This document shows positions 1 to 64,000 of a stretch of 64,000 nucleotides of DNA, one piece after another. Under the pieces are notes generated by a model. The model was given only the letters and a program-made list of their open reading frames with translations, was not told the origin of the DNA and ran no database searches. Both the position numbers and the translations under genes were made by a program. Source of the stretch: Prochlorococcus marinus str. GP2 (lineage in GTDB: Bacteria; Cyanobacteriota; Cyanobacteriia; PCC-6307; Cyanobiaceae); the NCBI RefSeq assembly GCF_000759885.1, contig NZ_JNAH01000004.1, positions 186,001-250,000 on the forward strand, in the 5' to 3' direction. How positions within the stretch are numbered: the first letter of the stretch is position 1; each line of letters starts with the position of its first letter.

Positions 1-682
1 AAATATATCTACTTGCCTCTTTTAAGTATGAATCAGATAAATCAATTCCTGTAATTTTTTCTTTAGGAAATGCGGCTCTTAATTGTTTTAATGTTCTCCC
101 TGAACCTGTGGCCACATCAAGTATTTTTAATGAACTTTTTTTTCTATCGCTAAAAATTTCAAGTCCTTCTTTTATTGGCTTAATTATTCTTCTTCTCATT
201 GAGTCAGCACTTCCATTAAAAAGTATCTCTACTTGTAAGTCATAAATGCTAGCTGAAAAATCTGATAAATAACCATCTGTTTGATGATGGAAATTTCTTA
301 AGTAATATTGAGGATAATTATCTTTATCAATTGATTTTGGAAGATCATCAAAGTTTTGTTTTCTACGTCTATCCCATGTATTAGGCATATCGAGCCAAAT
401 TTTAGGATATTGAGTTAAATATCTAAGCCATGGCTCGTCAAACAATAATTTTTTTGGATATATATTTTTTTCTGCATCATTCCAATCTTCTTCTCTTAAG
501 TTATCCATAGAATTTTGGATTTGTATTAGAAGATCCTTATCTATATCAAAATTTTCAAGCTTAGAATCGGGAAGAATAAAATTCATTAATCTTGAACTGA
601 TCTGCTTGTGAGCGAAACCTGCAAGGCTTTTACTTTGTTGTAGCGTTTTATATGCAATTTTTGAAATAGATTCCCTAGCCAT
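1..682 (-). CDS. Class I SAM-dependent methyltransferase, 3' end cut by the window edge
   Basis: Partial gene: about 227 codons are visible from an ATG at 682-680, and the frame runs open off the left edge. The last visible part carries the SAM-binding motif I, ILDVATGSGRTL, followed about 20 residues later by an acidic motif II, GIDLSDSYL. The roughly 190 residues before it (with NTWDRRRKQNFDDLP and YPQYYLRNFHHQTDGYLSD) are an N-terminal extension typical of a cyanobacterial/plastid family of methyltransferases of unknown substrate. The catalytic domain is therefore mostly outside the window. It lies downstream of glnA on the same strand but behind a strong intrinsic terminator, so it is probably not co-transcribed. 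The methyltransferase call is firm; the substrate is unknown. Confidence 0.8.
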   Translation of the reverse strand, partial: MARESISKIAYKTLQQSKSLAGFAHKQISSRLMNFILPDSKLENFDIDKDLLIQIQNSMDNLREEDWNDAEKNIYPKKLLFDEPWLRYLTQYPKIWLDMPNTWDRRRKQNFDDLPKSIDKDNYPQYYLRNFHHQTDGYLSDFSASIYDLQVEILFNGSADSMRRRIIKPIKEGLEIFSDRKKSSLKILDVATGSGRTLKQLRAAFPKEKITGIDLSDSYLKEASRYI

Positions 683-710
683 TTTTCAATATATATATCT
701 ATATTCCAAC

Positions 711-759
711 AAAAAAAAAATCAATTTGAGAATATTTTGTGATATTTCTCAAATTGATT
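711..759 (-). terminator. Intrinsic terminator of glnA
   Basis: A perfect 14-bp inverted repeat pairs 746-759 with 719-732 across a 13-base loop. On the minus strand the stem is followed by a run of ten or more T (711-720). It starts about 26 bases after the glnA stop codon, exactly where a rho-independent terminator belongs. It is the clearest terminator in the window. Confidence 0.85.
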
Positions 760-784
760 AATTTAAACTAATATGTTCTTTCAA

Positions 785-2206
785 TTATGCATCGTAATAC
801 ATAAAGAATTCATGTGGATGAGGCCTTTGTCTTAATTGTTGTACCTCTTCGTATTTTATATCGATAAAATTATCAATAAAATCATCAGTAAATACTCCAC
901 CAGCTAATAGATAATCCTTATCTGCTTTTAGAGCATTAAGTGAGTCATTAAGAGATGAAGGTACCGTATCAATTTTTGCAAGTTCATCATCTGGAAGTTC
1001 AAATAAATCTACATCAACTCCATCACCAGGATCAATTTGGTTTTTAATTCCATCAATACCAGCAAGCATCATTACAGAAAATGCTAGGTAAGGATTTGCA
1101 AGTGCGTCACCTGATCTGAATTCTAATCTTTTAGCTTTAGGGCTTGGACCTGTTAAAGGTATTCTTACTGCAGCTGATCTATTACCCTCAGAATAAACTA
1201 AATTTACAGGTGCTTCAAATCCTGGAACCAATCGTTTATAACTATTTGTAGTTGGGTTAGTAAATGCTAAGAATGATGGAGCATGTTTAAGTATGCCTCC
1301 GATGTACCATCTTGCTGTTTGAGATAAATTTGCATATGCTCCCTCGCCAAAAAATAGTGGCTGACCACTCTTCCATAAACTTTGGTGAACATGCATTCCA
1401 GTTCCATTATCATTAAAAACAGGCTTGGGCATAAACGTTGCAGTTTTACCATATTTTTTAGCAACATTCCTGACAACATATTTATAAGTCATTACGTTAT
1501 CAGCAGAATTAATTAACGAATCGAATTTCATTCCAAGTTCGTGTTGACCGGCACCAGCAACTTCATGGTGATGCTTTTCTGTGGGTATACCTAATTCACC
1601 CATTAAAAGAAGCATTTCAGATCTGATGTCTTGCGCGGTATCATTTGGAGAAACAGGGAAATAACCTTCTTTGTATTGGATCTTGTATCCTAAATTTCCA
1701 CCTTCTTCAGTTCTTCCTGTATTCCATGGGGCTTCAATTGTATCTACACTGTAAAAGCAGGAACCTTCTTTTGAGTCGTATCTTACGTCATCAAATAAGA
1801 AGAATTCTGGTTCCGGGCCAAAAAATGCTGTATCAGCAATCCCAGTAGATTCTAAGTATTTTAATGCCTTTTGAGCTAAAGATCTTGGGCATCTATCATA
1901 AGGCTCACCACTTCTAGGCTCTTGGATAGAGCAAATCATACTTAAAGTTTTATGTTTATAAAAAGGGTCTATCCATGCTGTACTTGCATCAGGAACCATT
2001 GACATATCAGAGGCATTAATTGCTTTCCATCCTCTTATTGATGAACCATCAAATGCTAAACCTTCTGTAAACGAATCCTCTTCTATCATGTCTGATGTAA
2101 GAGTTAGATGTTGCCATTTACCATGAATATCAGTAAATTTTAAATCGATGAGTTCAATTCCTTCATCTTTAATTTGACTTAAAACATCTTGTGGAGACTT
2201 TGACAT
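785..2206 (-). CDS. glnA: Glutamine synthetase type I
   Basis: 473 residues, the normal length for type I glutamine synthetase, which makes glutamine from glutamate, ammonia and ATP in the cytoplasm. Visible landmarks are the N-terminal DIHGKWQH segment, FDGSSIRGW, the metal-binding PEPEFF, the histidine-rich [12 protein letters not shown], the ATP-binding [18 protein letters not shown], and NRSAAVRIP near the active site. In the DLFELP segment a phenylalanine stands where the enterobacterial adenylylated tyrosine lies. That fits the cyanobacterial habit of not regulating this enzyme by adenylylation, although how it is inactivated here cannot be read from the window. Transcription very likely depends on NtcA (site at 2257-2270), and an intrinsic terminator follows the gene. 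Confidence 0.97.
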
Positions 2207-2228
2207 AACTTATAAGATACCTTCTATG

Positions 2229-2234
2229 AAATTA
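2229..2234 (-). promoter_or_regulatory. Minus-10 box of the glnA NtcA-dependent promoter
   Basis: TAATTT on the minus strand, 22 bases downstream of the NtcA site. No minus-35 box is needed because NtcA takes its place. Confidence 0.65.
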
Positions 2235-2256
2235 ATTACTTGATGATTCTTGTTAT

Positions 2257-2270
2257 GTATCAACCGTAAC
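2257..2270 (-). promoter_or_regulatory. NtcA binding site upstream of glnA
   Basis: On the minus strand the 14-mer GTTACGGTTGATAC matches the NtcA half-site pattern GT-N10-AC (ideal GTA-N8-TAC, one mismatch). It is followed by 22 bases and then TAATTT at 2234-2229, which fits the TA-N3-T minus-10 box. The 22-base spacing is the canonical one for NtcA-activated (class II) promoters, and glnA is a classic NtcA target. The predicted start point is near 2222, leaving a short leader before the ATG at 2206. Confidence 0.8.
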
Positions 2271-2421
2271 CTTTTTTCAACACTTGATGTCTTCTTTCAG
2301 TGTTTCAAGTCATAACTTTAATAATTATTTACTTAATTATTTAAATTGAATTAATTTCTTTAAATAAATATCGCTTAAGAGACGATATTAGTTTAGTTTA
2401 AAGGTAATCGAATGTAATGCT

Positions 2422-3606
2422 TTGACAGAAGCAAAACTTATTCCGGCTTTAAATAAAGAGAATTTATCTCATTTCTCAAAGACTTATGTTCCCTCTAGAC
2501 TTTTATTAGGTCCAGGCCCTTCAAATGCACATCCAGAAGTCTTAAGCGCTCTTTCTTTGAATCCTATTGGTCATTTAGATGAAGCATATATCTCTTTGAT
2601 GTCTGATGTACAGCAACTTTTAAGATATACATGGCAGTGCAATAATCGTCTTACACTTCCAATGAGTGGTACTGGTAGTGCTGCGATGGAAGCTTCAATA
2701 GCTAATTTTATTGAAGAAGGAGAAAAGATTTTGATTGCTAAAAAAGGATATTTTGGAGACAGATTAGTAGATATGGCAAATAGATATAAAGCTCAAGTTT
2801 CCGTAATGGAAAAACCATGGGGTGAGGCCTTTACATATGAGGAAGTTAAGTATGAAATAGAAACTAAAAAACCAGCAATTTTTGCTATTGTCCACGCGGA
2901 AACATCGAGTGGTGTTTTACAACCTCTTGATGGGATTGGCGATATATGTAGAAAAAATAACTGCTTGTTTTTAGTTGATGCAGTTACTTCACTAGGCGCT
3001 TTAGAAATATTGATAGACGAATGGAAAATTGATCTAGCATACAGTTGTAGTCAAAAGGGGTTAAGTTGTCCCCCAGGATTAAGCCCTTTTACAATGAATA
3101 AGAGAGCTGAAGAAAAACTAAGTTCAAGAAAAACAAAAGTACCTAACTGGTATTTAGATTTATCTCTATTAAATAAATATTGGGGTTCTGATCGTATTTA
3201 TCATCATACTGCGCCCGTAAATATGAATTTTGCTATACGTGAAGGTTTACGATTAATTGCCAATGAGGGTTTAGAAAATGTTTGGAATAGACATAATACT
3301 AATGCTAAGAAATTATGGAATGGTTTAGAAAGTCTTGGAATGGAATTACATGTATCAGAGGATTATAGATTGCCAACTCTAACCACAGTTAAAATACCTC
3401 CAGCAGTTGATGGGGATGGTTTTAGAAATCATCTCTTAAGAAATTTTGGAATTGAAATAGGAAATGGACTTGGAGAATTATCCGGTAAGGTCTGGCGTGT
3501 GGGGCTAATGGGTTTTAATTCATGTGAGGAGAATGTAGACAGATTATTAAACCTATTTGATACTGAGCTAAAGAAATTTTCTATTTTTGAGTCCTCAACT
3601 TTTTGA
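2422..3606 (+). CDS. Class V aminotransferase (serine/alanine-glyoxylate aminotransferase family)
   Basis: 394 residues, a PLP-dependent fold type I enzyme. The family includes the protein long annotated in cyanobacteria as the small subunit of soluble hydrogenase, but it is an aminotransferase. Landmarks are LLGPGPSNAHPEVL at the N terminus, GTGSAAMEA for phosphate binding, HAETSSGVLQPL, LVDAVTSLG with the PLP aspartate, and SCSQKGLSCPPGLS with the Schiff-base lysine. A role in glyoxylate/photorespiratory nitrogen metabolism is inferred from the family. The start is a TTG at 2422: two ATGs just upstream are followed at once by stops, and the frame holds no other start back to a TAG. The 3' end overlaps the convergent tadA gene by 26 bases. 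Confidence 0.88.
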   Translation: MTEAKLIPALNKENLSHFSKTYVPSRLLLGPGPSNAHPEVLSALSLNPIGHLDEAYISLMSDVQQLLRYTWQCNNRLTLPMSGTGSAAMEASIANFIEEGEKILIAKKGYFGDRLVDMANRYKAQVSVMEKPWGEAFTYEEVKYEIETKKPAIFAIVHAETSSGVLQPLDGIGDICRKNNCLFLVDAVTSLGALEILIDEWKIDLAYSCSQKGLSCPPGLSPFTMNKRAEEKLSSRKTKVPNWYLDLSLLNKYWGSDRIYHHTAPVNMNFAIREGLRLIANEGLENVWNRHNTNAKKLWNGLESLGMELHVSEDYRLPTLTTVKIPPAVDGDGFRNHLLRNFGIEIGNGLGELSGKVWRVGLMGFNSCEENVDRLLNLFDTELKKFSIFESSTF

Positions 3607-4096
3607 ACCAAATCTGTAAGATTTTACTGCATTCTTCTTCTAGGATACCTCCAATTATTTCCATTTTGTGATGAGCACTCTTATGTTTTGACAGGTCAAT
3701 TGAGCCACCCAATCCACCTCTTTTCTTATCATAAGCCCCGAAAATAACTTTACCCATCCTCGCTTGAATAAGAGCAGAGGAACACATAGTACAAGGTTCT
3801 AAATTTGTGATAATAGTACATTCATTAAATCTCCAATCATTTTTTATTAGAGATGCCTGCCTAAGTGCCATTATCTCAGCATGACCTAATGGGTCTTTAT
3901 TTATATTCCTCCTGTTAACCCCTCTCCCGATACATCTTCCTCTCTCATCTAAAATTATTGAACAGATTGGTAGCTCAACATGTCCAATTTCTTTAGATCT
4001 TCTTAGTATCGAATTCATCCACAAAGTGTATTTTGAATTATTTGTTTTTACTCGTTCTTCTTTATTACTATTTCCATTTTCAAAAATATATCTCAT
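3581..4096 (-). CDS. tadA: tRNA-specific adenosine deaminase
   Basis: 171 residues, cytidine-deaminase-like fold. GHAEIMALR supplies the zinc-binding histidine and the proton-shuttling glutamate, and EPCTMCSSALI supplies the two zinc cysteines. TadA converts the wobble adenosine of tRNA-Arg(ACG) to inosine. The ATG at 4096 gives about 25 residues before the domain; a second Met (about residue 27) is a possible alternative. The C-terminal 26 bases overlap the convergent aminotransferase gene, a sign of genome compaction. Confidence 0.92.
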   Translation of the reverse strand: MRYIFENGNSNKEERVKTNNSKYTLWMNSILRRSKEIGHVELPICSIILDERGRCIGRGVNRRNINKDPLGHAEIMALRQASLIKNDWRFNECTIITNLEPCTMCSSALIQARMGKVIFGAYDKKRGGLGGSIDLSKHKSAHHKMEIIGGILEEECSKILQIWFKKLRTQK

Positions 4097-4139
4097 TTGG
4101 CAATATTGAGAATAGAATTATTACTAGATATATTATCTG

Positions 4140-5525
4140 ATGGCTGAAGATTTAATTAATAATAAAAATATATATTTCCCCTCATATTTAGGGACTAATG
4201 ACAAATTGAATATTCTTCTGAATAGAACTAGTCAAATTCTTTGTGACTGGTTCTCTAAAGCTGATAAAAATGGTCCTTTACCTTTTGATGAGAGTTTCAA
4301 GGGCATTATGCCTGCGGAAGATGGTAACTCTGAAGAAGATTTATTTTCTGAGATTGAATCTCTTTTGAATAATTCATTTAATCCGGTTCATCCAGGATCA
4401 CTTGCTCACCTTGACCCCCCACCTTTAATTTTTTCTATTTTGGGAGATTTAATTGCTGCTGGTTTAAATAATAATCTTCTTGCTTATGAGTTATCACCAA
4501 GTGTAACTTTGCTTGAAGAATCATTATGCAAATGGTTTGCCATGAAAATAGGGTTTAATGATTTCTCAGGAGGTATAGCTGCAAGCGGAGGTACATTAAG
4601 TAATCTGAATGCACTTATTGCAGCTAGAAATAACGCTGGATTAGGTACAAATCCCAATTCTGTATTACTTGTAAGTGAAGATGCTCATTCTTCCTTCGTT
4701 AAATGTATAAGAGTAATGGGTCTTGATACTACTAATCTTGTCAGGATTAAAACTGATAATCAAGGTAGAATGGACATAAAGGATCTCAGAAAGTCATTAG
4801 ATAAATGTTCAATAGAAAATAAAAAAATATTTGCTATTGTTGCCACCCTTGGGACAACTGTACGAGGAGCCATAGATCCTATTAAAGAAATAAGTGATAT
4901 CTGTAAACAAAGAAACATATGGTTACATATTGACGGTTCAATTGGAGGAATTTTTGCTATAACTTCTATTCCAATAGAAGGTTTAAATAATATTAATCAG
5001 GCTAATTCGATAACGATAAATCCACAAAAAATCATTGGCATAACAAAGACTTCATCTTTGTTATTGGTTTCAAATATTAGTACTTTAGAAAATACTTTTA
5101 ATACTGGACTACCATATATATCATCTAAAGAAAATATTATAAATAGAGGAGAAATAGGTATACAAGGTTCTAGACCAGCAGAAGTTATCAAACTATGGCT
5201 TGGGTTGCGATTTTTAGGTCTGAATGGAATAGAAAATATATTAAATTCATCAATTAAAAGAAAAGATTTTTTTATAAAAAATATTTGTAAAAATAAATTT
5301 GATATATATTCAGGTCCTCTTCATATTGTTTCATTCTTACCAAAGAAACTTGAGCCAAAAGACTCTGATGCATGGACTCAAACTAAACTTAATGAACTAA
5401 TTAACAATAATTTTATGCTTTCTAGACCAAAATTTAAAGGTAAATATTTTTTACGAGTTGTTATGGGAAATTACAATACAAAGGAATCTCATATTGAAGA
5501 ACTATTGAGAGTTTTAAATACTTAA
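4140..5525 (+). CDS. PLP-dependent (group II) amino acid decarboxylase family protein
   Basis: 461 residues, in the aromatic-L-amino-acid/glutamate decarboxylase superfamily. Visible landmarks are the PGSLAHLDPPP entry segment, ASGGTLSNLNAL for cofactor phosphate, SEDAHSSF carrying the ring-stacking histidine, HIDGSIGG with the PLP aspartate, and INPQKIIG with the Schiff-base lysine near residue 296. Cyanobacterial members are often labelled L-aspartate or tyrosine/DOPA decarboxylase, but the substrate cannot be settled from sequence alone. The ATG at 4140 lies 43 bases from the divergent tadA start, so the two probably share a promoter region. Confidence 0.85.
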   Translation: MAEDLINNKNIYFPSYLGTNDKLNILLNRTSQILCDWFSKADKNGPLPFDESFKGIMPAEDGNSEEDLFSEIESLLNNSFNPVHPGSLAHLDPPPLIFSILGDLIAAGLNNNLLAYELSPSVTLLEESLCKWFAMKIGFNDFSGGIAASGGTLSNLNALIAARNNAGLGTNPNSVLLVSEDAHSSFVKCIRVMGLDTTNLVRIKTDNQGRMDIKDLRKSLDKCSIENKKIFAIVATLGTTVRGAIDPIKEISDICKQRNIWLHIDGSIGGIFAITSIPIEGLNNINQANSITINPQKIIGITKTSSLLLVSNISTLENTFNTGLPYISSKENIINRGEIGIQGSRPAEVIKLWLGLRFLGLNGIENILNSSIKRKDFFIKNICKNKFDIYSGPLHIVSFLPKKLEPKDSDAWTQTKLNELINNNFMLSRPKFKGKYFLRVVMGNYNTKESHIEELLRVLNT

Positions 5526-5528
5526 CTA

Positions 5529-5666
5529 ATGAATATGGGTAAATCAAAAATTATTGCAATTGTAACAGGTTTTATCTCTATAGCTATCTGTATTGCTTAT
5601 TTAATCTTAATAACTATCTTTGATTTCAGAACTTATCTTAATGATCACTTATCAAATATTACCTAG
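5529..5666 (+). CDS. Small single-pass membrane protein, 45 residues
   Basis: An ATG three bases after the decarboxylase stop opens a 45-codon frame ending in TAG. The product starts MNMGKSKIIAIVTGFISI and continues with a hydrophobic segment of about 22 residues, then a polar tail. A positively charged N terminus followed by one membrane helix fits a family of short cyanobacterial membrane proteins of unknown role, recalled from experience rather than searched. It overlaps the convergent GTPase gene by 8 bases and is probably co-transcribed with the decarboxylase. Alternative start: the second ATG at 5535. Confidence 0.6.
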   Translation: MNMGKSKIIAIVTGFISIAICIAYLILITIFDFRTYLNDHLSNIT

Positions 5667-7158
5667 GAAATTGAGGCAACCTTTTATTTGATTGAAAATA
5701 TTTCTTTATTTCAATTTTTGCAATAGCTTCTTTGACGAAGTTATTTAAAATTTCCTCTCTCTTACTTATTTTGTATATCTTATCAACGACTTCCTGAATT
5801 CCTCCATCTCCCCAATCTTGACCATTCTTAAAATATTCAATCAAACTTAGTCCCACTATTCTTATTAACCAGCCTGCTGTAATTGATTGTATAGATTTAG
5901 ATATTATTATTTTAGTTAAGCTTGTAGCTAGAGCAGGAGAAAGAATTGCAAGACCACCTTTTACTATCCCTAGTTTAGCCAATGTGCTTAGTAATGATTT
6001 TGATAAATCTTTTGCATCTTTTTTGGTAATTTTTATTTCATATATCTTTGATAATTCCATTATCATTTGAAGATTAACAGAGCTAGTAGTAAGGAAATCT
6101 ACAGCAGGAAGTGGATTAACTAGTATTACACCTCCCGTTATCCACATATATTTTTTAATCACCTTATTTGACATTAAATATCTTTGTTCTTTCAAGAAAT
6201 TTTTACTCTTAATGCCTAACTTATTTGATCGAAAAAGGATATTATCTGCCAATAACTCTTCACCATTATTATCTAAAGTTTCAATTATTTCCTTAAATAA
6301 ACTTCCTACCTCTGGAATTAAATTTAAGGAATCTGATTTTCCATAACTATATTCTTGAGGTACTGCAATTGTTTGAACAACTGAAATATTATTTTTTCTA
6401 GCCGAAGTTATGTAATTTATATTTTCTTCGATAAGATTATTTTCATCACTAGACCTCAAATCACATTTATTTAGTACTATTATTATTTTTTTTCCTATTT
6501 TCAATAATTCTTTAATTAAATAGTTTTCGTATTTATTTATGTCTTGATCTAAAACAAAAAGGACTAAGTCAGAATTTGATGCTTCTAAAATTGTTACTTT
6601 TTCTCTTTCTTCGCCTAACTTAGATGGTTCGAATAATCCTGGAGTATCAATAATATTAATATTTCTTTTTAGGATTGGAATACTAATTTTATAACTATTA
6701 ATTTGCTTTGTAGTACCTATTTTTGCTGATGTTTGTCCGACAATATTTTTTAATAAGGATCTTGCTAGGGATGTTTTACCTGAGGAACCTGCTCCAAAAA
6801 GAGTAACTTTATAATCCCCCATATTTAATTGAGACTCTAGTTTATTTTTTTGGTAATTTAAAAGTTCTACTTTTACCTGATCTTTAATTTTTTTATTGAT
6901 TTTTTCAATACCTTCCAAACTTATCTTGGCTGCACCATATGTATTTTTGAATGAAAGTGTATTCTTTTTATTTTTGAATATAACTTTATAAATTATTTTT
7001 TTAAATAATTTTTTATCAATACTATAAAAGATATAAATAAATACTATTAAAAATAAGAGTGTATAAATATTTACTATTCTTATAAGTATCGAAAAGAAAA
7101 TATATAGAAATAATATTAATAAAATATACTTTATATACTTTAATTTCAAGTAATCCAT
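5659..7158 (-). CDS. Membrane-associated GTPase with C-terminal DUF697 domain
   Basis: 499 residues from the ATG at 7158, one base after the lspA stop. A longer form would need a TTG at 7227 and a 68-base overlap with lspA, so I prefer the ATG. Order: one or two hydrophobic segments in the first 50 residues, then a TrmE-Era-Septin-like G domain with P-loop GAGSSGKTS near residue 120, a switch II DTPG and NKCD for guanine specificity. The C-terminal half is DUF697-like, with a hydrophobic PLPAVDFLTTSSVNLQMI segment and glycine-rich helices. The family (HSR1-related/YcjF-like) is common in cyanobacteria and plastids, and its function is not established. It ends a bioY-lspA-GTPase cluster. Confidence 0.85.
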   Translation of the reverse strand: MDYLKLKYIKYILLILFLYIFFSILIRIVNIYTLLFLIVFIYIFYSIDKKLFKKIIYKVIFKNKKNTLSFKNTYGAAKISLEGIEKINKKIKDQVKVELLNYQKNKLESQLNMGDYKVTLFGAGSSGKTSLARSLLKNIVGQTSAKIGTTKQINSYKISIPILKRNINIIDTPGLFEPSKLGEEREKVTILEASNSDLVLFVLDQDINKYENYLIKELLKIGKKIIIVLNKCDLRSSDENNLIEENINYITSARKNNISVVQTIAVPQEYSYGKSDSLNLIPEVGSLFKEIIETLDNNGEELLADNILFRSNKLGIKSKNFLKEQRYLMSNKVIKKYMWITGGVILVNPLPAVDFLTTSSVNLQMIMELSKIYEIKITKKDAKDLSKSLLSTLAKLGIVKGGLAILSPALATSLTKIIISKSIQSITAGWLIRIVGLSLIEYFKNGQDWGDGGIQEVVDKIYKISKREEILNNFVKEAIAKIEIKKYFQSNKRLPQFPR

Positions 7159-7159
7159 T

Positions 7160-7618
7160 TTATCGATTATTTTTAAATATGTTATAAAATAAAAAAATGA
7201 AACCAATATTAATAGATATATCAGCAATATTAAATATTGGAAAATTTATAATATTTATATTTATAAAATCAACCACGAAACCTTTATATATCCTATCTAT
7301 ACCATTACCAATTGTTCCGCCAAGAATAAAGCTGTAAGAATATAGATCAATTGCTTTTAAAGTATTTTTCCTAAATATTAAATAAATAAGTAATATTGAA
7401 AAAATTATACTTATTAAAGATAAAAATGTTCTACTACCACTAAATATATTAAATGCAGCTCCATAATTTTTTACAAAGTCTAATTTAAATACAAGAAAAT
7501 CTTTATTAATAAATAATTTATTATTATAAATCATTAAATATTTCGTAAATTGATCTATTAGAACAATAAAAATACTTAAAGATAAAAAATATAATTTTGT
7601 TTGTATCTTATAAATCAT
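7160..7618 (-). CDS. lspA: Lipoprotein signal peptidase (signal peptidase II)
   Basis: 152 residues with four hydrophobic segments, the size and topology of LspA, which cleaves the signal peptide of prolipoproteins in the cytoplasmic membrane. The two catalytic aspartates sit in the conserved GNGIDRIYKGFVVDF block, and the upstream NYGAAFNIFSG is the family NxGAAF motif. Its ATG overlaps the TAA of bioY by one base (TAATG), so the two are translationally coupled. At least one substrate is likely in this window: the lipobox protein LptC. Confidence 0.93.
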   Translation of the reverse strand: MIYKIQTKLYFLSLSIFIVLIDQFTKYLMIYNNKLFINKDFLVFKLDFVKNYGAAFNIFSGSRTFLSLISIIFSILLIYLIFRKNTLKAIDLYSYSFILGGTIGNGIDRIYKGFVVDFININIINFPIFNIADISINIGFIFLFYNIFKNNR

Positions 7619-8187
7619 TATCTGATTTTTTTTAAATGTTTAATAGGCTTAATAACTAATAATAGCGGTAAAAGCATTAAAAAATGATATCCAATTTTAC
7701 CTACAGAGTATTTCCCTAAATTATATAAAAATATATTAAATTGACTGTAAAAAATAGTTTGTATAAGGTTGTAAAATATTCCTGTTAGATGCATAGCACC
7801 TATTGCTATAAATCCATTTATTAAAAAGTTGCCAATATTTATTTTATTTCTATTATTCAAAACATCAATTATTTTGATTAATGGATATACACCTAATAAA
7901 TATCCAAAATTTGGAGTGAGAAGATATCCTATTGATCCTCCTTGATGAAATAATGGAGCAATAAATAACCCTAAAGTTAAATATATAGAAAATGCTCTGA
8001 AAACAACTTTTTTTTTAAAAATAAGTGTTAATAAAATTATGGTTGGAATTTGCCATGTGATAGGCAACACAAAGCTATTAGTAGATTTAAAGATAAAAGG
8101 TAGTGGAATATAGACAGGTAGCATTGATGTTATTACTAGTGATTGTAGACTCACCAATATCTCAATTAATTTATAAAAATTGAGCAT
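7618..8187 (-). CDS. bioY: Biotin transporter substrate-binding component BioY
   Basis: 189 residues, almost entirely hydrophobic with about six membrane segments. The diagnostic loop GGSIGYLLTPNFGYLLGVYP matches the BioY signature (G-x-x-G-Y-L-x-x-P-x-G-Y-L-L-G). BioY is the S component of an ECF-type biotin importer and can work with a shared energizing module or alone; no EcfA/T gene is next to it here. The gene is followed by lspA with a one-base overlap and is preceded by the MacB-like permease with a 15-base gap. Confidence 0.87.
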   Translation of the reverse strand: MLNFYKLIEILVSLQSLVITSMLPVYIPLPFIFKSTNSFVLPITWQIPTIILLTLIFKKKVVFRAFSIYLTLGLFIAPLFHQGGSIGYLLTPNFGYLLGVYPLIKIIDVLNNRNKINIGNFLINGFIAIGAMHLTGIFYNLIQTIFYSQFNIFLYNLGKYSVGKIGYHFLMLLPLLLVIKPIKHLKKIR

Positions 8188-8202
8188 GATTATAAATTTG
8201 AT

Positions 8203-9435
8203 TTATAAACTTCTCAATGCAACAATTGGATCTAATTTAGAAGCTCTTTTTGCGGGTAAAACGCCAAAAATTAAACCAATTGATCCTGAAATGATCATGG
8301 TAGAAAAAGTTGTAGTAAATCCTACAGATGCAGGAAGTGGAGTTATAAGAGATAAAAGAAAGACACCTGATAATCCAGTTGTCGTTCCAATTAATCCTCC
8401 AATTGTAGATAAAATCAATGCCTCAATTAAAAATTGAATTAATATATCTGACTGTTTAGCTCCTATTGCTTTTCTAAGTCCAATTTCTTCAGTTCTTTCG
8501 CTAACAGAAACTAGCATAATATTCATGATTCCTATGCCTCCAACCACTAATGATACTGCCCCAATACCTGCCAATAAAAAAGTAAGTCCACTTGTTATGT
8601 TAGTAACTATATTTAAGGCATCTTCTTGTGATCTAACGGCAAAGTCATCATCTCTTATTATTTTATGTCTTTGCCTTAATAAATTAGTAATTTGAAATTT
8701 AGCAGCACTAGTTGAATTTTTATTTATCGCCTCCACACTGATGAAGCTTAAACTTACACCATATGTAGGATCCTTCCCAGTTATCCTATTTACCATTGTG
8801 GTTAGTGGAATATAAGCATTTTTGTCTTGATTACTTCCAAATACAGCCCCTTTTGGTTTTAATATTCCGATAATTTCATAAGTATGATCTTTAATTCTGA
8901 TTTTTTTGCCAAGTGATGAAGATTTATCTTTAAAAAATTCGTCTTTAAGATCAGGACCTATTACTACATAACTTCTTGCACTATTAACATCACTTTTTGA
9001 CAAAAATCTTCCCTTATCTATTTCAAAGCTTCTAACATCAAGAAACTCAGGAGTAACTCCTGCAATTGAGATATTTAGGCTTTTAGAATTTGATTGTACA
9101 ATTTCATTAGCAGAGATTTGAGGAGCAACTTTTTTAACTGTTGGAACCTGATTACTTATTGCTACAGCATCTTCTAAAACAAGGTTTTTAGGAAATGTAA
9201 TACCTCTTCTTCTTGTGTCATTATTGCCAGGAACAATGAATAAAACATTTGCACCTAAATTACTTAATTGGTTTTTTGCTAATGTTTGAGCACCTCTTCC
9301 AAGTCCAACAAGTGTAATAACTGATGCATTTCCAATAATTATTCCCAGCATTGTTAACGAACTTCTTAATTTGTTTGATACTAGGGTCTTCGTAGCCATG
9401 CCTAAGGCTTCTTTTATTGAGATATTCCTAGACAT
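8203..9435 (-). CDS. MacB/FtsX-type ABC transporter permease
   Basis: 410 residues with the MacB layout: an N-terminal cytoplasmic stretch with LRSSLTMLGIIIGNASVI entering the first membrane helix, a large periplasmic domain (about residues 50-270), then three membrane helices in a FtsX-like domain containing SERTEEIGLRKAIGA. The partner ATPase is not in this window. Such permeases act in mechanotransmission, efflux or lipoprotein handling, and the substrate is unknown. The ATG overlaps the pyk stop by 8 bases, so the two are probably in one transcript. Confidence 0.85.
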   Translation of the reverse strand: MSRNISIKEALGMATKTLVSNKLRSSLTMLGIIIGNASVITLVGLGRGAQTLAKNQLSNLGANVLFIVPGNNDTRRRGITFPKNLVLEDAVAISNQVPTVKKVAPQISANEIVQSNSKSLNISIAGVTPEFLDVRSFEIDKGRFLSKSDVNSARSYVVIGPDLKDEFFKDKSSSLGKKIRIKDHTYEIIGILKPKGAVFGSNQDKNAYIPLTTMVNRITGKDPTYGVSLSFISVEAINKNSTSAAKFQITNLLRQRHKIIRDDDFAVRSQEDALNIVTNITSGLTFLLAGIGAVSLVVGGIGIMNIMLVSVSERTEEIGLRKAIGAKQSDILIQFLIEALILSTIGGLIGTTTGLSGVFLLSLITPLPASVGFTTTFSTMIISGSIGLIFGVLPAKRASKLDPIVALRSL

Positions 9436-11218
9436 ATTTATATTTATCTATTGCGTCATCATCTTCAATTTGACCCATGTATATAACACCTTCATTAAGC
9501 TGCAATGTAATAAGGTCTCCATTACTGATTTGATGATTATCTATATTTTCTAAATTACAAATTGTGGAAATCTTTTTATTATTTTTGTTATACAATGCAT
9601 AAACATCATCTACATTTTGGTTCGTAACTATACCGACAATCTTTTTACTCAGTGGTATTAATTCCATTAATTCCTGTGGAACAAATATTATTTCTCCTGG
9701 ACAAATTAAAGATATATCAAGATTATTTTTTATTATTCTTGCTTTACCTGTAACACCGATTTCCCCTATTGAAATTCCTCTTGAAACAATTTTCCTGACT
9801 AAACCGACTTTTATTAAATCTGTAGATCCACTTATACCAGTTAATGTACCTGCAGTTTGTACTACTAAATCTCCTTGATTTAATATCCCCATTTCTTGTG
9901 CAATTTGCATAGCTAAACTAAAAGTTTTAGCTGTTCTTTCATCATTTTTAACTACTATGGGAGTAACTCCCCAAACAAGTTGTAATCTTCTCGCTACACT
10001 TCTCTCAGTAGTAGTTGCCAATATAGGTGTTGGTGGTCTGAATTTACTTACATTTCGAGCAGTAGATCCTGATTTTGTTAATGGGATTATTGCGCCTGCG
10101 TCAAGTTGTCTAGCTATATTACTTACTGCTGCGCTAATAGCATTAGGGATAGTACTTGGTAAGTGACTCTCAATAGCTTTTAGTGGATAATCCCTTTCAA
10201 TTCTTCTTGCTATGGTTGCCATGGTTTTTACTGCCTCTACAGGATAATCACCAACTGCAGTTTCGTTTGAAAGCATTACAGCATCTGTTCCATCAAGTAT
10301 TGCATTGGCAACATCACTTACTTCGGCTCTTGTTGGTCTTGGATTAGAAGCCATAGAATCAAGCATTTGTGTCGCTGTAATTATTGGAATACCAAATGAA
10401 TTAGCTTTTCTTATTAATTCCTTTTGTAAAAGAGGAACTTCTTCAGCAGGCATCTCGACTCCTAAATCACCTCTTGCAACCATTACACCATCACATAAGG
10501 GTAATACAGTATCAATTTGATCAATTGCTTCAAATTTTTCTATTTTTGCGACTACAGGAGTTGAATGGCCATTTTTGTTTATTAAATCCTTTATCTCGTT
10601 TATATCGGATGGATTTCTTACGAAACTTAGGGCTATCCAATCAACTCCTTCAGATAAACCGAATTTTAAATCCTCTTTATCTTTTTCTGTTAATGCTTTT
10701 ACTGATAATTGAACATCTGGAAAGTTAACACCCTTGTTATTTGAAAGAACCCCCCCTACAGTAACTTGGCACTCTAATAGATTAGCTTCTATATCTACTT
10801 TTTTTACTATCATTTCTATTTTGCCATCATCTAAAAGTATTCTTTTCCCTTCACTAACTTCTTTAGAAAGATTGTCGTAGGTTACATTTGCAATAGTATT
10901 TGTACATTCAACTTCATTTGATGTAAGCGTAAATTTATCACCTTTTTTAACTTTTACTGGACCATCTTGAAAGCGCCCTAATCTTATTTTAGGTCCTTGA
11001 AGATCTTGTAATATTCCAATATCTATATCTAACTTTTTTGATACTTCTCTTATAGTTTTTATTCTTGCAGCATGATCTTTATGATCTCCATGTGAGAAAT
11101 TTAACCTAAATGTTGTTACTCCAGCTTTTATTAAATCTGTAATTATCTCTTCAGATTGCGTTGCAGGCCCAATAGTAGCTACTATTTTTGTTCTTCTTTT
11201 TAAATCAATATTCGACAT
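9428..11218 (-). CDS. pyk: Pyruvate kinase
   Basis: 596 residues, converting phosphoenolpyruvate and ADP to pyruvate and ATP. The N-terminal ATIGPATQSEEI, FRLNFSHGDH, LQDLQGPKIRLG, the catalytic VAKIEKFEAID, MVARGDLGVEMP and ITATQMLDSM all match the family. The protein is longer than the 470-residue bacterial form. The extra 110 or so C-terminal residues contain a phosphohistidine-like swivelling domain (GKARIIKNN... CPGEIIFVPQELMELI), an arrangement also seen in cyanobacterial and Bacillus pyruvate kinases. Confidence 0.96.
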   Translation of the reverse strand: MSNIDLKRRTKIVATIGPATQSEEIITDLIKAGVTTFRLNFSHGDHKDHAARIKTIREVSKKLDIDIGILQDLQGPKIRLGRFQDGPVKVKKGDKFTLTSNEVECTNTIANVTYDNLSKEVSEGKRILLDDGKIEMIVKKVDIEANLLECQVTVGGVLSNNKGVNFPDVQLSVKALTEKDKEDLKFGLSEGVDWIALSFVRNPSDINEIKDLINKNGHSTPVVAKIEKFEAIDQIDTVLPLCDGVMVARGDLGVEMPAEEVPLLQKELIRKANSFGIPIITATQMLDSMASNPRPTRAEVSDVANAILDGTDAVMLSNETAVGDYPVEAVKTMATIARRIERDYPLKAIESHLPSTIPNAISAAVSNIARQLDAGAIIPLTKSGSTARNVSKFRPPTPILATTTERSVARRLQLVWGVTPIVVKNDERTAKTFSLAMQIAQEMGILNQGDLVVQTAGTLTGISGSTDLIKVGLVRKIVSRGISIGEIGVTGKARIIKNNLDISLICPGEIIFVPQELMELIPLSKKIVGIVTNQNVDDVYALYNKNNKKISTICNLENIDNHQISNGDLITLQLNEGVIYMGQIEDDDAIDKYKYV

Positions 11219-11279
11219 ATATAAATAATATTGCTAGATATAAATAAATTTACCATACCCAAAGTTAGTTATTTAAGTC

Positions 11280-11609
11280 ATGGATTTTAAAACTTATCAG
11301 AAAAAAGCAAGGGAAACGGCACAATATCCAGATATAGGTTCAAATAATATTTATCCAACTCTTGGATTAGTTGGAGAAGCCGGAGAGGTAGCTGAAAAAG
11401 TAAAAAAAGTTATAAGAGATAAAAATGGAATATTTGATAACGAATCAAAATTAGGTATAAAAAAAGAGTTGGGCGATGTCTTGTGGTATATCTCAAATCT
11501 TTGCACAGAATTAAATTTTAATTTAGAGGATGTGGCAATACAAAATCTTGAAAAATTAAAATTGAGAGCTGCTAAAGGAAAGATAAGCGGTTCTGGTGAC
11601 GATAGATAA
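11280..11609 (+). CDS. MazG-like nucleotide pyrophosphohydrolase
   Basis: 109 residues. The PTLGLVGEAGEVAEKVKKVIRD helix and KKELGDVLWYISNL carry the ExxE and ExxD metal-binding residues of the all-alpha NTP pyrophosphatase superfamily (MazG/dUTPase-like). It probably cleans up non-canonical nucleotides or modulates nucleotide pools. It is a single-domain, stand-alone member between pyk (divergent) and the YGGT gene (convergent, 2-base gap). The exact substrate is not readable from the sequence. Confidence 0.85.
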   Translation: MDFKTYQKKARETAQYPDIGSNNIYPTLGLVGEAGEVAEKVKKVIRDKNGIFDNESKLGIKKELGDVLWYISNLCTELNFNLEDVAIQNLEKLKLRAAKGKISGSGDDR

Positions 11610-11611
11610 AT

Positions 11612-11890
11612 TTAGCTATATCCTAAGCTTGCATATTGTAAATTTGTAATTAAGTTTTGAATAACATTTAAAAGTAAAAAAGCTAATAAAGATGAAATAT
11701 CAAATCCACCTATGGGAGGAATGATACCTCTAAAAATATTTAAATATGGATCTGTGATAGAAGTTAATGCAGATAAAACACCGTTACTCCAATCTATACC
11801 GGGAAACCATGTGAGTAAAATTCTTATGATTAATATGAAGGAATAAATAGATAATGTTTGGCCTAGAACTGCTAAAATCTCAGATAACAT
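11612..11890 (-). CDS. YGGT family membrane protein (YlmG/CCB3-like)
   Basis: 92 residues with two hydrophobic segments, one near each end, and the family signature ILLTWFPGIDWSNG followed by LTSITDPYLNIFRGIIPPIGGFDISSLLAFLLLN. The cyanobacterial/plastid YlmG family has been linked to nucleoid distribution, and its relative CCB3 to cytochrome b6f haem attachment. Which role applies here cannot be told from sequence. It lies 38 bases downstream of scpB on the same strand. Confidence 0.85.
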   Translation of the reverse strand: MLSEILAVLGQTLSIYSFILIIRILLTWFPGIDWSNGVLSALTSITDPYLNIFRGIIPPIGGFDISSLLAFLLLNVIQNLITNLQYASLGYS

Positions 11891-11928
11891 TTTCTTATCG
11901 TAATTTTATACATCCTAACATTTACATA

Positions 11929-12471
11929 TTATTGTTGCTTATTATTATGGCTTCCTATTTTTGAGAGATACTCATTACTCACAGCAAATGTTTGAAAAAA
12001 TTTTTCTGATAATGATAACCAATATGATCTACCATCTTTTTGCTTCCGTTTCACAATAAATTTCTTTTCTAATAATTCTTTAATATGATCGTAAGCTCCT
12101 GAGCCTCGAAGAAGTATAAGATCCGATTGCAGAATCTTCTTTTTGATTGCGATAGTAGCCAATGTTCTTAATTCTGATGTTTTCAACTCAGAAGGCAGTA
12201 AATCTTCTACAAAATCATTGAGACTAGATTTTAGTTCGAGACAATAACTATTATTTACTTCATTCAATTCAATTGCCGAGTTTGGTTTAGAGTATTTATT
12301 TTTTAGATCTTTAATTGCATCATTTATTGAGTTAATATCAGAATTAGTAATTTCTGAGAGATCCTTTTTTGTTATTGGTCTGCCTTTTAAGTAAAGAACA
12401 GCCTCAATTCTGGTAACTAGATCTATATCAGATAGTTGCTTAGTAATTAGATCAGATTGATTAATTGTTAT
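11929..12471 (-). CDS. scpB: Segregation and condensation protein B, with a non-standard start
   Basis: About 180 residues of ScpB, a winged-helix kleisin-interacting subunit of the SMC-ScpAB condensin. The N-terminal winged helix is unmistakable (RIEAVLYLKGRPITKKDL), and the C-terminal one contains LLRGSGAYDHIKELLEKKFI and GRSYWLSLSEKFFQTF. The oddity is the start. The first ATG, GTG or TTG in frame is a TTG at 12267, which would cut off about half of the protein. The frame is open up to a TGA at 12498-12496, and an AGGAG-like ribosome site lies at about 12487-12483. I place the start at an ATA at 12471 as a working choice; an ATT nearby is equally possible. It follows ilvA on the same strand. 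Confidence 0.8.
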   Translation of the reverse strand: MTINQSDLITKQLSDIDLVTRIEAVLYLKGRPITKKDLSEITNSDINSINDAIKDLKNKYSKPNSAIELNEVNNSYCLELKSSLNDFVEDLLPSELKTSELRTLATIAIKKKILQSDLILLRGSGAYDHIKELLEKKFIVKRKQKDGRSYWLSLSEKFFQTFAVSNEYLSKIGSHNNKQQ

Positions 12472-12501
12472 TACCGAAATCTCTCCTAATTTACCTCAAA
12501 T

Positions 12502-14040
12502 TTATTCTGGTGCACCAAGAAACAATTTATATGTATCGTTTTTAGTTTCATCCCAATATTTATATCCTAAAATTTTCACAAAATTATCCCACTCAGTAAT
12601 TTCAATCCTGTCGATTAATACTCCAATAACAATTTTTCCTACATCAGATCCATAATTCCTATAGTGGAATACACTTATTGACCAATTCGACTTCATATTT
12701 TTTAAGAAATTTATAAGAGCACCTGGTCTTTCAGGAAATTCAAATCTATATAACAACTCTACAAAATTTCTATTTTTCATCTCTTTAAATAATGGCAATC
12801 TTCCACCTACCATATGTCTAAGATGATTTTTAGATAATTCATCATCACTTATGTCAATAAATGGGTACTTCGAATTTTTAAATTGATCTAAAAGGTTTTT
12901 TTTATCAATTAATCCATAAACTTGTACTCCTACAAAGATCTGGGCATTTAAAGAGTTAGACATTCTGTAACTAAATTCAGTTAAATTTCTATTATTAAGC
13001 AACTGACAGAAATCAATTAAACTTCCAGCGTGTTCTGGAATTTCAACCGCCATCATAACCTCTTTACATTCTCCAAGTTCCGCCCTTTCTGCAACAAATC
13101 TAAGTCTTTCGAAGTTCATGTTAGCTCCACATGCAATTGCAACCATTCTTTTATCTACATGATTCGAATTGAAAATATCTTTTTTCATTCCAGCAATTGA
13201 TAATGCCCCTGCAGGTTCTAGTATTGATCTAGTGTCTTCAAAAACGTCCTTTATTGCAGCACATATTTCATCTGTATTAACCCTAATCATCTTATCAATA
13301 TATTTTTTCCCGATATCAAAAGTAATATTTCCAACTTTTTTAACAGCAACACCATCTGCAAATTGTCCTACCGAACATAATTCCACAATTTTTGATTCTT
13401 CCAAGGATTTTGACATAGCGTCAGCATCTTCAGGTTCGACTCCAATTATTTTTACTTCAGGCCAAATTTTTTTAATATATAAAGATATTCCTGATATCAA
13501 TCCACCGCCTCCAACAGCAATATAAATTGCATATGGTTTCTCTCTTAGTTGTTGTTCAAGTTCAATAGCTATAGTTCCTTGTCCTGCTATTACATCTGGA
13601 TCATCAAAAGGATGAATAAAGCATAAATTATTTTCTTTGCTAATCCTTATTGCTTCTTTGTAACTTTCATCATAATTATCTCCATACAATATAACTTTTG
13701 CTTTTAAATTTTTTACTGCATTAACTTTTACTAGAGGTGTTGTAATGGGCATTATTATGGTTGCTTGGCAATTTAACTTAAGAGCGCTAAGTGCAACACC
13801 TTGAGCATGATTTCCAGCACTTGAAGTGATTACTCCCTGAGTTAGCTCTGAACTGCAAAGCTTACTCATTTTGTTATATGCACCTCTTATTTTAAATGAA
13901 AAAACATCTTGAAGATCTTCTCTTTTTAGAAAAACTTCATTATTAAGTGTATTACTTAAATTATGAGCCTTCTCTAGGGGTGTTTTTTTTGCAACTTCAT
14001 AGACTTTAGCTTGAAGTATTTTTTCAAAATAATCATTCAT
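12502..14040 (-). CDS. ilvA: Threonine ammonia-lyase (threonine deaminase, biosynthetic)
   Basis: 512 residues. The PLP lysine lies in KREDLQDVFSFKIRGAYNKM, the phosphate-binding loop is VGGGGLISGIS, and SSAGNHAQG is the substrate loop. The last 170 residues contain two ACT-like regulatory domains, each opening with a FPERPGAL- or PEHAGSL-type motif. That is the layout of the isoleucine-inhibited biosynthetic enzyme, which makes 2-oxobutanoate for isoleucine synthesis. ilvE (46344-47258), elsewhere in the window, acts at the end of the same pathway. The gene starts at an ATG 116 bases from the divergent dxs. Confidence 0.95.
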   Translation of the reverse strand: MNDYFEKILQAKVYEVAKKTPLEKAHNLSNTLNNEVFLKREDLQDVFSFKIRGAYNKMSKLCSSELTQGVITSSAGNHAQGVALSALKLNCQATIIMPITTPLVKVNAVKNLKAKVILYGDNYDESYKEAIRISKENNLCFIHPFDDPDVIAGQGTIAIELEQQLREKPYAIYIAVGGGGLISGISLYIKKIWPEVKIIGVEPEDADAMSKSLEESKIVELCSVGQFADGVAVKKVGNITFDIGKKYIDKMIRVNTDEICAAIKDVFEDTRSILEPAGALSIAGMKKDIFNSNHVDKRMVAIACGANMNFERLRFVAERAELGECKEVMMAVEIPEHAGSLIDFCQLLNNRNLTEFSYRMSNSLNAQIFVGVQVYGLIDKKNLLDQFKNSKYPFIDISDDELSKNHLRHMVGGRLPLFKEMKNRNFVELLYRFEFPERPGALINFLKNMKSNWSISVFHYRNYGSDVGKIVIGVLIDRIEITEWDNFVKILGYKYWDETKNDTYKLFLGAPE

Positions 14041-14156
14041 ATATATATTTTTAGCATTAATTATTAATCTAATAAAACATTACATGATCTATTTCAAAAA
14101 AAATACTCATTTTGCACCTCGGCGTTTTAGATTATATAGATACCAATCTTTATTAA

Positions 14157-16046
14157 ATGCTTTTAAGTGAGTTAAGTCATCCAAATCAACTTCATGGCTT
14201 AACAGTTTCACAATTAGAGGAAATTGCTTGTCAAATTAGAGAAAGGCATCTTCAAGTAGTATCTACTAGTGGAGGACATCTCGGTCCTGGATTAGGTGTA
14301 GTAGAGCTAACATTAGCTTTATATCAAACTCTTGATCTTGATTGCGACAAAGTTGTTTGGGATGTAGGACATCAAGCTTATCCCCATAAATTAATAACAG
14401 GACGTTTCGTTCAATTTGATACTCTTAGACAACAAAATGGAGTAGCTGGATATCTAAAAAGAAGCGAAAGTAAATTTGATCATTTTGGAGCTGGACATGC
14501 AAGTACTTCTATTTCTGCTGCTTTAGGAATGGCAATAGCAAGAGATAGAAAAGGTGAAAAGCATAAATGTGTAGCTGTTATTGGAGATGGAGCATTAACT
14601 GGAGGAATGGCATTAGAAGCTATAAATCATGCAGGTCACTTACCTAGTACTCCTTTAGTTGTAGTTTTAAATGATAATGATATGTCTATTTCACCACCAG
14701 TTGGAGCCCTTTCATCCTACTTAAATAAGGTAAGAGTTAGTCCATCACTAAAATTTTTATCCGATAGTGTTCAAGAAAGTGTAAAAAATATTCCATTACT
14801 TGGTAAGGATATTCCAGAAGAACTTAAAAATATTAAAGGAAGCGTTAGACGTTTAGCTGTGCCTAAGGTTGGAGCTGTTTTTGAAGAACTTGGATTTACA
14901 TATATGGGCCCAATTGACGGTCATGATATTGGAAATTTAGTTAATACTTTTAACGCTGCTCATAAACTAAAAAAACCTGTACTTGTACATGTTGTCACAA
15001 CAAAAGGGAAGGGTTACCCTTATGCAGAAGCTGATCAGGTTGGCTATCACGCACAATCTGCATTTGATCTGACAACTGGGAAATCTATTCCATCAAAAAA
15101 ACCAAAGCCTGTCAGTTATAGTAAAATTTTCGGTCAAACCTTGTTAAAAATATGTGAACAAGATAGCAAAGTCGTAGGTATAACAGCAGCAATGGCTACA
15201 GGTACTGGTTTAGATATATTGCAAAAAAATATTCCAGATCAATATATCGATGTAGGTATAGCAGAACAACATGCAGTTACTCTTGCAGCAGGAATGTCGT
15301 GCGATGGTCTAAAACCTGTTGTAGCTATTTATAGCACTTTTCTTCAACGTGCATTCGATCAATTAATTCATGATGTAGGAATACAAAATTTACCTGTATC
15401 ATTCGTACTTGATAGAGCTGGGATAGTTGGAGCTGACGGACCCACTCACCAAGGTCAATACGATATAAGCTATATGAGATCCATACCTAATTTTGTATTA
15501 ATGGCGCCGAAGGATGAATCTGAATTACAAAGAATGTTAATAACATCTATTAATCACAAAGGCCCTACCGCTTTAAGAATTCCGAGAGGTTCTGGATTAG
15601 GTGTAGCCGTTATGGATGAAGGTTGGGAACCATTGAATATTGGCGAAGCTGAAATACTCGAAGAGGGAAATGATATTTTAATTATTGCTTATGGATCTAT
15701 GGTAGCTGCCGCTATTGAAACAGCAGAGATTTTAAAAAGTATGAACATTAATGCATGTATTGTAAATGCAAGGTTTGTAAAACCTCTTGATGAAAATCTT
15801 ATTATTCCTTTAGCGAGCAGGATTCAAAAAGTAGTAACTATGGAAGAAGGGACCTTAATAGGTGGATTTGGTTCTGCTGTCGTTGAATTATTTAACGATA
15901 ATGAAGTAAAAATTCCTGTCTACAGAATTGGTATACCTGATGTTTTAGTAGATCATGCTTCACCTGATCAGAGTAAAGAAAAATTAGGTCTTATGCCTGA
16001 TCAGATGGCAGATAAAATAATAAATAAATTTAAGTTGAATAATTAA
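14157..16046 (+). CDS. dxs: 1-deoxy-D-xylulose-5-phosphate synthase
   Basis: 629 residues, the full family length. It makes DXP from pyruvate and glyceraldehyde 3-phosphate, the first step of the MEP isoprenoid pathway that feeds chlorophyll, carotenoid and quinone synthesis. Landmarks are [25 protein letters not shown], the thiamine-diphosphate motif GDGALTGG ending in [23 protein letters not shown] with the catalytic glutamate, and [15 protein letters not shown]. An AT-rich inverted repeat follows the stop and may end this transcript and that of convergent psaK. Confidence 0.97.
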
Positions 16047-16068
16047 AAAATATAATAACTATATTTTT
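16046..16068. terminator. Possible bidirectional terminator between dxs and psaK
   Basis: AAAAATATA at 16046-16054 and TATATTTTT at 16060-16068 form a 9-bp perfect stem with a 5-base loop between two convergent stop codons. The stem contains only A and T, so it is weak and could be chance in such AT-rich DNA. Confidence 0.35.
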
Positions 16069-16327
16069 ATAAAACACCACGTGATGCTAATCCTAGGATT
16101 GCTCCAATCCCGAAAATATGACCTAAGCAATTTGCACCTACAACTGATGCGTGACTTAACCCACCATAGAATTTTGAATTAGGTATTTCAAAACCTTCAT
16201 TCGGTTTTCTTATTGTTGCTCTTGCAATTGCATAAGCAAAAACATTACATAGTATCATTACGACGGCACACTTTGGAGACCAAGAAAAAGTTGCTGGATC
16301 TGCAGCTGCAAATAATGTAGTAAACAT
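16067..16327 (-). CDS. psaK: Photosystem I reaction centre subunit PsaK
   Basis: 86 residues with two membrane segments, the size and fold of PsaK, a peripheral antenna subunit of photosystem I at the edge of the complex. The first helix contains SPKCAVVMILCNVFAYAIAR and the second GANCLGHIFGIGAILGLASRG. The link IRKPNEGFEIP-SKFYGGLSHASVVG matches the family loop. The gene directly identifies the organism as an oxygenic phototroph. An upstream A/T-rich stretch of 66 bases separates it from the DUF3593 gene. Confidence 0.93.
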   Translation of the reverse strand: MFTTLFAAADPATFSWSPKCAVVMILCNVFAYAIARATIRKPNEGFEIPNSKFYGGLSHASVVGANCLGHIFGIGAILGLASRGVL

Positions 16328-16393
16328 AAAAAATCGTTATTTTTATATATTGTCTAATACTTTTACCTAAAAAACACAAAATTGTAAAAGGTC

Positions 16394-16729
16394 TTAAGAG
16401 TTTTTTACTTCTAAGCTATTTAACAACTTTATAAATCCAAACAAAATAACAAAATCACTTAGAGTTAAGAAAGATTCTGCTAAACCATGCAGGAAGTCAA
16501 CCTCAACAAGGGTTTTATCATAGAAATTTAGGGTGAAGATAGATACCAATATAGTTATCAATACGAATAAAACAGTTAAAGAAAACCCTGTTTTTACAAT
16601 ATTATTAATAAATTTGATTTTAAATAAGTAAAACAAAAATATTGCATATGGAATTATTGATACTGCGAATAATAATGTGTTATCAATTGAACCTAATTTT
16701 TCTATCAATTTTAAAAAAAATTCATTCAT
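16394..16729 (-). CDS. DUF3593 family membrane protein
   Basis: 111 residues with three hydrophobic segments and a conserved-looking acidic EVDFLHGLAESFLTLSDFVILFG block near the C terminus. It matches my memory of the cyanobacterial/plastid DUF3593 family, which is regularly found next to a DUF2499 gene as it is here. The two coding regions overlap by 8 bases, so they are translated from one transcript. The function is unknown; a role in thylakoid membrane biogenesis is only a guess from the phylogenetic restriction. Confidence 0.7.
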   Translation of the reverse strand: MNEFFLKLIEKLGSIDNTLLFAVSIIPYAIFLFYLFKIKFINNIVKTGFSLTVLFVLITILVSIFTLNFYDKTLVEVDFLHGLAESFLTLSDFVILFGFIKLLNSLEVKNS

Positions 16730-17024
16730 AAGTCTCTTTCTCTCTAAAAATCTTTATTGCAGCGAAGGCTAATGTTGAATTTCCAATAAATGTAAAAATT
16801 CCTTGAAGTGATACTAGACCGTAAAGATTTTCTTGGTTGTCATATATATGCCAAGTGATTGCACACATAGCACCTATTAAGTTTGGGACCATAGCGAGGC
16901 TTAACCAAAAAAATAAATTATATTTTTTATATGTGGAAATTTTGTTTATGACTAATATGGCAAAAATCCATTCTATTACTGATGAGATATGTATTATCCA
17001 AGTTCCAAATGATAATTCGTGCAA
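16722..17024 (-). CDS. DUF2499 (Ycf49-like) family membrane protein
   Basis: 100 residues with three hydrophobic segments and the motif LSFGTWIIHISSVIEWI, followed by AMVPNLIGAMCAITWHIYDN, which I recognise as the DUF2499/Ycf49-like family of cyanobacteria and plastids. The start is a TTG at 17024, with no ATG or GTG before the in-frame TAA at 17045-17043. It begins 4 bases after the peroxiredoxin stop and overlaps the DUF3593 gene by 8 bases, forming a compact three-gene unit. Function unknown. Confidence 0.7.
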   Translation of the reverse strand: MHELSFGTWIIHISSVIEWIFAILVINKISTYKKYNLFFWLSLAMVPNLIGAMCAITWHIYDNQENLYGLVSLQGIFTFIGNSTLAFAAIKIFREKETYE

Positions 17025-17028
17025 AATT

Positions 17029-17562
17029 TTATATTTTTTTCTTTAAAACGTTGAGAACTTCTTTGGCATGATTTATAGGTAAAACACTAATCCATCTATA
17101 AGAAATTTTTCCATCTGGAGAAATCAAAAAAGTATTTCTATCTGAGAATGGAGGAATCCAGGAACCATATTTATCACTAATAATTCCGTCAGGATCAGAT
17201 AATAAAGTGTAATTTATTGATTTCTCGCTGCAGAAACTTTCGTGAGAATCTTGATTATCTGCGCTAATTCCAATAATTTCTGCATTATTTTTTGAAAAAT
17301 CTTTTTTTAATTCTGAAAAACCTTTAGCTTCAAGAGTGCAACCTGCTGTAAAATCTTTAGGGTAAAAATAAATAACAAGCCATTTACCTTGAAAATCACT
17401 TAGTTCCCATGATGTTTTTGTTTTTATGTTTTTATTAAAACCTTCTAACTGAAAGTTTGGTGCCATATCACCAACTTCTGGGGCAAAATCGAAAGATAGG
17501 GCTGAATTACAATTGAATAAGAGAATAAATGGTAAAAATATACTTGCAACTAAATTTCTCAT
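17029..17562 (-). CDS. Exported PrxQ/BCP-type peroxiredoxin lacking the usual resolving cysteine
   Basis: 177 residues from the ATG at 17562. The first 25 or so are a signal peptide (hydrophobic IFLPFILLF core), so the enzyme is probably sent across the membrane, to the lumen or periplasm. The AhpC/TSA domain follows, with PNFQLEGF, YFYPKDFTAGCTLEAKGF around the peroxidatic cysteine (about residue 74), and LLSDPDG. In typical PrxQ/BCP a resolving cysteine lies five residues after the peroxidatic one. Here that place is alanine (CTLEAKGF). A second cysteine in SFCSEKSINY could substitute, or the enzyme may work as a 1-Cys peroxiredoxin. It sits between rpmB and the DUF2499 gene. Confidence 0.85.
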   Translation of the reverse strand: MRNLVASIFLPFILLFNCNSALSFDFAPEVGDMAPNFQLEGFNKNIKTKTSWELSDFQGKWLVIYFYPKDFTAGCTLEAKGFSELKKDFSKNNAEIIGISADNQDSHESFCSEKSINYTLLSDPDGIISDKYGSWIPPFSDRNTFLISPDGKISYRWISVLPINHAKEVLNVLKKKI

Positions 17563-17567
17563 CAAGT

Positions 17568-17804
17568 TTAGAATTTTTTTAAATCAACTCCATTTGATTT
17601 AGCAAATTTATCTAAACCTACTTTTTGTATAGATTTTAGGGCTTTGGTACTTACTTTTATATTTACCCATTTTTTGCCCTCTTCCCACCATAGTCTTCTT
17701 TTTTGGAGATTAACTTGCTGCAATTTTTTTGTACGAATATGTGAGTGACTCACTGCCATCCCGTTATTAGCTTTTGATCCAGTTAGTTCGCAAACTCTTG
17801 ACAT
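17568..17804 (-). CDS. rpmB: 50S ribosomal protein L28
   Basis: 78 residues, basic. It opens [23 protein letters not shown], with the [21 protein letters not shown] core and a C-terminal [14 protein letters not shown] as in bacterial L28. The cysteine-pair zinc form is not present. It is followed after 5 bases by the peroxiredoxin gene and preceded by htpG. Confidence 0.95.
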
Positions 17805-17842
17805 ATTTTTTAGTTATATCTTTAAAAATTTTAACACATGAC

Positions 17843-19747
17843 TCAATTTGTTGAATTAAGTAATTCTGAAATTAATTCGGCATTATTATTTTGTAAAATA
17901 ATTATCTGTTCTTGATCTAATCCACCAACGGAAAGCTTAGCCATATCGTAAACATGATTAACAATTTTAGATGCCAATGGATTTTCAATAGAATCTTTTT
18001 TATCAATAATTATTTTACTAGACGTAATTTTATTAAGACCAACAATAAGTGGATGTTCTTTATTAATTAAGAGCACATGGTATTCAGGTAAGCCAGGCAT
18101 CTTTTGTTCCATGTAAGCGCCCATATCATTAATTCTTCTCATTTGTTCTGGAAGCAAGATCATAGCAGGTGGAGCATCTTTACTGGAAAGTGAGTGTACT
18201 TTAACTGTTACTTTCTCATTGTTAAGGGCCTTAACTATGGTATCTCTAAGATTATCTGTATTTGATTTGCCATCCTTATCTACAATTTCATTAGATTCTT
18301 TATCTTCTAGTTCATTTATTTCTGAATCTACTCTTTGGAATTGATAATCTTCATTTTTACTTTCCAACCATGGAAGAAATTGTGCGTCAATTAAGGGATC
18401 CGATTTAATAACTTCTTTATTATCAGATAAACAGATATTTAATGCACTTGACTGAGCAATTAAATCTGAACAATAAATAATTTTCTTAGAATCATTTATC
18501 TTATTACGTTCTTTGTAATTTGCGAGTGTAGTGAAATACTTATCATTGGACTTGATAAGGGATTTATTTTCAATATCTTTAGTTACGTCTTTCTCTGAAT
18601 TTATTATTGTTTCAAAAATTATACTGCTATCAACTAAATCAGCAAATTTATCATCTTCGATTGCACCAATTTTAATAAAAGCAGAGATGGAATCCCAAAT
18701 TTCTGCATAAAATTCTGGAGAATTTTTTATCAAATCCTTTAGTTTATTAGCAATCTTTTTTGAGATAAATGATGATATAGACCTTACTTTTCTATCTGTT
18801 TGTAATGCACTTCTACTAACATTTAAAGGTATATCTGTAGAGTCAATAACTCCTCTTAGAGGTAAAAGGTATTTTGGTACTATCTCTTTAATTGAATCGC
18901 TTACGAATACTTGATTGCAAAATAATTTAATTTCTCCCTTTTCCCAATCAGCTCTACCTGACAACTTGGGGAAATACAATATCCCTTGTATGTCATAAGG
19001 ATAATCTGTATTTAGATGTATCCATAACAGTGGATCTCCCTGGAAAGGATAAAGGTATTTATATAACTCAATATAATCTTCATCTTTTAATTCATTAGGC
19101 TGTTTTCTCCAGGGAGGATTTTTCTTATTAATTATCTCACCTTCTAATAAGACATCTATTGGCATAAAGTCACAATATTTTTTTATTAGTGATTTAATTC
19201 TTTCAGGCTCGATAAACTCTTTTTCTTCTTCAAGTAGGTGAAGTATCACATCCGTACCAATGGACACTCTTTCTGATTCTTCTAACGTGAAATTTGGAGA
19301 TCCATCACAAGACCATTTGAAAGCTTTAGATTCCCCAATTGCTGATTTAGTTAATATGTCAACTCTATCTGCCACCATGAAACTTGAATAAAAACCTAGA
19401 CCAAAATGACCTATAAATTCATCATTATCTTTTTTATATTTTGTTAGGAATTCTTCAGCACTTGAAAATGCAACTTGGTTTATGTATTTCTTAATTTCTT
19501 CATCATTCATTCCAATTCCATTATCAGAAATTGTTAACGTATTTTGCTCACGGTTAATTGTTATTATTACTTGAGCCTCCTCAGTATTTTCACAATCACC
19601 TGCCATAGAGGCCATTCTTCTTTTACTGATTGCGTCAACACCATTACTAACAAGTTCTCTTAAAAAGATTTCATGGTCAGAATATACTGCCTTCTTGATA
19701 ATTGGGAAAATATTTTCGGTATTAATACGAATTTCGCCTTTTTCCAT
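17843..19747 (-). CDS. htpG: HSP90 family molecular chaperone HtpG
   Basis: 634 residues, the bacterial HSP90. The N-terminal GHKL ATPase is clear: ELVSNGVDAISK with the catalytic glutamate, DNGIGMNDEE for nucleotide and GHFGLGFYSSFMVAD as lid glycines. The middle-domain arginine lies in NVSRSALQTDRKVRSI. The C-terminal dimerisation region is shorter and more acidic than in E. coli. Cyanobacterial HtpG also influences phycobilisome and tetrapyrrole metabolism, known from other species. The ATG lies 116 bases downstream of hisZ, and this gap contains a small palindrome that could be regulatory. Confidence 0.96.
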   Translation of the reverse strand: MEKGEIRINTENIFPIIKKAVYSDHEIFLRELVSNGVDAISKRRMASMAGDCENTEEAQVIITINREQNTLTISDNGIGMNDEEIKKYINQVAFSSAEEFLTKYKKDNDEFIGHFGLGFYSSFMVADRVDILTKSAIGESKAFKWSCDGSPNFTLEESERVSIGTDVILHLLEEEKEFIEPERIKSLIKKYCDFMPIDVLLEGEIINKKNPPWRKQPNELKDEDYIELYKYLYPFQGDPLLWIHLNTDYPYDIQGILYFPKLSGRADWEKGEIKLFCNQVFVSDSIKEIVPKYLLPLRGVIDSTDIPLNVSRSALQTDRKVRSISSFISKKIANKLKDLIKNSPEFYAEIWDSISAFIKIGAIEDDKFADLVDSSIIFETIINSEKDVTKDIENKSLIKSNDKYFTTLANYKERNKINDSKKIIYCSDLIAQSSALNICLSDNKEVIKSDPLIDAQFLPWLESKNEDYQFQRVDSEINELEDKESNEIVDKDGKSNTDNLRDTIVKALNNEKVTVKVHSLSSKDAPPAMILLPEQMRRINDMGAYMEQKMPGLPEYHVLLINKEHPLIVGLNKITSSKIIIDKKDSIENPLASKIVNHVYDMAKLSVGGLDQEQIIILQNNNAELISELLNSTN

Positions 19748-19812
19748 TTAAATAAAAATCAAACATATAAATACTATTTCTTAAAAACTAGTTAATCAAG
19801 TTTAATTAGGAG

Positions 19813-19828
19813 TATTGTCCGAACAATA
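19813..19828. promoter_or_regulatory. Palindrome upstream of htpG
   Basis: TATTGT at 19813-19818 and ACAATA at 19823-19828 are a 6-bp inverted repeat separated by four bases, 66 bases before the htpG start. It does not match the CIRCE element. It may be an operator or a short hairpin at the end of the hisZ transcript; the sequence does not decide. Confidence 0.3.
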
Positions 19829-19863
19829 TATGAATTTAAAGTTATGTAAATTTTTAAAAGGTT

Positions 19864-21012
19864 TTATTTAACCCATAAGATCTCACTACAATTATTTTCT
19901 TTCATTATTTGGTTGGCTTTAGCCAAGTCATCACAAGGATTTAGATACAAAATAGCTATATTGCCTCTTTTTTGTTGTACTTTCTGTTCATTCAAACCTT
20001 TTTCCAACAAATAAGCATCTTTAAACATCAATAAAATCTTTTTTTTATCTGTATTTTCTTCCCTAATGAAATTTCTTAAAATGTCTACTGAAATTGTAAA
20101 TCCAATCCCATTAAAGATTTTCTCATTAGGACTAAAGAATCTTACTAACTCATCATATCTTCCGCCTTTTGCGATGACGCTTTTATTTTTACCATTATCC
20201 CCAATGAGTTGAAAAACTATTCCTTCATATAAATTCAGGTGAGGTTGAAAAGTAGGATCAAGTTGTAATTTAACTCCATATCTATTTGATATTTTTGATA
20301 ATGTATCAAATAAAAAATTTAAGTCATCTAAAGTTTTACTAGTGCCATATATAGTTTTTAATTTTTTTAATATTGCAATTGGTTCTCCTCGTGTGAATAA
20401 AAGATCTTTAAGAATATATTTATCATCTTCATCAATCTCTAATTTAGATAAGTTATCTTGATCAAAATCAACCAGACTTTTCTTAATTTCTTCAAAATAA
20501 TTATTCTTATATTTGTTCAATATCAACTCCATTATTTTTGTGGTACTAACTAGTAGAAATAAATTACAACCATCCTTCAAATTAATATTATCGATTGCAT
20601 CAAACAATATATTAATAACTTCAATTTCTGGGCATTTTGTATCATATCCAATTAATTCAATTCCACTCTGCAGTTTTTCTTGTAACTTTATAGAATTTTT
20701 ATTTTGTTTTTTATCAAAGACCATTCCATTGGTAAATAATCTTATAGGTCTTTTCTTATTTATTAATCTAGTAGATGACAATTTAACAATAGATGTGGTC
20801 ATTTCTGGCCTAAGGCATAATGAATTATTACTAACTATTCCCACAACCTGATTTTCGTCAATAACGCCACGACCTTTTATCGTCTCTAAAGTATTTATAA
20901 ATGAGGGTGAAACCTCTTCATAGCCCCATAGTTTATAAATACTATTTAAATTATTTATGATGTTTGAGTTATTTTTTACATCGACTAATTTAATTTCCTT
21001 TATATCTGTCAT
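19864..21012 (-). CDS. hisZ: ATP phosphoribosyltransferase regulatory subunit (HisZ)
   Basis: 382 residues, resembling histidyl-tRNA synthetase but without an anticodon-binding domain, as expected for HisZ. HisZ pairs with the short-form HisG for the first step of histidine synthesis. Landmarks are LWGYEEVSPSFINTLETIKGRG, LRPEMTTSIVKLSSTRL (motif 2 with a retained arginine), IGDNGKNKSVIAKGGRYDELVRFF and GIGFTISVDILRNF. The class II catalytic residues for aminoacylation are degenerate. HisG is not in the window. It starts 18 bases after the phosphatase-family gene and shares its strand. Confidence 0.87.
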   Translation of the reverse strand: MTDIKEIKLVDVKNNSNIINNLNSIYKLWGYEEVSPSFINTLETIKGRGVIDENQVVGIVSNNSLCLRPEMTTSIVKLSSTRLINKKRPIRLFTNGMVFDKKQNKNSIKLQEKLQSGIELIGYDTKCPEIEVINILFDAIDNINLKDGCNLFLLVSTTKIMELILNKYKNNYFEEIKKSLVDFDQDNLSKLEIDEDDKYILKDLLFTRGEPIAILKKLKTIYGTSKTLDDLNFLFDTLSKISNRYGVKLQLDPTFQPHLNLYEGIVFQLIGDNGKNKSVIAKGGRYDELVRFFSPNEKIFNGIGFTISVDILRNFIREENTDKKKILLMFKDAYLLEKGLNEQKVQQKRGNIAILYLNPCDDLAKANQIMKENNCSEILWVK

Positions 21013-21030
21013 TTTTATATTTAACGAATT

Positions 21031-21879
21031 TTAGGTATAGAGATTTTTTTTAAATGGAGAGACATTATCTAGTTCATTTTTTAATTCATTCTCTAGGCTG
21101 GGAGAACAAGCTAAAATTCTTCCTGAATTTAAATTAAATTCGCCAGATGGATAATCAGAAATAATACCACCAGCCTCTTTAACAATAATAGCACCGGCCG
21201 CCAGGTCCCATACTTCTAATCCTCTTTCCCAGTATCCATCTACCTTACCTGCAGCAACAAATGCCAGATCAACTGCTGCTGCTCCTCCTCTTCTAACTCC
21301 TCTAGTTTTATGTGTTAAATAACAAAATTCAGCATAATTATTATCCTCTGTCTCAAATCTGTCATAAGAAAAACCAGTTACAAGTAGACTATCAGAAAGA
21401 TTAGAGGGATTCGATACTTTAAGTTCACTATCATTGCAGAATGAACCTAAACCTATACAGGCTGAGTATAGTTCATTTAAATAAGGTACTGATATAGCCC
21501 CTATAATTGGCTTGTTTTTATATACAAGACCTACAGAAGTCCCAAAAAAAGGATATCCATGGGAATAATTTGTTGTACCGTCTAATGGGTCTATACACCA
21601 GGTTAAATCCGAAGATTTGGTTAATTTGCCCGATTCCTCTGCATTTATAGATATGTTGGGTGTAACTTCAACTATGTATTCCTTTATTTTATTTTCAACT
21701 TCCAAATCTACATTGGTAACTAGATCACCTTTCCTACCCTTTGATGATATTTTCTGTATTTTATTGTAATTAATTTTTAAAATTTTATTACCAATTTGTG
21801 CCGATTTCTTTGCTATTTCATACAAACTAGAAAAGTTTACTTGATTTGCAAGTTCCTCTATTTCACATAATTCAAACAT
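21031..21879 (-). CDS. Inositol monophosphatase family protein (SuhB-like)
   Basis: 282 residues. Metal-binding motifs of the lithium-sensitive phosphatase superfamily are complete: NAEESG, WCIDPLDGTTNYSHGYPFFG (the DPLDGT signature) and WDLAAGAIIVKEAGG (WDxAAG). An N-terminal extension of about 10 residues begins MFELCEIEELANQ. Substrate could be inositol phosphate, histidinol phosphate or another sugar phosphate. The neighbour hisZ makes histidinol phosphatase worth considering, but this is only context. Confidence 0.88.
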   Translation of the reverse strand: MFELCEIEELANQVNFSSLYEIAKKSAQIGNKILKINYNKIQKISSKGRKGDLVTNVDLEVENKIKEYIVEVTPNISINAEESGKLTKSSDLTWCIDPLDGTTNYSHGYPFFGTSVGLVYKNKPIIGAISVPYLNELYSACIGLGSFCNDSELKVSNPSNLSDSLLVTGFSYDRFETEDNNYAEFCYLTHKTRGVRRGGAAAVDLAFVAAGKVDGYWERGLEVWDLAAGAIIVKEAGGIISDYPSGEFNLNSGRILACSPSLENELKNELDNVSPFKKNLYT

Positions 21880-21884
21880 AATAA

Positions 21885-22259
21885 TTAATCTTCCTCAAAT
21901 TCCCAAGGTGGGGCTACTCTTGTATTACCCCTACCAAAATATTGTCCAAATTGTAAATCGTACACTTCATCTTCATATGTAGTTTCAACCTCAATATCTG
22001 AAGTTGCTTTAGCAACACAAAGAAGTGCGTAACCTTTGTCTTTTAAAGCTTGAGATACACCCATGGCTTCAGGTTGTTGCAAAGTACCAGATATCATTTT
22101 AACTGCACAACTTGTACAACAACCATTTCTGCATGAAAATGCAAGTTTGAAACCTTTCTTTTCAAATTCTTTTAGTATGTACTCATCACTATTAACCTGT
22201 TCTTGATACACCTTTCCGGTTTCTTTATTTTTAATAGTGACTGTGAAAGTCTTTTTCAA
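21885..22259 (-). CDS. Plant-type [2Fe-2S] ferredoxin with C-terminal extension
   Basis: 124 residues. The cluster-binding cysteines lie in CRNGCCTSC (C-x4-C-x2-C, residues about 43-51) and LLCVAKA (fourth cysteine near 84). The overall beta-grasp pattern matches photosynthetic-type ferredoxin. The last 25 or so residues, acidic with YFGRGNTRVAPPWEFEED, extend past the standard 97-residue PetF, so this is probably not the main photosystem I electron acceptor but a specialised ferredoxin. The start is TTG at 22259, since no ATG or GTG occurs in frame upstream as far as the tRNA gene. It ends 5 bases before the phosphatase-family gene. Confidence 0.88.
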   Translation of the reverse strand: MKKTFTVTIKNKETGKVYQEQVNSDEYILKEFEKKGFKLAFSCRNGCCTSCAVKMISGTLQQPEAMGVSQALKDKGYALLCVAKATSDIEVETTYEDEVYDLQFGQYFGRGNTRVAPPWEFEED

Positions 22260-22308
22260 ATAACTTTCCTCAAAAATGGGATGATAAAAGGTTAAGATAG
22301 TTAACTTG

Positions 22309-22395
22309 GGAGAGGTGGCCGAGTGGTTGAAGGCGCAGCACTGGAAATGCTGTATAGGGGCAACTTTATCGAGGGTTCGAATCCCTCTCTCTCCG
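22309..22395 (+). tRNA. tRNA-Ser (GGA)
   Basis: An 87-base class II tRNA. The acceptor stem pairs GGAGAGG with TCTCTCC; the anticodon loop CTGGAAA carries GGA; a long variable arm follows; the T arm contains GGTTCGAATCC; the discriminator is G. All are serine features. No CCA is encoded. Confidence 0.96.
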
Positions 22396-22473
22396 TTTTA
22401 TTTTAGTTTATTTTGGTTAACTACACCAACAATTTTGTCTTTAAAGAATGTTTTAAAATAGATAGTAATCTTT

Positions 22474-22500
22474 TTGACAAGTTATAAATAATCTTATTTA
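22474..22500 (+). promoter_or_regulatory. Possible dnaK promoter
   Basis: TTGACA at 22474-22479 is a perfect minus-35 box. AT-rich candidates for minus-10 (TATTTA at 22495-22500) lie at slightly short spacing. It is about 110 bases upstream of dnaK and nothing else is downstream on this strand. No CIRCE operator was seen. Confidence 0.35.
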
Positions 22501-22608
22501 TTTAAATTAAGTTGAAAAAATTTGATTTTTACTATTATATGTAGATATCTAAGATAAAAATTAATTAAATTATTAGTAAATTTTGCTTTAATTTAGCGAT
22601 CTAGAATC

Positions 22609-24606
22609 ATGGGGCAAATAGTTGGAATTGATTTGGGTACTACTAACTCTGTTGTAGGAGTTATAGAAGCTGGTCGTCCAATTGTTATCGCAAATTCTGA
22701 AGGTTCTAGAACTACACCTTCAATAGTTGGATTTACAAAAGACAAAGAAATAGTAATAGGAGCACAAGCTAGAAGACAACTTGTTCTAAATCCAAAGAAT
22801 ACCTTTTATAACCTAAAAAGATTTATTGGTAGTGACTGGGATGAATTAGATGAGAATAGTATATCTGTTCCATATAATGTAAAGGCTAATACCACTGGAA
22901 GCGTAAGGGTTCTTAGTCCAAATACAGAAAGAGAATATGCTCCTGAAGAGTTAGTCAGCTCATTAATTAGAAAATTAATAAATGATGCTGAAACATATCT
23001 TGGAGACACTGTTGACTCTGCTGTTATTACAGTCCCTGCCTATTTCAATGAATCTCAAAGGCAAGCTACAAAGGATTCTGCAATATTGGCTGGAATCAAA
23101 GTAGATAGAATTCTAAATGAACCTACTGCAGCTGCTCTAGCTTATGGATTTGAAAAAAGTTCTTCAAATAATGTTTTAGTCTTTGATTTAGGGGGTGGGA
23201 CATTTGACGTTTCATTATTAAAAATTTCAAATGGTGTATTTGATGTTAAAGCTACCTGCGGAGATACTCAACTAGGCGGAAATAATTTTGACTCAAAAAT
23301 AGTAGATTGGATTGCTGAAAAATTTCTTGCTAACCATAATATTGATCTAAGAAGAGATAGACAAGCATTGCAAAGATTAACTGAAGCTGCTGAAAAAGCT
23401 AAATGTGAATTATCAGGATTACTAAAAACAAAGATATCCTTACCATTTATTACTACAAATAAAGAGGGGCCATTACATATTGAAGAGACATTAGATAGAA
23501 AATTATTTGAATCATTATCTCAAGATTTGTTAGATAGATTATTAGAGCCTGTCCAAATAGCCTTAGATGACTCTGGATGGGACGCTAAAGACATTGACGA
23601 GGTAGTTCTTGTCGGAGGCAGTACAAGAATACCAATGGTTCAACAATTAGTAAAAACTCTCGTTCCCAATGATCCCTGTCAATCTGTAAATCCAGATGAA
23701 GTTGTTGCAATAGGAGCAGCAATACAATCTGGAATAATTAGTGGTGATTTACAAGATCTACTGCTAAATGACGTTACACCTTTATCTTTAGGTTTAGAAA
23801 CAATTGGTGGTCTAATGAAGGTACTTATACCTCGAAATACACCAATACCAGTAAGACAATCAGATGTTTTTAGTACTTCAGAGGCTAATCAATCCTCAGT
23901 AGTAGTTCAAGTAAGACAAGGTGAAAGGCCATTAGCATCTGAAAATAAATCACTTGGTAAATTTAGGTTATCAGGAATACCTCCAGCACCTAGAGGAATA
24001 CCACAAGTTCAGGTAGCATTTGATATTGATGCCAATGGACTTTTAGAAGTAAGTGCAACTGATAGAACAACTGGAAGAAAGCAAACAGTTACCATTTCTG
24101 GAGGATCTAATTTAAATGAACAGGAAATTAATTCGATAATTGAAGAGGCTAAATCAAATGCTAATAAAGATAGAAAGAGGAGATCTATCATTGATAGGAA
24201 AAACAGTGCTTTAACTCTTATTGCACAAGCAGAGAGAAGACTAAGGGATGCATCATTAGAATTTGGACCTTATGGAGCCGAAAGACAACAAAGAGCTGTA
24301 GAATTAGCCATTCAAGATGTTGAAGAATATATAGATGATGATGATCCTCAAGAATTAGAAATTTCAGTAAGTGCTCTCCAAGAAGCATTATTTGGTTTAA
24401 ACAGAAAATTTGCAGCAGAAAGGAAAACTGATAATAATCCATTACAGGGTATTAAAAATACATTTGGATCACTAAAGGATGAATTGTTTTCAGATGATTA
24501 TTGGGATGATGACCCTTGGGATAATCGAATGAATAGAAATTATAGAAATTCAAGGTATGGTAATTCTAGGGACGATGATCCATGGGACAATGACTATTTC
24601 CTCTAA
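22609..24606 (+). CDS. dnaK: Hsp70 chaperone DnaK (cyanobacterial DnaK1-like paralogue)
   Basis: 665 residues. The ATPase domain is standard ([47 protein letters not shown]), followed by the linker [13 protein letters not shown] and a beta substrate-binding domain. The helical lid is present but the tail is unusual. Instead of a classic EEVD-like end it finishes with aromatic-acidic repeats: [11 protein letters not shown], then [12 protein letters not shown], then [11 protein letters not shown]. The 17-base overlap with the following dnaJ shows they are a pair. Cyanobacteria have several DnaK paralogues, and the length and tail suggest DnaK1 rather than the main stress DnaK2. Confidence 0.94.
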
Positions 24607-25516
24607 AAAAGACTATTTGTCGATTTTGGGTTTATCCCTTGATTTTGACGATAAAGAACTTAAAAAGGCCTTTCGCAGAGAGGCAAGAAAATGGCATCCA
24701 GATTTAAATAAAAATGATATTAATGCAGAAGAAAGATTTAAATTAATTAACGAAGCATATGAATACCTTAGTGATCCAAATAAAAGAAATGAAAGTTCGA
24801 ATGTAAATAGTCAGGATGATTATAAAAATAATAATTTCACAACAGGTTTTCCTGATTTTCAAGATTATCTTGATTCATTATTTGGATATGAATATAACCC
24901 TGAGAATTATGAAAAAAACAGTAACGAACAATTTGATGATGAATCCATAAATATAGATAATGATGAGTTTGATAATTATGAATACCCTACAACATCTCCT
25001 GAAGAACCACCTCCAGTTAAACTTCACCAAGATATCGAAACGATTATAGAATTAACTCCTGATGAGGCCTTAAGTGGAGCATCTATTTTAATAGAACTTG
25101 AAGATCAAACTGTAGTTGAAGTTGATACACCACCTTTTGCTGGAGATGGATGGAGATTAAGACTTGAAAATATTGCAAGGGGAGGAAAAGACCATTATTT
25201 GCAGTTAAAAGTTCAAACGGAAAGTGGTCTAAGAATTGATGGTTTAAGAGTTCTTTATAAATTAGAGTTATTTCCTCATGATGCTCTTCTTGGATGTGCA
25301 GTAGAAGTTCCTACCCTTAATGGAAATGTAACACTTCAAGTACCTCCAAAATCATCTACCGGAAGAATGTTACGTTTAAAAGGTAGGGGTTTAAAGTTCG
25401 AGGATAATGTAGGTGATCAATATGTTGAAATCTTGGTAGTTATACCTGCTGATATTAATGATGAAGAAATTGCTTTATATACAAGATTACAAGAATTGTC
25501 ACTTTCTGATTCTTAA
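24590..25516 (+). CDS. DnaJ-type co-chaperone (type II, no zinc finger)
   Basis: 308 residues from the ATG at 24590, inside the end of dnaK. The J domain occupies residues 8-70 with DYLSILGL, the HPD tripeptide in WHPDLNK and [12 protein letters not shown] low-complexity acidic/asparagine linker (about 75-145) follows, then two DnaJ C-terminal beta domains ([21 protein letters not shown] and LPVQVPP-like repeats). No cysteine-rich zinc domain exists, so it is a CbpA/DnaJ type II protein. Overlap with dnaK suggests the two are made together and work as partners. Confidence 0.9.
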
Positions 25517-25549
25517 TCAAATATTATATAAAAAGAAAAATTTACGCTT

Positions 25550-25930
25550 ATGAACGTATTTGTTCTTTTATACAATTCAGGAACAGATAAGGAAGGAATT
25601 CATTCAATCGAGCTTAAAGGAAGAACTATAGTTCTTATGTTTGAAGAGAAAGATGATGCGACAAGATACTGTGGCCTCCTTGAAGCTCAAGATTTCCCTT
25701 TGCCAACAGTAGAAAAGATAGACGTAGAAGAAATAAAAGATTTCTGTATTAAATTAGATTATGAATGTAAAATTGTGGAGAAAAACTTTGTACCTAAAAC
25801 GGCCGAAGATAGGTTATTAATTTCTCCACCTCAGAAAAACCTAGAAGTGAATGATTGGAATAAAAATAGTAATAATGATGAAAAAATTGATATAAATACC
25901 ATTAAGGAAAACCTTGAAAAGTTACTTTAA
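25550..25930 (+). CDS. DUF3110 domain protein
   Basis: 126 residues. The first 85 or so (MNVFVLLYNSGTDKEGIHS, VLMFEEKDDATRYCGLLEAQDFP) match the cyanobacterial/plant DUF3110 family, a small alpha/beta domain whose role is not established. The C-terminal 40 residues are asparagine/lysine-rich and probably disordered. It lies 33 bases downstream of dnaJ on the same strand and may belong to that operon. Confidence 0.75.
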   Translation: MNVFVLLYNSGTDKEGIHSIELKGRTIVLMFEEKDDATRYCGLLEAQDFPLPTVEKIDVEEIKDFCIKLDYECKIVEKNFVPKTAEDRLLISPPQKNLEVNDWNKNSNNDEKIDINTIKENLEKLL

Positions 25931-25966
25931 GTATTAAAATGTTAGATATTTAATAAAAAATAAAAA

Positions 25967-26404
25967 ATGACAAAAGCATTATTTGAAACAGAAGTTGGAG
26001 ACATTAATATTGAATTTTTCTCTGAAGACGCACCTAATACAGTTAAAAACTTCACGCAGTTGATTAGTGATGGATTTTATGATGGTTTAGCATTTCACAG
26101 AGTTATTCCTGGATTTATGGCTCAAGGTGGATGTCCAAATACTCGTGATGGGGCATCTGGTATGCCTGGGACTGGAGGCCCAGGATATAATATTAGATGT
26201 GAAATAAATTCAAATAAACATCTTAAAGGCTCACTATCTATGGCTCATGCAGGAAAGGATACAGGAGGTAGTCAGTTTTTTATAGTTTATGAACCACAGC
26301 CTCATCTCGATGGAGTTCATACAGTTTTTGGCAAGACAGATGATATGGATGTAGTGCTAAAACTTAGTAATGGTTCGAAAATTTTAAAAGCAACTTTAAA
26401 ATAG
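25967..26404 (+). CDS. Cyclophilin-type peptidyl-prolyl cis-trans isomerase
   Basis: 145 residues, a single-domain cytoplasmic cyclophilin with no signal peptide. Active-site motifs are present: [13 protein letters not shown] with the catalytic arginine, [15 protein letters not shown] and [10 protein letters not shown]. It assists proline-limited protein folding and follows the chaperone genes dnaK-dnaJ, consistent with a folding cluster. The stop lies 5 bases from the convergent ribBA stop. Confidence 0.93.
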
Positions 26405-26408
26405 AAAA

Positions 26409-28133
26409 TTAACCTTCAAAAACAATACTAAATGTCTCTTTATCTAGATTAAATTTTCTCGTAGATGAATATAAGATTTCATTATTAATAGTAAATTTAG
26501 TATTGATTAATTTGATGCTACTTTTTGGGTGTAATGCTTGTTCAATGTTTCTAGAAACAATAATTCCAATTTTCGTACTATTTTCATAATTGGATAAAAA
26601 TTGAATAAATAATTCTATATTCTTTATTTCTTCATCAGTAATGTTGGAATTGGTTCTATTCCGATCATGTAAAATTCGCCATACTAATTTTGGTCGATTC
26701 CAAAAAGCCAATAATCTTGGGGTACTTTCAAGTTTAATATTAATGTTCTTATCATTACAGAATTTAATAACGTTATTTTTTATTGGAACTAGGTCAATAG
26801 ATTTATATTTTCCATCAAGAAAAATTGATATAAACGGATCGATATTTCTCGAATTAGGATCATCTTCATCAATCATGTGCCCTAGCTTCGTTTTTTTTAC
26901 ACTCAAATATTCTGCATTATTATCATTTGGACAAATTACTAATGGAACTCTCTCAATAACCTCTATTCCATAACCACCTAATCCAGCAATCTTTCTAGGA
27001 TTGTTTGTAAGTAATTTTAGTTTTTTTATCCCTAGATCGGTTAATATCTGTGCTCCAACTCCATAATTTCTGAGATCAGCTGGAAAACCTAATTTTTCAT
27101 TAGCTTCTACAGTGTCTAATCCACCATCCTGCAAACTATAAGCTTTTAATTTATTTATTAGACCAATACCTCTGCCCTCTTGTCTTAAGTAAACAACAAC
27201 TCCCTCTTCCTCCTTTTCTATCCGTGATAAAGCTGCCTCAAGCTGTGGTCTACAATCACAACGTAATGATCCAAAAGCATCGCCAGTTAAACATTCTGAA
27301 TGCATTCTTACTAGTACAGGTTCATTTAGTTTTGATGATTTTTGTTTAACTAATGCGATGTGCTCTGAACCATCGAGTTCATTAACATATCCATAAGCTT
27401 TGAAATTACCAAAGATACTTGGAAGCACAGCATCGGATTTTCTAAATACAAATCTCTCAGTTTGAAACCGATAACTTATTAAATCAGCTATGGATATTAA
27501 TTTCATTCCCCACTGTTTTGCATACTCTTTAAGTTGTGGAAGTCTTGACATGGAACCGTCAGAATTTTGTATTTCACAAATCACTCCAGCGGGATAAAGA
27601 CCTGACATTGCAGCAATATCTACTGCCGCTTCGGTATGACCTGCTCTTTTTAATACTCCACCTTTTTTAGCTCTTAATGGAAAAACATGTCCTGGCCTTC
27701 TTAAATCATCAGGTTTTGTATTTGGGTTTATTGCAACTTGAATAGTCTTTGCCCTGTCTTCAGCTGAAATTCCAGTAGTAACATTATTTTCAGGTCCAGC
27801 ATCAATTGATATCGTAAAAGCTGTTTGATTTTCATCTGTATTTCTATCTACCATTAATGGTAAATCTAAGGAGTCAAGTTTTTCACCTTGCATAGCTAGG
27901 CATATAAGACCTCGTCCCTCAGTCGCCATAAAATTAATTTGCTGTGGAGTCGCAAACTGAGCCGCACATATTAAATCTCCTTCATTTTCTCTTCTTTCAT
28001 CATCTACAACAATTATGCATTCACCATTTCTTATAGCAGCCAACGCATCACTGATAGGATCAAATTCAATTTTAAAAGATTCATTTATATCCAAAATTGT
28101 TCCATTATTTGATTTGGGACTTGTTTCTTTCAT
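26409..28133 (-). CDS. ribBA: Bifunctional 3,4-dihydroxy-2-butanone 4-phosphate synthase / GTP cyclohydrolase II
   Basis: 574 residues from the ATG at 28133; a TTG four codons upstream is less likely. RibB occupies residues about 20-220 ([40 protein letters not shown]). RibA follows to about 425, with [17 protein letters not shown] giving the zinc cysteines and [12 protein letters not shown] the catalytic region. The product supplies both precursors of riboflavin and FAD. A further 145 residues at the C terminus, beyond the two enzymatic domains, have no motif I recognise; similar extensions occur in other cyanobacterial RibBA proteins. Confidence 0.95.
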
Positions 28134-28221
28134 TATTCCTATCAATATAGAAAAAAAGTGTTTTAGTTACTTTAAATTCAACACTTTATAATCCTATCTC
28201 AAAGTCTGCCAATTCAAAGAA

Positions 28222-29277
28222 ATGAATGTTGCAATAGTAGGTGCTACAGGTTACGGCGGTATTCAAGCGGTAAATCTTTTAAAGAAAATTAAAAAATACA
28301 AAATTTCATTTTTGGGAGGTAATAAAACATCTGGATCAAAGTGGAATGATAATTTCCCTTTTCTTTATCTAGATAATGATCCTTATATAGAAGAAATTTC
28401 AGTAGATAATATTTCAAATAATGCAGATGTTGCTCTGCTTTGCTTACCAAATGGCCTATCTTCAACATTGACGAGGAAATTATTAGATAGAGGAGTTAGA
28501 GTTATTGATTTATCTGCTGATTATAGATATAAGTCCTTAGATGAATGGAAAAAAGTTTATTCCAAAGAAGCTTCTATTTATAAAAGGAACGATGATGATT
28601 TATGTAAAGAGGCAGTCTACGGACTTCCTGAGATAAATAAAGAAGCCATTTCAAAAGCTAGATTAATTGCATGTCCAGGATGTTATCCAACATCTGCTCT
28701 TATTCCATTAGCTCCTTATCTTTCGCAAGGTATTATTGAAAATGAAGGTATAGTTATTGATTCTAAAAGCGGAACCTCTGGAGGTGGTCGAGAACCTAAC
28801 CAAAAGCTACTCTTATCAGAATGTGGAGAAGGACTATCAGCATATGGATTGATAAATCATAGACATACCTCAGAAATCGAGCAAATAGCATCCTTAATTT
28901 CTGGAAATAATATTGAACTGCTTTTTACACCTCATTTGGTTCCAATATCAAGAGGTATGCACTCGACTATATATGGGAGACTAAGAGATCCAGGATTAAC
29001 ATCTGATGATTGCAGAATTCTTTTGGATAATTATTATAGAAATTTCAAAAATATTATAGTTTTACCTGTAGATACCTTCCCATCAACAAAATGGGTTAAA
29101 AATACAAATAAAATTTTCCTGTCTGTTAAGGTTGATATTCGAAATGGAAGGATTATTATTTTATCTGTAATCGATAATTTGTTAAAAGGACAGACTGGGC
29201 AAGCAATTCAAAATTTAAATATCATGAGTGGGTTTTCAATGGATGAAGGTCTTGATTTACCTAATAATTTTCCATAA
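28222..29277 (+). CDS. argC: N-acetyl-gamma-glutamyl-phosphate reductase
   Basis: 351 residues, third step of arginine biosynthesis: NADPH-dependent reduction of N-acetylglutamyl phosphate. Landmarks are VAIVGATGYGGIQAVNLL for NADP binding, LIACPGCYPTSALIPLAPYL with the catalytic cysteine, DSKSGTSGGGREP, and HRHTSEIEQI with the catalytic histidine. The gene is divergent from ribBA (88-base gap). Its last 17 bases overlap convergent purN. Confidence 0.96.
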   Translation: MNVAIVGATGYGGIQAVNLLKKIKKYKISFLGGNKTSGSKWNDNFPFLYLDNDPYIEEISVDNISNNADVALLCLPNGLSSTLTRKLLDRGVRVIDLSADYRYKSLDEWKKVYSKEASIYKRNDDDLCKEAVYGLPEINKEAISKARLIACPGCYPTSALIPLAPYLSQGIIENEGIVIDSKSGTSGGGREPNQKLLLSECGEGLSAYGLINHRHTSEIEQIASLISGNNIELLFTPHLVPISRGMHSTIYGRLRDPGLTSDDCRILLDNYYRNFKNIIVLPVDTFPSTKWVKNTNKIFLSVKVDIRNGRIIILSVIDNLLKGQTGQAIQNLNIMSGFSMDEGLDLPNNFP

Positions 29278-29917
29278 AATTACTTCTTATCAAAAAACCA
29301 GCTTGAGAGATTGAATGAGGTAAAATTTTATGCTCAAGCATATGTATTCTTTTGGAAAGTGATTCAATATCATCATCATCTGTAATTGACAATGCAGCTT
29401 GCATTATCAAAGATCCACTATCTACCTCCTCATCAACAAAATGTACTGAACAACCAGTTATTTTTGAACCATTTAATATAGAGTCCTCTATTGCAGAACA
29501 ACCTTTATATGCAGGAAGTAATGATGGGTGAATATTTATAATTTTATTCTTAAATTTGTTAATAAAAAATGGAGTGACAACTTTCATCCAGCCAGCCATT
29601 ACAACAAGTTCAACATCGTAGTAATTTAATGTATTTATAATCTCTAATTCAAATTGCTCTTTTTGCAGAAAGTCTTTCCCTCTTATTATTTTATGAGGTA
29701 TTTTTGCACTTTCAGCTCTTTTTATACAACCTGCATCATCTTTGTTAGTTATAAGAACTTTTATATCTATATCAAATTCTCCTTTATTTGAGAGATTAAT
29801 TAACTCCTGAAAGTTTGTTCCTTTTCCAGAAGCAAGTACACCTATTTTTAATTTTGGTGAAAATCTTCTAAATTCAGATATCTCAGGAGAAATTATGTAA
29901 TTAAATGATTTTTCCAA
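29261..29917 (-). CDS. purN: Phosphoribosylglycinamide formyltransferase
   Basis: 218 residues, the N10-formyl-THF-dependent GAR transformylase of purine synthesis. Landmarks are GVLASGKGTNFQELI, MAGWMKVVTPFFI, INIHPSLLPAYKG with the catalytic histidine and N/H triad, and HFVDEEVDSG. The start is TTG at 29917: the in-frame TAA at 29926-29924 allows no ATG upstream. The 24-residue N-terminal extension before the core is a little longer than in E. coli. Confidence 0.94.
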   Translation of the reverse strand: MEKSFNYIISPEISEFRRFSPKLKIGVLASGKGTNFQELINLSNKGEFDIDIKVLITNKDDAGCIKRAESAKIPHKIIRGKDFLQKEQFELEIINTLNYYDVELVVMAGWMKVVTPFFINKFKNKIINIHPSLLPAYKGCSAIEDSILNGSKITGCSVHFVDEEVDSGSLIMQAALSITDDDDIESLSKRIHMLEHKILPHSISQAGFLIRSNFMENY

Positions 29918-30056
29918 AGTTTTTTATCCAATGATAAATTCATATGAAATAAAAAAAACCCTCTTTTTAAATTGTTTATATTCAAAAACATATTTATTTA
30001 AAGATAAAAATTTAAACAAATTTAAATGATTCAAATCTATGTAGTATCCGTATAGA

Positions 30057-30062
30057 TATAAT
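30057..30062 (+). promoter_or_regulatory. Minus-10 box of pgi
   Basis: Perfect TATAAT 33 bases before the pgi ATG in the 177-base divergent gap with purN. No good minus-35 element is seen at standard spacing, which is common in this AT-rich genome. Confidence 0.45.
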
Positions 30063-30094
30063 TAAATAATAAATAAAAGAAACAAATATATAAA

Positions 30095-31678
30095 ATGAAT
30101 GGAGATTTAAACTCTTGGGATAAATTTTGTAATTATCTTTGGTTTGAGAAAAAACTAAATATTTGGTTAGACATAAGCAAAATTAATTTCACAAATAAAG
30201 ACATAAAATACTTAGAAGATAAATTTATAGATGTTTTTTCATCAATAAAAGAATTAGAAAATGGAGCAATCTCAAATATTGATGAAAATAGACAAGTTGG
30301 ACATTATTGGCTTAGAAACCCATCAATTTCACCCTCTTCAAAAATAGAAGAGGAAATTAGCTCAGATATTAATGAAATCTCTGAATTTGGAAAACAAATT
30401 TTAAATGGAGATATTAAGAATAAGAATAATCAAAACTATACTGATGTTCTATGGATAGGAATTGGTGGAAGTGGTTTAGGACCATTACTTATTACAGAGT
30501 CACTGCAGAAATGCTCTAAAGGCTTAAATTTTTCTTATATAGATAATGTTGATCCTTTTTTAATTAGCGAAAAGTTAGAAGAGTTAACTGAAAAATTATC
30601 CACAACATTGTTTGTAGTAGTAAGCAAATCAGGAGGTACCCCTGAACCTAGAATCGCTATGGAAATTATTAAAAGTCATTGCGAAAATAATTCTCTTGAA
30701 TGGAATTCTAATGCCATAGCTATAACTATGAAGGATAGTAAGTTATTTAATAAAGCCACTTCTGAAAATTGGTTAAAAATATTTAATTTACAAGATTGGG
30801 TTGGAGGAAGAACAAGTATTACAAGCTCTGTGGGATTACTTCCATTAGCTCTTATTAATGAAAATATATTTGAATTTATTAGTGGCGCATCATTAATGGA
30901 TGAAGCTACACGTATAAGTGATTTTAAAAATAATCCTGCAGCATTATTATCATCCGCATGGTATTTAACTGGGGATGGTGTTGGAAAGAGAGATATGGTC
31001 GTATTACCTTATAGAGATAGGTTACAAGTATTTAGTAAATATCTCCAGCAATTAGTAATGGAATCATTAGGTAAGAAATTTAATAGAAATGGTGAAGTAG
31101 TTAATCAAGGTATTTCCGTTTTTGGTAATAAAGGATCTACAGATCAACACGCTTATGTTCAGCAACTGAGAGATGGTATTGATAATTTCTTTTGTATTTT
31201 TATTGAATTATTAGATTCTCCATCTACTAATATTTTTGATGAAAAAGAAAATCCGAAAGAATATCTTTCTGGTTTTTTGCAAGGAACCAGATCAGCACTC
31301 TCTAGTGAAAACAGACAAAGTATCACTATCACGTTAGAAAAATTAAATTGTTTTTCACTAGGTGCCTTAATCGCTTTATTTGAGAGGGCTGTTTCCTTCT
31401 ATGCTGAATTGGTAAATATAAATGCATATGATCAACCTGGAGTTGAAGCTGGAAAAAAAGCCGCCGCAAATATTATTGAGTATCAACAAAAAGTAAGTAA
31501 TTTATTAGACGAAGGAGCAGAATATTCTATAAATGACATAACATCATTATTTGATAATTCAGTGAATGAAGCTATCTTTTTCATACTACGTGAAATGTGT
31601 TTCGGCAATGATAATTATTTAGTTAAGGGCGATTGGTCAAATCCAAATTCCTTGGTTATTCAAAAAAAGAATTCTTAA
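30095..31678 (+). CDS. pgi: Glucose-6-phosphate isomerase
   Basis: 527 residues. It interconverts glucose 6-phosphate and fructose 6-phosphate. Landmarks are [28 protein letters not shown] for phosphate binding, [17 protein letters not shown], the catalytic glutamate in [13 protein letters not shown], and [11 protein letters not shown]. The stop overlaps the convergent leuS stop by 4 bases. Transcription is probably from the TATAAT box at 30057. Confidence 0.96.
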
Positions 31679-34245
31679 ACAACAATATTAATAATTTTTC
31701 CTTTAACAATAATTATTTTTCTTATTTCCTTATCTTGAGTCCACTTTAATATATTAGGTCTTTTAAGAGTTAATTCTTTTATTTGATCTTCATTTATATC
31801 ATTATCAATATTTACTTTGTCTCTAACTTTACCATTCACTTGTATCACTAGTTCATATGAATCTTCCTTTAATGCATCGGCATTAAAGGTTGGCCAGTGT
31901 TCTAAATGCACAGAATTTTTAAATCCTATAATATGCCATATTTCCTCTGAAATATGAGGTGCAAATGGAGCCAACAAAATGCAAAATGTTTTTAAAACTT
32001 CTTTTTTTAAGTTATTGTTTATGTCATTAATGGAGTTTGATAATGAATTATAAAACTTCATTAGTTCTGAAATCGCAGTATTAAATTGGTTATTTAATAT
32101 GTCATTTGAAATTTCTTTAATAGCTATGTTCATTGACTTTATTAATAATTTTTCTTTATCTGGATAGGATTCACTTTTACTATTTATATCTTTTGCATAA
32201 TTTATATATAGCTTCCATATCCTGCTTAAAAATCTAAATTGTCCTTCAACATCTGCATCTCCCCATTCCAAATCTTTTTCTGGAGGGGCTTTAAATAATA
32301 TAAACATTCTTGCTGTATCTGCTCCATATTTTTTAATTACTGATTCAGGGTCTATTCCATTATATTTTGACTTAGACATCTTCTCGAAAAGAACTTCAAG
32401 TTTAGAATTGTCAATTGGATCTGTAGGATTTGATAGGTCATTAATATCGGAAGGAGAAACATATTTACCAGTTTTATTGTTTTTATAAGCTGCAGCCTGA
32501 ACCATTCCTTGCGTTAATAGTTTTTTAAATGGTTCATCAATTTCAAATAGTTTATTATCCCGCAAAGCTTTAGTGAAAAATCTTGCATATAACAAATGCA
32601 ATATTGCATGCTCTACTCCTCCAACATATTGATCTACAGGTAACCACTTATTAATTTCAACCTTTTCAAATGGCTTATTTGAACATTTGGAAGATGGATA
32701 TCTTAAAAAATACCATGATGAACACATAAAAGTATCCATAGTATCAGTTTCTTTTTTTGCCGCTATTCCACATTTTGGACATGTTGTATTTATCCAATTA
32801 TTATTATCACCTAAAGCATTAATCTTGTTAGCCGAGATATCTATATCTTTTGGTAATGCAACAGGTAATTCTGATTGGTTTAAAGGAACAGATCCACATT
32901 TTTTGCAATTAACGATAGGAATAGGACATCCCCAATATCTTTGTCTAGATATTAACCAATCTCTTAAACGATATTGAATCTTATTTTCGGCCCATCCATT
33001 ATTTACGCCCTCCTCTGAAATTTTTAATTTAGCAATAGTATTTGCTATACCATTGTATTGATTTGAATTAATAAGATTTCCATTTTCCACATAAGCTTCA
33101 TCAAGTTCTTTAGTTTGTTCATTTTTATCCTTTATTATTACCTGTTTAATATCAATATTATTTTTCTTAGCAAATTCAAAGTCTCTTAGATCATGAGCAG
33201 GCACGCCCATAACAGCTCCTGTACCGTATTCATCGAGAACATAACTTGCCACCCAAATAGGAATAGGTTCAGAATTAACTGGATTTATTGCTACTAAACT
33301 AGTTTTTATTCCAATTTTTTCAAGTTCATTATTTTTATTATTTTTCAAATATAGTTTAAGATTTTCTATATCATGTATGGTTTCTTGATCAGAAATATTT
33401 TTAATTAATGAATGATTAACAGAAATTGCTAAATAAGTAACTCCAAATAAAGTATCTGGCCTTGTTGTAAATACAGTTATTTTCTTTTCTGGATTGGTTT
33501 TGATATTGAAATTAATATTTGTACCAATTGACTTTCCAATCCAATTATCTTGCATTATTTTTACTCTTTCTGGCCAGTTATCTAATTTTTCTAAATCCTT
33601 CAATAACTCATCCGCATAATTAGTAATCCTTAAAAACCATTGCTTTAATAATTTTTTTTCAACTAGTGCCCCAGATCTCCAAGATTTACCTTCTGAGTCA
33701 ACTTGTTCATTCGCTAAAACTGTATTATCTATAGGATCCCAATTAACTTCAGATTCCTTTTGATATACAAGACCTGCCTTGTTTAACTCTAAAAATAGAT
33801 ATTGTGTCCAAACATAATAATTTTCATCACAAGTTGCAAATTCTCTATCCCAATCAACTGATAGTCCCAAAAGCTTTAATTGTGACTTCATATGAGAAAT
33901 ATTTTTTTTAGTCCAGACACTTGGACTAATTCCTCTTTCAATCGCTGCATTCTCAGCAGGCAAACCAAAAGCGTCCCAACCCATTGGATGTAAAACAGAT
34001 TTGCCATTAAACCTTTGGAACCGAGCTATTAAGTCTGTAATAACATAATTCCTAACATGTCCCATATGAAGATTACCTGAAGGGTAGGGAAACATTGATA
34101 AGGCATAAAATTTATCGCTATTCTCAGTTAATTCTTCGGTTTTGTATAAATTGTTTTCTGTCCATATTGACTGCCATTTTTTTTCTATTTCAGATGGATT
34201 ATATAAATTGGTATCAGTCTCATATTGTTTATCGGAAGAAATCAC
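31675..34245 (-). CDS. leuS: Leucyl-tRNA synthetase
   Basis: 856 residues, class I. The HIGH signature is [13 protein letters not shown] near residue 58 and KMSKS is near residue 620. Between them lies the editing (CP1) domain with [14 protein letters not shown] and [14 protein letters not shown] zinc-ribbon-like segment [16 protein letters not shown] is present. The start is GTG at 34245. The gap to the divergent dapF (107 bases) contains the promoters of both. Confidence 0.97.
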
Positions 34246-34320
34246 TTAATTTTTATTTATTAAATTATTATTTTAATATCCATTGTATAAAATAGAAATA
34301 GATTGTTAAAAGGAATAATT

Positions 34321-34326
34321 TATAAT
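34321..34326 (+). promoter_or_regulatory. Minus-10 box of the dapF operon
   Basis: Perfect TATAAT 27 bases before the dapF ATG, leaving a leader of about 20 bases. No clear minus-35 box. Confidence 0.4.
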
Positions 34327-34352
34327 TAGAATTTAAAATATATTATCTACAA

Positions 34353-35213
34353 ATGAAAAATATAACTTTTGAAAAATATCAAGGTAACGGAAATGATTTC
34401 GTAGTAATTGATTCTAGAGGAAATGATTTATATAAAAATTACAAGACAAATAAAATATTTGATATAAAACAAATTTGCAACAGGCAATTTGGTATTGGAG
34501 CAGATGGTGTGATTTTTATAGAAGAACCTAATGAAGATAATTATGCAAAAATGATAATCTTTAATTCTGATGGTTCTGAAGCACAAATGTGTGGAAACGG
34601 AATTAGGTGTTTAGTTGAGTATCTCCACGTAAATGATTCAATGAATAATAAAAATATAGAATATAAAATTGAGACTAAAGCAGGTTTAAAAATAGCAAAA
34701 TATATAAATGATGAAATTACAGTAAAAATGGGAGTTCCAATTTTAGAAAGTAAAAATATTCCAACAACAATTGAAAAAAAAATCAATTCAATTCCTTCAC
34801 ACGAATTTGTTGAGAAAAATTTTAATAATAAAGGTTATGCAGTAGGGATGGGAAATCCTCATTTAATATTCTTTGTACAAGATTTAGATTCCATTGCTTT
34901 TTCTACACTTGGGCCAATATTTGAAAATAATGAATTATTTCCAGAAAAAACTAATGTTCATTTTTGTCAAATCCTAAATAGAGATAATATCAAGGTAAAA
35001 GTATGGGAAAGAGGAGCAGGTCCAACCTTAGCCTGTGGGACAGGAGCTTGTGCTATTCATGTAGCAGCCTATAAACTAGGCCTTTGCAATTCGTTGACAA
35101 TTGTTTCTTTGCCAGGAGGTAAACTTAAAATAGATTGGTCAAAAGACGATTCTGAAGTCATGATGACCGGGAATGCTAAAAAGGTTTTCTCGGGATCAAT
35201 TTTAATAAATTAA
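34353..35213 (+). CDS. dapF: Diaminopimelate epimerase
   Basis: 286 residues. It converts LL- to meso-diaminopimelate for lysine and peptidoglycan. The two catalytic cysteines sit in AQMCGNGIRCLV and ACGTGACAIHVAA. YQGNGNDFVVID at the N terminus and VWERGAGPTLACGTG are family signatures. Its TAA overlaps the ATG of the next gene by one base (TAATG), the start of a tightly coupled four-gene operon. Confidence 0.97.
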   Translation: MKNITFEKYQGNGNDFVVIDSRGNDLYKNYKTNKIFDIKQICNRQFGIGADGVIFIEEPNEDNYAKMIIFNSDGSEAQMCGNGIRCLVEYLHVNDSMNNKNIEYKIETKAGLKIAKYINDEITVKMGVPILESKNIPTTIEKKINSIPSHEFVEKNFNNKGYAVGMGNPHLIFFVQDLDSIAFSTLGPIFENNELFPEKTNVHFCQILNRDNIKVKVWERGAGPTLACGTGACAIHVAAYKLGLCNSLTIVSLPGGKLKIDWSKDDSEVMMTGNAKKVFSGSILIN

Positions 35214-36385
35214 TGGAAAATAATTTTATATATTTAGATAATGCATCTACGACTCCATTATCTGAGAATGTTTTAAATATAATAAATTCAACTTATAAGA
35301 ATTACTGGCATAACCCTTCATCAACATACGAGCTAGGGGTAAAATGCTCTACATATCTTGAAAAAATTAGATCTAGAATTGCTTATATATTTGAAGCAGA
35401 ACCAGAGGATATAATTTTTACATCTGGCTCTTCGGAATCAACAAATATTGTGTTTAATAATATTTATGAGAAATTTAAAAATGGTAGAGTTGTCATTTCA
35501 AATGTTGAACATCAAGCAACAACTATTTGTGCTAATAAATTAAAAAAACAAAATTGGGATATTTACGAATGGAAGGTAAATAATGATGGAATTTTAAATA
35601 TTGCTAATATAGATAAAATTTTAACCAATGATACTAAGCTTGTATCAATTATTTGGGGACAAAGTGAAATTGGGACAATTCAACCAGTTCAATTTATAGG
35701 TTCCAAATGTGAAGAATTAAATATAATGGTTCATTTAGATGGAACTCAAATATTAAGTAATGGAATATTCAGTTGGAAAGATCTTAAATGTGATTTTTTA
35801 AGTTTGTCTGCTCATAAATTTGGAGGGCCAAAAGGTATCGGCATTCTTTTAACGAAAGAAAAGTCTCGAATGATTTTAAAAAATAAAGACATATCACTTA
35901 CCCAGGAATATTCAATTAGACAAGGTACACAAGCTTTGCCATTAATTGCTGGAATGTATGAATCATTAAAGAATATTAAAGGAAAAATAAAATCATATGA
36001 TCACAAAACAGAATTTCCTTCTAATAACATTAATAAACTTAAAAATTATTTTTTTCAAAAAATTAAGGATAATAATCATATAAAGATTACGGGCAGTATT
36101 AACCATAGGCTTCCAAATCATATTTCGTTTCTACTTTTAAATAAGCTATTCGATCCTATAAGAGCCTATAAGGTTGTTAATTTCATGTCAGAAAATAGAA
36201 TAGCCATAAGTAGTGGAAGTGCTTGTTCAAGCTCATCTGGGAAACCGAGCTCAACACTTAAAAATATTGGTTTAAAAGATGATGAACTATATTCCAATAT
36301 TCGTGTTACTTTAGGTTCAATAAACAATAAGTCAGAAATAGATAAATTTTTAGAACTTATTCAAATATGTATTGACAAATTTTAA
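35213..36385 (+). CDS. Cysteine desulfurase (NifS/IscS-like)
   Basis: 390 residues, PLP-dependent. The Schiff-base lysine is in SLSAHKFGGPKGIGILL, the catalytic loop cysteine in ISSGSACSSSSGKPS, and the cofactor histidine in SNVEHQATT. It mobilises sulfur from cysteine for Fe-S clusters or thio-modification. The gene is coupled to dapF and to the DUF1995 gene by TAATG overlaps at both ends. Sequence alone does not tell whether it serves Fe-S assembly or tRNA thiolation. Confidence 0.92.
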   Translation: MENNFIYLDNASTTPLSENVLNIINSTYKNYWHNPSSTYELGVKCSTYLEKIRSRIAYIFEAEPEDIIFTSGSSESTNIVFNNIYEKFKNGRVVISNVEHQATTICANKLKKQNWDIYEWKVNNDGILNIANIDKILTNDTKLVSIIWGQSEIGTIQPVQFIGSKCEELNIMVHLDGTQILSNGIFSWKDLKCDFLSLSAHKFGGPKGIGILLTKEKSRMILKNKDISLTQEYSIRQGTQALPLIAGMYESLKNIKGKIKSYDHKTEFPSNNINKLKNYFFQKIKDNNHIKITGSINHRLPNHISFLLLNKLFDPIRAYKVVNFMSENRIAISSGSACSSSSGKPSSTLKNIGLKDDELYSNIRVTLGSINNKSEIDKFLELIQICIDKF

Positions 36386-37011
36386 TGGAAACAAATTACA
36401 GACTACCTAAAGATTTAAATGAATCTCTTAAGAATATGGAGGATGCAATTAGTCCAAGTTTATTAGATTCAAATAAAAGATTTACTATAGAATTTAATTT
36501 TGAAGGATTGAAATTTAACAGAATTGGAATAACTATTTACAAGATATTAGCTAAAAATAATAATGTATTCATAACATTTGCTGATCAAGGTGCTGTGGCT
36601 TTGGCTCAAAGAGACTATCCAGATATCAAAGATAAAATCTTTACTTTTAAATCATTTAATGAATCAAATAATATAAATAATATTGATAGTGTAATGATAT
36701 CGATACTTCCTCAGCCTTATGATTTTGATTCATTTGAACCTATGTCCGATAATTATCAAGGAAAGCATTATTCATTAAATCCTAAATTTGAAGATGCTAA
36801 TATTGGTATAGGAAGTGTTATTAGAGAGAGACGTAAAAACTTTGTCAAAACTTGGAAAAATATTTATTTTCTTCAGCCTCTAAATAAAGCTGCTCTTATG
36901 CATATTTATCCAAATAACTGGTTGCTTTTCAAAGAAGAAAACAAAAAATATTTTTTTAAAAAAGAATTTGAAATTAAACCCGACAATGAATCTATTTTTA
37001 TAAATTTATAG
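36385..37011 (+). CDS. DUF1995 family protein
   Basis: 208 residues, soluble. The opening YRLPKDLNESLKNMEDAISPSL and the middle SVMISILPQPYDFDSFE match my memory of the DUF1995 family of cyanobacteria and plastids, where members have been connected to photosystem assembly. The molecular function is unknown. It is translationally coupled to the cysteine desulfurase (TAATG), so a link with Fe-S supply is possible but unproved. Confidence 0.7.
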   Translation: METNYRLPKDLNESLKNMEDAISPSLLDSNKRFTIEFNFEGLKFNRIGITIYKILAKNNNVFITFADQGAVALAQRDYPDIKDKIFTFKSFNESNNINNIDSVMISILPQPYDFDSFEPMSDNYQGKHYSLNPKFEDANIGIGSVIRERRKNFVKTWKNIYFLQPLNKAALMHIYPNNWLLFKEENKKYFFKKEFEIKPDNESIFINL

Positions 37012-37018
37012 ATTGAAT

Positions 37019-38239
37019 GTGATAAAAAAAATTTATTCATTTTTCTTAATTGTTCTTGTATTAGTAACATCTCCATTCTTAATAAGATATTTACTAACAA
37101 ATCAGAAAATAAATATTTTAAATAGTATTTATTTTAATTTCCCTGGAATAATTACTAAAAATAAAAAATGTCCTACTTATGATGCTTTATTGAATCAAAC
37201 GCTAGATGATTCTTTTAGTGTATCAATTATCAATAATAACGGAACAATAATTAGTTCCTATAATGATGAAGTTCCAAGATTACCAGCATCAAATCAAAAA
37301 TTATTCTCATCAGCTTATGTTTTAAGTAAGTATAAATTAAATAAAAATTTAAAGACCTTTTTATTAAAAAAAAATAAAAACAATTATTATTTGCTCGGTC
37401 AAGGGGATCCAGATCTGAACTATGAAGATATAATCAAACTAATTTCAAATATTAAAGCAAATAAAAATATTAATTTTAATATTGTAGAAATTGATTCAAA
37501 ATTAAATTGGCCTAGTGGTTGGACAAATACTGATAAACTTTACGAATATGGATCTCCAATTACATCTCTAGCTATTGAAAGTAATCACAATAAATATGAA
37601 GATATTTATGCTTTAAAAAATTTTATTAAAAACTATTTAAAAAGTAAATTTCCTAATTCAAAAGTAAATATAGATTTTTTAGATTCAGAAAAAACATTTT
37701 ATTTAAAAGATATTACAGAGATAAGTAAAATATATTCAACTCCAATTCTTTCATTATTAACTCTTACAAATTCTGAAAGCCATAATTTTACAGCTGAATC
37801 ACTCTTTAAAAATGCCTCAAATACATGGAACGATAATGACTATATAAAATTGAAAAGATGGCTTGAAAATAAAGGCCTCCCAGTAACTAATGCTTACTTT
37901 GCAGATGCTAGTGGATTGTCTCGAAAAAATAGAATTACAACAAAGTTAGTTGTATTGTTTTTAAATAAAATGAGATATTCTAATAATTTTCAAGCTTATC
38001 AATCTACACTTTCAATTACGGGAGTAAGAGGAACATTAGCTAAAAGATTTGTAAATAGTGAATTATCTGGAAAGTTTTTTGGGAAAACTGGGACTCTTTC
38101 AAATGTCTTTGCATTATCTGGCTTTTTATATAAAAATGAAAAGCCAATAATTATAAGCATTATCCAAAATTCTAATAAAATTGATAAAGAAAAAGCATTT
38201 AAATTATTACGTGATCTTTATTACTTGAAATCTTGTTAA
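37019..38239 (+). CDS. D-alanyl-D-alanine carboxypeptidase / PBP4 (DacB family)
   Basis: 406 residues from the GTG at 37019; a TTG at 37013 would add two. An N-terminal membrane/signal helix (FFLIVLVLVTSPFLI) sends it to the periplasm. The three active-site motifs of class C penicillin-binding proteins are present: the SxxK in ASNQKLFSS, SHN in TNSESHNFTAE, and KTG in FFGKTGTLSN. It trims peptidoglycan side chains. As the fourth gene in the dapF operon it shares the cell-wall theme with dapF. Confidence 0.9.
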   Translation: MIKKIYSFFLIVLVLVTSPFLIRYLLTNQKINILNSIYFNFPGIITKNKKCPTYDALLNQTLDDSFSVSIINNNGTIISSYNDEVPRLPASNQKLFSSAYVLSKYKLNKNLKTFLLKKNKNNYYLLGQGDPDLNYEDIIKLISNIKANKNINFNIVEIDSKLNWPSGWTNTDKLYEYGSPITSLAIESNHNKYEDIYALKNFIKNYLKSKFPNSKVNIDFLDSEKTFYLKDITEISKIYSTPILSLLTLTNSESHNFTAESLFKNASNTWNDNDYIKLKRWLENKGLPVTNAYFADASGLSRKNRITTKLVVLFLNKMRYSNNFQAYQSTLSITGVRGTLAKRFVNSELSGKFFGKTGTLSNVFALSGFLYKNEKPIIISIIQNSNKIDKEKAFKLLRDLYYLKSC

Positions 38240-38247
38240 TAAAAATA

Positions 38248-38721
38248 TTATTTAAAATATTCTTTTAAATCCCTCTCAACAGATGGAGGTACCATGTGAT
38301 TAATTTCACCACCAAATTTTGCAACTTCTTTAACTAAAGAACTACTAAGAAAACTATAATTTGTATTTGTGGATAAAAATATAGTTTCAATATCATTATT
38401 AAGAGATTTATTTGTATGAGCAATCTGAAGTTCATACTCAAAATCACTCATTGCTCTTAAGCCTCTAAGAATAAGATTAGCTTTTAGATCATTTGCACAA
38501 TCCACAGTTAGTCCAGAATAAGAAATAACTTCAATATTAGGTAAATGAGAAAGAGAATTTTTTATTTGTATTATTCTTCTTTCAAGATTAAAAGTTGGAG
38601 TTTTAGAAGTATTTTCTAAAACAGCAACTACAAGATTGCCAAATATTTTTTCAGCCCTTTCTATTAAATCAAGATGGCCATTTGTTAAAGGATCAAATGT
38701 ACCTGGATAAAGAATTTTCAT
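38248..38721 (-). CDS. coaD: Pantetheine-phosphate adenylyltransferase
   Basis: 157 residues, the penultimate enzyme of coenzyme A synthesis. The nucleotidyltransferase signature [16 protein letters not shown] and the [19 protein letters not shown]-like C-terminal block are present. [23 protein letters not shown] is the substrate loop. The gene is convergent with dacB (9-base gap) and divergent from the flavin-reductase gene. Confidence 0.96.
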
Positions 38722-38780
38722 GAATTTATTATGATCGAATAAGAAATTTAGTTAAAATAGGATTATTAGATAAATCAATT

Positions 38781-39269
38781 ATGACATTAAATCTAGAAGC
38801 AAAAAAAATCTTATTAAGAAAAATACCTCACGGATTATTTATTTGTGGTGTTAGAGACGAGGATAAAAATGAGGTGAATGGATTTACTGCAAGTTGGGTG
38901 ACTCAAGGTTCCTTCTCCCCACCATTAGTTGTAATGGCTGTTAGAGCAGAGGGTTCTAGTCATGAAATAATAAAGTCCACCAATAAGTTCTCTTTAAATG
39001 TGCTCAAAAGTGATCAAAAGGATCTAGCTGCTGTTTTCTTTAAACCTCAAAAAGCATTAGGAGGTAGATTTGAATCTGTTGAATTTAATTTAGGTGAGCT
39101 TGGATTGCCCATTTTAGTTGATAGTGTTGGTGGAGTTGAATGTAATGTTGTTGGAAGTGTTATGCATGGAGACCATACCGTTTTTGTAGGAGAGGTTGAA
39201 TCTGCTTATCTGAATAATGATGTTGACTCTCTAAATTTATCTTCAACTGGCTGGAATTATGGAGGGTAA
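38781..39269 (+). CDS. Flavin reductase-like FMN-binding protein
   Basis: 162 residues of the flavin-reductase/DIM6-NTAB fold: HGLFICGVRDEDK, FTASWVTQGSFSPPLVVMAVR, SLNVLKSDQKDLA and a C-terminal GDHTVFVGEVESA. In cyanobacteria similar domains form the C terminus of flavodiiron proteins, but here it stands alone. It probably reduces or binds FMN; the electron partner is unknown. It lies 9 bases upstream of uvrC and may be co-transcribed. Confidence 0.83.
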   Translation: MTLNLEAKKILLRKIPHGLFICGVRDEDKNEVNGFTASWVTQGSFSPPLVVMAVRAEGSSHEIIKSTNKFSLNVLKSDQKDLAAVFFKPQKALGGRFESVEFNLGELGLPILVDSVGGVECNVVGSVMHGDHTVFVGEVESAYLNNDVDSLNLSSTGWNYGG

Positions 39270-39278
39270 TTATTATAA

Positions 39279-41237
39279 ATGAGTAATTCCTCTATTGAAA
39301 AAATAGATAACAAATATAATTTTAAAATTGAATATAAATTAATTAATAATAAGGAGTTATTAAAATCAAGGTTATCCGAAATTCCAAAGTCATCTGGTTG
39401 TTATCTTTTTAAAGATATTGATAGTAATTTACTTTATATCGGTAAATCTAAAAAACTACGTAGTAGAGTAAGTAGTTATTTCAATAATTATTCAGATTTA
39501 ACGCCCAGATTAAGTTTGATGGTTCGTCAAATAACTGAAATAGAAATAATAGTCACAGATAGCGAATATGAAGCATTAAATTTAGAGTCAAATTTAATTA
39601 AAACAAACAAACCATACTTTAATATTCTTTTAAAGGATGATAAGAAATATCCATATCTTTGTATAACTTGGAGTGAAAAATATCCTCGAATATTTATTAC
39701 AAGAAGAAGAAGAAATAGAAATAATTTAGATAGATATTATGGACCTTATGTTGATGTCGGATTATTAAGGAGAACATTATTTACGATAAAAAAAATATTT
39801 CCACTTAGACAAAGACCAAGGCCAGTCTATAAAGATAGAACTTGTTTGAATTATTCAATAGGAAGATGTCCAGGTGTCTGCCAAGAAGTTATATCATCTG
39901 ACGATTATAAAAAAATAATGAAACAAGTATCTATGATATTTCAGGGAAGAAATGATGACTTAGAAATATTTTTACAAAAAAAAATGCAGCAATTTTCAAA
40001 TGATTTAGACTATGAGAATGCAGCAAAAATAAGGGACCAAATTTCAGGTTTAAAATTATTAACTGAATCACAAAAAATATCAATACCAGATTCTTCAATT
40101 AATAGAGATATCTTTGGAATAGTTTCAGAAAAAAATGTAGCTAGTATACAAATTTTCCAAATGAGATCTGGTAAGCTCATTGGGAGAATTGGCTATAGTC
40201 AAAAATTAAATAATGAAGATGAAAATCTAATTCTACAAAAGATATTAGAAGAGCATTATATGAATGTTGAAGCTGTAGAAATACCATCAGAAATTCTTAT
40301 TCAATATAACCTTCCAAAACAAGCAACCATAGAGGATTGGTTAACGGATCTAAGAAAAAAGAAAGTAAAAATCTTAATCCCAAAAAGAAATAAAAAACAT
40401 GAAACTGTAGAAATGGTTTTAAAAAATGCGAAATTGGAATTAGATAGAATAATAAATGGGATACAAGATAATGAATCATCAATTGAGGATCTTGCCCAAA
40501 TACTTGAATTAAGCGAACAACCTAAAAGAATTGAAGGTTATGATATAAGCCATATTCAAGGTAGTGACCCTGTAGCATCACAAGTCGTTTTTATTGATGG
40601 GATTCCTTCTAAACAGCATTATAGGAAATATAAAATTAAAGATCCAAACATTGTTGTAGGACATAGTGATGATTTTGCTTCGATATATGAAGTAATACAT
40701 AGAAGGTTTAAAAAATGGTCAAGATTTAAAGAAAACGGAGGGGATTTTTCAATATTAAATGATAAAACGAATAGTAAATTAGACAATGAACTTCTATCAG
40801 ATTGGCCTGATTTAATAATGATTGATGGAGGAAAAGGACAGTTAAATGCAGCTATTAAAGCATTAAAAGAATTAAATCTTGAAGAAGAAGTAACTATATG
40901 TTCATTAGCAAAAAAACATGAAGAAATATTTATTCCAGGCTTTACTAAGTCTCTTGATACTGACGAAAATCAAAAAGGAGTTCTTCTATTAAGAAGGGTA
41001 AGAGATGAAGCACATAGATTTGCATTATCTTTTCATAGAGACAAAAGATCTAAGAGAATGAATAGATCTCAATTGTCCCAAATCAGTGGATTAGGACCAT
41101 CAAGAATAAGAGAATTGCTTGAGCATTTTAAATCAATAGACGCGATAAGAATAGCTAGTAAAGAGGATTTATCAAAAGTTAAAGGACTTGGAAAAAATTC
41201 AGTAAATGATATATATGAATATTTTAACGAGTTATAA
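39279..41237 (+). CDS. uvrC: Excinuclease ABC subunit C
   Basis: 652 residues, the nuclease of nucleotide excision repair. Domains in order: GIY-YIG nuclease (SSGCYLFKD and LLYIGKSKKLRSRV), a cysteine cluster (RTCLNYSIGRCPGVC), the UVR helix (YENAAKIRDQISGLK), an RNase H-like nuclease (EGYDISHIQGSDPVAS, MIDGGKGQL), and a C-terminal helix-hairpin-helix pair (ISGLGPSRIRELLEHF, VKGLGKNSVNDI). All catalytic blocks are intact. Confidence 0.97.
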   Translation: MSNSSIEKIDNKYNFKIEYKLINNKELLKSRLSEIPKSSGCYLFKDIDSNLLYIGKSKKLRSRVSSYFNNYSDLTPRLSLMVRQITEIEIIVTDSEYEALNLESNLIKTNKPYFNILLKDDKKYPYLCITWSEKYPRIFITRRRRNRNNLDRYYGPYVDVGLLRRTLFTIKKIFPLRQRPRPVYKDRTCLNYSIGRCPGVCQEVISSDDYKKIMKQVSMIFQGRNDDLEIFLQKKMQQFSNDLDYENAAKIRDQISGLKLLTESQKISIPDSSINRDIFGIVSEKNVASIQIFQMRSGKLIGRIGYSQKLNNEDENLILQKILEEHYMNVEAVEIPSEILIQYNLPKQATIEDWLTDLRKKKVKILIPKRNKKHETVEMVLKNAKLELDRIINGIQDNESSIEDLAQILELSEQPKRIEGYDISHIQGSDPVASQVVFIDGIPSKQHYRKYKIKDPNIVVGHSDDFASIYEVIHRRFKKWSRFKENGGDFSILNDKTNSKLDNELLSDWPDLIMIDGGKGQLNAAIKALKELNLEEEVTICSLAKKHEEIFIPGFTKSLDTDENQKGVLLLRRVRDEAHRFALSFHRDKRSKRMNRSQLSQISGLGPSRIRELLEHFKSIDAIRIASKEDLSKVKGLGKNSVNDIYEYFNEL

Positions 41238-41325
41238 ATATTAATTAATTTTTGAAAAATAGATTTATTGATACTGTTAAATATAACTATATTAAAAATA
41301 TATATTTTTAAATTAATCTAGTAAT

Positions 41326-41892
41326 TTGGCAGCTGAAGCATATCTCTGGTTTAAATCACTTCACATTATTGGTGTAATCGTTTGGTTTGCGGGCCTTTTT
41401 TATTTAGTAAGACTTTTCATATATCATGAAGAATCTAAAAATATGGATAATGAATTAAAAATTGCCTTTAATAAACAATACACCTTGATGGAAAAAAGGC
41501 TGGCGAATATAATCACAACACCTGGGATGATATTAGCTTTAAGTATGGCTATATGTATGGTTATTATGCAACCAAGTTGGTTAAGTGAGAAGTGGTTACA
41601 AATTAAAATTTCTTTTGTTTTAGGATTAGTAATTTATCATTCTTACTGTTACAAAATAATGTATTCATTACAAAATGGTACTTCAACCATTTCAGCAAAA
41701 AACCTTAGATTATTAAATGAATTGCCTACTTTATTATTATTTATAATTGTACTTTTAGTTATTTTTAAAAATAATTTTCCAACTAGTGTTGCTACATGGA
41801 GCGTAGTTGGACTAATTATTTTCATATTGGCTTCAATACAATTATATGCAAAGATTAGAAAGAAAAATGAGAATTCATTAAGTAATGAATAG
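41326..41892 (+). CDS. hemJ: Protoporphyrinogen oxidase HemJ
   Basis: 188 residues with four membrane helices. HemJ oxidises protoporphyrinogen IX in the common haem/chlorophyll pathway. Signature positions are WFKSLHIIGVIVWFAGLFYLVRLF with the conserved histidine, TTPGMILALSMA, KISFVLGLVIYHSYC with the lysine and histidine, and LRLLNELPTLLL. The start is TTG at 41326; the frame has a TAA at 41314 and no other start codon between. It overlaps the PHP gene by 8 bases. Confidence 0.92.
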   Translation: MAAEAYLWFKSLHIIGVIVWFAGLFYLVRLFIYHEESKNMDNELKIAFNKQYTLMEKRLANIITTPGMILALSMAICMVIMQPSWLSEKWLQIKISFVLGLVIYHSYCYKIMYSLQNGTSTISAKNLRLLNELPTLLLFIIVLLVIFKNNFPTSVATWSVVGLIIFILASIQLYAKIRKKNENSLSNE

Positions 41893-42532
41893 GGAAGACT
41901 TAGTAAAATTAACTTCCAATATCAATAAAAATAGTTGTCCTAAAAATATTAATTTTCACTGTCATACAAAATTTAGTGATGGAAGTTTAGAACCATATGA
42001 ACTTTTAGAACAAGCTTATAAAAATAACTTGAAATTTTTATCAATAACCGATCATCATACAATTAAAGCTCATGAATATATAAAAAAAAATAATATACTC
42101 AAAAAATATCCTAAAGATTCTTTTACATTAATTTCGGGAATAGAAATTAATTGTTTGATTCTGGGATGTTTAGTACATGTAATTGGATTGGGAATAGATA
42201 TAAAAAGTAAATACCTAAATCCCTACATCCTTGGAGAGTCTCCAATAGGTAATGATTTAAATATTAAATCAGTTATTAAAGCAATAAATTTAGCTGGTGG
42301 TTTATCATTTCTTGCACACCCAGCGAGATACAGGATTCCCTTTAATAAATTAATTCCAGAGGCCAAAATACAAGGTATTGATGGAATAGAGGTTTGGTAC
42401 GATTATGAACTTAATGAAGTATGGAATCCTAGTTTATTTGTTTGTTCAGAAATAGATAAATTAGCAGATAAATATTCAATGCTAAAAACATGCGGAACAG
42501 ATAGTCATGGACTTTCGTTATTAGGTAGATAA
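41885..42532 (+). CDS. PHP-domain metal-dependent phosphoesterase
   Basis: 215 residues. Metal-binding motifs of the PHP superfamily are visible in order: FHCHTKFSDGS, ITDHHTIKAHEYI, ISGIEINC, FLAHPARYR and GTDSHG. Related proteins include histidinol phosphatase, the nuclease domain of DNA polymerase III and 3',5'-nucleoside-bisphosphate phosphatase; the substrate here is not certain. The start overlaps the end of hemJ (8 bases), and the stop lies one base from convergent cobN. Confidence 0.85.
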   Translation: MNREDLVKLTSNINKNSCPKNINFHCHTKFSDGSLEPYELLEQAYKNNLKFLSITDHHTIKAHEYIKKNNILKKYPKDSFTLISGIEINCLILGCLVHVIGLGIDIKSKYLNPYILGESPIGNDLNIKSVIKAINLAGGLSFLAHPARYRIPFNKLIPEAKIQGIDGIEVWYDYELNEVWNPSLFVCSEIDKLADKYSMLKTCGTDSHGLSLLGR

Positions 42533-42533
42533 T

Positions 42534-45500
42534 TCAGAATTCGTTTTTTTCAATTATTGAATCAGTATTAATAATTATGTTCTTTAAATTTTCAATGACA
42601 TCTAATGAACAATTATTCCACATTTTTCTATTGACAATTTCAAGTAATCTTTGTGCAATATCTCTTAAAGCCCATGGATTATTCTCTAGAAAGAAATTCC
42701 TAAGATCTATATCACATAACCATGATTTATAAACTTCCTCATAACACCAATCTGAGACTACTTCAGTAGAAGCATCAAAAGCATATAAGTAATCTAGTGT
42801 AGCTGAAAATTCAAACGCTCCTTTATAACCATTATCCTTCATTCCATTTATCCATTTAGGGTTAAGTATTCTTGATATAACAACTGTATTAATTTCATCT
42901 TGTAATTTTGAAATTTTAGATAATCCAAATTTTGATAAATCACCATGATACATTTCAGGTAATTTACCGCTCAATTTTTTTACTGCTGAAGATAATCCAC
43001 CCTGAAACTGATAATAATCATCAGAATCTAAAATATCATGTTCCTTATTATCTTGGTTATGAACAACTAACTGCACATTTTTAAGTGCATTTTCTAATGA
43101 TTTTTTATCCTCTATAGGTTCAAGATTATCACTGTAAATCCACTTACTCCAATTAAGAAAAGATTCTCCAAAATCATCAATATTTTCCCAATTAGAATTT
43201 GAAATTAGTTCTTGCAGACCAGCTCCATATGAACCTGGCGCTGACCCAAATATACGATTAATTGAATCACCATCCCTTGATGCCCCAGCAAGAGGGTTAA
43301 ATTTATCATCCTCATTAAGATTAGAAACAAGATTTATTGCTTTAGAAGTTAATTTAACTAACTGTGGAAATGCATCTCTAAACATTCCCGAAATCCTTAA
43401 AGTAACATCAACCCTTGGTCTTTCGAGAACAGATAAAGGAATGATTTCTAGATCTACTACTCTTCTTGAAGGCCCATCCCAAATAGGCTTTACTCCTAAT
43501 AAATATAGTATTTGACAAATGTCTTCACCACCATTTCTCATTGTGGATGTTGCCCATACAGATATTGCTATATTTTTTAAATCTTCTCCATTATCTTGTT
43601 TGTATAAATCAAGTATTTGTGAAGCGGATTGACAACCAACACACCATGCTGATTCAGTTGGCAGTCCTCTCGAATCAATTGAAAAGAAATTCTTACCAGT
43701 GGGTAAAGCTTCAGTTTTACCTCTCGTAGGAGCTCCAGATGGACCACTTTTTACATATTGTCCATTTAATGAATTAATAAATGATAATCTCTCATTATAT
43801 GAAGAATTAATGATTGGATATAGAATCTCTTTTTTTAATAATAAAAAATACTTATTATGTTGTTTTTCATTAAAAAAATAGTCTATTATTTTCTGATTTT
43901 TATATTTTTCTAAATTATTTATATTGGTATTCTTTTTGTAAAAAAACAAATATATTAAATACTTTGCTTGTTGTTCCAAAAAATCAATAGCCATTCTAAA
44001 ATTTAAAATGTTTTTGTTGGAAAAAGTCAATAATATTTTTTTATCCTTTTCACTAAACTTTTGATTATAGTTGTTTGTCCAAGGATCCAAATCTAGTTTT
44101 AAATGTTTTGCTATATATTGAACAATCCCAATTCGATTGGCATTTGGCACTCTAGCGATACACAAGAATAAATTTATTTCATTAATGTCATTCTGCCTTT
44201 TACCAAAAATATGCAAACCTGTCCTAATTTGAGATTCTTTAATTTTGCAAAGAAAAGAATCAATCTCTTCAATTTGATTATTTTTATTATTAAAAGTGAT
44301 TTCGTTAAAATCTTTTTTAATTAATTCAAAAATGGATTTTTCTATAAAATCAATCCGATTAGAATCTAATAATTTTGCTTCAAAATATTCGTCTAAATAA
44401 TTTTCTAATATTGAATATTTTCCATATAATTCTGACCTATCCAAAGGAGGGGTTAAATGATCAATAATTGTTGCTGCAGTTCTTCTTTTAGCTTGGGATC
44501 CTTCTCCAGGATCATTTACGATAAATGGATATATATTTGGTATTGCTGGACAAATAATATTTGGAAAACATTTATTACTGAGACCTATAGATTTGCCAGG
44601 TAACCATTCAACAGTACCATGTTTACCAATATGGCAAATTGCATTTGCGTTAAAAACTTTTTCAATCCAAAAATATTGTGCTAAATATCTGTGGGGAGGT
44701 GGAAGATCGGGAGAATGAATATCTCTATCAGTGAAAGCGTCATAACCTCGTTGAGGTTGAATCAATAATGTTATTTTTCCAAATCTAATACCATTTATTG
44801 AGAAGCCTTCATTATCAAGATCGATCGCATCTGATGGTTTGCCCCAACGGTTAACAATAATATTTTTTGGTTCAAGTTCTAAATAATTCCAATACTTTAA
44901 ATATTCACGAAGTGGTAAGTAATCTAATGGTTTATTATTTTGAGATTCAAGATCATTAGTTCTAGTTTTTATAAGTATTGACATTAATTCCGAAGAATCT
45001 TGAGGATAATTACAAGATCCAAGATCATAACCTTCTTCTTTTAACCAGTTAAGAATATTAATTATCGAAGATGGTGTATTAAGACCAACACCATTACCGA
45101 TTCTTCCATTCTTTACTGGATAATTACTTATTATTAAACAAATTTTTTTATCAAAATTATTAAGTTTTTGAAGTTTCACATAATTTGTTGCGAATTTTGA
45201 AATCCATTTAATACCTACTTGATCAGCTTTGTAACTGCTTATTTCACTGTAGAGAGTATTTTTTTCAGAAATTATTTCTTTAAATGCTGAAGGACAGGTA
45301 GTAATCCTTCCATCAAATTCAGGAATAATTATTTGCATTAATAAATCAGATGAATTCATTCCAATGGATGAATCTAACCATTTTTTTCTTGATCTATTTG
45401 AAGAGAGAAGCTGCAAAATTGGAATTTTAAGAGAAGTAAAAATATTTGTAGAATTTTCAATTAATTCGTTATTTTTGATTTGAGATGAAGAAAATGAAGT

Positions 45501-46271
45501 TGTGGTAATTATTAATTTAATATCTTCCTTTTTAAAAATATCTATTAATTTCTTTTGAATAATATGATCTTTTAGTGTGGAAATAAATAACGTTTTAGGC
45601 GATAGTCCGCATCTTCGTAACTGCAAGTTAAGTTTTTCGTTTACTTCAATTTCATTAGCCAAAAAAAGTGATTTATAGGATATTATTCCTATCTTTTCGC
45701 CTTCTTCAATTTTCCAATCATATAAATAAGGATCTGCATAAAAACTAATATTCAAAAACTCATCAGGAATTAATGTTTCATTTAACTTTAGATAATTTAA
45801 ACAATTAAGAAATTTTCTATAATTGTCCATTCCTCCCGACCGAAGTAATCTAGAAATATTTAATGCAATATTTTTATCTATACTACTTATTTCACTTAAG
45901 GAAACTTCCTGATCAACGGTACCTGATAGGATTACTAACTTCCTTTTTTTATTGACTGCTTGCCAATTTAAAAGTTGTTCAATTCCATAGTTCCATGTAC
46001 CTTTATCTCCAAAAATTCTTAGTATGACAACTTTTGCATAATTAATTGTTTTTAATAAATAATTATCTATTTGAGCTGAGGAATTTAAATTAGAAATTTC
46101 TAAAGCTCTTATATTATTTTTTAATGAAGCAAATTCCTTTTCTAACAATAAGTTTGATATGAGATTTAAATCAGCTTTGACACTTGTTATAAAAATAAAA
46201 TCTGCCGCTGGTTGCTCAATAAAATCATCCTTATTCTTTTCATTTCCTGCTATATTTAATATCCTGTGCAT
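42534..46271 (-). CDS. cobN: Cobaltochelatase subunit CobN
   Basis: 1245 residues, the large subunit of the aerobic-pathway cobalt chelatase, of the CobN/magnesium-chelatase H family. Visible blocks include IGNGVGLNTPSS, DIHSPDLPPPHRYLAQYFW, AICHIGKHGTVEWLPGKSIGLS, GEGSQAKRRTAATIIDHL, and ESAWCVGCQSASQILDLY. It differs from ChlH by these CobN-type motifs; the Mg chelatase genes are not in this window. It implies de novo cobalamin (or pseudocobalamin) synthesis, consistent with cobU and metH nearby. It is divergent from ilvE. Confidence 0.93.
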   Translation of the reverse strand: MHRILNIAGNEKNKDDFIEQPAADFIFITSVKADLNLISNLLLEKEFASLKNNIRALEISNLNSSAQIDNYLLKTINYAKVVILRIFGDKGTWNYGIEQLLNWQAVNKKRKLVILSGTVDQEVSLSEISSIDKNIALNISRLLRSGGMDNYRKFLNCLNYLKLNETLIPDEFLNISFYADPYLYDWKIEEGEKIGIISYKSLFLANEIEVNEKLNLQLRRCGLSPKTLFISTLKDHIIQKKLIDIFKKEDIKLIITTTSFSSSQIKNNELIENSTNIFTSLKIPILQLLSSNRSRKKWLDSSIGMNSSDLLMQIIIPEFDGRITTCPSAFKEIISEKNTLYSEISSYKADQVGIKWISKFATNYVKLQKLNNFDKKICLIISNYPVKNGRIGNGVGLNTPSSIINILNWLKEEGYDLGSCNYPQDSSELMSILIKTRTNDLESQNNKPLDYLPLREYLKYWNYLELEPKNIIVNRWGKPSDAIDLDNEGFSINGIRFGKITLLIQPQRGYDAFTDRDIHSPDLPPPHRYLAQYFWIEKVFNANAICHIGKHGTVEWLPGKSIGLSNKCFPNIICPAIPNIYPFIVNDPGEGSQAKRRTAATIIDHLTPPLDRSELYGKYSILENYLDEYFEAKLLDSNRIDFIEKSIFELIKKDFNEITFNNKNNQIEEIDSFLCKIKESQIRTGLHIFGKRQNDINEINLFLCIARVPNANRIGIVQYIAKHLKLDLDPWTNNYNQKFSEKDKKILLTFSNKNILNFRMAIDFLEQQAKYLIYLFFYKKNTNINNLEKYKNQKIIDYFFNEKQHNKYFLLLKKEILYPIINSSYNERLSFINSLNGQYVKSGPSGAPTRGKTEALPTGKNFFSIDSRGLPTESAWCVGCQSASQILDLYKQDNGEDLKNIAISVWATSTMRNGGEDICQILYLLGVKPIWDGPSRRVVDLEIIPLSVLERPRVDVTLRISGMFRDAFPQLVKLTSKAINLVSNLNEDDKFNPLAGASRDGDSINRIFGSAPGSYGAGLQELISNSNWENIDDFGESFLNWSKWIYSDNLEPIEDKKSLENALKNVQLVVHNQDNKEHDILDSDDYYQFQGGLSSAVKKLSGKLPEMYHGDLSKFGLSKISKLQDEINTVVISRILNPKWINGMKDNGYKGAFEFSATLDYLYAFDASTEVVSDWCYEEVYKSWLCDIDLRNFFLENNPWALRDIAQRLLEIVNRKMWNNCSLDVIENLKNIIINTDSIIEKNEF

Positions 46272-46343
46272 TTTTATATATAAATAAGGTTTAGAATACG
46301 TAAGTAGGATAAAACAAGTTTACCTTAATTAAATAAATTGAAT

Positions 46344-47258
46344 ATGCATGAATTTCTTCCATACGCCTGGTTCGAAGGTAAATGTATTCCATTTAAAGAA
46401 GCAAAAATATCTATAGCTACTCATGCACTACATTATGGTACCGCTGCATTTGGAGGAATGCGAGCGATACCTAACCCTACAAATAAAGAAGAATTCCTTT
46501 TATTTAGAACTGATAAACACATAAAAAGATTATCTCAAAGTGCAAAATTACTCTTAACTGATATTTCTGAAGAATATATTTTTAAAGCCATAGAGGAAGT
46601 TATAAAAAGAAATAAGCCAGAAAAGCCTATTTATATTAGACCATTCGTATATACAAGCGATTTAGGTATAGCTCCAAGGTTACACAATATTGAAACAGAT
46701 TTCTTTATGTATTGTATTGAACTAGGAGATTATCTATCCCCAGATGGAGTTTCTTGTAGAATGAGTAGTTGGACTAGACAAGAAGATAGATCTCTCCCAT
46801 TAAGAGGAAAAATAAGTGGGGCTTATATTACTAGTTCTTTAGCTAAAACAGAAGCTAGTTTATCGGGTTTTGATGAAGCCTTGTTATTAAATTCAAGTGG
46901 TAAGGTAAGCGAAGCTAGTGGTATGAATTTATTTATTGTAAGAAATGGAGACTTAATCACTCCTGGTGTGGATCAAGATATCCTTGAAGGGATTACTAGA
47001 GCAAGTGTAATTGAATTAGCAAAATCTTTTGGAATAAATGTAATTGAAAGGCCTGTTGATAAAACAGAATTATTAATAGCAGATGAAGTTTTTTTAACTG
47101 GTACAGCAGCAAAAATTACACCAGTTAAAAAAATTGAATCAAGTGAATTAAATGGTGAAAGACCAATAATGAATAAATTAAAAAGTAAGCTTATAGAAAT
47201 AACAGAAGGTCGTTCTCAAGACTATGATAATTGGGTAACAAGAATTTCTCTAAAATAA
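46344..47258 (+). CDS. ilvE: Branched-chain amino acid aminotransferase
   Basis: 304 residues, PLP-dependent fold type IV. The PLP lysine lies in KISGAYITSSLAKTEASLSG, and EASGMNLFIVRNGDLITP and GITRASVIELA are family blocks. It makes or degrades leucine, isoleucine and valine. The ATG at 46344 is chosen over a TTG two codons upstream. The gene sits between divergent cobN and downstream metH, with an 18-base gap to metH. Confidence 0.95.
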   Translation: MHEFLPYAWFEGKCIPFKEAKISIATHALHYGTAAFGGMRAIPNPTNKEEFLLFRTDKHIKRLSQSAKLLLTDISEEYIFKAIEEVIKRNKPEKPIYIRPFVYTSDLGIAPRLHNIETDFFMYCIELGDYLSPDGVSCRMSSWTRQEDRSLPLRGKISGAYITSSLAKTEASLSGFDEALLLNSSGKVSEASGMNLFIVRNGDLITPGVDQDILEGITRASVIELAKSFGINVIERPVDKTELLIADEVFLTGTAAKITPVKKIESSELNGERPIMNKLKSKLIEITEGRSQDYDNWVTRISLK

Positions 47259-47276
47259 ATTAATTTTTAACTAAAA

Positions 47277-50200
47277 ATGGAATCTTTCAGAACCTATTTA
47301 AATAGAGATGAAAAGCCATTAATAATTTTTGACGGAGGTACTGGAACATCTTTTCAGAACTTAAATCTTACTGCCGACGACTTTGGAGGAAAAGAATTAG
47401 AGGGTTGTAATGAAAACCTTGTTTTATCCTCACCAAAGGTCGTTGAAAAGGTTCATAATTCATTCTTAGCAGCTGGTTGTCATGTTATAGAAACTAATAC
47501 TTTTGGAGCCTCATCAATAGTTCTTGATGAATATGATATTGCGGATAAGGCCTATGAGATAAATAAAAATGCTGCATTAATAGCCAAAAAGGCTGCTGCC
47601 AAATATGCATCAGTAGATAAGCCAAGGTTTGTTGCTGGCTCAATTGGACCAACTACTAAATTACCCACGTTAGGGCATATACATTTTGATGAATTAAAGC
47701 AATCATATAAAGAACAAATATATGGTCTTACAGATGGAGGAGTTGATCTTCTTTTAATTGAAACTTGTCAAGATGTATTACAAATTAAATCTGCCTTATT
47801 AGCTTCTAAAGAAGTACTTGATAGTAAAAATATAGATATACCTATAATGGTTTCAATAACAATGGAAACAACAGGTACTATGCTTGTTGGATCTGACATC
47901 GCCTCTGCATTAACAATATTAGAACCATTTAACATAGATATCCTTGGACTGAATTGTGCAACTGGTCCAGAACAAATGAAAGAACATATTAAATATTTAT
48001 CTGAAAATTCTCCTTTCGCTATTAGCTGTATTCCCAATGCAGGACTTCCTGAAAATATTGGTGGTGTTGCTCACTACAGATTAAAGCCAATAGAATTGAA
48101 GATGCAGTTAATGAATTTTATATATGACTTTAAAGTTCAATTAATAGGTGGATGTTGTGGAACAACACCTGAACATATTAAATATCTTTCTTCAATAATC
48201 GATGAAATTACTTATGACGAAAGGTCTAACAAACTTGGTAATAACAATTTAAGTAGTTATATTCCTTCTGCATCATCAATATATAATTCTGTACCGTACA
48301 AACAAGACAATTCTATTTTGATTGTAGGAGAAAGATTAAATGCAAGTGGATCTAAAAAGGTAAGGGAGTTATTAAATAACGACGATTGGGATGGACTAGT
48401 TTCAATTGCCAAGCAACAACAAAAAGAAAATGCACACGTTCTTGATGTGAATGTTGATTATGTGGGGAGAGACGGAGTGAAAGATATGAAAGAAATAACT
48501 TCAAGACTAGTCACCAATATAAATTTGCCATTAATGATTGACTCTACAGATGCTGACAAAATGGAAAGTGGATTAAAGTCAGCTGGTGGTAAATGTATTA
48601 TAAATTCAACCAATTACGAAGATGGCAATGAAAGATTTGATCAAGTACTAAATTTAGCCTTAGGGTATGGTTCAGGTCTTGTTGTAGGAACTATTGATGA
48701 AGATGGAATGGCAAGGAATGCAGATAAAAAATATAACATTGTAAAACGAGCGCTTAATAGAACTAGAGAATGTGGCTTGTCAGATTATGAGCTATTTTTT
48801 GATCCATTAGCTCTGCCAATATCTACTGGGATAGAAGAAGATAGATTAAACGCTAAAGAAACAATTACTGCTATATCAAAAATTCGTGAAAATTTCCCAG
48901 ATATTCACATCATACTGGGGATATCAAACATTAGTTTTGGTCTTTCACCATTATCAAGAATTAATCTAAATTCAATATTTTTAGATGAATGCATTAAAGC
49001 AGGATTGGATTCTGCTATCATCGCACCAAATAAAATTTTGCCATTATCAAAAATTTCTGAAGAAACTAAAAAGCTTTGCTTAGATTTGATATATGACAAA
49101 AGAGAATTTGAAGATGATATTTGTATTTATGATCCATTAGTAGAATTAACAAAGGCTTTTCAAGATTTATCTATTCAAGATTTTAAAAAAGCATCTATAG
49201 AAAATAAAAACCTAACTCTGGAAGAAAGTCTAAAAAACCATATTATTGATGGAGAAAAAATAGGTTTAGAGGATCAATTAAATAAAGCTTTAAAAAAATA
49301 TAAACCTCTTGAAATAATTAATACTTTTTTACTTGATGGGATGAAAGTTGTAGGAGATTTATTTGGTTCAGGTCAAATGCAATTGCCATTTGTACTCCAA
49401 TCAGCAGAAACAATGAAATTTGCTGTTTCAATTTTAGAACCATATATGGAAACTGTAGATGAAAACATATCAAATGGAAAACTCTTAATTGCAACTGTCA
49501 AAGGCGATGTTCATGATATCGGAAAAAATTTGGTTGATATAATACTTACAAATAATGGTTATGACGTTATAAATCTTGGAATAAAGCAAGATGTTTCGGC
49601 AATTATAGATGCACAAAAGAAGCACAATGCAGATTGCATCGCTATGAGCGGATTACTTGTTAAATCAACTGCTTTTATGAAAGATAATTTAGAGGCCTTT
49701 AATAATGAAGATATTACTGTACCAGTAATATTAGGAGGCGCAGCCTTAACCCCAAAATTTGTAAATGAGGACTGCAGCAAAATATATAAGGGGAAAATAT
49801 TGTACGGAAAAGATGCGTTCACTGATCTTAAATTTATGAATGAATATATGGATAATAAAAAAAAGGGTAATTGGTCAAATACAGAGGGGTTCATTAACAA
49901 TGAGGGGATAAATATTAATTTAGCCTCATCAAAATCCAACTCTCAAGCTGTTAAAAAATCAATACCTATAGATAAAGAGACTTCTAAATTAAATTTAAAA
50001 GAAAATTTTACAAGATCTAAATTTATAAATGAAGAAGAACCAATTCAAGCTCCTTTCTTGGGAACGAAAGTCTTGAAAGACGATGATATAGATTTAAATA
50101 AGTTAATTTTTTATTTAGATAGAAAGGCTCTTTTTAGCGGACAATGGCAAATAAAAAAAGGAAAAAACCAAAGCGTAGATGAATACAATAACTATTTGGA

Positions 50201-50843
50201 TTCATACGCTAAACCAATGTTAGATAAATGGTTAGATACAATTATAGAAAAAAAACTTATCTCACCCAAAGCAGTATATGGATATTTCAGATGCGGGAGA
50301 AAAGATAATAGCATCTTATTATTTGATGATAAATCATTAAATAAAATTTCCCAATTTAATTTTCCAAGACAAAAATCTGGGAATAATTTATGCATATCTG
50401 ATTTCTATTGTGATTTAAAAAATGATAAACCGATAGATATATTTCCTATGCAGGCAGTTACGATGGGGGATATTGCTAGTGAATATTCTCAAAAATTATT
50501 TAAAGAAGATAGATATAGCGATTATTTAATATTTCATGGACTTACAGTTCAATTAGCAGAAGCTCTGGCTGAGTATGTCCATGCATTAATTCGCATTGAA
50601 TGTGGTTTTAGGACTGAAGAACCAGACAAAAATAGAGAAATACTAGCTCAAAAATATAGAGGTGCTAGATATTCTTTTGGTTATCCTGCATGTCCAAAAG
50701 TATCTGATTCAAACATACAATTATCATTGTTGGATGCAAAAAGAATAAACTTGACCATGGATGAATCTGAACAACTTCACCCAGAACAAAGTACTACAGC
50801 TATCATTTCACTACACTCAAAAGCTAAATATTTCAGCGCTTAA
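47277..50843 (+). CDS. metH: Cobalamin-dependent methionine synthase
   Basis: 1188 residues, a four-module enzyme using methylcobalamin and 5-methyl-THF. The homocysteine/zinc module ends with GGCCGTTPEHI near residue 291. The pterin module contains ILIVGERLNASGSKKVREL and NVDYVGRDGV. The B12 module carries the DVHDIG motif near residue 745, whose histidine is the lower ligand. The reactivation module follows, with the AdoMet-binding RYSFGYPACPKVSD near the C terminus. The gene goes with cobN and cobU: the organism appears to make the cofactor that this enzyme needs. Confidence 0.97.
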   Translation: MESFRTYLNRDEKPLIIFDGGTGTSFQNLNLTADDFGGKELEGCNENLVLSSPKVVEKVHNSFLAAGCHVIETNTFGASSIVLDEYDIADKAYEINKNAALIAKKAAAKYASVDKPRFVAGSIGPTTKLPTLGHIHFDELKQSYKEQIYGLTDGGVDLLLIETCQDVLQIKSALLASKEVLDSKNIDIPIMVSITMETTGTMLVGSDIASALTILEPFNIDILGLNCATGPEQMKEHIKYLSENSPFAISCIPNAGLPENIGGVAHYRLKPIELKMQLMNFIYDFKVQLIGGCCGTTPEHIKYLSSIIDEITYDERSNKLGNNNLSSYIPSASSIYNSVPYKQDNSILIVGERLNASGSKKVRELLNNDDWDGLVSIAKQQQKENAHVLDVNVDYVGRDGVKDMKEITSRLVTNINLPLMIDSTDADKMESGLKSAGGKCIINSTNYEDGNERFDQVLNLALGYGSGLVVGTIDEDGMARNADKKYNIVKRALNRTRECGLSDYELFFDPLALPISTGIEEDRLNAKETITAISKIRENFPDIHIILGISNISFGLSPLSRINLNSIFLDECIKAGLDSAIIAPNKILPLSKISEETKKLCLDLIYDKREFEDDICIYDPLVELTKAFQDLSIQDFKKASIENKNLTLEESLKNHIIDGEKIGLEDQLNKALKKYKPLEIINTFLLDGMKVVGDLFGSGQMQLPFVLQSAETMKFAVSILEPYMETVDENISNGKLLIATVKGDVHDIGKNLVDIILTNNGYDVINLGIKQDVSAIIDAQKKHNADCIAMSGLLVKSTAFMKDNLEAFNNEDITVPVILGGAALTPKFVNEDCSKIYKGKILYGKDAFTDLKFMNEYMDNKKKGNWSNTEGFINNEGININLASSKSNSQAVKKSIPIDKETSKLNLKENFTRSKFINEEEPIQAPFLGTKVLKDDDIDLNKLIFYLDRKALFSGQWQIKKGKNQSVDEYNNYLDSYAKPMLDKWLDTIIEKKLISPKAVYGYFRCGRKDNSILLFDDKSLNKISQFNFPRQKSGNNLCISDFYCDLKNDKPIDIFPMQAVTMGDIASEYSQKLFKEDRYSDYLIFHGLTVQLAEALAEYVHALIRIECGFRTEEPDKNREILAQKYRGARYSFGYPACPKVSDSNIQLSLLDAKRINLTMDESEQLHPEQSTTAIISLHSKAKYFSA

Positions 50844-50852
50844 GCTAAATTT

Positions 50853-51071
50853 TTAGTTCTTTTCTAAATATTCAATAATTTCTTCCTGCAATTCTTCCAT
50901 CGTTTCATTATCACCCAGATCAAGTCCCTCTCCCGCGGCATCCTGTGTTAACTCAAGATAATATGAAGCACCATCACTAGATAAAAATTCTAATGCGGAA
51001 GTTTCATCACTATCTTTAAAAGCTTCATAAAGAGCTTTAAATGCAATGTTTTCAGTAAAGTCCCAATCCAT
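50853..51071 (-). CDS. Small acidic protein, function unknown
   Basis: 72 residues, strongly acidic, no cysteine, no membrane segment. The sequence MDWDFTENIAFKALYEAFKD is followed by a helical region, then DNETMEELQEEIIEYLEKN. The regular acidic helix-loop-helix pattern suggests a folded protein, perhaps an adaptor or regulator, but I recognise no domain. It faces metH convergently (9-base gap). Length, a good ATG and clean codon use support a real gene. Confidence 0.65.
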   Translation of the reverse strand: MDWDFTENIAFKALYEAFKDSDETSALEFLSSDGASYYLELTQDAAGEGLDLGDNETMEELQEEIIEYLEKN

Positions 51072-51170
51072 AATGAAAAAAACCTTATTAGAATTATTAC
51101 CTCCTTACCCCCCATACTCGTCAACCTTTTTTAAAGAAATGTTGGTGTTTTATTATTATTAAAAAAATCT

Positions 51171-51554
51171 ATGACCATAAATAATCAAAATCAGTTAAAT
51201 GTCTTAGGAGAAAAAATTGAGATTTGTAGTTGCGCACCTATGACAGGGTGGTTCAGAGATGGATTTTGCAACTATGACAAAAATGATGGAGGGAATCATT
51301 CCATATGTTGTGTAATGGATGATAATTTCCTGAAATATAGTAAATCACAAGGTAATGATTTAATAACTCCCATGCCTATTTATTCATTCCCAGGGCTAAA
51401 GGATGGTGATCATTGGTGTATTTGTCTAGATAGGTGGAAGCAAGCATTATTAGACGGTCTTGCACCAAAAGTCATATTAGAATCAACAAATATTGTAGTC
51501 TTAGAATCAGTACCTCTGGAAAAATTGAAAGAATATCAATTTAATAAAAAGTAA
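51171..51554 (+). CDS. DUF2237 family protein
   Basis: 127 residues. The motif pattern NVLGEKIEICSCAPMTGWFRDGFCNYDKNDGG, then HSICCVMDDNFLKYSKSQGNDL and GLKDGDHWCICLDRW, matches DUF2237, a family with several conserved cysteines and a tryptophan that may bind metal. Function unknown. The gene stands alone between a divergent small acidic protein and the ATP adenylyltransferase gene. Confidence 0.85.
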   Translation: MTINNQNQLNVLGEKIEICSCAPMTGWFRDGFCNYDKNDGGNHSICCVMDDNFLKYSKSQGNDLITPMPIYSFPGLKDGDHWCICLDRWKQALLDGLAPKVILESTNIVVLESVPLEKLKEYQFNKK

Positions 51555-51602
51555 TTACAAGTTTATTTTTTTTTTTAAAATGATTATGATGATTTTTTTT
51601 AA

Positions 51603-52433
51603 ATGAGTTTAGAAATATATTGGAAAAAAGCACTAGAACAAACTCGATTATCAATTGATGATGAATCATTATATCCTCTCAAAACTGATATTATTACAAG
51701 AGATTTATATGAAAAAGACGACTTCATAATTAGGAAACTCGATACTTCAAAATTTAATAAAAAAAAAATTTATGGTCCTAAGCAAAACCCATTTTGTCCA
51801 TGGGAAAAGATACTAGAAATTGATAAAATTGGTGATTATCATCAACTTATATTAAATAAGTACCCTGTACAAAAAGGTCATATTTTACTTATTACAAATG
51901 AATGGAAACCTCAAAATGGATGGTTAGATATCAAAGATTGGAAAGCGATCCAACAAGTTAATAAAGATACTAGTGGATTATGGTTTTTCAATAGTTCTCC
52001 AATTGCGGGAGCAAGTCAACCTCACAGGCATTTTCAACTTCTGCGTAGATCTAAAGGTGAGGTATCATGCCCTAGAGAAAAGTGGTTTTTAGAGATGAAC
52101 TCATATCAAGATATAGATAGTAAGCTTAAAAAAAATATTATTGTATCCAAATTTAATTTTTTAGAAAATCCATCATGTCTTTTTGAATTTTACTTAGAAT
52201 TATGCAAGAAATTAGGACTTGGGGACCCTGTTAATGATAAGAAACCGATATATCCTTACAATATTTTAATAACTAATGAATGGATCGCTATCATAAAGAG
52301 AAAAAATGATCATATTCATGGTTTCAGTATTAACGGTTTAGGATTTGCAGGATATCTATTAGTAACTGAAAATTCAAATATCACATATTTAAAGAAATTT
52401 GGCCCTGAAAAACTTCTAGAAAGTTTCGTTTGA
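51603..52433 (+). CDS. ATP adenylyltransferase / Ap4A phosphorylase family protein
   Basis: 276 residues. The HIT-superfamily histidine motif is in AGASQPHRHFQLLRR (H-x-H-x-Q with the catalytic histidine), and NPFCPWEKILEIDKIGDYHQLILNKYPVQKGHILLIT is the strand-loop block of the family. It likely splits diadenosine tetraphosphate by phosphorolysis or makes nucleoside diphosphates from ATP and sulfate/phosphate donors. The C-terminal region (RKNDHIHGFSINGLGFAGYLL) is well kept. Confidence 0.87.
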   Translation: MSLEIYWKKALEQTRLSIDDESLYPLKTDIITRDLYEKDDFIIRKLDTSKFNKKKIYGPKQNPFCPWEKILEIDKIGDYHQLILNKYPVQKGHILLITNEWKPQNGWLDIKDWKAIQQVNKDTSGLWFFNSSPIAGASQPHRHFQLLRRSKGEVSCPREKWFLEMNSYQDIDSKLKKNIIVSKFNFLENPSCLFEFYLELCKKLGLGDPVNDKKPIYPYNILITNEWIAIIKRKNDHIHGFSINGLGFAGYLLVTENSNITYLKKFGPEKLLESFV

Positions 52434-52436
52434 ATA

Positions 52437-52616
52437 TTAGTTAGTTACTTCCACATCCTTATCCCTGCTTATTTGGTTTTCTAGAACTTCTATAGATGCT
52501 GTTACAGAGGCTATTTTACGTTCAAGTGAATCCTTAATGTAATTGAGCATTTCTAATTTCTTATTTTGATAAAAACTCTTTTTTTCTTTAGATGACTTGA
52601 AATAACAATTAAACAT
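52437..52616 (-). CDS. Small coiled-coil protein, 59 residues
   Basis: An uninterrupted frame of 60 codons from an ATG at 52616 to TAA at 52437. The first 22 residues are basic and polar. The rest (MLNYIKDSLERKIASVTAS and IEVLENQISRD) is a heptad-patterned helix that is probably a short coiled coil. It resembles small cyanobacterial proteins of unknown function as I remember them. It is convergent with the ATP adenylyltransferase gene (3-base gap). The internal Met at 52550 may be the true start, giving 37 residues. Confidence 0.6.
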   Translation of the reverse strand: MFNCYFKSSKEKKSFYQNKKLEMLNYIKDSLERKIASVTASIEVLENQISRDKDVEVTN

Positions 52617-52760
52617 TTTTATTTTAATTATAAATAGATACTTAATTGACTTGTGACATGAAAATAAGTTGGTTTTAATTTAAAAACAATATTCAATATG
52701 GACTTTCAATTTTTTTTCAATAAAATTAAATAAATTCCTAACTATTAAAGATAGATATTA

Positions 52761-53771
52761 TTGAATATTCCTGAAAATTCAAATACAAAAAGAATTTCAA
52801 TTGATTTACCTGAGGAACTAATTTCCAGGTTTGATCAACTAAGAAAAGAGTGGGGATTTAGAGCAAGAGGACCTGTAATAGAAAAGATACTTAAAGAAGT
52901 TCTTCAAGAAGATGATTTACTACCAAATAACCAACAGCAAGAAATAGACTTTAACGAGAACAATAATATTGAAAATTCAAATATTGATGAAGATACTGCA
53001 TTGGTATTAATTAAATCAGACGTAAAAAAAGAAGTTAATGAGATATCTTTGAATAAAAGATTTACAAATAACAATTATAATAAAGAAAAAGCCAACTCAA
53101 ACATAAGCCTTCCCAATTTTGTTGAAAAAAAAGTAAAGAATCTAAGAAGAAGTTTTAATAGTGAAAAATTAAAAGAGAATATTAATGATATTCAAATTAA
53201 AACAATTAAAGAAACTGAATTAATAAAATGTCGAATTGAGTTAATAAGTCATTGGAAAACCTTATATGGATCAGTTCCTAATGAACATGTAGTAGAAGCT
53301 TCAATGGATTGGTTTGAAAGGGATATATGGCCAAACCTTGATGGAACTGAAAATCTACCCTTTACGTGGAGTGCAGCCAATAAATTAATGTCAGAATTAT
53401 GCCCATTTTGGATAAAGAAAAATCCAACACTTGAAATTGTTTTATTAATGATTGGAGTTTTAGAAGACCCTTTTGCTACATCTGATCTGATAAATAGAAT
53501 ACCAACACTTATGAGAAGGTTTGTAAGTAGATTTAAGCGAAAAAATAGGTCAAATTCATTTGAAACTTTGGACTCAACAATGACAGTACATGGTGCACTT
53601 AAATTATTGAATTTATCAACATCAGCAGGATCAGCTCATACGTTCCGTAAAATTAGGGAGGCCTATAAATCAATAGCCTTAGAGACTCATCCAGATGCTG
53701 GAGGATCAACAGATCAAATGAGAAAATTAAATGAAGCGTATCAATTGCTAAAAAATCTATATAGAAATTAG
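52761..53771 (+). CDS. Ribbon-helix-helix / J-domain fusion protein
   Basis: 336 residues. The N terminus (about 10-50) is a ribbon-helix-helix DNA-binding domain: RISIDLPEELISRFDQLRKE with GFRARGPVIEKIL, the CopG/MetJ pattern. Residues about 52-150 are an asparagine/lysine-rich linker. A conserved helical domain follows (ETELIKCRIELISHWKTL, ASMDWFERDIWPNLDG). The C terminus (about 275-336) is a J domain with the HPD tripeptide in ETHPDAGGST. J domains recruit DnaK, so this could be a DNA-bound co-chaperone or a repressor remodelled by Hsp70. The start is TTG (in-frame stop 9 bases upstream). Periodic repeats follow the gene. Confidence 0.85.
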   Translation: MNIPENSNTKRISIDLPEELISRFDQLRKEWGFRARGPVIEKILKEVLQEDDLLPNNQQQEIDFNENNNIENSNIDEDTALVLIKSDVKKEVNEISLNKRFTNNNYNKEKANSNISLPNFVEKKVKNLRRSFNSEKLKENINDIQIKTIKETELIKCRIELISHWKTLYGSVPNEHVVEASMDWFERDIWPNLDGTENLPFTWSAANKLMSELCPFWIKKNPTLEIVLLMIGVLEDPFATSDLINRIPTLMRRFVSRFKRKNRSNSFETLDSTMTVHGALKLLNLSTSAGSAHTFRKIREAYKSIALETHPDAGGSTDQMRKLNEAYQLLKNLYRN

Positions 53772-53789
53772 TATACTAATTCTTAAATA

Positions 53790-53830
53790 AGACTAATTAT
53801 AAGTCTAATAAATAGTCTCATATAAGATAA
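53790..53830. repeat. Periodic AGACT/AGTCT array, copy 1
   Basis: Pentamers AGACT at 53790, AGTCT at 53802 and AGTCT at 53814 are exactly 12 bp apart. An AGATA follows at 53825 (11 bp on). The first two form an inverted repeat with a 7-base loop. The last 19 bases (53812-53830) are identical to those of copy 3. Confidence 0.8.
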
Positions 53831-53960
53831 CTGTTATAAAAATTTTTATTTATATCAATTATTTTTATATAAATTTATAGAAAAAATAATTATGCAAAAA
53901 AATTAAAATATAATTTAATCCAAAAAATTTAAAGGTTAAGCGTATAGTACTTCTAATATG

Positions 53961-54000
53961 AGACACATTATGAGTCTATTATATAGTCTCATAATAGATA
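53961..54000. repeat. Periodic AGACT/AGTCT array, copy 2
   Basis: AGAC(A) at 53961, AGTCT at 53973, AGTCT at 53985 (12-bp steps), then AGATA at 53996 (11 bp on), the same layout as copy 1. TATGAGAC at 53957-53964 and GTCTCATA at 53986-53993 form an 8-bp perfect inverted repeat around it. Confidence 0.75.
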
Positions 54001-54139
54001 TTTGAGATAAATTAAATAATCACCTTGAATGAATCACACCTAAACGGATTAATGTCTGGGAGAAATAAAAAAATTAAGCAATAAATCAACAAATTATGTC
54101 CTGTTAATGTCCAAGAAATTAATGTGGCCTAAAAAGCCT

Positions 54140-54148
54140 TGCTATAAT
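54140..54148 (+). promoter_or_regulatory. Possible extended minus-10 promoter, antisense to the small secreted gene
   Basis: TGCTATAAT on the plus strand: an extended minus-10 TG followed by a perfect TATAAT. Transcription would start near 54155 and run antisense to the gene at 54187-54435. There is no plus-strand gene downstream for about 2.9 kb. Chance occurrence is quite possible in this AT-rich DNA. Confidence 0.35.
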
Positions 54149-54186
54149 TAGCTTTTGTTTATTCTCGTACTGCCTTAAAGACAGTA

Positions 54187-54435
54187 CTACTTAGATTGAA
54201 GCTTTTGAATGGCGGTTTGTTTGTCAATACTAGGGACATCACTTAGTCCGTTAGCATCAAACCAAGGGGCGCTTGCCCAATCAAATCCTTCACCAAAAGT
54301 ATTATCTGGTGCTGTTATATACCAATGACATGATGCATCTGGTATGTCGACAGCACATTTTGACCAATCATCTGACCACTGCGGGACTTGTACCCACAGC
54401 ACTGAAGATAGTAATAGAGAAAGTAAATTGATCAT
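54187..54435 (-). CDS. Small secreted protein, function unknown
   Basis: 82 residues. The first 17 or so (MINLLSLLLSSVLWVQV) are a signal peptide, with no obvious lipobox. The mature part is acidic and tryptophan-rich (PQWSDDWSKCAVDIPDASCHWYITAPDN, with two cysteines that could form a disulfide) and ends in a helix SIDKQTAIQKLQSK. I recognise no family. It sits isolated between repeat-containing gaps, downstream of pheT on the same strand, and has a hairpin right after its stop. Confidence 0.7.
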   Translation of the reverse strand: MINLLSLLLSSVLWVQVPQWSDDWSKCAVDIPDASCHWYITAPDNTFGEGFDWASAPWFDANGLSDVPSIDKQTAIQKLQSK

Positions 54436-54478
54436 GATGTTTATAATACAACATTAATTAGTTTTATATGATTATTAC

Positions 54479-54532
54479 TTATCTTATATAAGAATTATAT
54501 ATAGACTTACTTATAGTCTCATATAAGATAAG
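54479..54532. repeat. 12-bp perfect inverted repeat enclosing repeat copy 3
   Basis: CTTATCTTATAT at 54479-54490 is the exact reverse complement of ATATAAGATAAG at 54521-54532, separated by 30 bases. It lies 9 bases beyond the pheT stop codon and 44 bases upstream of the small secreted gene. It may act as a weak transcription end or as a protein-binding palindrome. Confidence 0.7.
54503..54531. repeat. Periodic AGACT/AGTCT array, copy 3
   Basis: AGACT at 54503 and AGTCT at 54515 (12-bp step), followed by AGATA at 54526 (11 bp on). An imperfect AGAAT lies at 54491, 12 bp upstream. The 19 bases 54513-54531 are identical to 53812-53830 in copy 1. Confidence 0.8.
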
Positions 54533-54540
54533 CAATACAA

Positions 54541-56985
54541 TTAATTCCTCAATTTAGTATTAAAACATTTTTCAATGTTAGAAATGATATTTGAATGTAT
54601 TGATGAAATGTCCGAGTCTAGTAATGTTTTATCTTTATCTCTATAAGATAATCTAAATGTATAACTTATATGATCATCTCCAAATTTAGCATCTTCAAAA
54701 ACATCAAGTAAATTTACTTCCTCTAAGAGATTTTTTCCTGTTTTTCTTATCTGTGATGTTATTTCGCTAATTAAAAATTTCTTACTGAAAACAAAATTTA
54801 TATCCCTTTCCATTTTCGGAACAATTGGGTATTGCTTATATATTGGAATCCATTTGTTTTTTCTTGTACTAGCTCCCAAGAGGTTTGAAACATTTATGTT
54901 AAATAAATAAACTTTTTTTAATGACTTCTTTTCTAATAATAGTTTGGGATGTATTTCTCCAAAATAACCCGTATCTTTTCCTTCAATAACTAATTTCGCT
55001 GTTCTTCCTGGATGAAGAAAATCAATTGAATCAGTAGGTTTATCTTCAATTTTTATGTTCAAAGATGATAAAGCCTCCTTTAACTTTCCTCTGGCCTGGT
55101 AATAATTAAGATCGCTATCCTTACCCGAATTTATCCATTTTCCAAATTTTTTATTTCCATAAATCGCACCATTCAGAACTTCTTCCTGAATGAATTCAGT
55201 TTTCATTTGAAAAACATTTCCAATTTCAAATATATAACAACTTGCTTGTCCAGCTTTTATATTACGGTTCACTATCTCCAAATGTTCTTTCCAGATACTA
55301 TCTCTAAGACAGCTTGTCTCTAATAACAAAGGATTAGAAATCTTTATAAGTTTTTCATTATCTTCAGGAACAAGAGAGTAGCTTAGTACCTCGTTAAAAC
55401 CATTTTCTATAAAACCATTTTTTACTTTTCTCAATGCCAACTGTTCTGATGACAATTTTCCAGGCTTAATTGGATTAGGAAGTTTTAAGTCGAATCTGTC
55501 ATACCCTATTAATCTCGCTATTTCTTCAATTAAATCTATTTCTCTTATTAAATCATGTGATCTGTTTGGAATTACTGCTACATCCCAGCCATATTCTTTA
55601 TTCTTTAAAGTACAACCTATGAGTGTTAATTTATCAACTATTTCATTATCAGATAAATTTCTTTTTTCATATTGATCGTTAATTATTAATGGACCAAGAA
55701 TTTTATGTATTCGATTTCTTCGTAGTTTAATAAATATATCCTCATTACTTATTAAATTGGAAGTATTGATGATTGGTGAATTTATAGAAAAATATTCTTC
55801 TAAAAGATTAATTGCCCTTGTTACGGCACTTATGGTATTTTTTGATGAAATCCCTTTTTCAAACCTGCTGCTAGATTCTGTCCTTATGCCAACCGCCTTT
55901 GAAGATTTTCTTATAGTAACTGGATTAAAAACAGCGCCTTCAAGGTAAATAGAAGAGGTAGTATTAGTTACAGAAGTCTCTAAACCGCCTATCACCCCAG
56001 CAATAGCTACAGGTTTATCACAACAAGTAATAACTGTGATATTGTCATTTAAGTCATATTCTTTACCATCTAAGCAAATAAGGCTTTCGTTATCCTTGCC
56101 TTTTCTTACAGAGAAATCTTCTGGAGAAACTTCCTTACCAATTAAGTTTGATAATTTATCTTTATCAAAAGCATGCAAAGGTTGACCTTGTTCTAAAAGA
56201 ATATAATTTGTCAAATCAACTAGAAGATTAATTGATTTTATACCTGATTTTTCTATACGGTCTTTAAGCCAATTTGGCGATAATTTCTCTCCATTTACTC
56301 CATCAATGCAGCTTATTGTATAAATGCAATTAGATCCTATAGCCTCTGGACAAAGTTTAATTCCCTTAAGTACATGAATATTGTATTTATGGCTTAATTC
56401 TGGAAAATTTAAGTTGGATTCTAAAAGAGCAGAAATTTCACGGGCTATACCTATAACAGACATTCCGTCAGGTCTATTAGCTGTAATGGCTAAATCATAT
56501 ATAAAATCATTTAATTCAAGCAAGTCAGACCCTGGAGTGCCCAATTCATGTTTTAAGGCTAAATCTTCATCGATAATCTCTATCCCTTCGCTAGAGTCTT
56601 CTAAACCCAGTTCCTGCAGTGAACATATCATTCCTTCACTCATGACACCTCTAATTTCACTTCTTTTAATAGTTAAATCAACTGCATTTAATTTTGCGCC
56701 GACAGTAGCAACATAAACATAAATATTTGGTTTAATATTGTGCGCACCACAGATAATTTGTAAATTCTTTGAATTACCAATATCGACTTGGCAAATTGAA
56801 AGTTTGTCAGATCCTTCGTGTTTTAAAACGGATAATACCTTACCCAAAACAACACCATTTACATTTTCTGAACAATCTTCTAACGATTCGACCTCAAATC
56901 CACCTATAGACAATTTCTCAGAGAGATCTTCAGGAGTAGAAGTAATTTCTACTAAATTTTTCAACCAATTTTGAGAAACTTTCAT
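54541..56985 (-). CDS. pheT: Phenylalanyl-tRNA synthetase beta subunit
   Basis: 814 residues, full length. Domains in order: an N-terminal OB tRNA-binding domain (VVLGKVLSVLKHEGSDKLSICQVDIGN), the B3/B4 editing region, B5 (KLRRNRIHKILG), a catalytic-core-like fold (LIGYDRFDLKLPNPIKPG, SYSLVPEDNEKLIKISNPL) and the C-terminal anticodon-binding domain (YPIVPKMERDINFVF and LLDVFEDAKFGDDHISYTFRL). The alpha subunit pheS is elsewhere. It is divergent from rpmG. Confidence 0.96.
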   Translation of the reverse strand: MKVSQNWLKNLVEITSTPEDLSEKLSIGGFEVESLEDCSENVNGVVLGKVLSVLKHEGSDKLSICQVDIGNSKNLQIICGAHNIKPNIYVYVATVGAKLNAVDLTIKRSEIRGVMSEGMICSLQELGLEDSSEGIEIIDEDLALKHELGTPGSDLLELNDFIYDLAITANRPDGMSVIGIAREISALLESNLNFPELSHKYNIHVLKGIKLCPEAIGSNCIYTISCIDGVNGEKLSPNWLKDRIEKSGIKSINLLVDLTNYILLEQGQPLHAFDKDKLSNLIGKEVSPEDFSVRKGKDNESLICLDGKEYDLNDNITVITCCDKPVAIAGVIGGLETSVTNTTSSIYLEGAVFNPVTIRKSSKAVGIRTESSSRFEKGISSKNTISAVTRAINLLEEYFSINSPIINTSNLISNEDIFIKLRRNRIHKILGPLIINDQYEKRNLSDNEIVDKLTLIGCTLKNKEYGWDVAVIPNRSHDLIREIDLIEEIARLIGYDRFDLKLPNPIKPGKLSSEQLALRKVKNGFIENGFNEVLSYSLVPEDNEKLIKISNPLLLETSCLRDSIWKEHLEIVNRNIKAGQASCYIFEIGNVFQMKTEFIQEEVLNGAIYGNKKFGKWINSGKDSDLNYYQARGKLKEALSSLNIKIEDKPTDSIDFLHPGRTAKLVIEGKDTGYFGEIHPKLLLEKKSLKKVYLFNINVSNLLGASTRKNKWIPIYKQYPIVPKMERDINFVFSKKFLISEITSQIRKTGKNLLEEVNLLDVFEDAKFGDDHISYTFRLSYRDKDKTLLDSDISSIHSNIISNIEKCFNTKLRN

Positions 56986-57086
56986 ATATATTTTTTATTC
57001 AATGATGATTAAAGAAATGAGTATATCTTCAAAAAAGTTTGTTGAAGATGTACAATAGAAAATTATACAATAAAGTATTAATTAAA

Positions 57087-57281
57087 ATGGCCAAAAAAGG
57101 GACAAGAGTTGTAGTGACCCTGGAATGTACTGAAGCTAGGACAAGCACAGATCCTAAGAGATCAAATGGTGTCTCAAGATATACTACTGAAAAGAATCGT
57201 AGAAATACAACTGAAAGATTAGAACTTAAAAAGTTTAATCCTCATTTAAACAGAATGACAATTCACAAAGAAATTAAGTAA
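57087..57281 (+). CDS. rpmG: 50S ribosomal protein L33
   Basis: 64 residues from the ATG at 57087 ([17 protein letters not shown]). An upstream Met at 57039 would add 16 residues unlike any L33 and is rejected. The core [34 protein letters not shown] is typical. The zinc-binding cysteine pairs are absent except one cysteine. Operon with rpsR, 17-base gap. Confidence 0.95.
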
Positions 57282-57298
57282 TCAAATCAAATTAAATC

Positions 57299-57520
57299 AT
57301 GCCTAATTCAATTTTTAAAAAACAATTATCACCCATCAAACCTGGAGATCCTATTGACTATAAGGATGTAGAACTACTAAAAAAATTCATAACTGAGAGG
57401 GGCAAAATCCTACCAAGAAGGATGACAGGTTTAACCTCTAAGCAACAAAGAGATCTTACATTAGCTGTAAAGAGAGCAAGAATTGTAGCTCTTTTACCCT
57501 TCGTAAATCCTGAAGGTTAA
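57299..57520 (+). CDS. rpsR: 30S ribosomal protein S18
   Basis: 73 residues, basic. The core [27 protein letters not shown] followed by [24 protein letters not shown] matches bacterial S18. The rpmG-rpsR pair is a common cyanobacterial arrangement, here followed by the RNB gene. Confidence 0.96.
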
Positions 57521-57543
57521 TTTCATATTGAATATAGTTTCAC

Positions 57544-57549
57544 TATAAT
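57544..57549 (+). promoter_or_regulatory. Possible minus-10 box of the RNB gene
   Basis: TATAAT at 57544-57549, 15 bases before the TTG start of the RNB gene. No minus-35 element is clear. It suggests a separate start within the rpmG-rpsR-RNB unit. Confidence 0.3.
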
Positions 57550-57564
57550 TAATATCTCAAATAT

Positions 57565-58749
57565 TTGAAAGATTTAACTAATTTAAAAACATATATCATT
57601 GACTCTGATAATCCACATGAGGTTGATGATGCTATTTCATTAGAAATAAAAGAAGGAAATAAAAAAAATTTATGGATACATATTAGTAATCCATGCAAAC
57701 TTTTTTTGCATAACTCTATTGTTGATGTAGATGCAAGAAGGAAAAATAGCAGTTTATATATGACGGATCAATATGTCCCAATGTTACCTAATGGAATTCT
57801 TGAAAAGGCAAATTTAGCTCAAAATAAAATTTCAGAAACTATTAGCGCATCGATAGAATTCAACGACGATGGTTCTATAAATAATTATGAAATAATTGAA
57901 GCATTAATTAAACCTAAATACCAATTAACATATGAAGATGCGAATGAAATTTTGGAATTAGAACCTAGAGAAGAAATTGAATTAGTCCAAATTAAAAAAT
58001 TATTAGAAAAAAGTATTAAACATAGAAAAAAACAAGGAGCAATTATTTTTGAAAGTCCTAATAGTAAAATTAAATTAAATAGAGATAAAATTATAATAAA
58101 TAAATTAGAAAAAACAATATCACAAATTATAGTTGCAGAATCAATGATATTAATGGGTTATGTAACAAGTTTATTTATTAATAAATTTAATTTAGCGGCT
58201 GCTTATAGAATTCAAAAAATAAATTGTAATCCACTTGAAATACTTAATAGATACAAAGATAGTGAGATAAAATATATAATATTAAAACAATACATGGGAA
58301 GAAGTTATATATCAACTAAGCCCGGAAAACATGAATCTTTAGGCCTTCAAATGTACGTACAATGTACTTCCCCATTACGAAGATATTTAGATTTAATTAT
58401 ACAAAGACAAGTATATAATAAAATAAATAATTATGAACTTCTAAGTATTAATTCTATTTCTGAAATAATTGATTATTCAAGAAATAAACAATCAGAAAAT
58501 AATAATATATTGAAAAATGATAAATTCAAATATTTAGCATTATTTTTTAAAAATGAAAATAAACCTTTTTATAAAATAATATTTGTTAAGTGGATTAATC
58601 ATAAAAGAAATATTGCTTTAGTTTATTTTCAAGAGTATTCACTAGAATTACTCATAACACTTTTTATATCTATAGAAATATATAGTAATAAACTTTATAA
58701 AATTAAATATTGTAATAATGAAAAAAGTCTTTTAGAGTTTATTTATTAA
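57565..58749 (+). CDS. RNB-domain exoribonuclease (RNase II/R-like), minimal form
   Basis: 394 residues. It opens directly with the RNB catalytic block IDSDNPHEVDDAISL, whose aspartates bind magnesium. The middle has HISNPCKLF and VDVDARRKNSSLYM, and the C-terminal part has TSPLRRYLDLIIQRQV. There are no cold-shock domains in front, and no recognisable S1 domain behind; the last 80 residues are lysine/asparagine-rich. This minimal RNB protein follows rpsR with a 44-base gap. The start is TTG at 57565. It probably degrades RNA 3' to 5', but substrate grip would differ from RNase II. Confidence 0.85.
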   Translation: MKDLTNLKTYIIDSDNPHEVDDAISLEIKEGNKKNLWIHISNPCKLFLHNSIVDVDARRKNSSLYMTDQYVPMLPNGILEKANLAQNKISETISASIEFNDDGSINNYEIIEALIKPKYQLTYEDANEILELEPREEIELVQIKKLLEKSIKHRKKQGAIIFESPNSKIKLNRDKIIINKLEKTISQIIVAESMILMGYVTSLFINKFNLAAAYRIQKINCNPLEILNRYKDSEIKYIILKQYMGRSYISTKPGKHESLGLQMYVQCTSPLRRYLDLIIQRQVYNKINNYELLSINSISEIIDYSRNKQSENNNILKNDKFKYLALFFKNENKPFYKIIFVKWINHKRNIALVYFQEYSLELLITLFISIEIYSNKLYKIKYCNNEKSLLEFIY

Positions 58750-58818
58750 TCAAAAATTTATTTAAAAATTAAATATTAGTTTGAAATAATTATCTGTTAA
58801 CATTAATAAAAACGATTC

Positions 58819-60354
58819 ATGAGTTTTGTCATTACAACACCTTTATATTATGTAAATGATAAGCCTCATTTAGGCAGTGTTTATACAACAATAATCTGTG
58901 ACTCAATAGCCCGGTATAAAAGACTTAAAGGTGAAGATGTTATGTTCATCACAGGTGTTGATGAACATGGTTTAAAAATACAAAGAACAGCAAATGAAAA
59001 GGGAATTGAACCCAAAACTCATTGTGATGAGATTTCAGAAATCTTTACTATTAATTGGAAAAATTGGGATATATCCTTTGACAAATTTATAAGGACAAGC
59101 TCCAAAAGTCACGAGTCAGTTGTTAATGAATTTTATGAAAGAGTAAAAGAATCAAATGATATTTATATGGGAGTACAAAAAGGTTGGTATTGCGTTGGTT
59201 GCGAAGAATTTAAAGATAATCCTGAAAACTCAGCAACTTATAAATGTCCAATACATCAAAAAAATCTAGAATGGAAAAATGAAGAGAATCTTTTCTTTAG
59301 GCTTTCTAAATACCAAAAGCAAATCGAGAAAATAATAAGCGAACCTTCTTTTATTGAACCAATTGAAAGAAGGAATGAAATTGTAAATTTTGTCTCCAAA
59401 GGATTAAAAGATTTTTCAATCTCAAGAACAAATGTTTCTTGGGGAATTCCTGTGCCAGGCCATTTAAATCACACCTTTTATGTATGGTTTGATGCTTTAC
59501 TTGGATATGTAAGCGCTATTAGTTCCAATGAAACAGAATCCTCATTGGAAATGTCAATTAACGCAGGGTGGCCAGCAGATATTCATTTAATTGGTAAAGA
59601 TATACTTAGGTTTCACGCCGTATATTGGCCTGCAATGCTTATTTCTGCTGGAATGAGAGTGCCTAAGAAAGTCTTAGGACATGGGTTCCTCACCAGAGAG
59701 GGGCAAAAAATGGGTAAAAGTTTGGGCAATGTACTTGACCCTGACCAATTGCTCTCTAGATACGGGAATGATCCTGTAAGGTGGTACCTAATTAAGGATA
59801 TATCACTAGGTAGTGATGGAGATTTTCAAGATAAAAGATTTGTTGACATAATCAATAATGACTTGGCTAATACAATTGGTAATTTACTAAATAGAACATC
59901 ATCCATGTCTAGAAAATGGTTTGATAATAAAGTGCCTAATAATGAAAAAATTTCAACTAATAATAAATTAGAGAATTTCGCAAAAATTGCAGTAGAAAAA
60001 TATATGCATAATTTTGAAATTTACAAATTAGATCATGCAGCTAATGAAGTGCTTAACCTAGCAATTAATACGAATTTATATTTGAATGATAATCAACCAT
60101 GGTTGTTAGTAAAAGAGAAAGATAATTTGCCTTTTGTAAAAGAAATTATTTATGCCGTACTGGAAAGTACACGGATAATAGGACTATTATTATTACCTTT
60201 ATTGCCAGAATTATCATCAAAAATAAATGAACAACTTGGTTCTATATACAAGAAAGAAATTCCTTGGGAAGAACAATTAAGGTGGGGATTATTAATTAGT
60301 AATTCAAGCCTCCCGAAACCAACTCCAATAATAAATAAACTTGAGTATGAATAA
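58819..60354 (+). CDS. metG: Methionyl-tRNA synthetase
   Basis: 511 residues, class I. The HIGH-type motif is in TPLYYVNDKPHLGSVYT; the KMSKS-type motif is QKMGKSLGNVLDP. A single-knuckle zinc region (CVGCEEF...CPIH) lies between. The C-terminal tRNA-binding extension of the larger E. coli enzyme is absent, as in many bacteria. The coding region overlaps the following lptC gene by 8 bases. Confidence 0.95.
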   Translation: MSFVITTPLYYVNDKPHLGSVYTTIICDSIARYKRLKGEDVMFITGVDEHGLKIQRTANEKGIEPKTHCDEISEIFTINWKNWDISFDKFIRTSSKSHESVVNEFYERVKESNDIYMGVQKGWYCVGCEEFKDNPENSATYKCPIHQKNLEWKNEENLFFRLSKYQKQIEKIISEPSFIEPIERRNEIVNFVSKGLKDFSISRTNVSWGIPVPGHLNHTFYVWFDALLGYVSAISSNETESSLEMSINAGWPADIHLIGKDILRFHAVYWPAMLISAGMRVPKKVLGHGFLTREGQKMGKSLGNVLDPDQLLSRYGNDPVRWYLIKDISLGSDGDFQDKRFVDIINNDLANTIGNLLNRTSSMSRKWFDNKVPNNEKISTNNKLENFAKIAVEKYMHNFEIYKLDHAANEVLNLAINTNLYLNDNQPWLLVKEKDNLPFVKEIIYAVLESTRIIGLLLLPLLPELSSKINEQLGSIYKKEIPWEEQLRWGLLISNSSLPKPTPIINKLEYE

Positions 60355-60970
60355 TCTATATAGACTAATAATTTTTTTCCCATTTTTTATTCTTGGATGT
60401 GCATCAAATTTAACTGAAGAAAATAAAATTCTAAAAAAAATTGATGGTTTAAATATGAATATTTTTTCTAATGAAGGAAAAAAAATATACTCAATAACTA
60501 GTCCTAATTCAATTTACGATAAAGTTAAACTTGTATTCAACCTTGAAAGAACAACTATTAGTATCTTTGATGGTGAAAATATCAAATATATTATTAATTC
60601 TGATTCATCAAAATTATCAGATAATCATAGAATTGTAGAACTTAATGGAAATGTAGAATTGAGAACCATTAATCAAGATAATGATTTTTTGTATGGGGAT
60701 TATTTAATTTGGAATATTAATAAATCTAAGTATCAATTAATAGGAAATGTTAGATTTGAAAATAAAAATATTAAATTGTCTTCGAATAAAGCCATGCTGG
60801 ATAGAGAAAATATAATTGAATTTTTTAATCCGGTAAAATATATTATTAAAGATGATAATAATGAGAATAAATATGAAATTAATTCAGAAAATGCTTTCTA
60901 TAATCTCAACACTAACTCTCTAAGTTTTAAATCAAAAGATGAAAGGGTTCGTTCTAAAATATATTTTTAA
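60347..60970 (+). CDS. LptC-like lipoprotein (LPS export)
   Basis: 207 residues from the ATG at 60347, inside the end of metG. The signal peptide ends with the lipobox LGCASN, so the protein is anchored at the membrane by a lipid on cysteine. The rest is beta-rich with repeated patterns such as IVELNGNVELRT, DYLIWNINKSKYQLIGNVRFENKN and KAMLDRENI, typical of the OstA/LptA/LptC fold. LptC hands LPS from the ABC transporter to LptA. It would be a substrate of lspA in this window. It ends overlapping the convergent CCB gene by 4 bases. Confidence 0.8.
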   Translation: MNNLYRLIIFFPFFILGCASNLTEENKILKKIDGLNMNIFSNEGKKIYSITSPNSIYDKVKLVFNLERTTISIFDGENIKYIINSDSSKLSDNHRIVELNGNVELRTINQDNDFLYGDYLIWNINKSKYQLIGNVRFENKNIKLSSNKAMLDRENIIEFFNPVKYIIKDDNNENKYEINSENAFYNLNTNSLSFKSKDERVRSKIYF

Positions 60971-61593
60971 ATATTATTTTTTAAAAAAATATTATTTATT
61001 TTCTTAGACCAATTATTTATCCATTTTTCATCAGACTTTGTAAAACATTTTGCACTCCAACCTCCAACTAATATAAAAGCTTTTTTATTTATTGGAACAA
61101 CTAATATAGATGGAATATCAGAACAAAAATTTAAAAATTCATCTCTTCCTGGATAAAATTTAGTGTTTGCTAATGATATTAATTTCATATCTTTAATCGA
61201 TCTAAGACAAGTTTCTCCTGGATTGAACTCACTTTTTGAAGTTATTCCTCTTTTAAGTATATTTACTCCATCATTATGAATTAATATTGATGCAGCTGCA
61301 GTAGAAGTTAATATCGCTTCAGATCCCCATGCAAGTTCATTAATAACTTCATCCGGAATGTTTTTATCATATATAAACTTATTTTCTCCCTTCAGATCTA
61401 CTTTTTCACCAGCTAAAGGTTCAAATTTTTTAAACAAGAAACCTATCAAAATAATAATTAATGAAGCAGTTGCAGCTAGTACTTGTGCTCTTTCGAGCTC
61501 AGGAGTAATAATCTCTATCGAGAAGAAATTTGCTATTTGAAAAATAAAAAGTACTGTTCCAATTAATATTAAAGATTTTCCATTGAATCCCAT
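60967..61593 (-). CDS. Cofactor assembly of complex C, subunit B (CCB2/CCB4 family)
   Basis: 208 residues. The first 60 or so contain two membrane segments (SLILIGTVLFIFQIANFF and LAATASLIIILIGFLF). The soluble remainder, with ELAWGSEAILTSTAAASILI, FYPGRDEFLNFCSDIPSILVVPI and ILVGGWSAKCFTKSDEKWI, matches the CCB2/CCB4 family. In algae and plants this attaches haem ci to cytochrome b6. It supports photosynthetic electron transport. Divergent from the small membrane protein at 61706. Confidence 0.82.
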   Translation of the reverse strand: MGFNGKSLILIGTVLFIFQIANFFSIEIITPELERAQVLAATASLIIILIGFLFKKFEPLAGEKVDLKGENKFIYDKNIPDEVINELAWGSEAILTSTAAASILIHNDGVNILKRGITSKSEFNPGETCLRSIKDMKLISLANTKFYPGRDEFLNFCSDIPSILVVPINKKAFILVGGWSAKCFTKSDEKWINNWSKKINNIFLKNNI

Positions 61594-61681
61594 ATATAAA
61601 ATATGTTAATTCTATTTAAATTATGCAACTATTATATTGTTTAGTAAATTTAGACAAAACTCAAACATATGGTTTTTAATA

Positions 61682-61687
61682 TATAAT
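61682..61687 (+). promoter_or_regulatory. Possible minus-10 box
   Basis: TATAAT 18 bases before the ATG of the small membrane protein gene at 61706. No minus-35 box seen. Confidence 0.35.
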
Positions 61688-61705
61688 TAAACAAAACCTC
61701 TTAAA

Positions 61706-62017
61706 ATGAATCTAAACATTAATAAATACTTTTTTACTTTTATCGTTACTGGTCTAATATTTATCCTTATTCCTACAACTACATACGCAGAAAGTGTTAG
61801 CAATATAAACAGACTTTTTGTTGTCACACAACAAAAGACAATAATAAATTACGAAAAAAGTCAGCCTTCATCCATTGACAACCCAGTAGTGGATCCTAAT
61901 TTTAACGTCATGAGATCCAAAGATACTGAAAGTTCAACTGCCACATATATAGTTATTGGTTTATTAATAGCAGCTACGATTATACCCTTAGCAACATGGT
62001 GGTATTTCTCTAAATAA
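61706..62017 (+). CDS. Small membrane protein with signal peptide, function unknown
   Basis: 103 residues. A hydrophobic N-terminal signal (YFFTFIVTGLIFILIPTTTYA, cleavage likely after the alanine) is followed by a polar segment rich in N, S, T and Q, and a C-terminal membrane helix (TYIVIGLLIAATIIPLATWWYF). So the loop in between faces the periplasm or lumen. It is 10 bases upstream of cobU and probably in the same transcript. I recognise no family. Confidence 0.7.
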   Translation: MNLNINKYFFTFIVTGLIFILIPTTTYAESVSNINRLFVVTQQKTIINYEKSQPSSIDNPVVDPNFNVMRSKDTESSTATYIVIGLLIAATIIPLATWWYFSK

Positions 62018-62027
62018 TAGAGAATTT

Positions 62028-62585
62028 ATGACTTCAAAGGAATTCAGTACTGATAATTTATCTCATATAATATTCGTAACAGGGGGTACAAAGAGTGGAA
62101 AAAGTGAATTTGCAGAACATCTAGCAAAGGAGTCACAGGGTTTAACATATGTTGCATTATCTGATAACAATGTTGATGACAAAGAATGGCAAGAAAAAAT
62201 TACTTTACATAAAATTAGAAGACCTAAAGAGTGGAAATTGATAGAAACGACTGATCTGTTAAATACATTAAGAAAAGAAGATGGTCCACTGTTAATAGAC
62301 TCGATTGGGGGATTTGTAATGGAAAGTCTTGAAAAAGAACATGAAGAATGGTCAATAAAGATGCATTCAGTAATTAGTCATTTAAAAAAAAGAAAAAATA
62401 TAACAATTATTGTTGGAGAACAAGTTGGTTGGAGCTTGGTTTCAGAATATAAAATTGGTAATACTTATGTTGAAAGAATCGGCGAGCTTCAAAAGAGAAT
62501 AACCAAAATATCGAAAGATAATTGGCTTGCAATAAACGGCAGAGCAATCAAAATAGATCAAATAAGTTTAGAAATACCCACTTGA
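62028..62585 (+). CDS. cobU: Adenosylcobinamide kinase / adenosylcobinamide-phosphate guanylyltransferase
   Basis: 185 residues. The P-loop FVTGGTKSGKSEFAEHLA matches CobU, with the phosphorylation-site region further on (TLHKIRRPKEWK, with the histidine) and LLIDSIGGFVMESL. It activates adenosylcobinamide for joining the nucleotide loop, a late step of cobalamin synthesis. Together with cobN and metH this indicates B12 autonomy. Its stop overlaps the trmL start by 4 bases. Confidence 0.88.
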   Translation: MTSKEFSTDNLSHIIFVTGGTKSGKSEFAEHLAKESQGLTYVALSDNNVDDKEWQEKITLHKIRRPKEWKLIETTDLLNTLRKEDGPLLIDSIGGFVMESLEKEHEEWSIKMHSVISHLKKRKNITIIVGEQVGWSLVSEYKIGNTYVERIGELQKRITKISKDNWLAINGRAIKIDQISLEIPT

Positions 62586-63070
62586 AATTGGAAGTATCTC
62601 TTTTTGAACCTAGAATCCCCCAAAATACTGGTAATATTGCCAGATCATGTGCTGCCTTCGACATATCTTTAAATCTTATAGAACCCTTAGGCTTTAAAAT
62701 AGAAGATAAATACTTAAAAAGAGCAGGGTTAGACTATTGGCCATTAGTTAATATTAATAAATACGAAAATTTTGATAAATTTCTGCAGTCAAAGTCAACT
62801 AAAAGAATTATTTCTTTTAGCAAAAAAAATGGGATGTATTTAAATGATTTTAAATTTCTGGAAGATGATGTTTTGTTATTTGGCAGAGAAGACTCAGGAT
62901 TGCCAGATAGCATTATAAACAAAAGCGATTTTTTAATATCAATATTCATGCCCAATTTACAAACTGAAAGTAATGATAATAAAGGAGTTAGAAGTTTAAA
63001 TCTTTCAGTAGCATGCGGTATTGCTATATATGAGGCCCATAAACAAATTAATTTTCAAAATCATAATTAA
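62582..63070 (+). CDS. trmL: tRNA (cytidine(34)-2'-O)-methyltransferase
   Basis: 162 residues, a SPOUT (SpoU-type) methyltransferase. It opens LKLEVSLFEPRIPQNTGNIARSC and contains the knot motifs LFGREDSGLPD and a final SLNLSVACGIAIYEAHKQ. TrmL methylates the wobble ribose of tRNA-Leu. Start TTG at 62582 (TTGA overlap with the cobU TGA); an ATG at 62522 would lie deep inside cobU and adds unrelated residues. Confidence 0.88.
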   Translation: MKLEVSLFEPRIPQNTGNIARSCAAFDISLNLIEPLGFKIEDKYLKRAGLDYWPLVNINKYENFDKFLQSKSTKRIISFSKKNGMYLNDFKFLEDDVLLFGREDSGLPDSIINKSDFLISIFMPNLQTESNDNKGVRSLNLSVACGIAIYEAHKQINFQNHN

Positions 63071-63085
63071 GTACAAATAATGTCT

Positions 63086-63091
63086 TACAAT
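63086..63091 (+). promoter_or_regulatory. Minus-10 box of tRNA-Met
   Basis: TACAAT at 63086-63091, 8 bases before the tRNA 5' end, at the proper distance for a start near the mature end. Confidence 0.4.
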
Positions 63092-63099
63092 ATTGATAT

Positions 63100-63173
<74 letters not shown>

Positions 63174-63187
63174 TTTTCAATACATTA

Positions 63188-63211
63188 ATAAATGTATAAA
63201 TGTATAAATGT
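63188..63211. repeat. Triple tandem repeat ATAAATGT
   Basis: Three perfect, contiguous 8-bp units directly after tRNA-Met. Probably slippage-prone simple sequence. Confidence 0.85.
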
Positions 63212-63262
63212 AAAACTTTTAAACTGCCATAACTAGCTCAAACAATAATAATACTAAATAAA

Positions 63263-63574
63263 ACTAGTGCGGTCTTAGCTTAAAAAAAATAAAAAGCAAA
63301 ATATCCCGAAGCTAGGATAATAGTTCTTGATAATAATTTTAATACTTTTCAACATGTAGCAAATTGTCATCTAATAATCATTCCTGAGATGTGTAAAAAA
63401 AAAGCATTTTAATTAAATATAAAAATAGACAATATAGGTTCAGCTGAAGATTGGCGAGGGCAGTTTGAACAGGCAGAGCTATATCATCAGGAACTGGTGC
63501 AGAAGGGATTAACTATGGCAAAAATTGAAAAAAAAGATAGGCATAACATTTATTATATTACGCTCTTTTTTTGA
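63263..63574 (+). pseudogene. clpS: clpS adaptor pseudogene (three in-frame stops)
   Basis: One continuous frame (phase kept throughout) translates to the ClpS adaptor, the ClpAP/ClpCP recognin that binds N-degron substrates. The first half gives KYPEARIIVLDNNFNTFQHV and NCHLIIIPEMCKKKAF. The second gives IKIDNIGSAEDWRGQFEQAE and LYHQELVQKGLTMAKIEK. TAA codons interrupt at 63281, 63290 and 63410, and no start codon is usable upstream. At the first TAA, VLA is directly followed by the stop. The conserved LDDNFNTF has become LDNNFNTF, IPGM is IPEM, and the expected end after IEK is lost so the frame runs to 63574. The window shows no intact clpS; another copy may exist elsewhere. Confidence 0.82.
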
Positions 63575-63641
63575 TCAATCATTACATAAAACAAACTATT
63601 AAATATCAAAATCACATAACCTATTTCGATATTAAAACTCA

Positions 63642-63822
63642 ATGAAATCTTCTATTAAACAAAAGATATAAAACTATATTTTTTGCTAGGATAATTGCTA
63701 TAAGTATTGTTGCAATATCAAAAAATAATAAGCGATCCTACGAACGGATGAATTCATTGGACAAAAGAATTCACTCTAAAAAAGTGAATAAAAAAGTACT
63801 TTTTATCAGGATAAGTTTTTAA
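63642..63822 (+). pseudogene. Possible degenerate small membrane-protein gene
   Basis: An ATG at 63642 begins MKSSIKQK and reaches a stop at 63669-63671. Shifting by one base at 63666 opens a frame YKTIFFARIIAISIVAISKN followed by KRSYERMNSLDKRI, ending at 63822. This has one hydrophobic helix and a charged tail, like a small membrane protein with a frameshift. It could also be chance in AT-rich sequence. Confidence 0.3.
63769..63804 (-). terminator. Probable terminator of the VKOR gene
   Basis: ATTCACT (63769-63775) pairs with AGTGAAT (63783-63789), 7 bp with a short loop. Next to it is the palindrome AAAAAGTACTTTTT, with T-rich ends on the minus strand. It lies about 30-50 bases after the VKOR stop codon. 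No GC-rich stem, so moderate confidence. Confidence 0.45.
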
Positions 63823-64000
63823 TTTGGACTTAAATTCTTATATCCTGTCAATTCGGATAGTTCCTCAAGTGTTTGGACTCCTATAATTATTTTCCCGTTA
63901 ATTTCCCATGATGGGAAACCTTGAATTTTTTTATCAATGCATAGTTGTGTTTGACTATTTTTACCATCTCTCGCGCACTCAACGACATTAAGTTCCTTAT
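63819..64000 (-). CDS. VKOR family protein with thioredoxin-like C terminus, 5' part outside the window
   Basis: The last 60 codons are visible, ending in TAA at 63821-63819. The C-terminal sequence KELNVVECARDGKNSQTQLC, then IQGFPSWEINGKIIIGVQTL and EELSELTGYK, is the thioredoxin-like domain that in cyanobacteria and plants is fused behind vitamin K epoxide reductase (LTO1). The cis-proline loop FPSWEI and the cysteine in VVECA are visible. The membrane VKOR part and active-site CxxC lie beyond the edge. It forms disulfides in exported proteins. Confidence 0.85.
   Translation of the reverse strand, partial: KELNVVECARDGKNSQTQLCIDKKIQGFPSWEINGKIIIGVQTLEELSELTGYKNLSPN

Follow-up and report, generated by a model that had tools for sequence, protein, structure and literature searches.

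The sequence at 63251..63538 on the forward strand of the Prochlorococcus marinus GP2 window (the whole 64,000-nucleotide stretch of DNA that was analysed, to which all unlabelled positions refer) is almost certainly a young pseudogene of the adaptor gene clpS2. Delivery of substrates by ClpS2 would have become dispensable in the GP2 lineage, selection on the gene would then have lapsed, and AT-biased point mutation would have killed it within about the final fifth of the branch leading to GP2; elsewhere in the genus clpS2 is apparently being lost in parallel. The features of the locus are as follows.

62028..62585, forward strand: cobU, a conserved neighbour.
62582..63070, forward strand: SpoU-family methylase gene (trmL-like), a conserved neighbour that served as rate control; the ORF listing begins it at 62522.
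63099..63174, forward strand: tRNA-Met(CAT), the conserved upstream neighbour.
63251..63538, forward strand: clpS2 pseudogene, original gene span, from the gapless alignment between the sisters' ATG and the coding end and from tblastn.
63251..63253, forward strand: lost start codon, ATA (ATG in the sisters), from the sister alignment.
63281..63283, forward strand: in-frame TAA, codon 11, from translation and sister alignment.
63290..63292, forward strand: in-frame TAA, codon 14, from translation and sister alignment.
63410..63412, forward strand: in-frame TAA, codon 54, within the ClpS core, from translation and sister alignment.
63539..63574, forward strand: run-on past the original end, ending in TGA, the native TAA being lost.
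63819..63998, reverse strand: C-terminal part of the downstream gene (an ORF; VKOR-like in the preliminary description, name unconfirmed).

Translation confirmed what the preliminary description had reported for 63263-63574 (forward strand), namely a single frame that reads through a ClpS core, carries TAA at 63281, 63290 and 63410 and has no start codon; nothing that reaches 40 aa appears in the ORF listing for this interval. The stops are as described, but the alignment with sister genes moves both limits of the frame. The original start, now ATA, lies 12 bases upstream of the one given before (63251, not 63263), and the original end is at 63538, not 63574: GAT at 63536-63538 occupies, in frame, the place of the sisters' TAA, and since this native stop is lost the frame runs on to the TGA at 63574, its last 12 codons being run-on. 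The start and three sense codons were destroyed by base changes, codons 14 and 54 each being two bases away from most of the 13 sisters. The absence of indels claimed earlier holds for the coding span, to which the statement is here confined, as the DNA alignment of the remnant with 13 sister clpS2 genes has no gaps across it; at the native stop MAFFT sets a 13-base gap in the GP2 alignment, and a small indel there or just after it is possible.

The similarity to ClpS is genuine. The raw frame scores 19.6 bits against Pfam ClpS (PF02617), which is below the 23-bit cut-off of the family, and tblastn of the frame against intact orthologues reached at most 74% amino acid identity with E values down to 3e-39, the best matches to intact proteins having 73-74% identity over 82 residues. 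The broken frame is a relic of a ClpS family member, not a working one. At the sequence level it is identified as the orthologue of cyanobacterial clpS2 by its conserved place and by matching ClpS2 better than ClpS1, and the disruption of its frame, together with the intact orthologues found in other genomes, marks it as a pseudogene.

Synteny agrees with this assignment. The remnant lies directly after tRNA-Met, as the open gene does in sister Prochlorococcus genomes, so that both the position beside tRNA-Met and the open state of the gene at the same place in sister genomes, for which the preliminary description had asked, are borne out. A DNA query spanning trmL, tRNA-Met and clpS matched 89 of the 101 genus genomes searched; by manual count, the match ran from query position 1 to 930 or beyond in 57 of the 89 (GP2 included), at 78-82% identity in those other than GP2. 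The genes flanking the remnant are ordinary ORFs with standard stops. A Pfam search with the 59-aa tail of the downstream gene gave no match, and its identity as VKOR is plausible. An inverted repeat resembling GCGGAC...GTCCGC around CTCCACGAGGAT was spotted by eye near the clpS2 site at three loci (L298 and L299, both downstream of tRNA-Met, and L100). In genome G077 (L170), tRNA-Met is followed downstream by two copies of clpS2 (4555-4800 and 7892-8134), separated by about 3 kb.

Rates of substitution suggest that the gene was kept for most of its separate history. Three-way distances with 16 references gave dN 0.156 and dS 0.644 on GP2's own clpS2 branch, a ratio of 0.24 that falls within the range of the 16 intact references (0.10-0.39); trmL on the same branch gave 0.09. 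This ratio, being like that of intact copies, indicates that selection acted along most of the branch, and by itself it does not show relaxed selection. A raw comparison of GP2 with 99 intact clpS2 genes gave a dN/dS of 0.20, against 0.16 for intact pairs, a contrast too blunt to show relaxation. The substitutions at conserved positions noted earlier were found again: of the 66 columns that do not vary among the 99 intact sister genes, 6 are changed in GP2, always at codon position 1 or 2. Among the 11 other rows listed, G141 (itself broken) and L248 had 3 changes each and the remaining nine 0-2. Six such changes fit a late loss.

A forward simulation, started from five present-day genes under an assumed, AT-rich mutation spectrum, retained those runs that acquired three stops and reproduced the dN and dS of the branch (855 of 160,000). 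In these runs the neutral phase took a median of 20% of the GP2 branch (5-95%: 8-41%), with 15-49 neutral changes. Among the accepted runs, 16% produced three TAA and 24% lost the start, so that no special cause is needed for either. As modelled, then, the decay is young and its neutral phase would cover about the last fifth of the branch; the timing is rough, given the length of the branch and the assumed mutation spectrum. The recent loss by point mutation proposed in the preliminary description is supported by the open syntenic sisters, by an intact tree neighbour (G024, see below) and by branch rates that translate into a short neutral phase.

These data also bear on readings in which the gene is not dead. 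The indel-free coding span and a ratio within the intact range would be expected if the remnant were still translated, by readthrough or from another start, into a working adaptor; we consider this extremely improbable, as there are three TAA codons, one of them inside the fold, the start and native stop are both lost, otherwise invariant sites have changed, and the neighbouring ORFs end at standard stops. The low ratio is accounted for by the youth of the loss. Equally remote is a sequencing or assembly error in a functional clpS2: the lesions are known from one assembly, but five separate ones (start, three TAA, native stop) in a short span, along with an excess of replacements at conserved sites and open flanking genes, argue against it. 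Hardly more credible is a spare or transferred copy, the functional ancestral clpS2 lying elsewhere. Four relatives (G008, G191, G163 and G121) do hold two clpS2 copies, one of them dead, yet the GP2 remnant occupies the syntenic place of the sister genes and a profile search of the GP2 genome yielded no second ClpS2. Against a young pseudogene itself stand the score of the raw frame below the Pfam cut-off and the 15-49 neutral changes, which might have brought an indel into a coding span that has none.

The cause of the loss is a separate matter, and one candidate was Aat, the Leu/Phe-tRNA-protein transferase, which adds Leu or Phe to N-termini. That loss of this N-degron-forming enzyme killed ClpS2 is unlikely. 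Aat had no match in any of the 87 genus genomes at least 90% complete, the Synechococcus elongatus control being positive, and all six family genomes with Aat above the cut-off keep a strong ClpS2 match, both of which speak for this reading; however, these six are the only ones among 151 family genomes, about 120 of which retain a strong ClpS2 match. The loss of Aat is far older or wider than that of ClpS2, and genomes without Aat mostly retain ClpS2; Aat loss was thus rejected as the immediate cause and would at most have been predisposing.

Decay of clpS2 extends beyond GP2. Searched with a ClpS2 profile, 251 of 266 genus genomes gave some match; losses were counted by hand from the resulting table in the 87 genomes at least 90% complete. 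There were 72 with an open clpS2, 11 without an intact one and 4 probable assembly gaps; put differently, 13 lacked a strong ClpS2 match and two (GP2 and G141) had a strong but broken one. The 72 open genomes have no stop inside the match save G206, where a TAG costs the last three residues only and which was counted as open; the gene of G199 is open and divergent. To recognise gaps we used metG, which precedes clpS2 by about 3 kb in the window, as an anchor: G207, G222, G122 and G203, which have no orthologous MetG match either, were not accepted as losses since the region is probably unassembled. Nine genomes without a strong ClpS2 match remain after gap removal (G022, G138, G025, G162, G185, G190, G118, G198 and G015).

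The best-supported losses are GP2, G141, G015, G022, G138 and G198. The clpS2 of G141 (L261) is interrupted by TAA at codon 11, where GP2 has its first stop too, and G141 is not the sister of GP2. In the single-contig genome G015 the frame is wrecked by a frameshift and stops, and in G022, also a single contig, the profile search detected no ClpS2. G138 (L298) retains metG-cobU-trmL-tRNA-Met, but all that survives of clpS2 behind them is a 5' piece of about 50 bases (84% identity, local E 9e-9), the remainder being deleted; in G198, a 99% complete draft, the same upstream neighbours are intact and nothing recognisable as clpS2 follows. In the HLI-like genomes G015, G010 and G210, clpS2 is placed elsewhere and not at tRNA-Met, and a candidate anchor gene for that place was dropped as multi-copy. 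For both reasons the five drafts G025, G162, G185, G118 and G190 count as unanchored absences only. Broken extra clpS2 copies were seen beside an open copy on G008:C18, G191:C9, G163:C11 and G121:C5.

In a tree built from MetG for 26 selected genomes, the partner of GP2 is G024 (support 91/90), whose clpS2 is intact. The tree requires six changes between having and lacking an intact ClpS2, at least four of them forced by strongly supported branches; some of the six could be gains, chiefly in the HLI-like part with the other clpS2 place. The has/lacks label shows some clustering on the tree, since only 20 of 500 shuffles needed as few changes. We infer that clpS2 was lost in parallel several times in the genus. 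Of the 151 family genomes, 149 gave a ClpS match of some kind and about 120 (manual count) a strong ClpS2 match, the others, from several genera, having a ClpS1-level, partial or no match (these are drafts, and gaps are possible). Searches of the openly accessible literature brought up no report of ClpS2 loss or of the D34/D66 pocket change described below in Prochlorococcus.

ClpS adaptors bind N-terminal degrons and pass the protein to a Clp chaperone-protease, in cyanobacteria ClpC with ClpP3/R. ClpS2 is reportedly essential in Synechococcus elongatus, a result attributed to Tryggvesson and co-workers in 2015, and to our knowledge hardly any in vivo substrates of cyanobacterial ClpS2 have been identified. 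The cyanobacterial genomes examined contain two ClpS classes, with the motifs LHND...EAH and VLxDxFNTFxHV...GLTMAPxE, the former resembling plastid and bacterial ClpS. Plants have ClpS1 only in the usage of PMC7966870, and by that usage the LHND...EAH class would be ClpS1 and the other ClpS2. The same paper states that cyanobacterial ClpS2 binds L, F, Y, V and I in vitro and that Synechocystis UmuD is degraded with either ClpS present. The GP2 assembly (11 contigs, 1,624,310 bases; clade HLII in PMC4421930) encodes an intact ClpS1, a separate gene from the remnant, at C8:229120-229323 in a 105-aa frame. An intact clpS elsewhere in GP2, one of the outcomes envisaged at the outset, therefore exists as ClpS1, but not as another ClpS2 that the profile search could find. 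The suggestion that a paralogue covers the function stands insofar as ClpS1 remains, but ClpS1 belongs to another ClpS class, and its compensating for ClpS2 is hypothetical. GP2 also has ORFs of 847, 861 and 928 aa with a Clp_N domain, the last just over the cut-off, which are presumably ClpC/ClpB-like. A small protein of about 99 aa has several paralogues in many genomes (L252:420-719 and relatives), and one copy in GP2, G000:C4:39713-40006, contains an internal TAA.

The intact ClpS2 proteins of the genus were compared with other ClpS at N34, D35, D36 and H66 (E. coli numbering), which we take to be the N-degron pocket positions. Among 130 distinct sequences, N34 occurs in 4, D35 in 129, D36 in 5 and H66 in none; position 34 is D in 126, and position 66 is D in 129 and a gap in one, so that genus ClpS2 does not carry the full set of these residues. 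The change is shared by other picocyanobacterial genera (D34 in 23 and D66 in 25 of 26 sequences), whereas 13 of 15 ClpS2 sequences from other cyanobacterial families have N34, and 13 have H66. Both residues are present in 16/16 ClpS1 sequences, a set limited to those above the search threshold and containing no Prochlorococcus ClpS1. The Prochlorococcus ClpS1 frames examined keep N34 and H66 and have P at position 36. This proline, at the position of D36 in other ClpS (an LHNDP motif), was noticed in L001 and L023-L031.

An open sister gene (L123, 4663-4947) scores 48.1 bits against the same 23-bit cut-off, and its predicted model is of moderate confidence (pLDDT 70.7, pTM 0.59). A Foldseek search with this model returned ClpS or ClpS-containing structures as its first 35 matches (best E 4.3e-4), and the open orthologue is thus predicted to have the ClpS fold. 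The aspartates at the N34 and H66 positions may explain why ClpS2 is dispensable. We offer only tentatively, as a possibility somewhat against the odds, that the N34D and H66D changes came first and ended the classical reading of hydrophobic N-termini, leaving a dispensable lineage-specific adaptor that is now being lost in parallel in Prochlorococcus, with GP2, G022 and G015 as natural knockouts.

Taken as a series that begins with an open gene, passes through stops, a frameshift and a deletion scar and ends with absence, these genomes would provide related natural knockouts for proteome comparison, and they suggest that the ClpS2 adaptor is not universally required. The picocyanobacterial pocket change makes a testable prediction of altered specificity.

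With cyanobacterial ClpS2 (PF02617) the GP2 remnant shares orthologous sequence and the motif VLxDxFNTFxHV ... GLTMAPxE; it differs in being dead, and the intact picocyanobacterial copies differ in that D mostly stands in place of the N34 and H66 found in the majority of other ClpS examined. Cyanobacterial and plastid ClpS1 and bacterial ClpS appear to have the same fold, the L123 model matching 7d34, 3o2b and 3dnj, but form a separate class with the LHND...EAH motif. Stops, a lost start and changes at conserved sites are common to the GP2 gene and the pseudogenes of reduced free-living bacterial genomes, from which it differs in having been caught early, with a coding span free of indels, and in that its relatives display other decay types of the same gene. 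For a reduced genome the death of clpS2 is an ordinary event; what makes it valuable is the spread of decay states and the natural knockouts that come with it.
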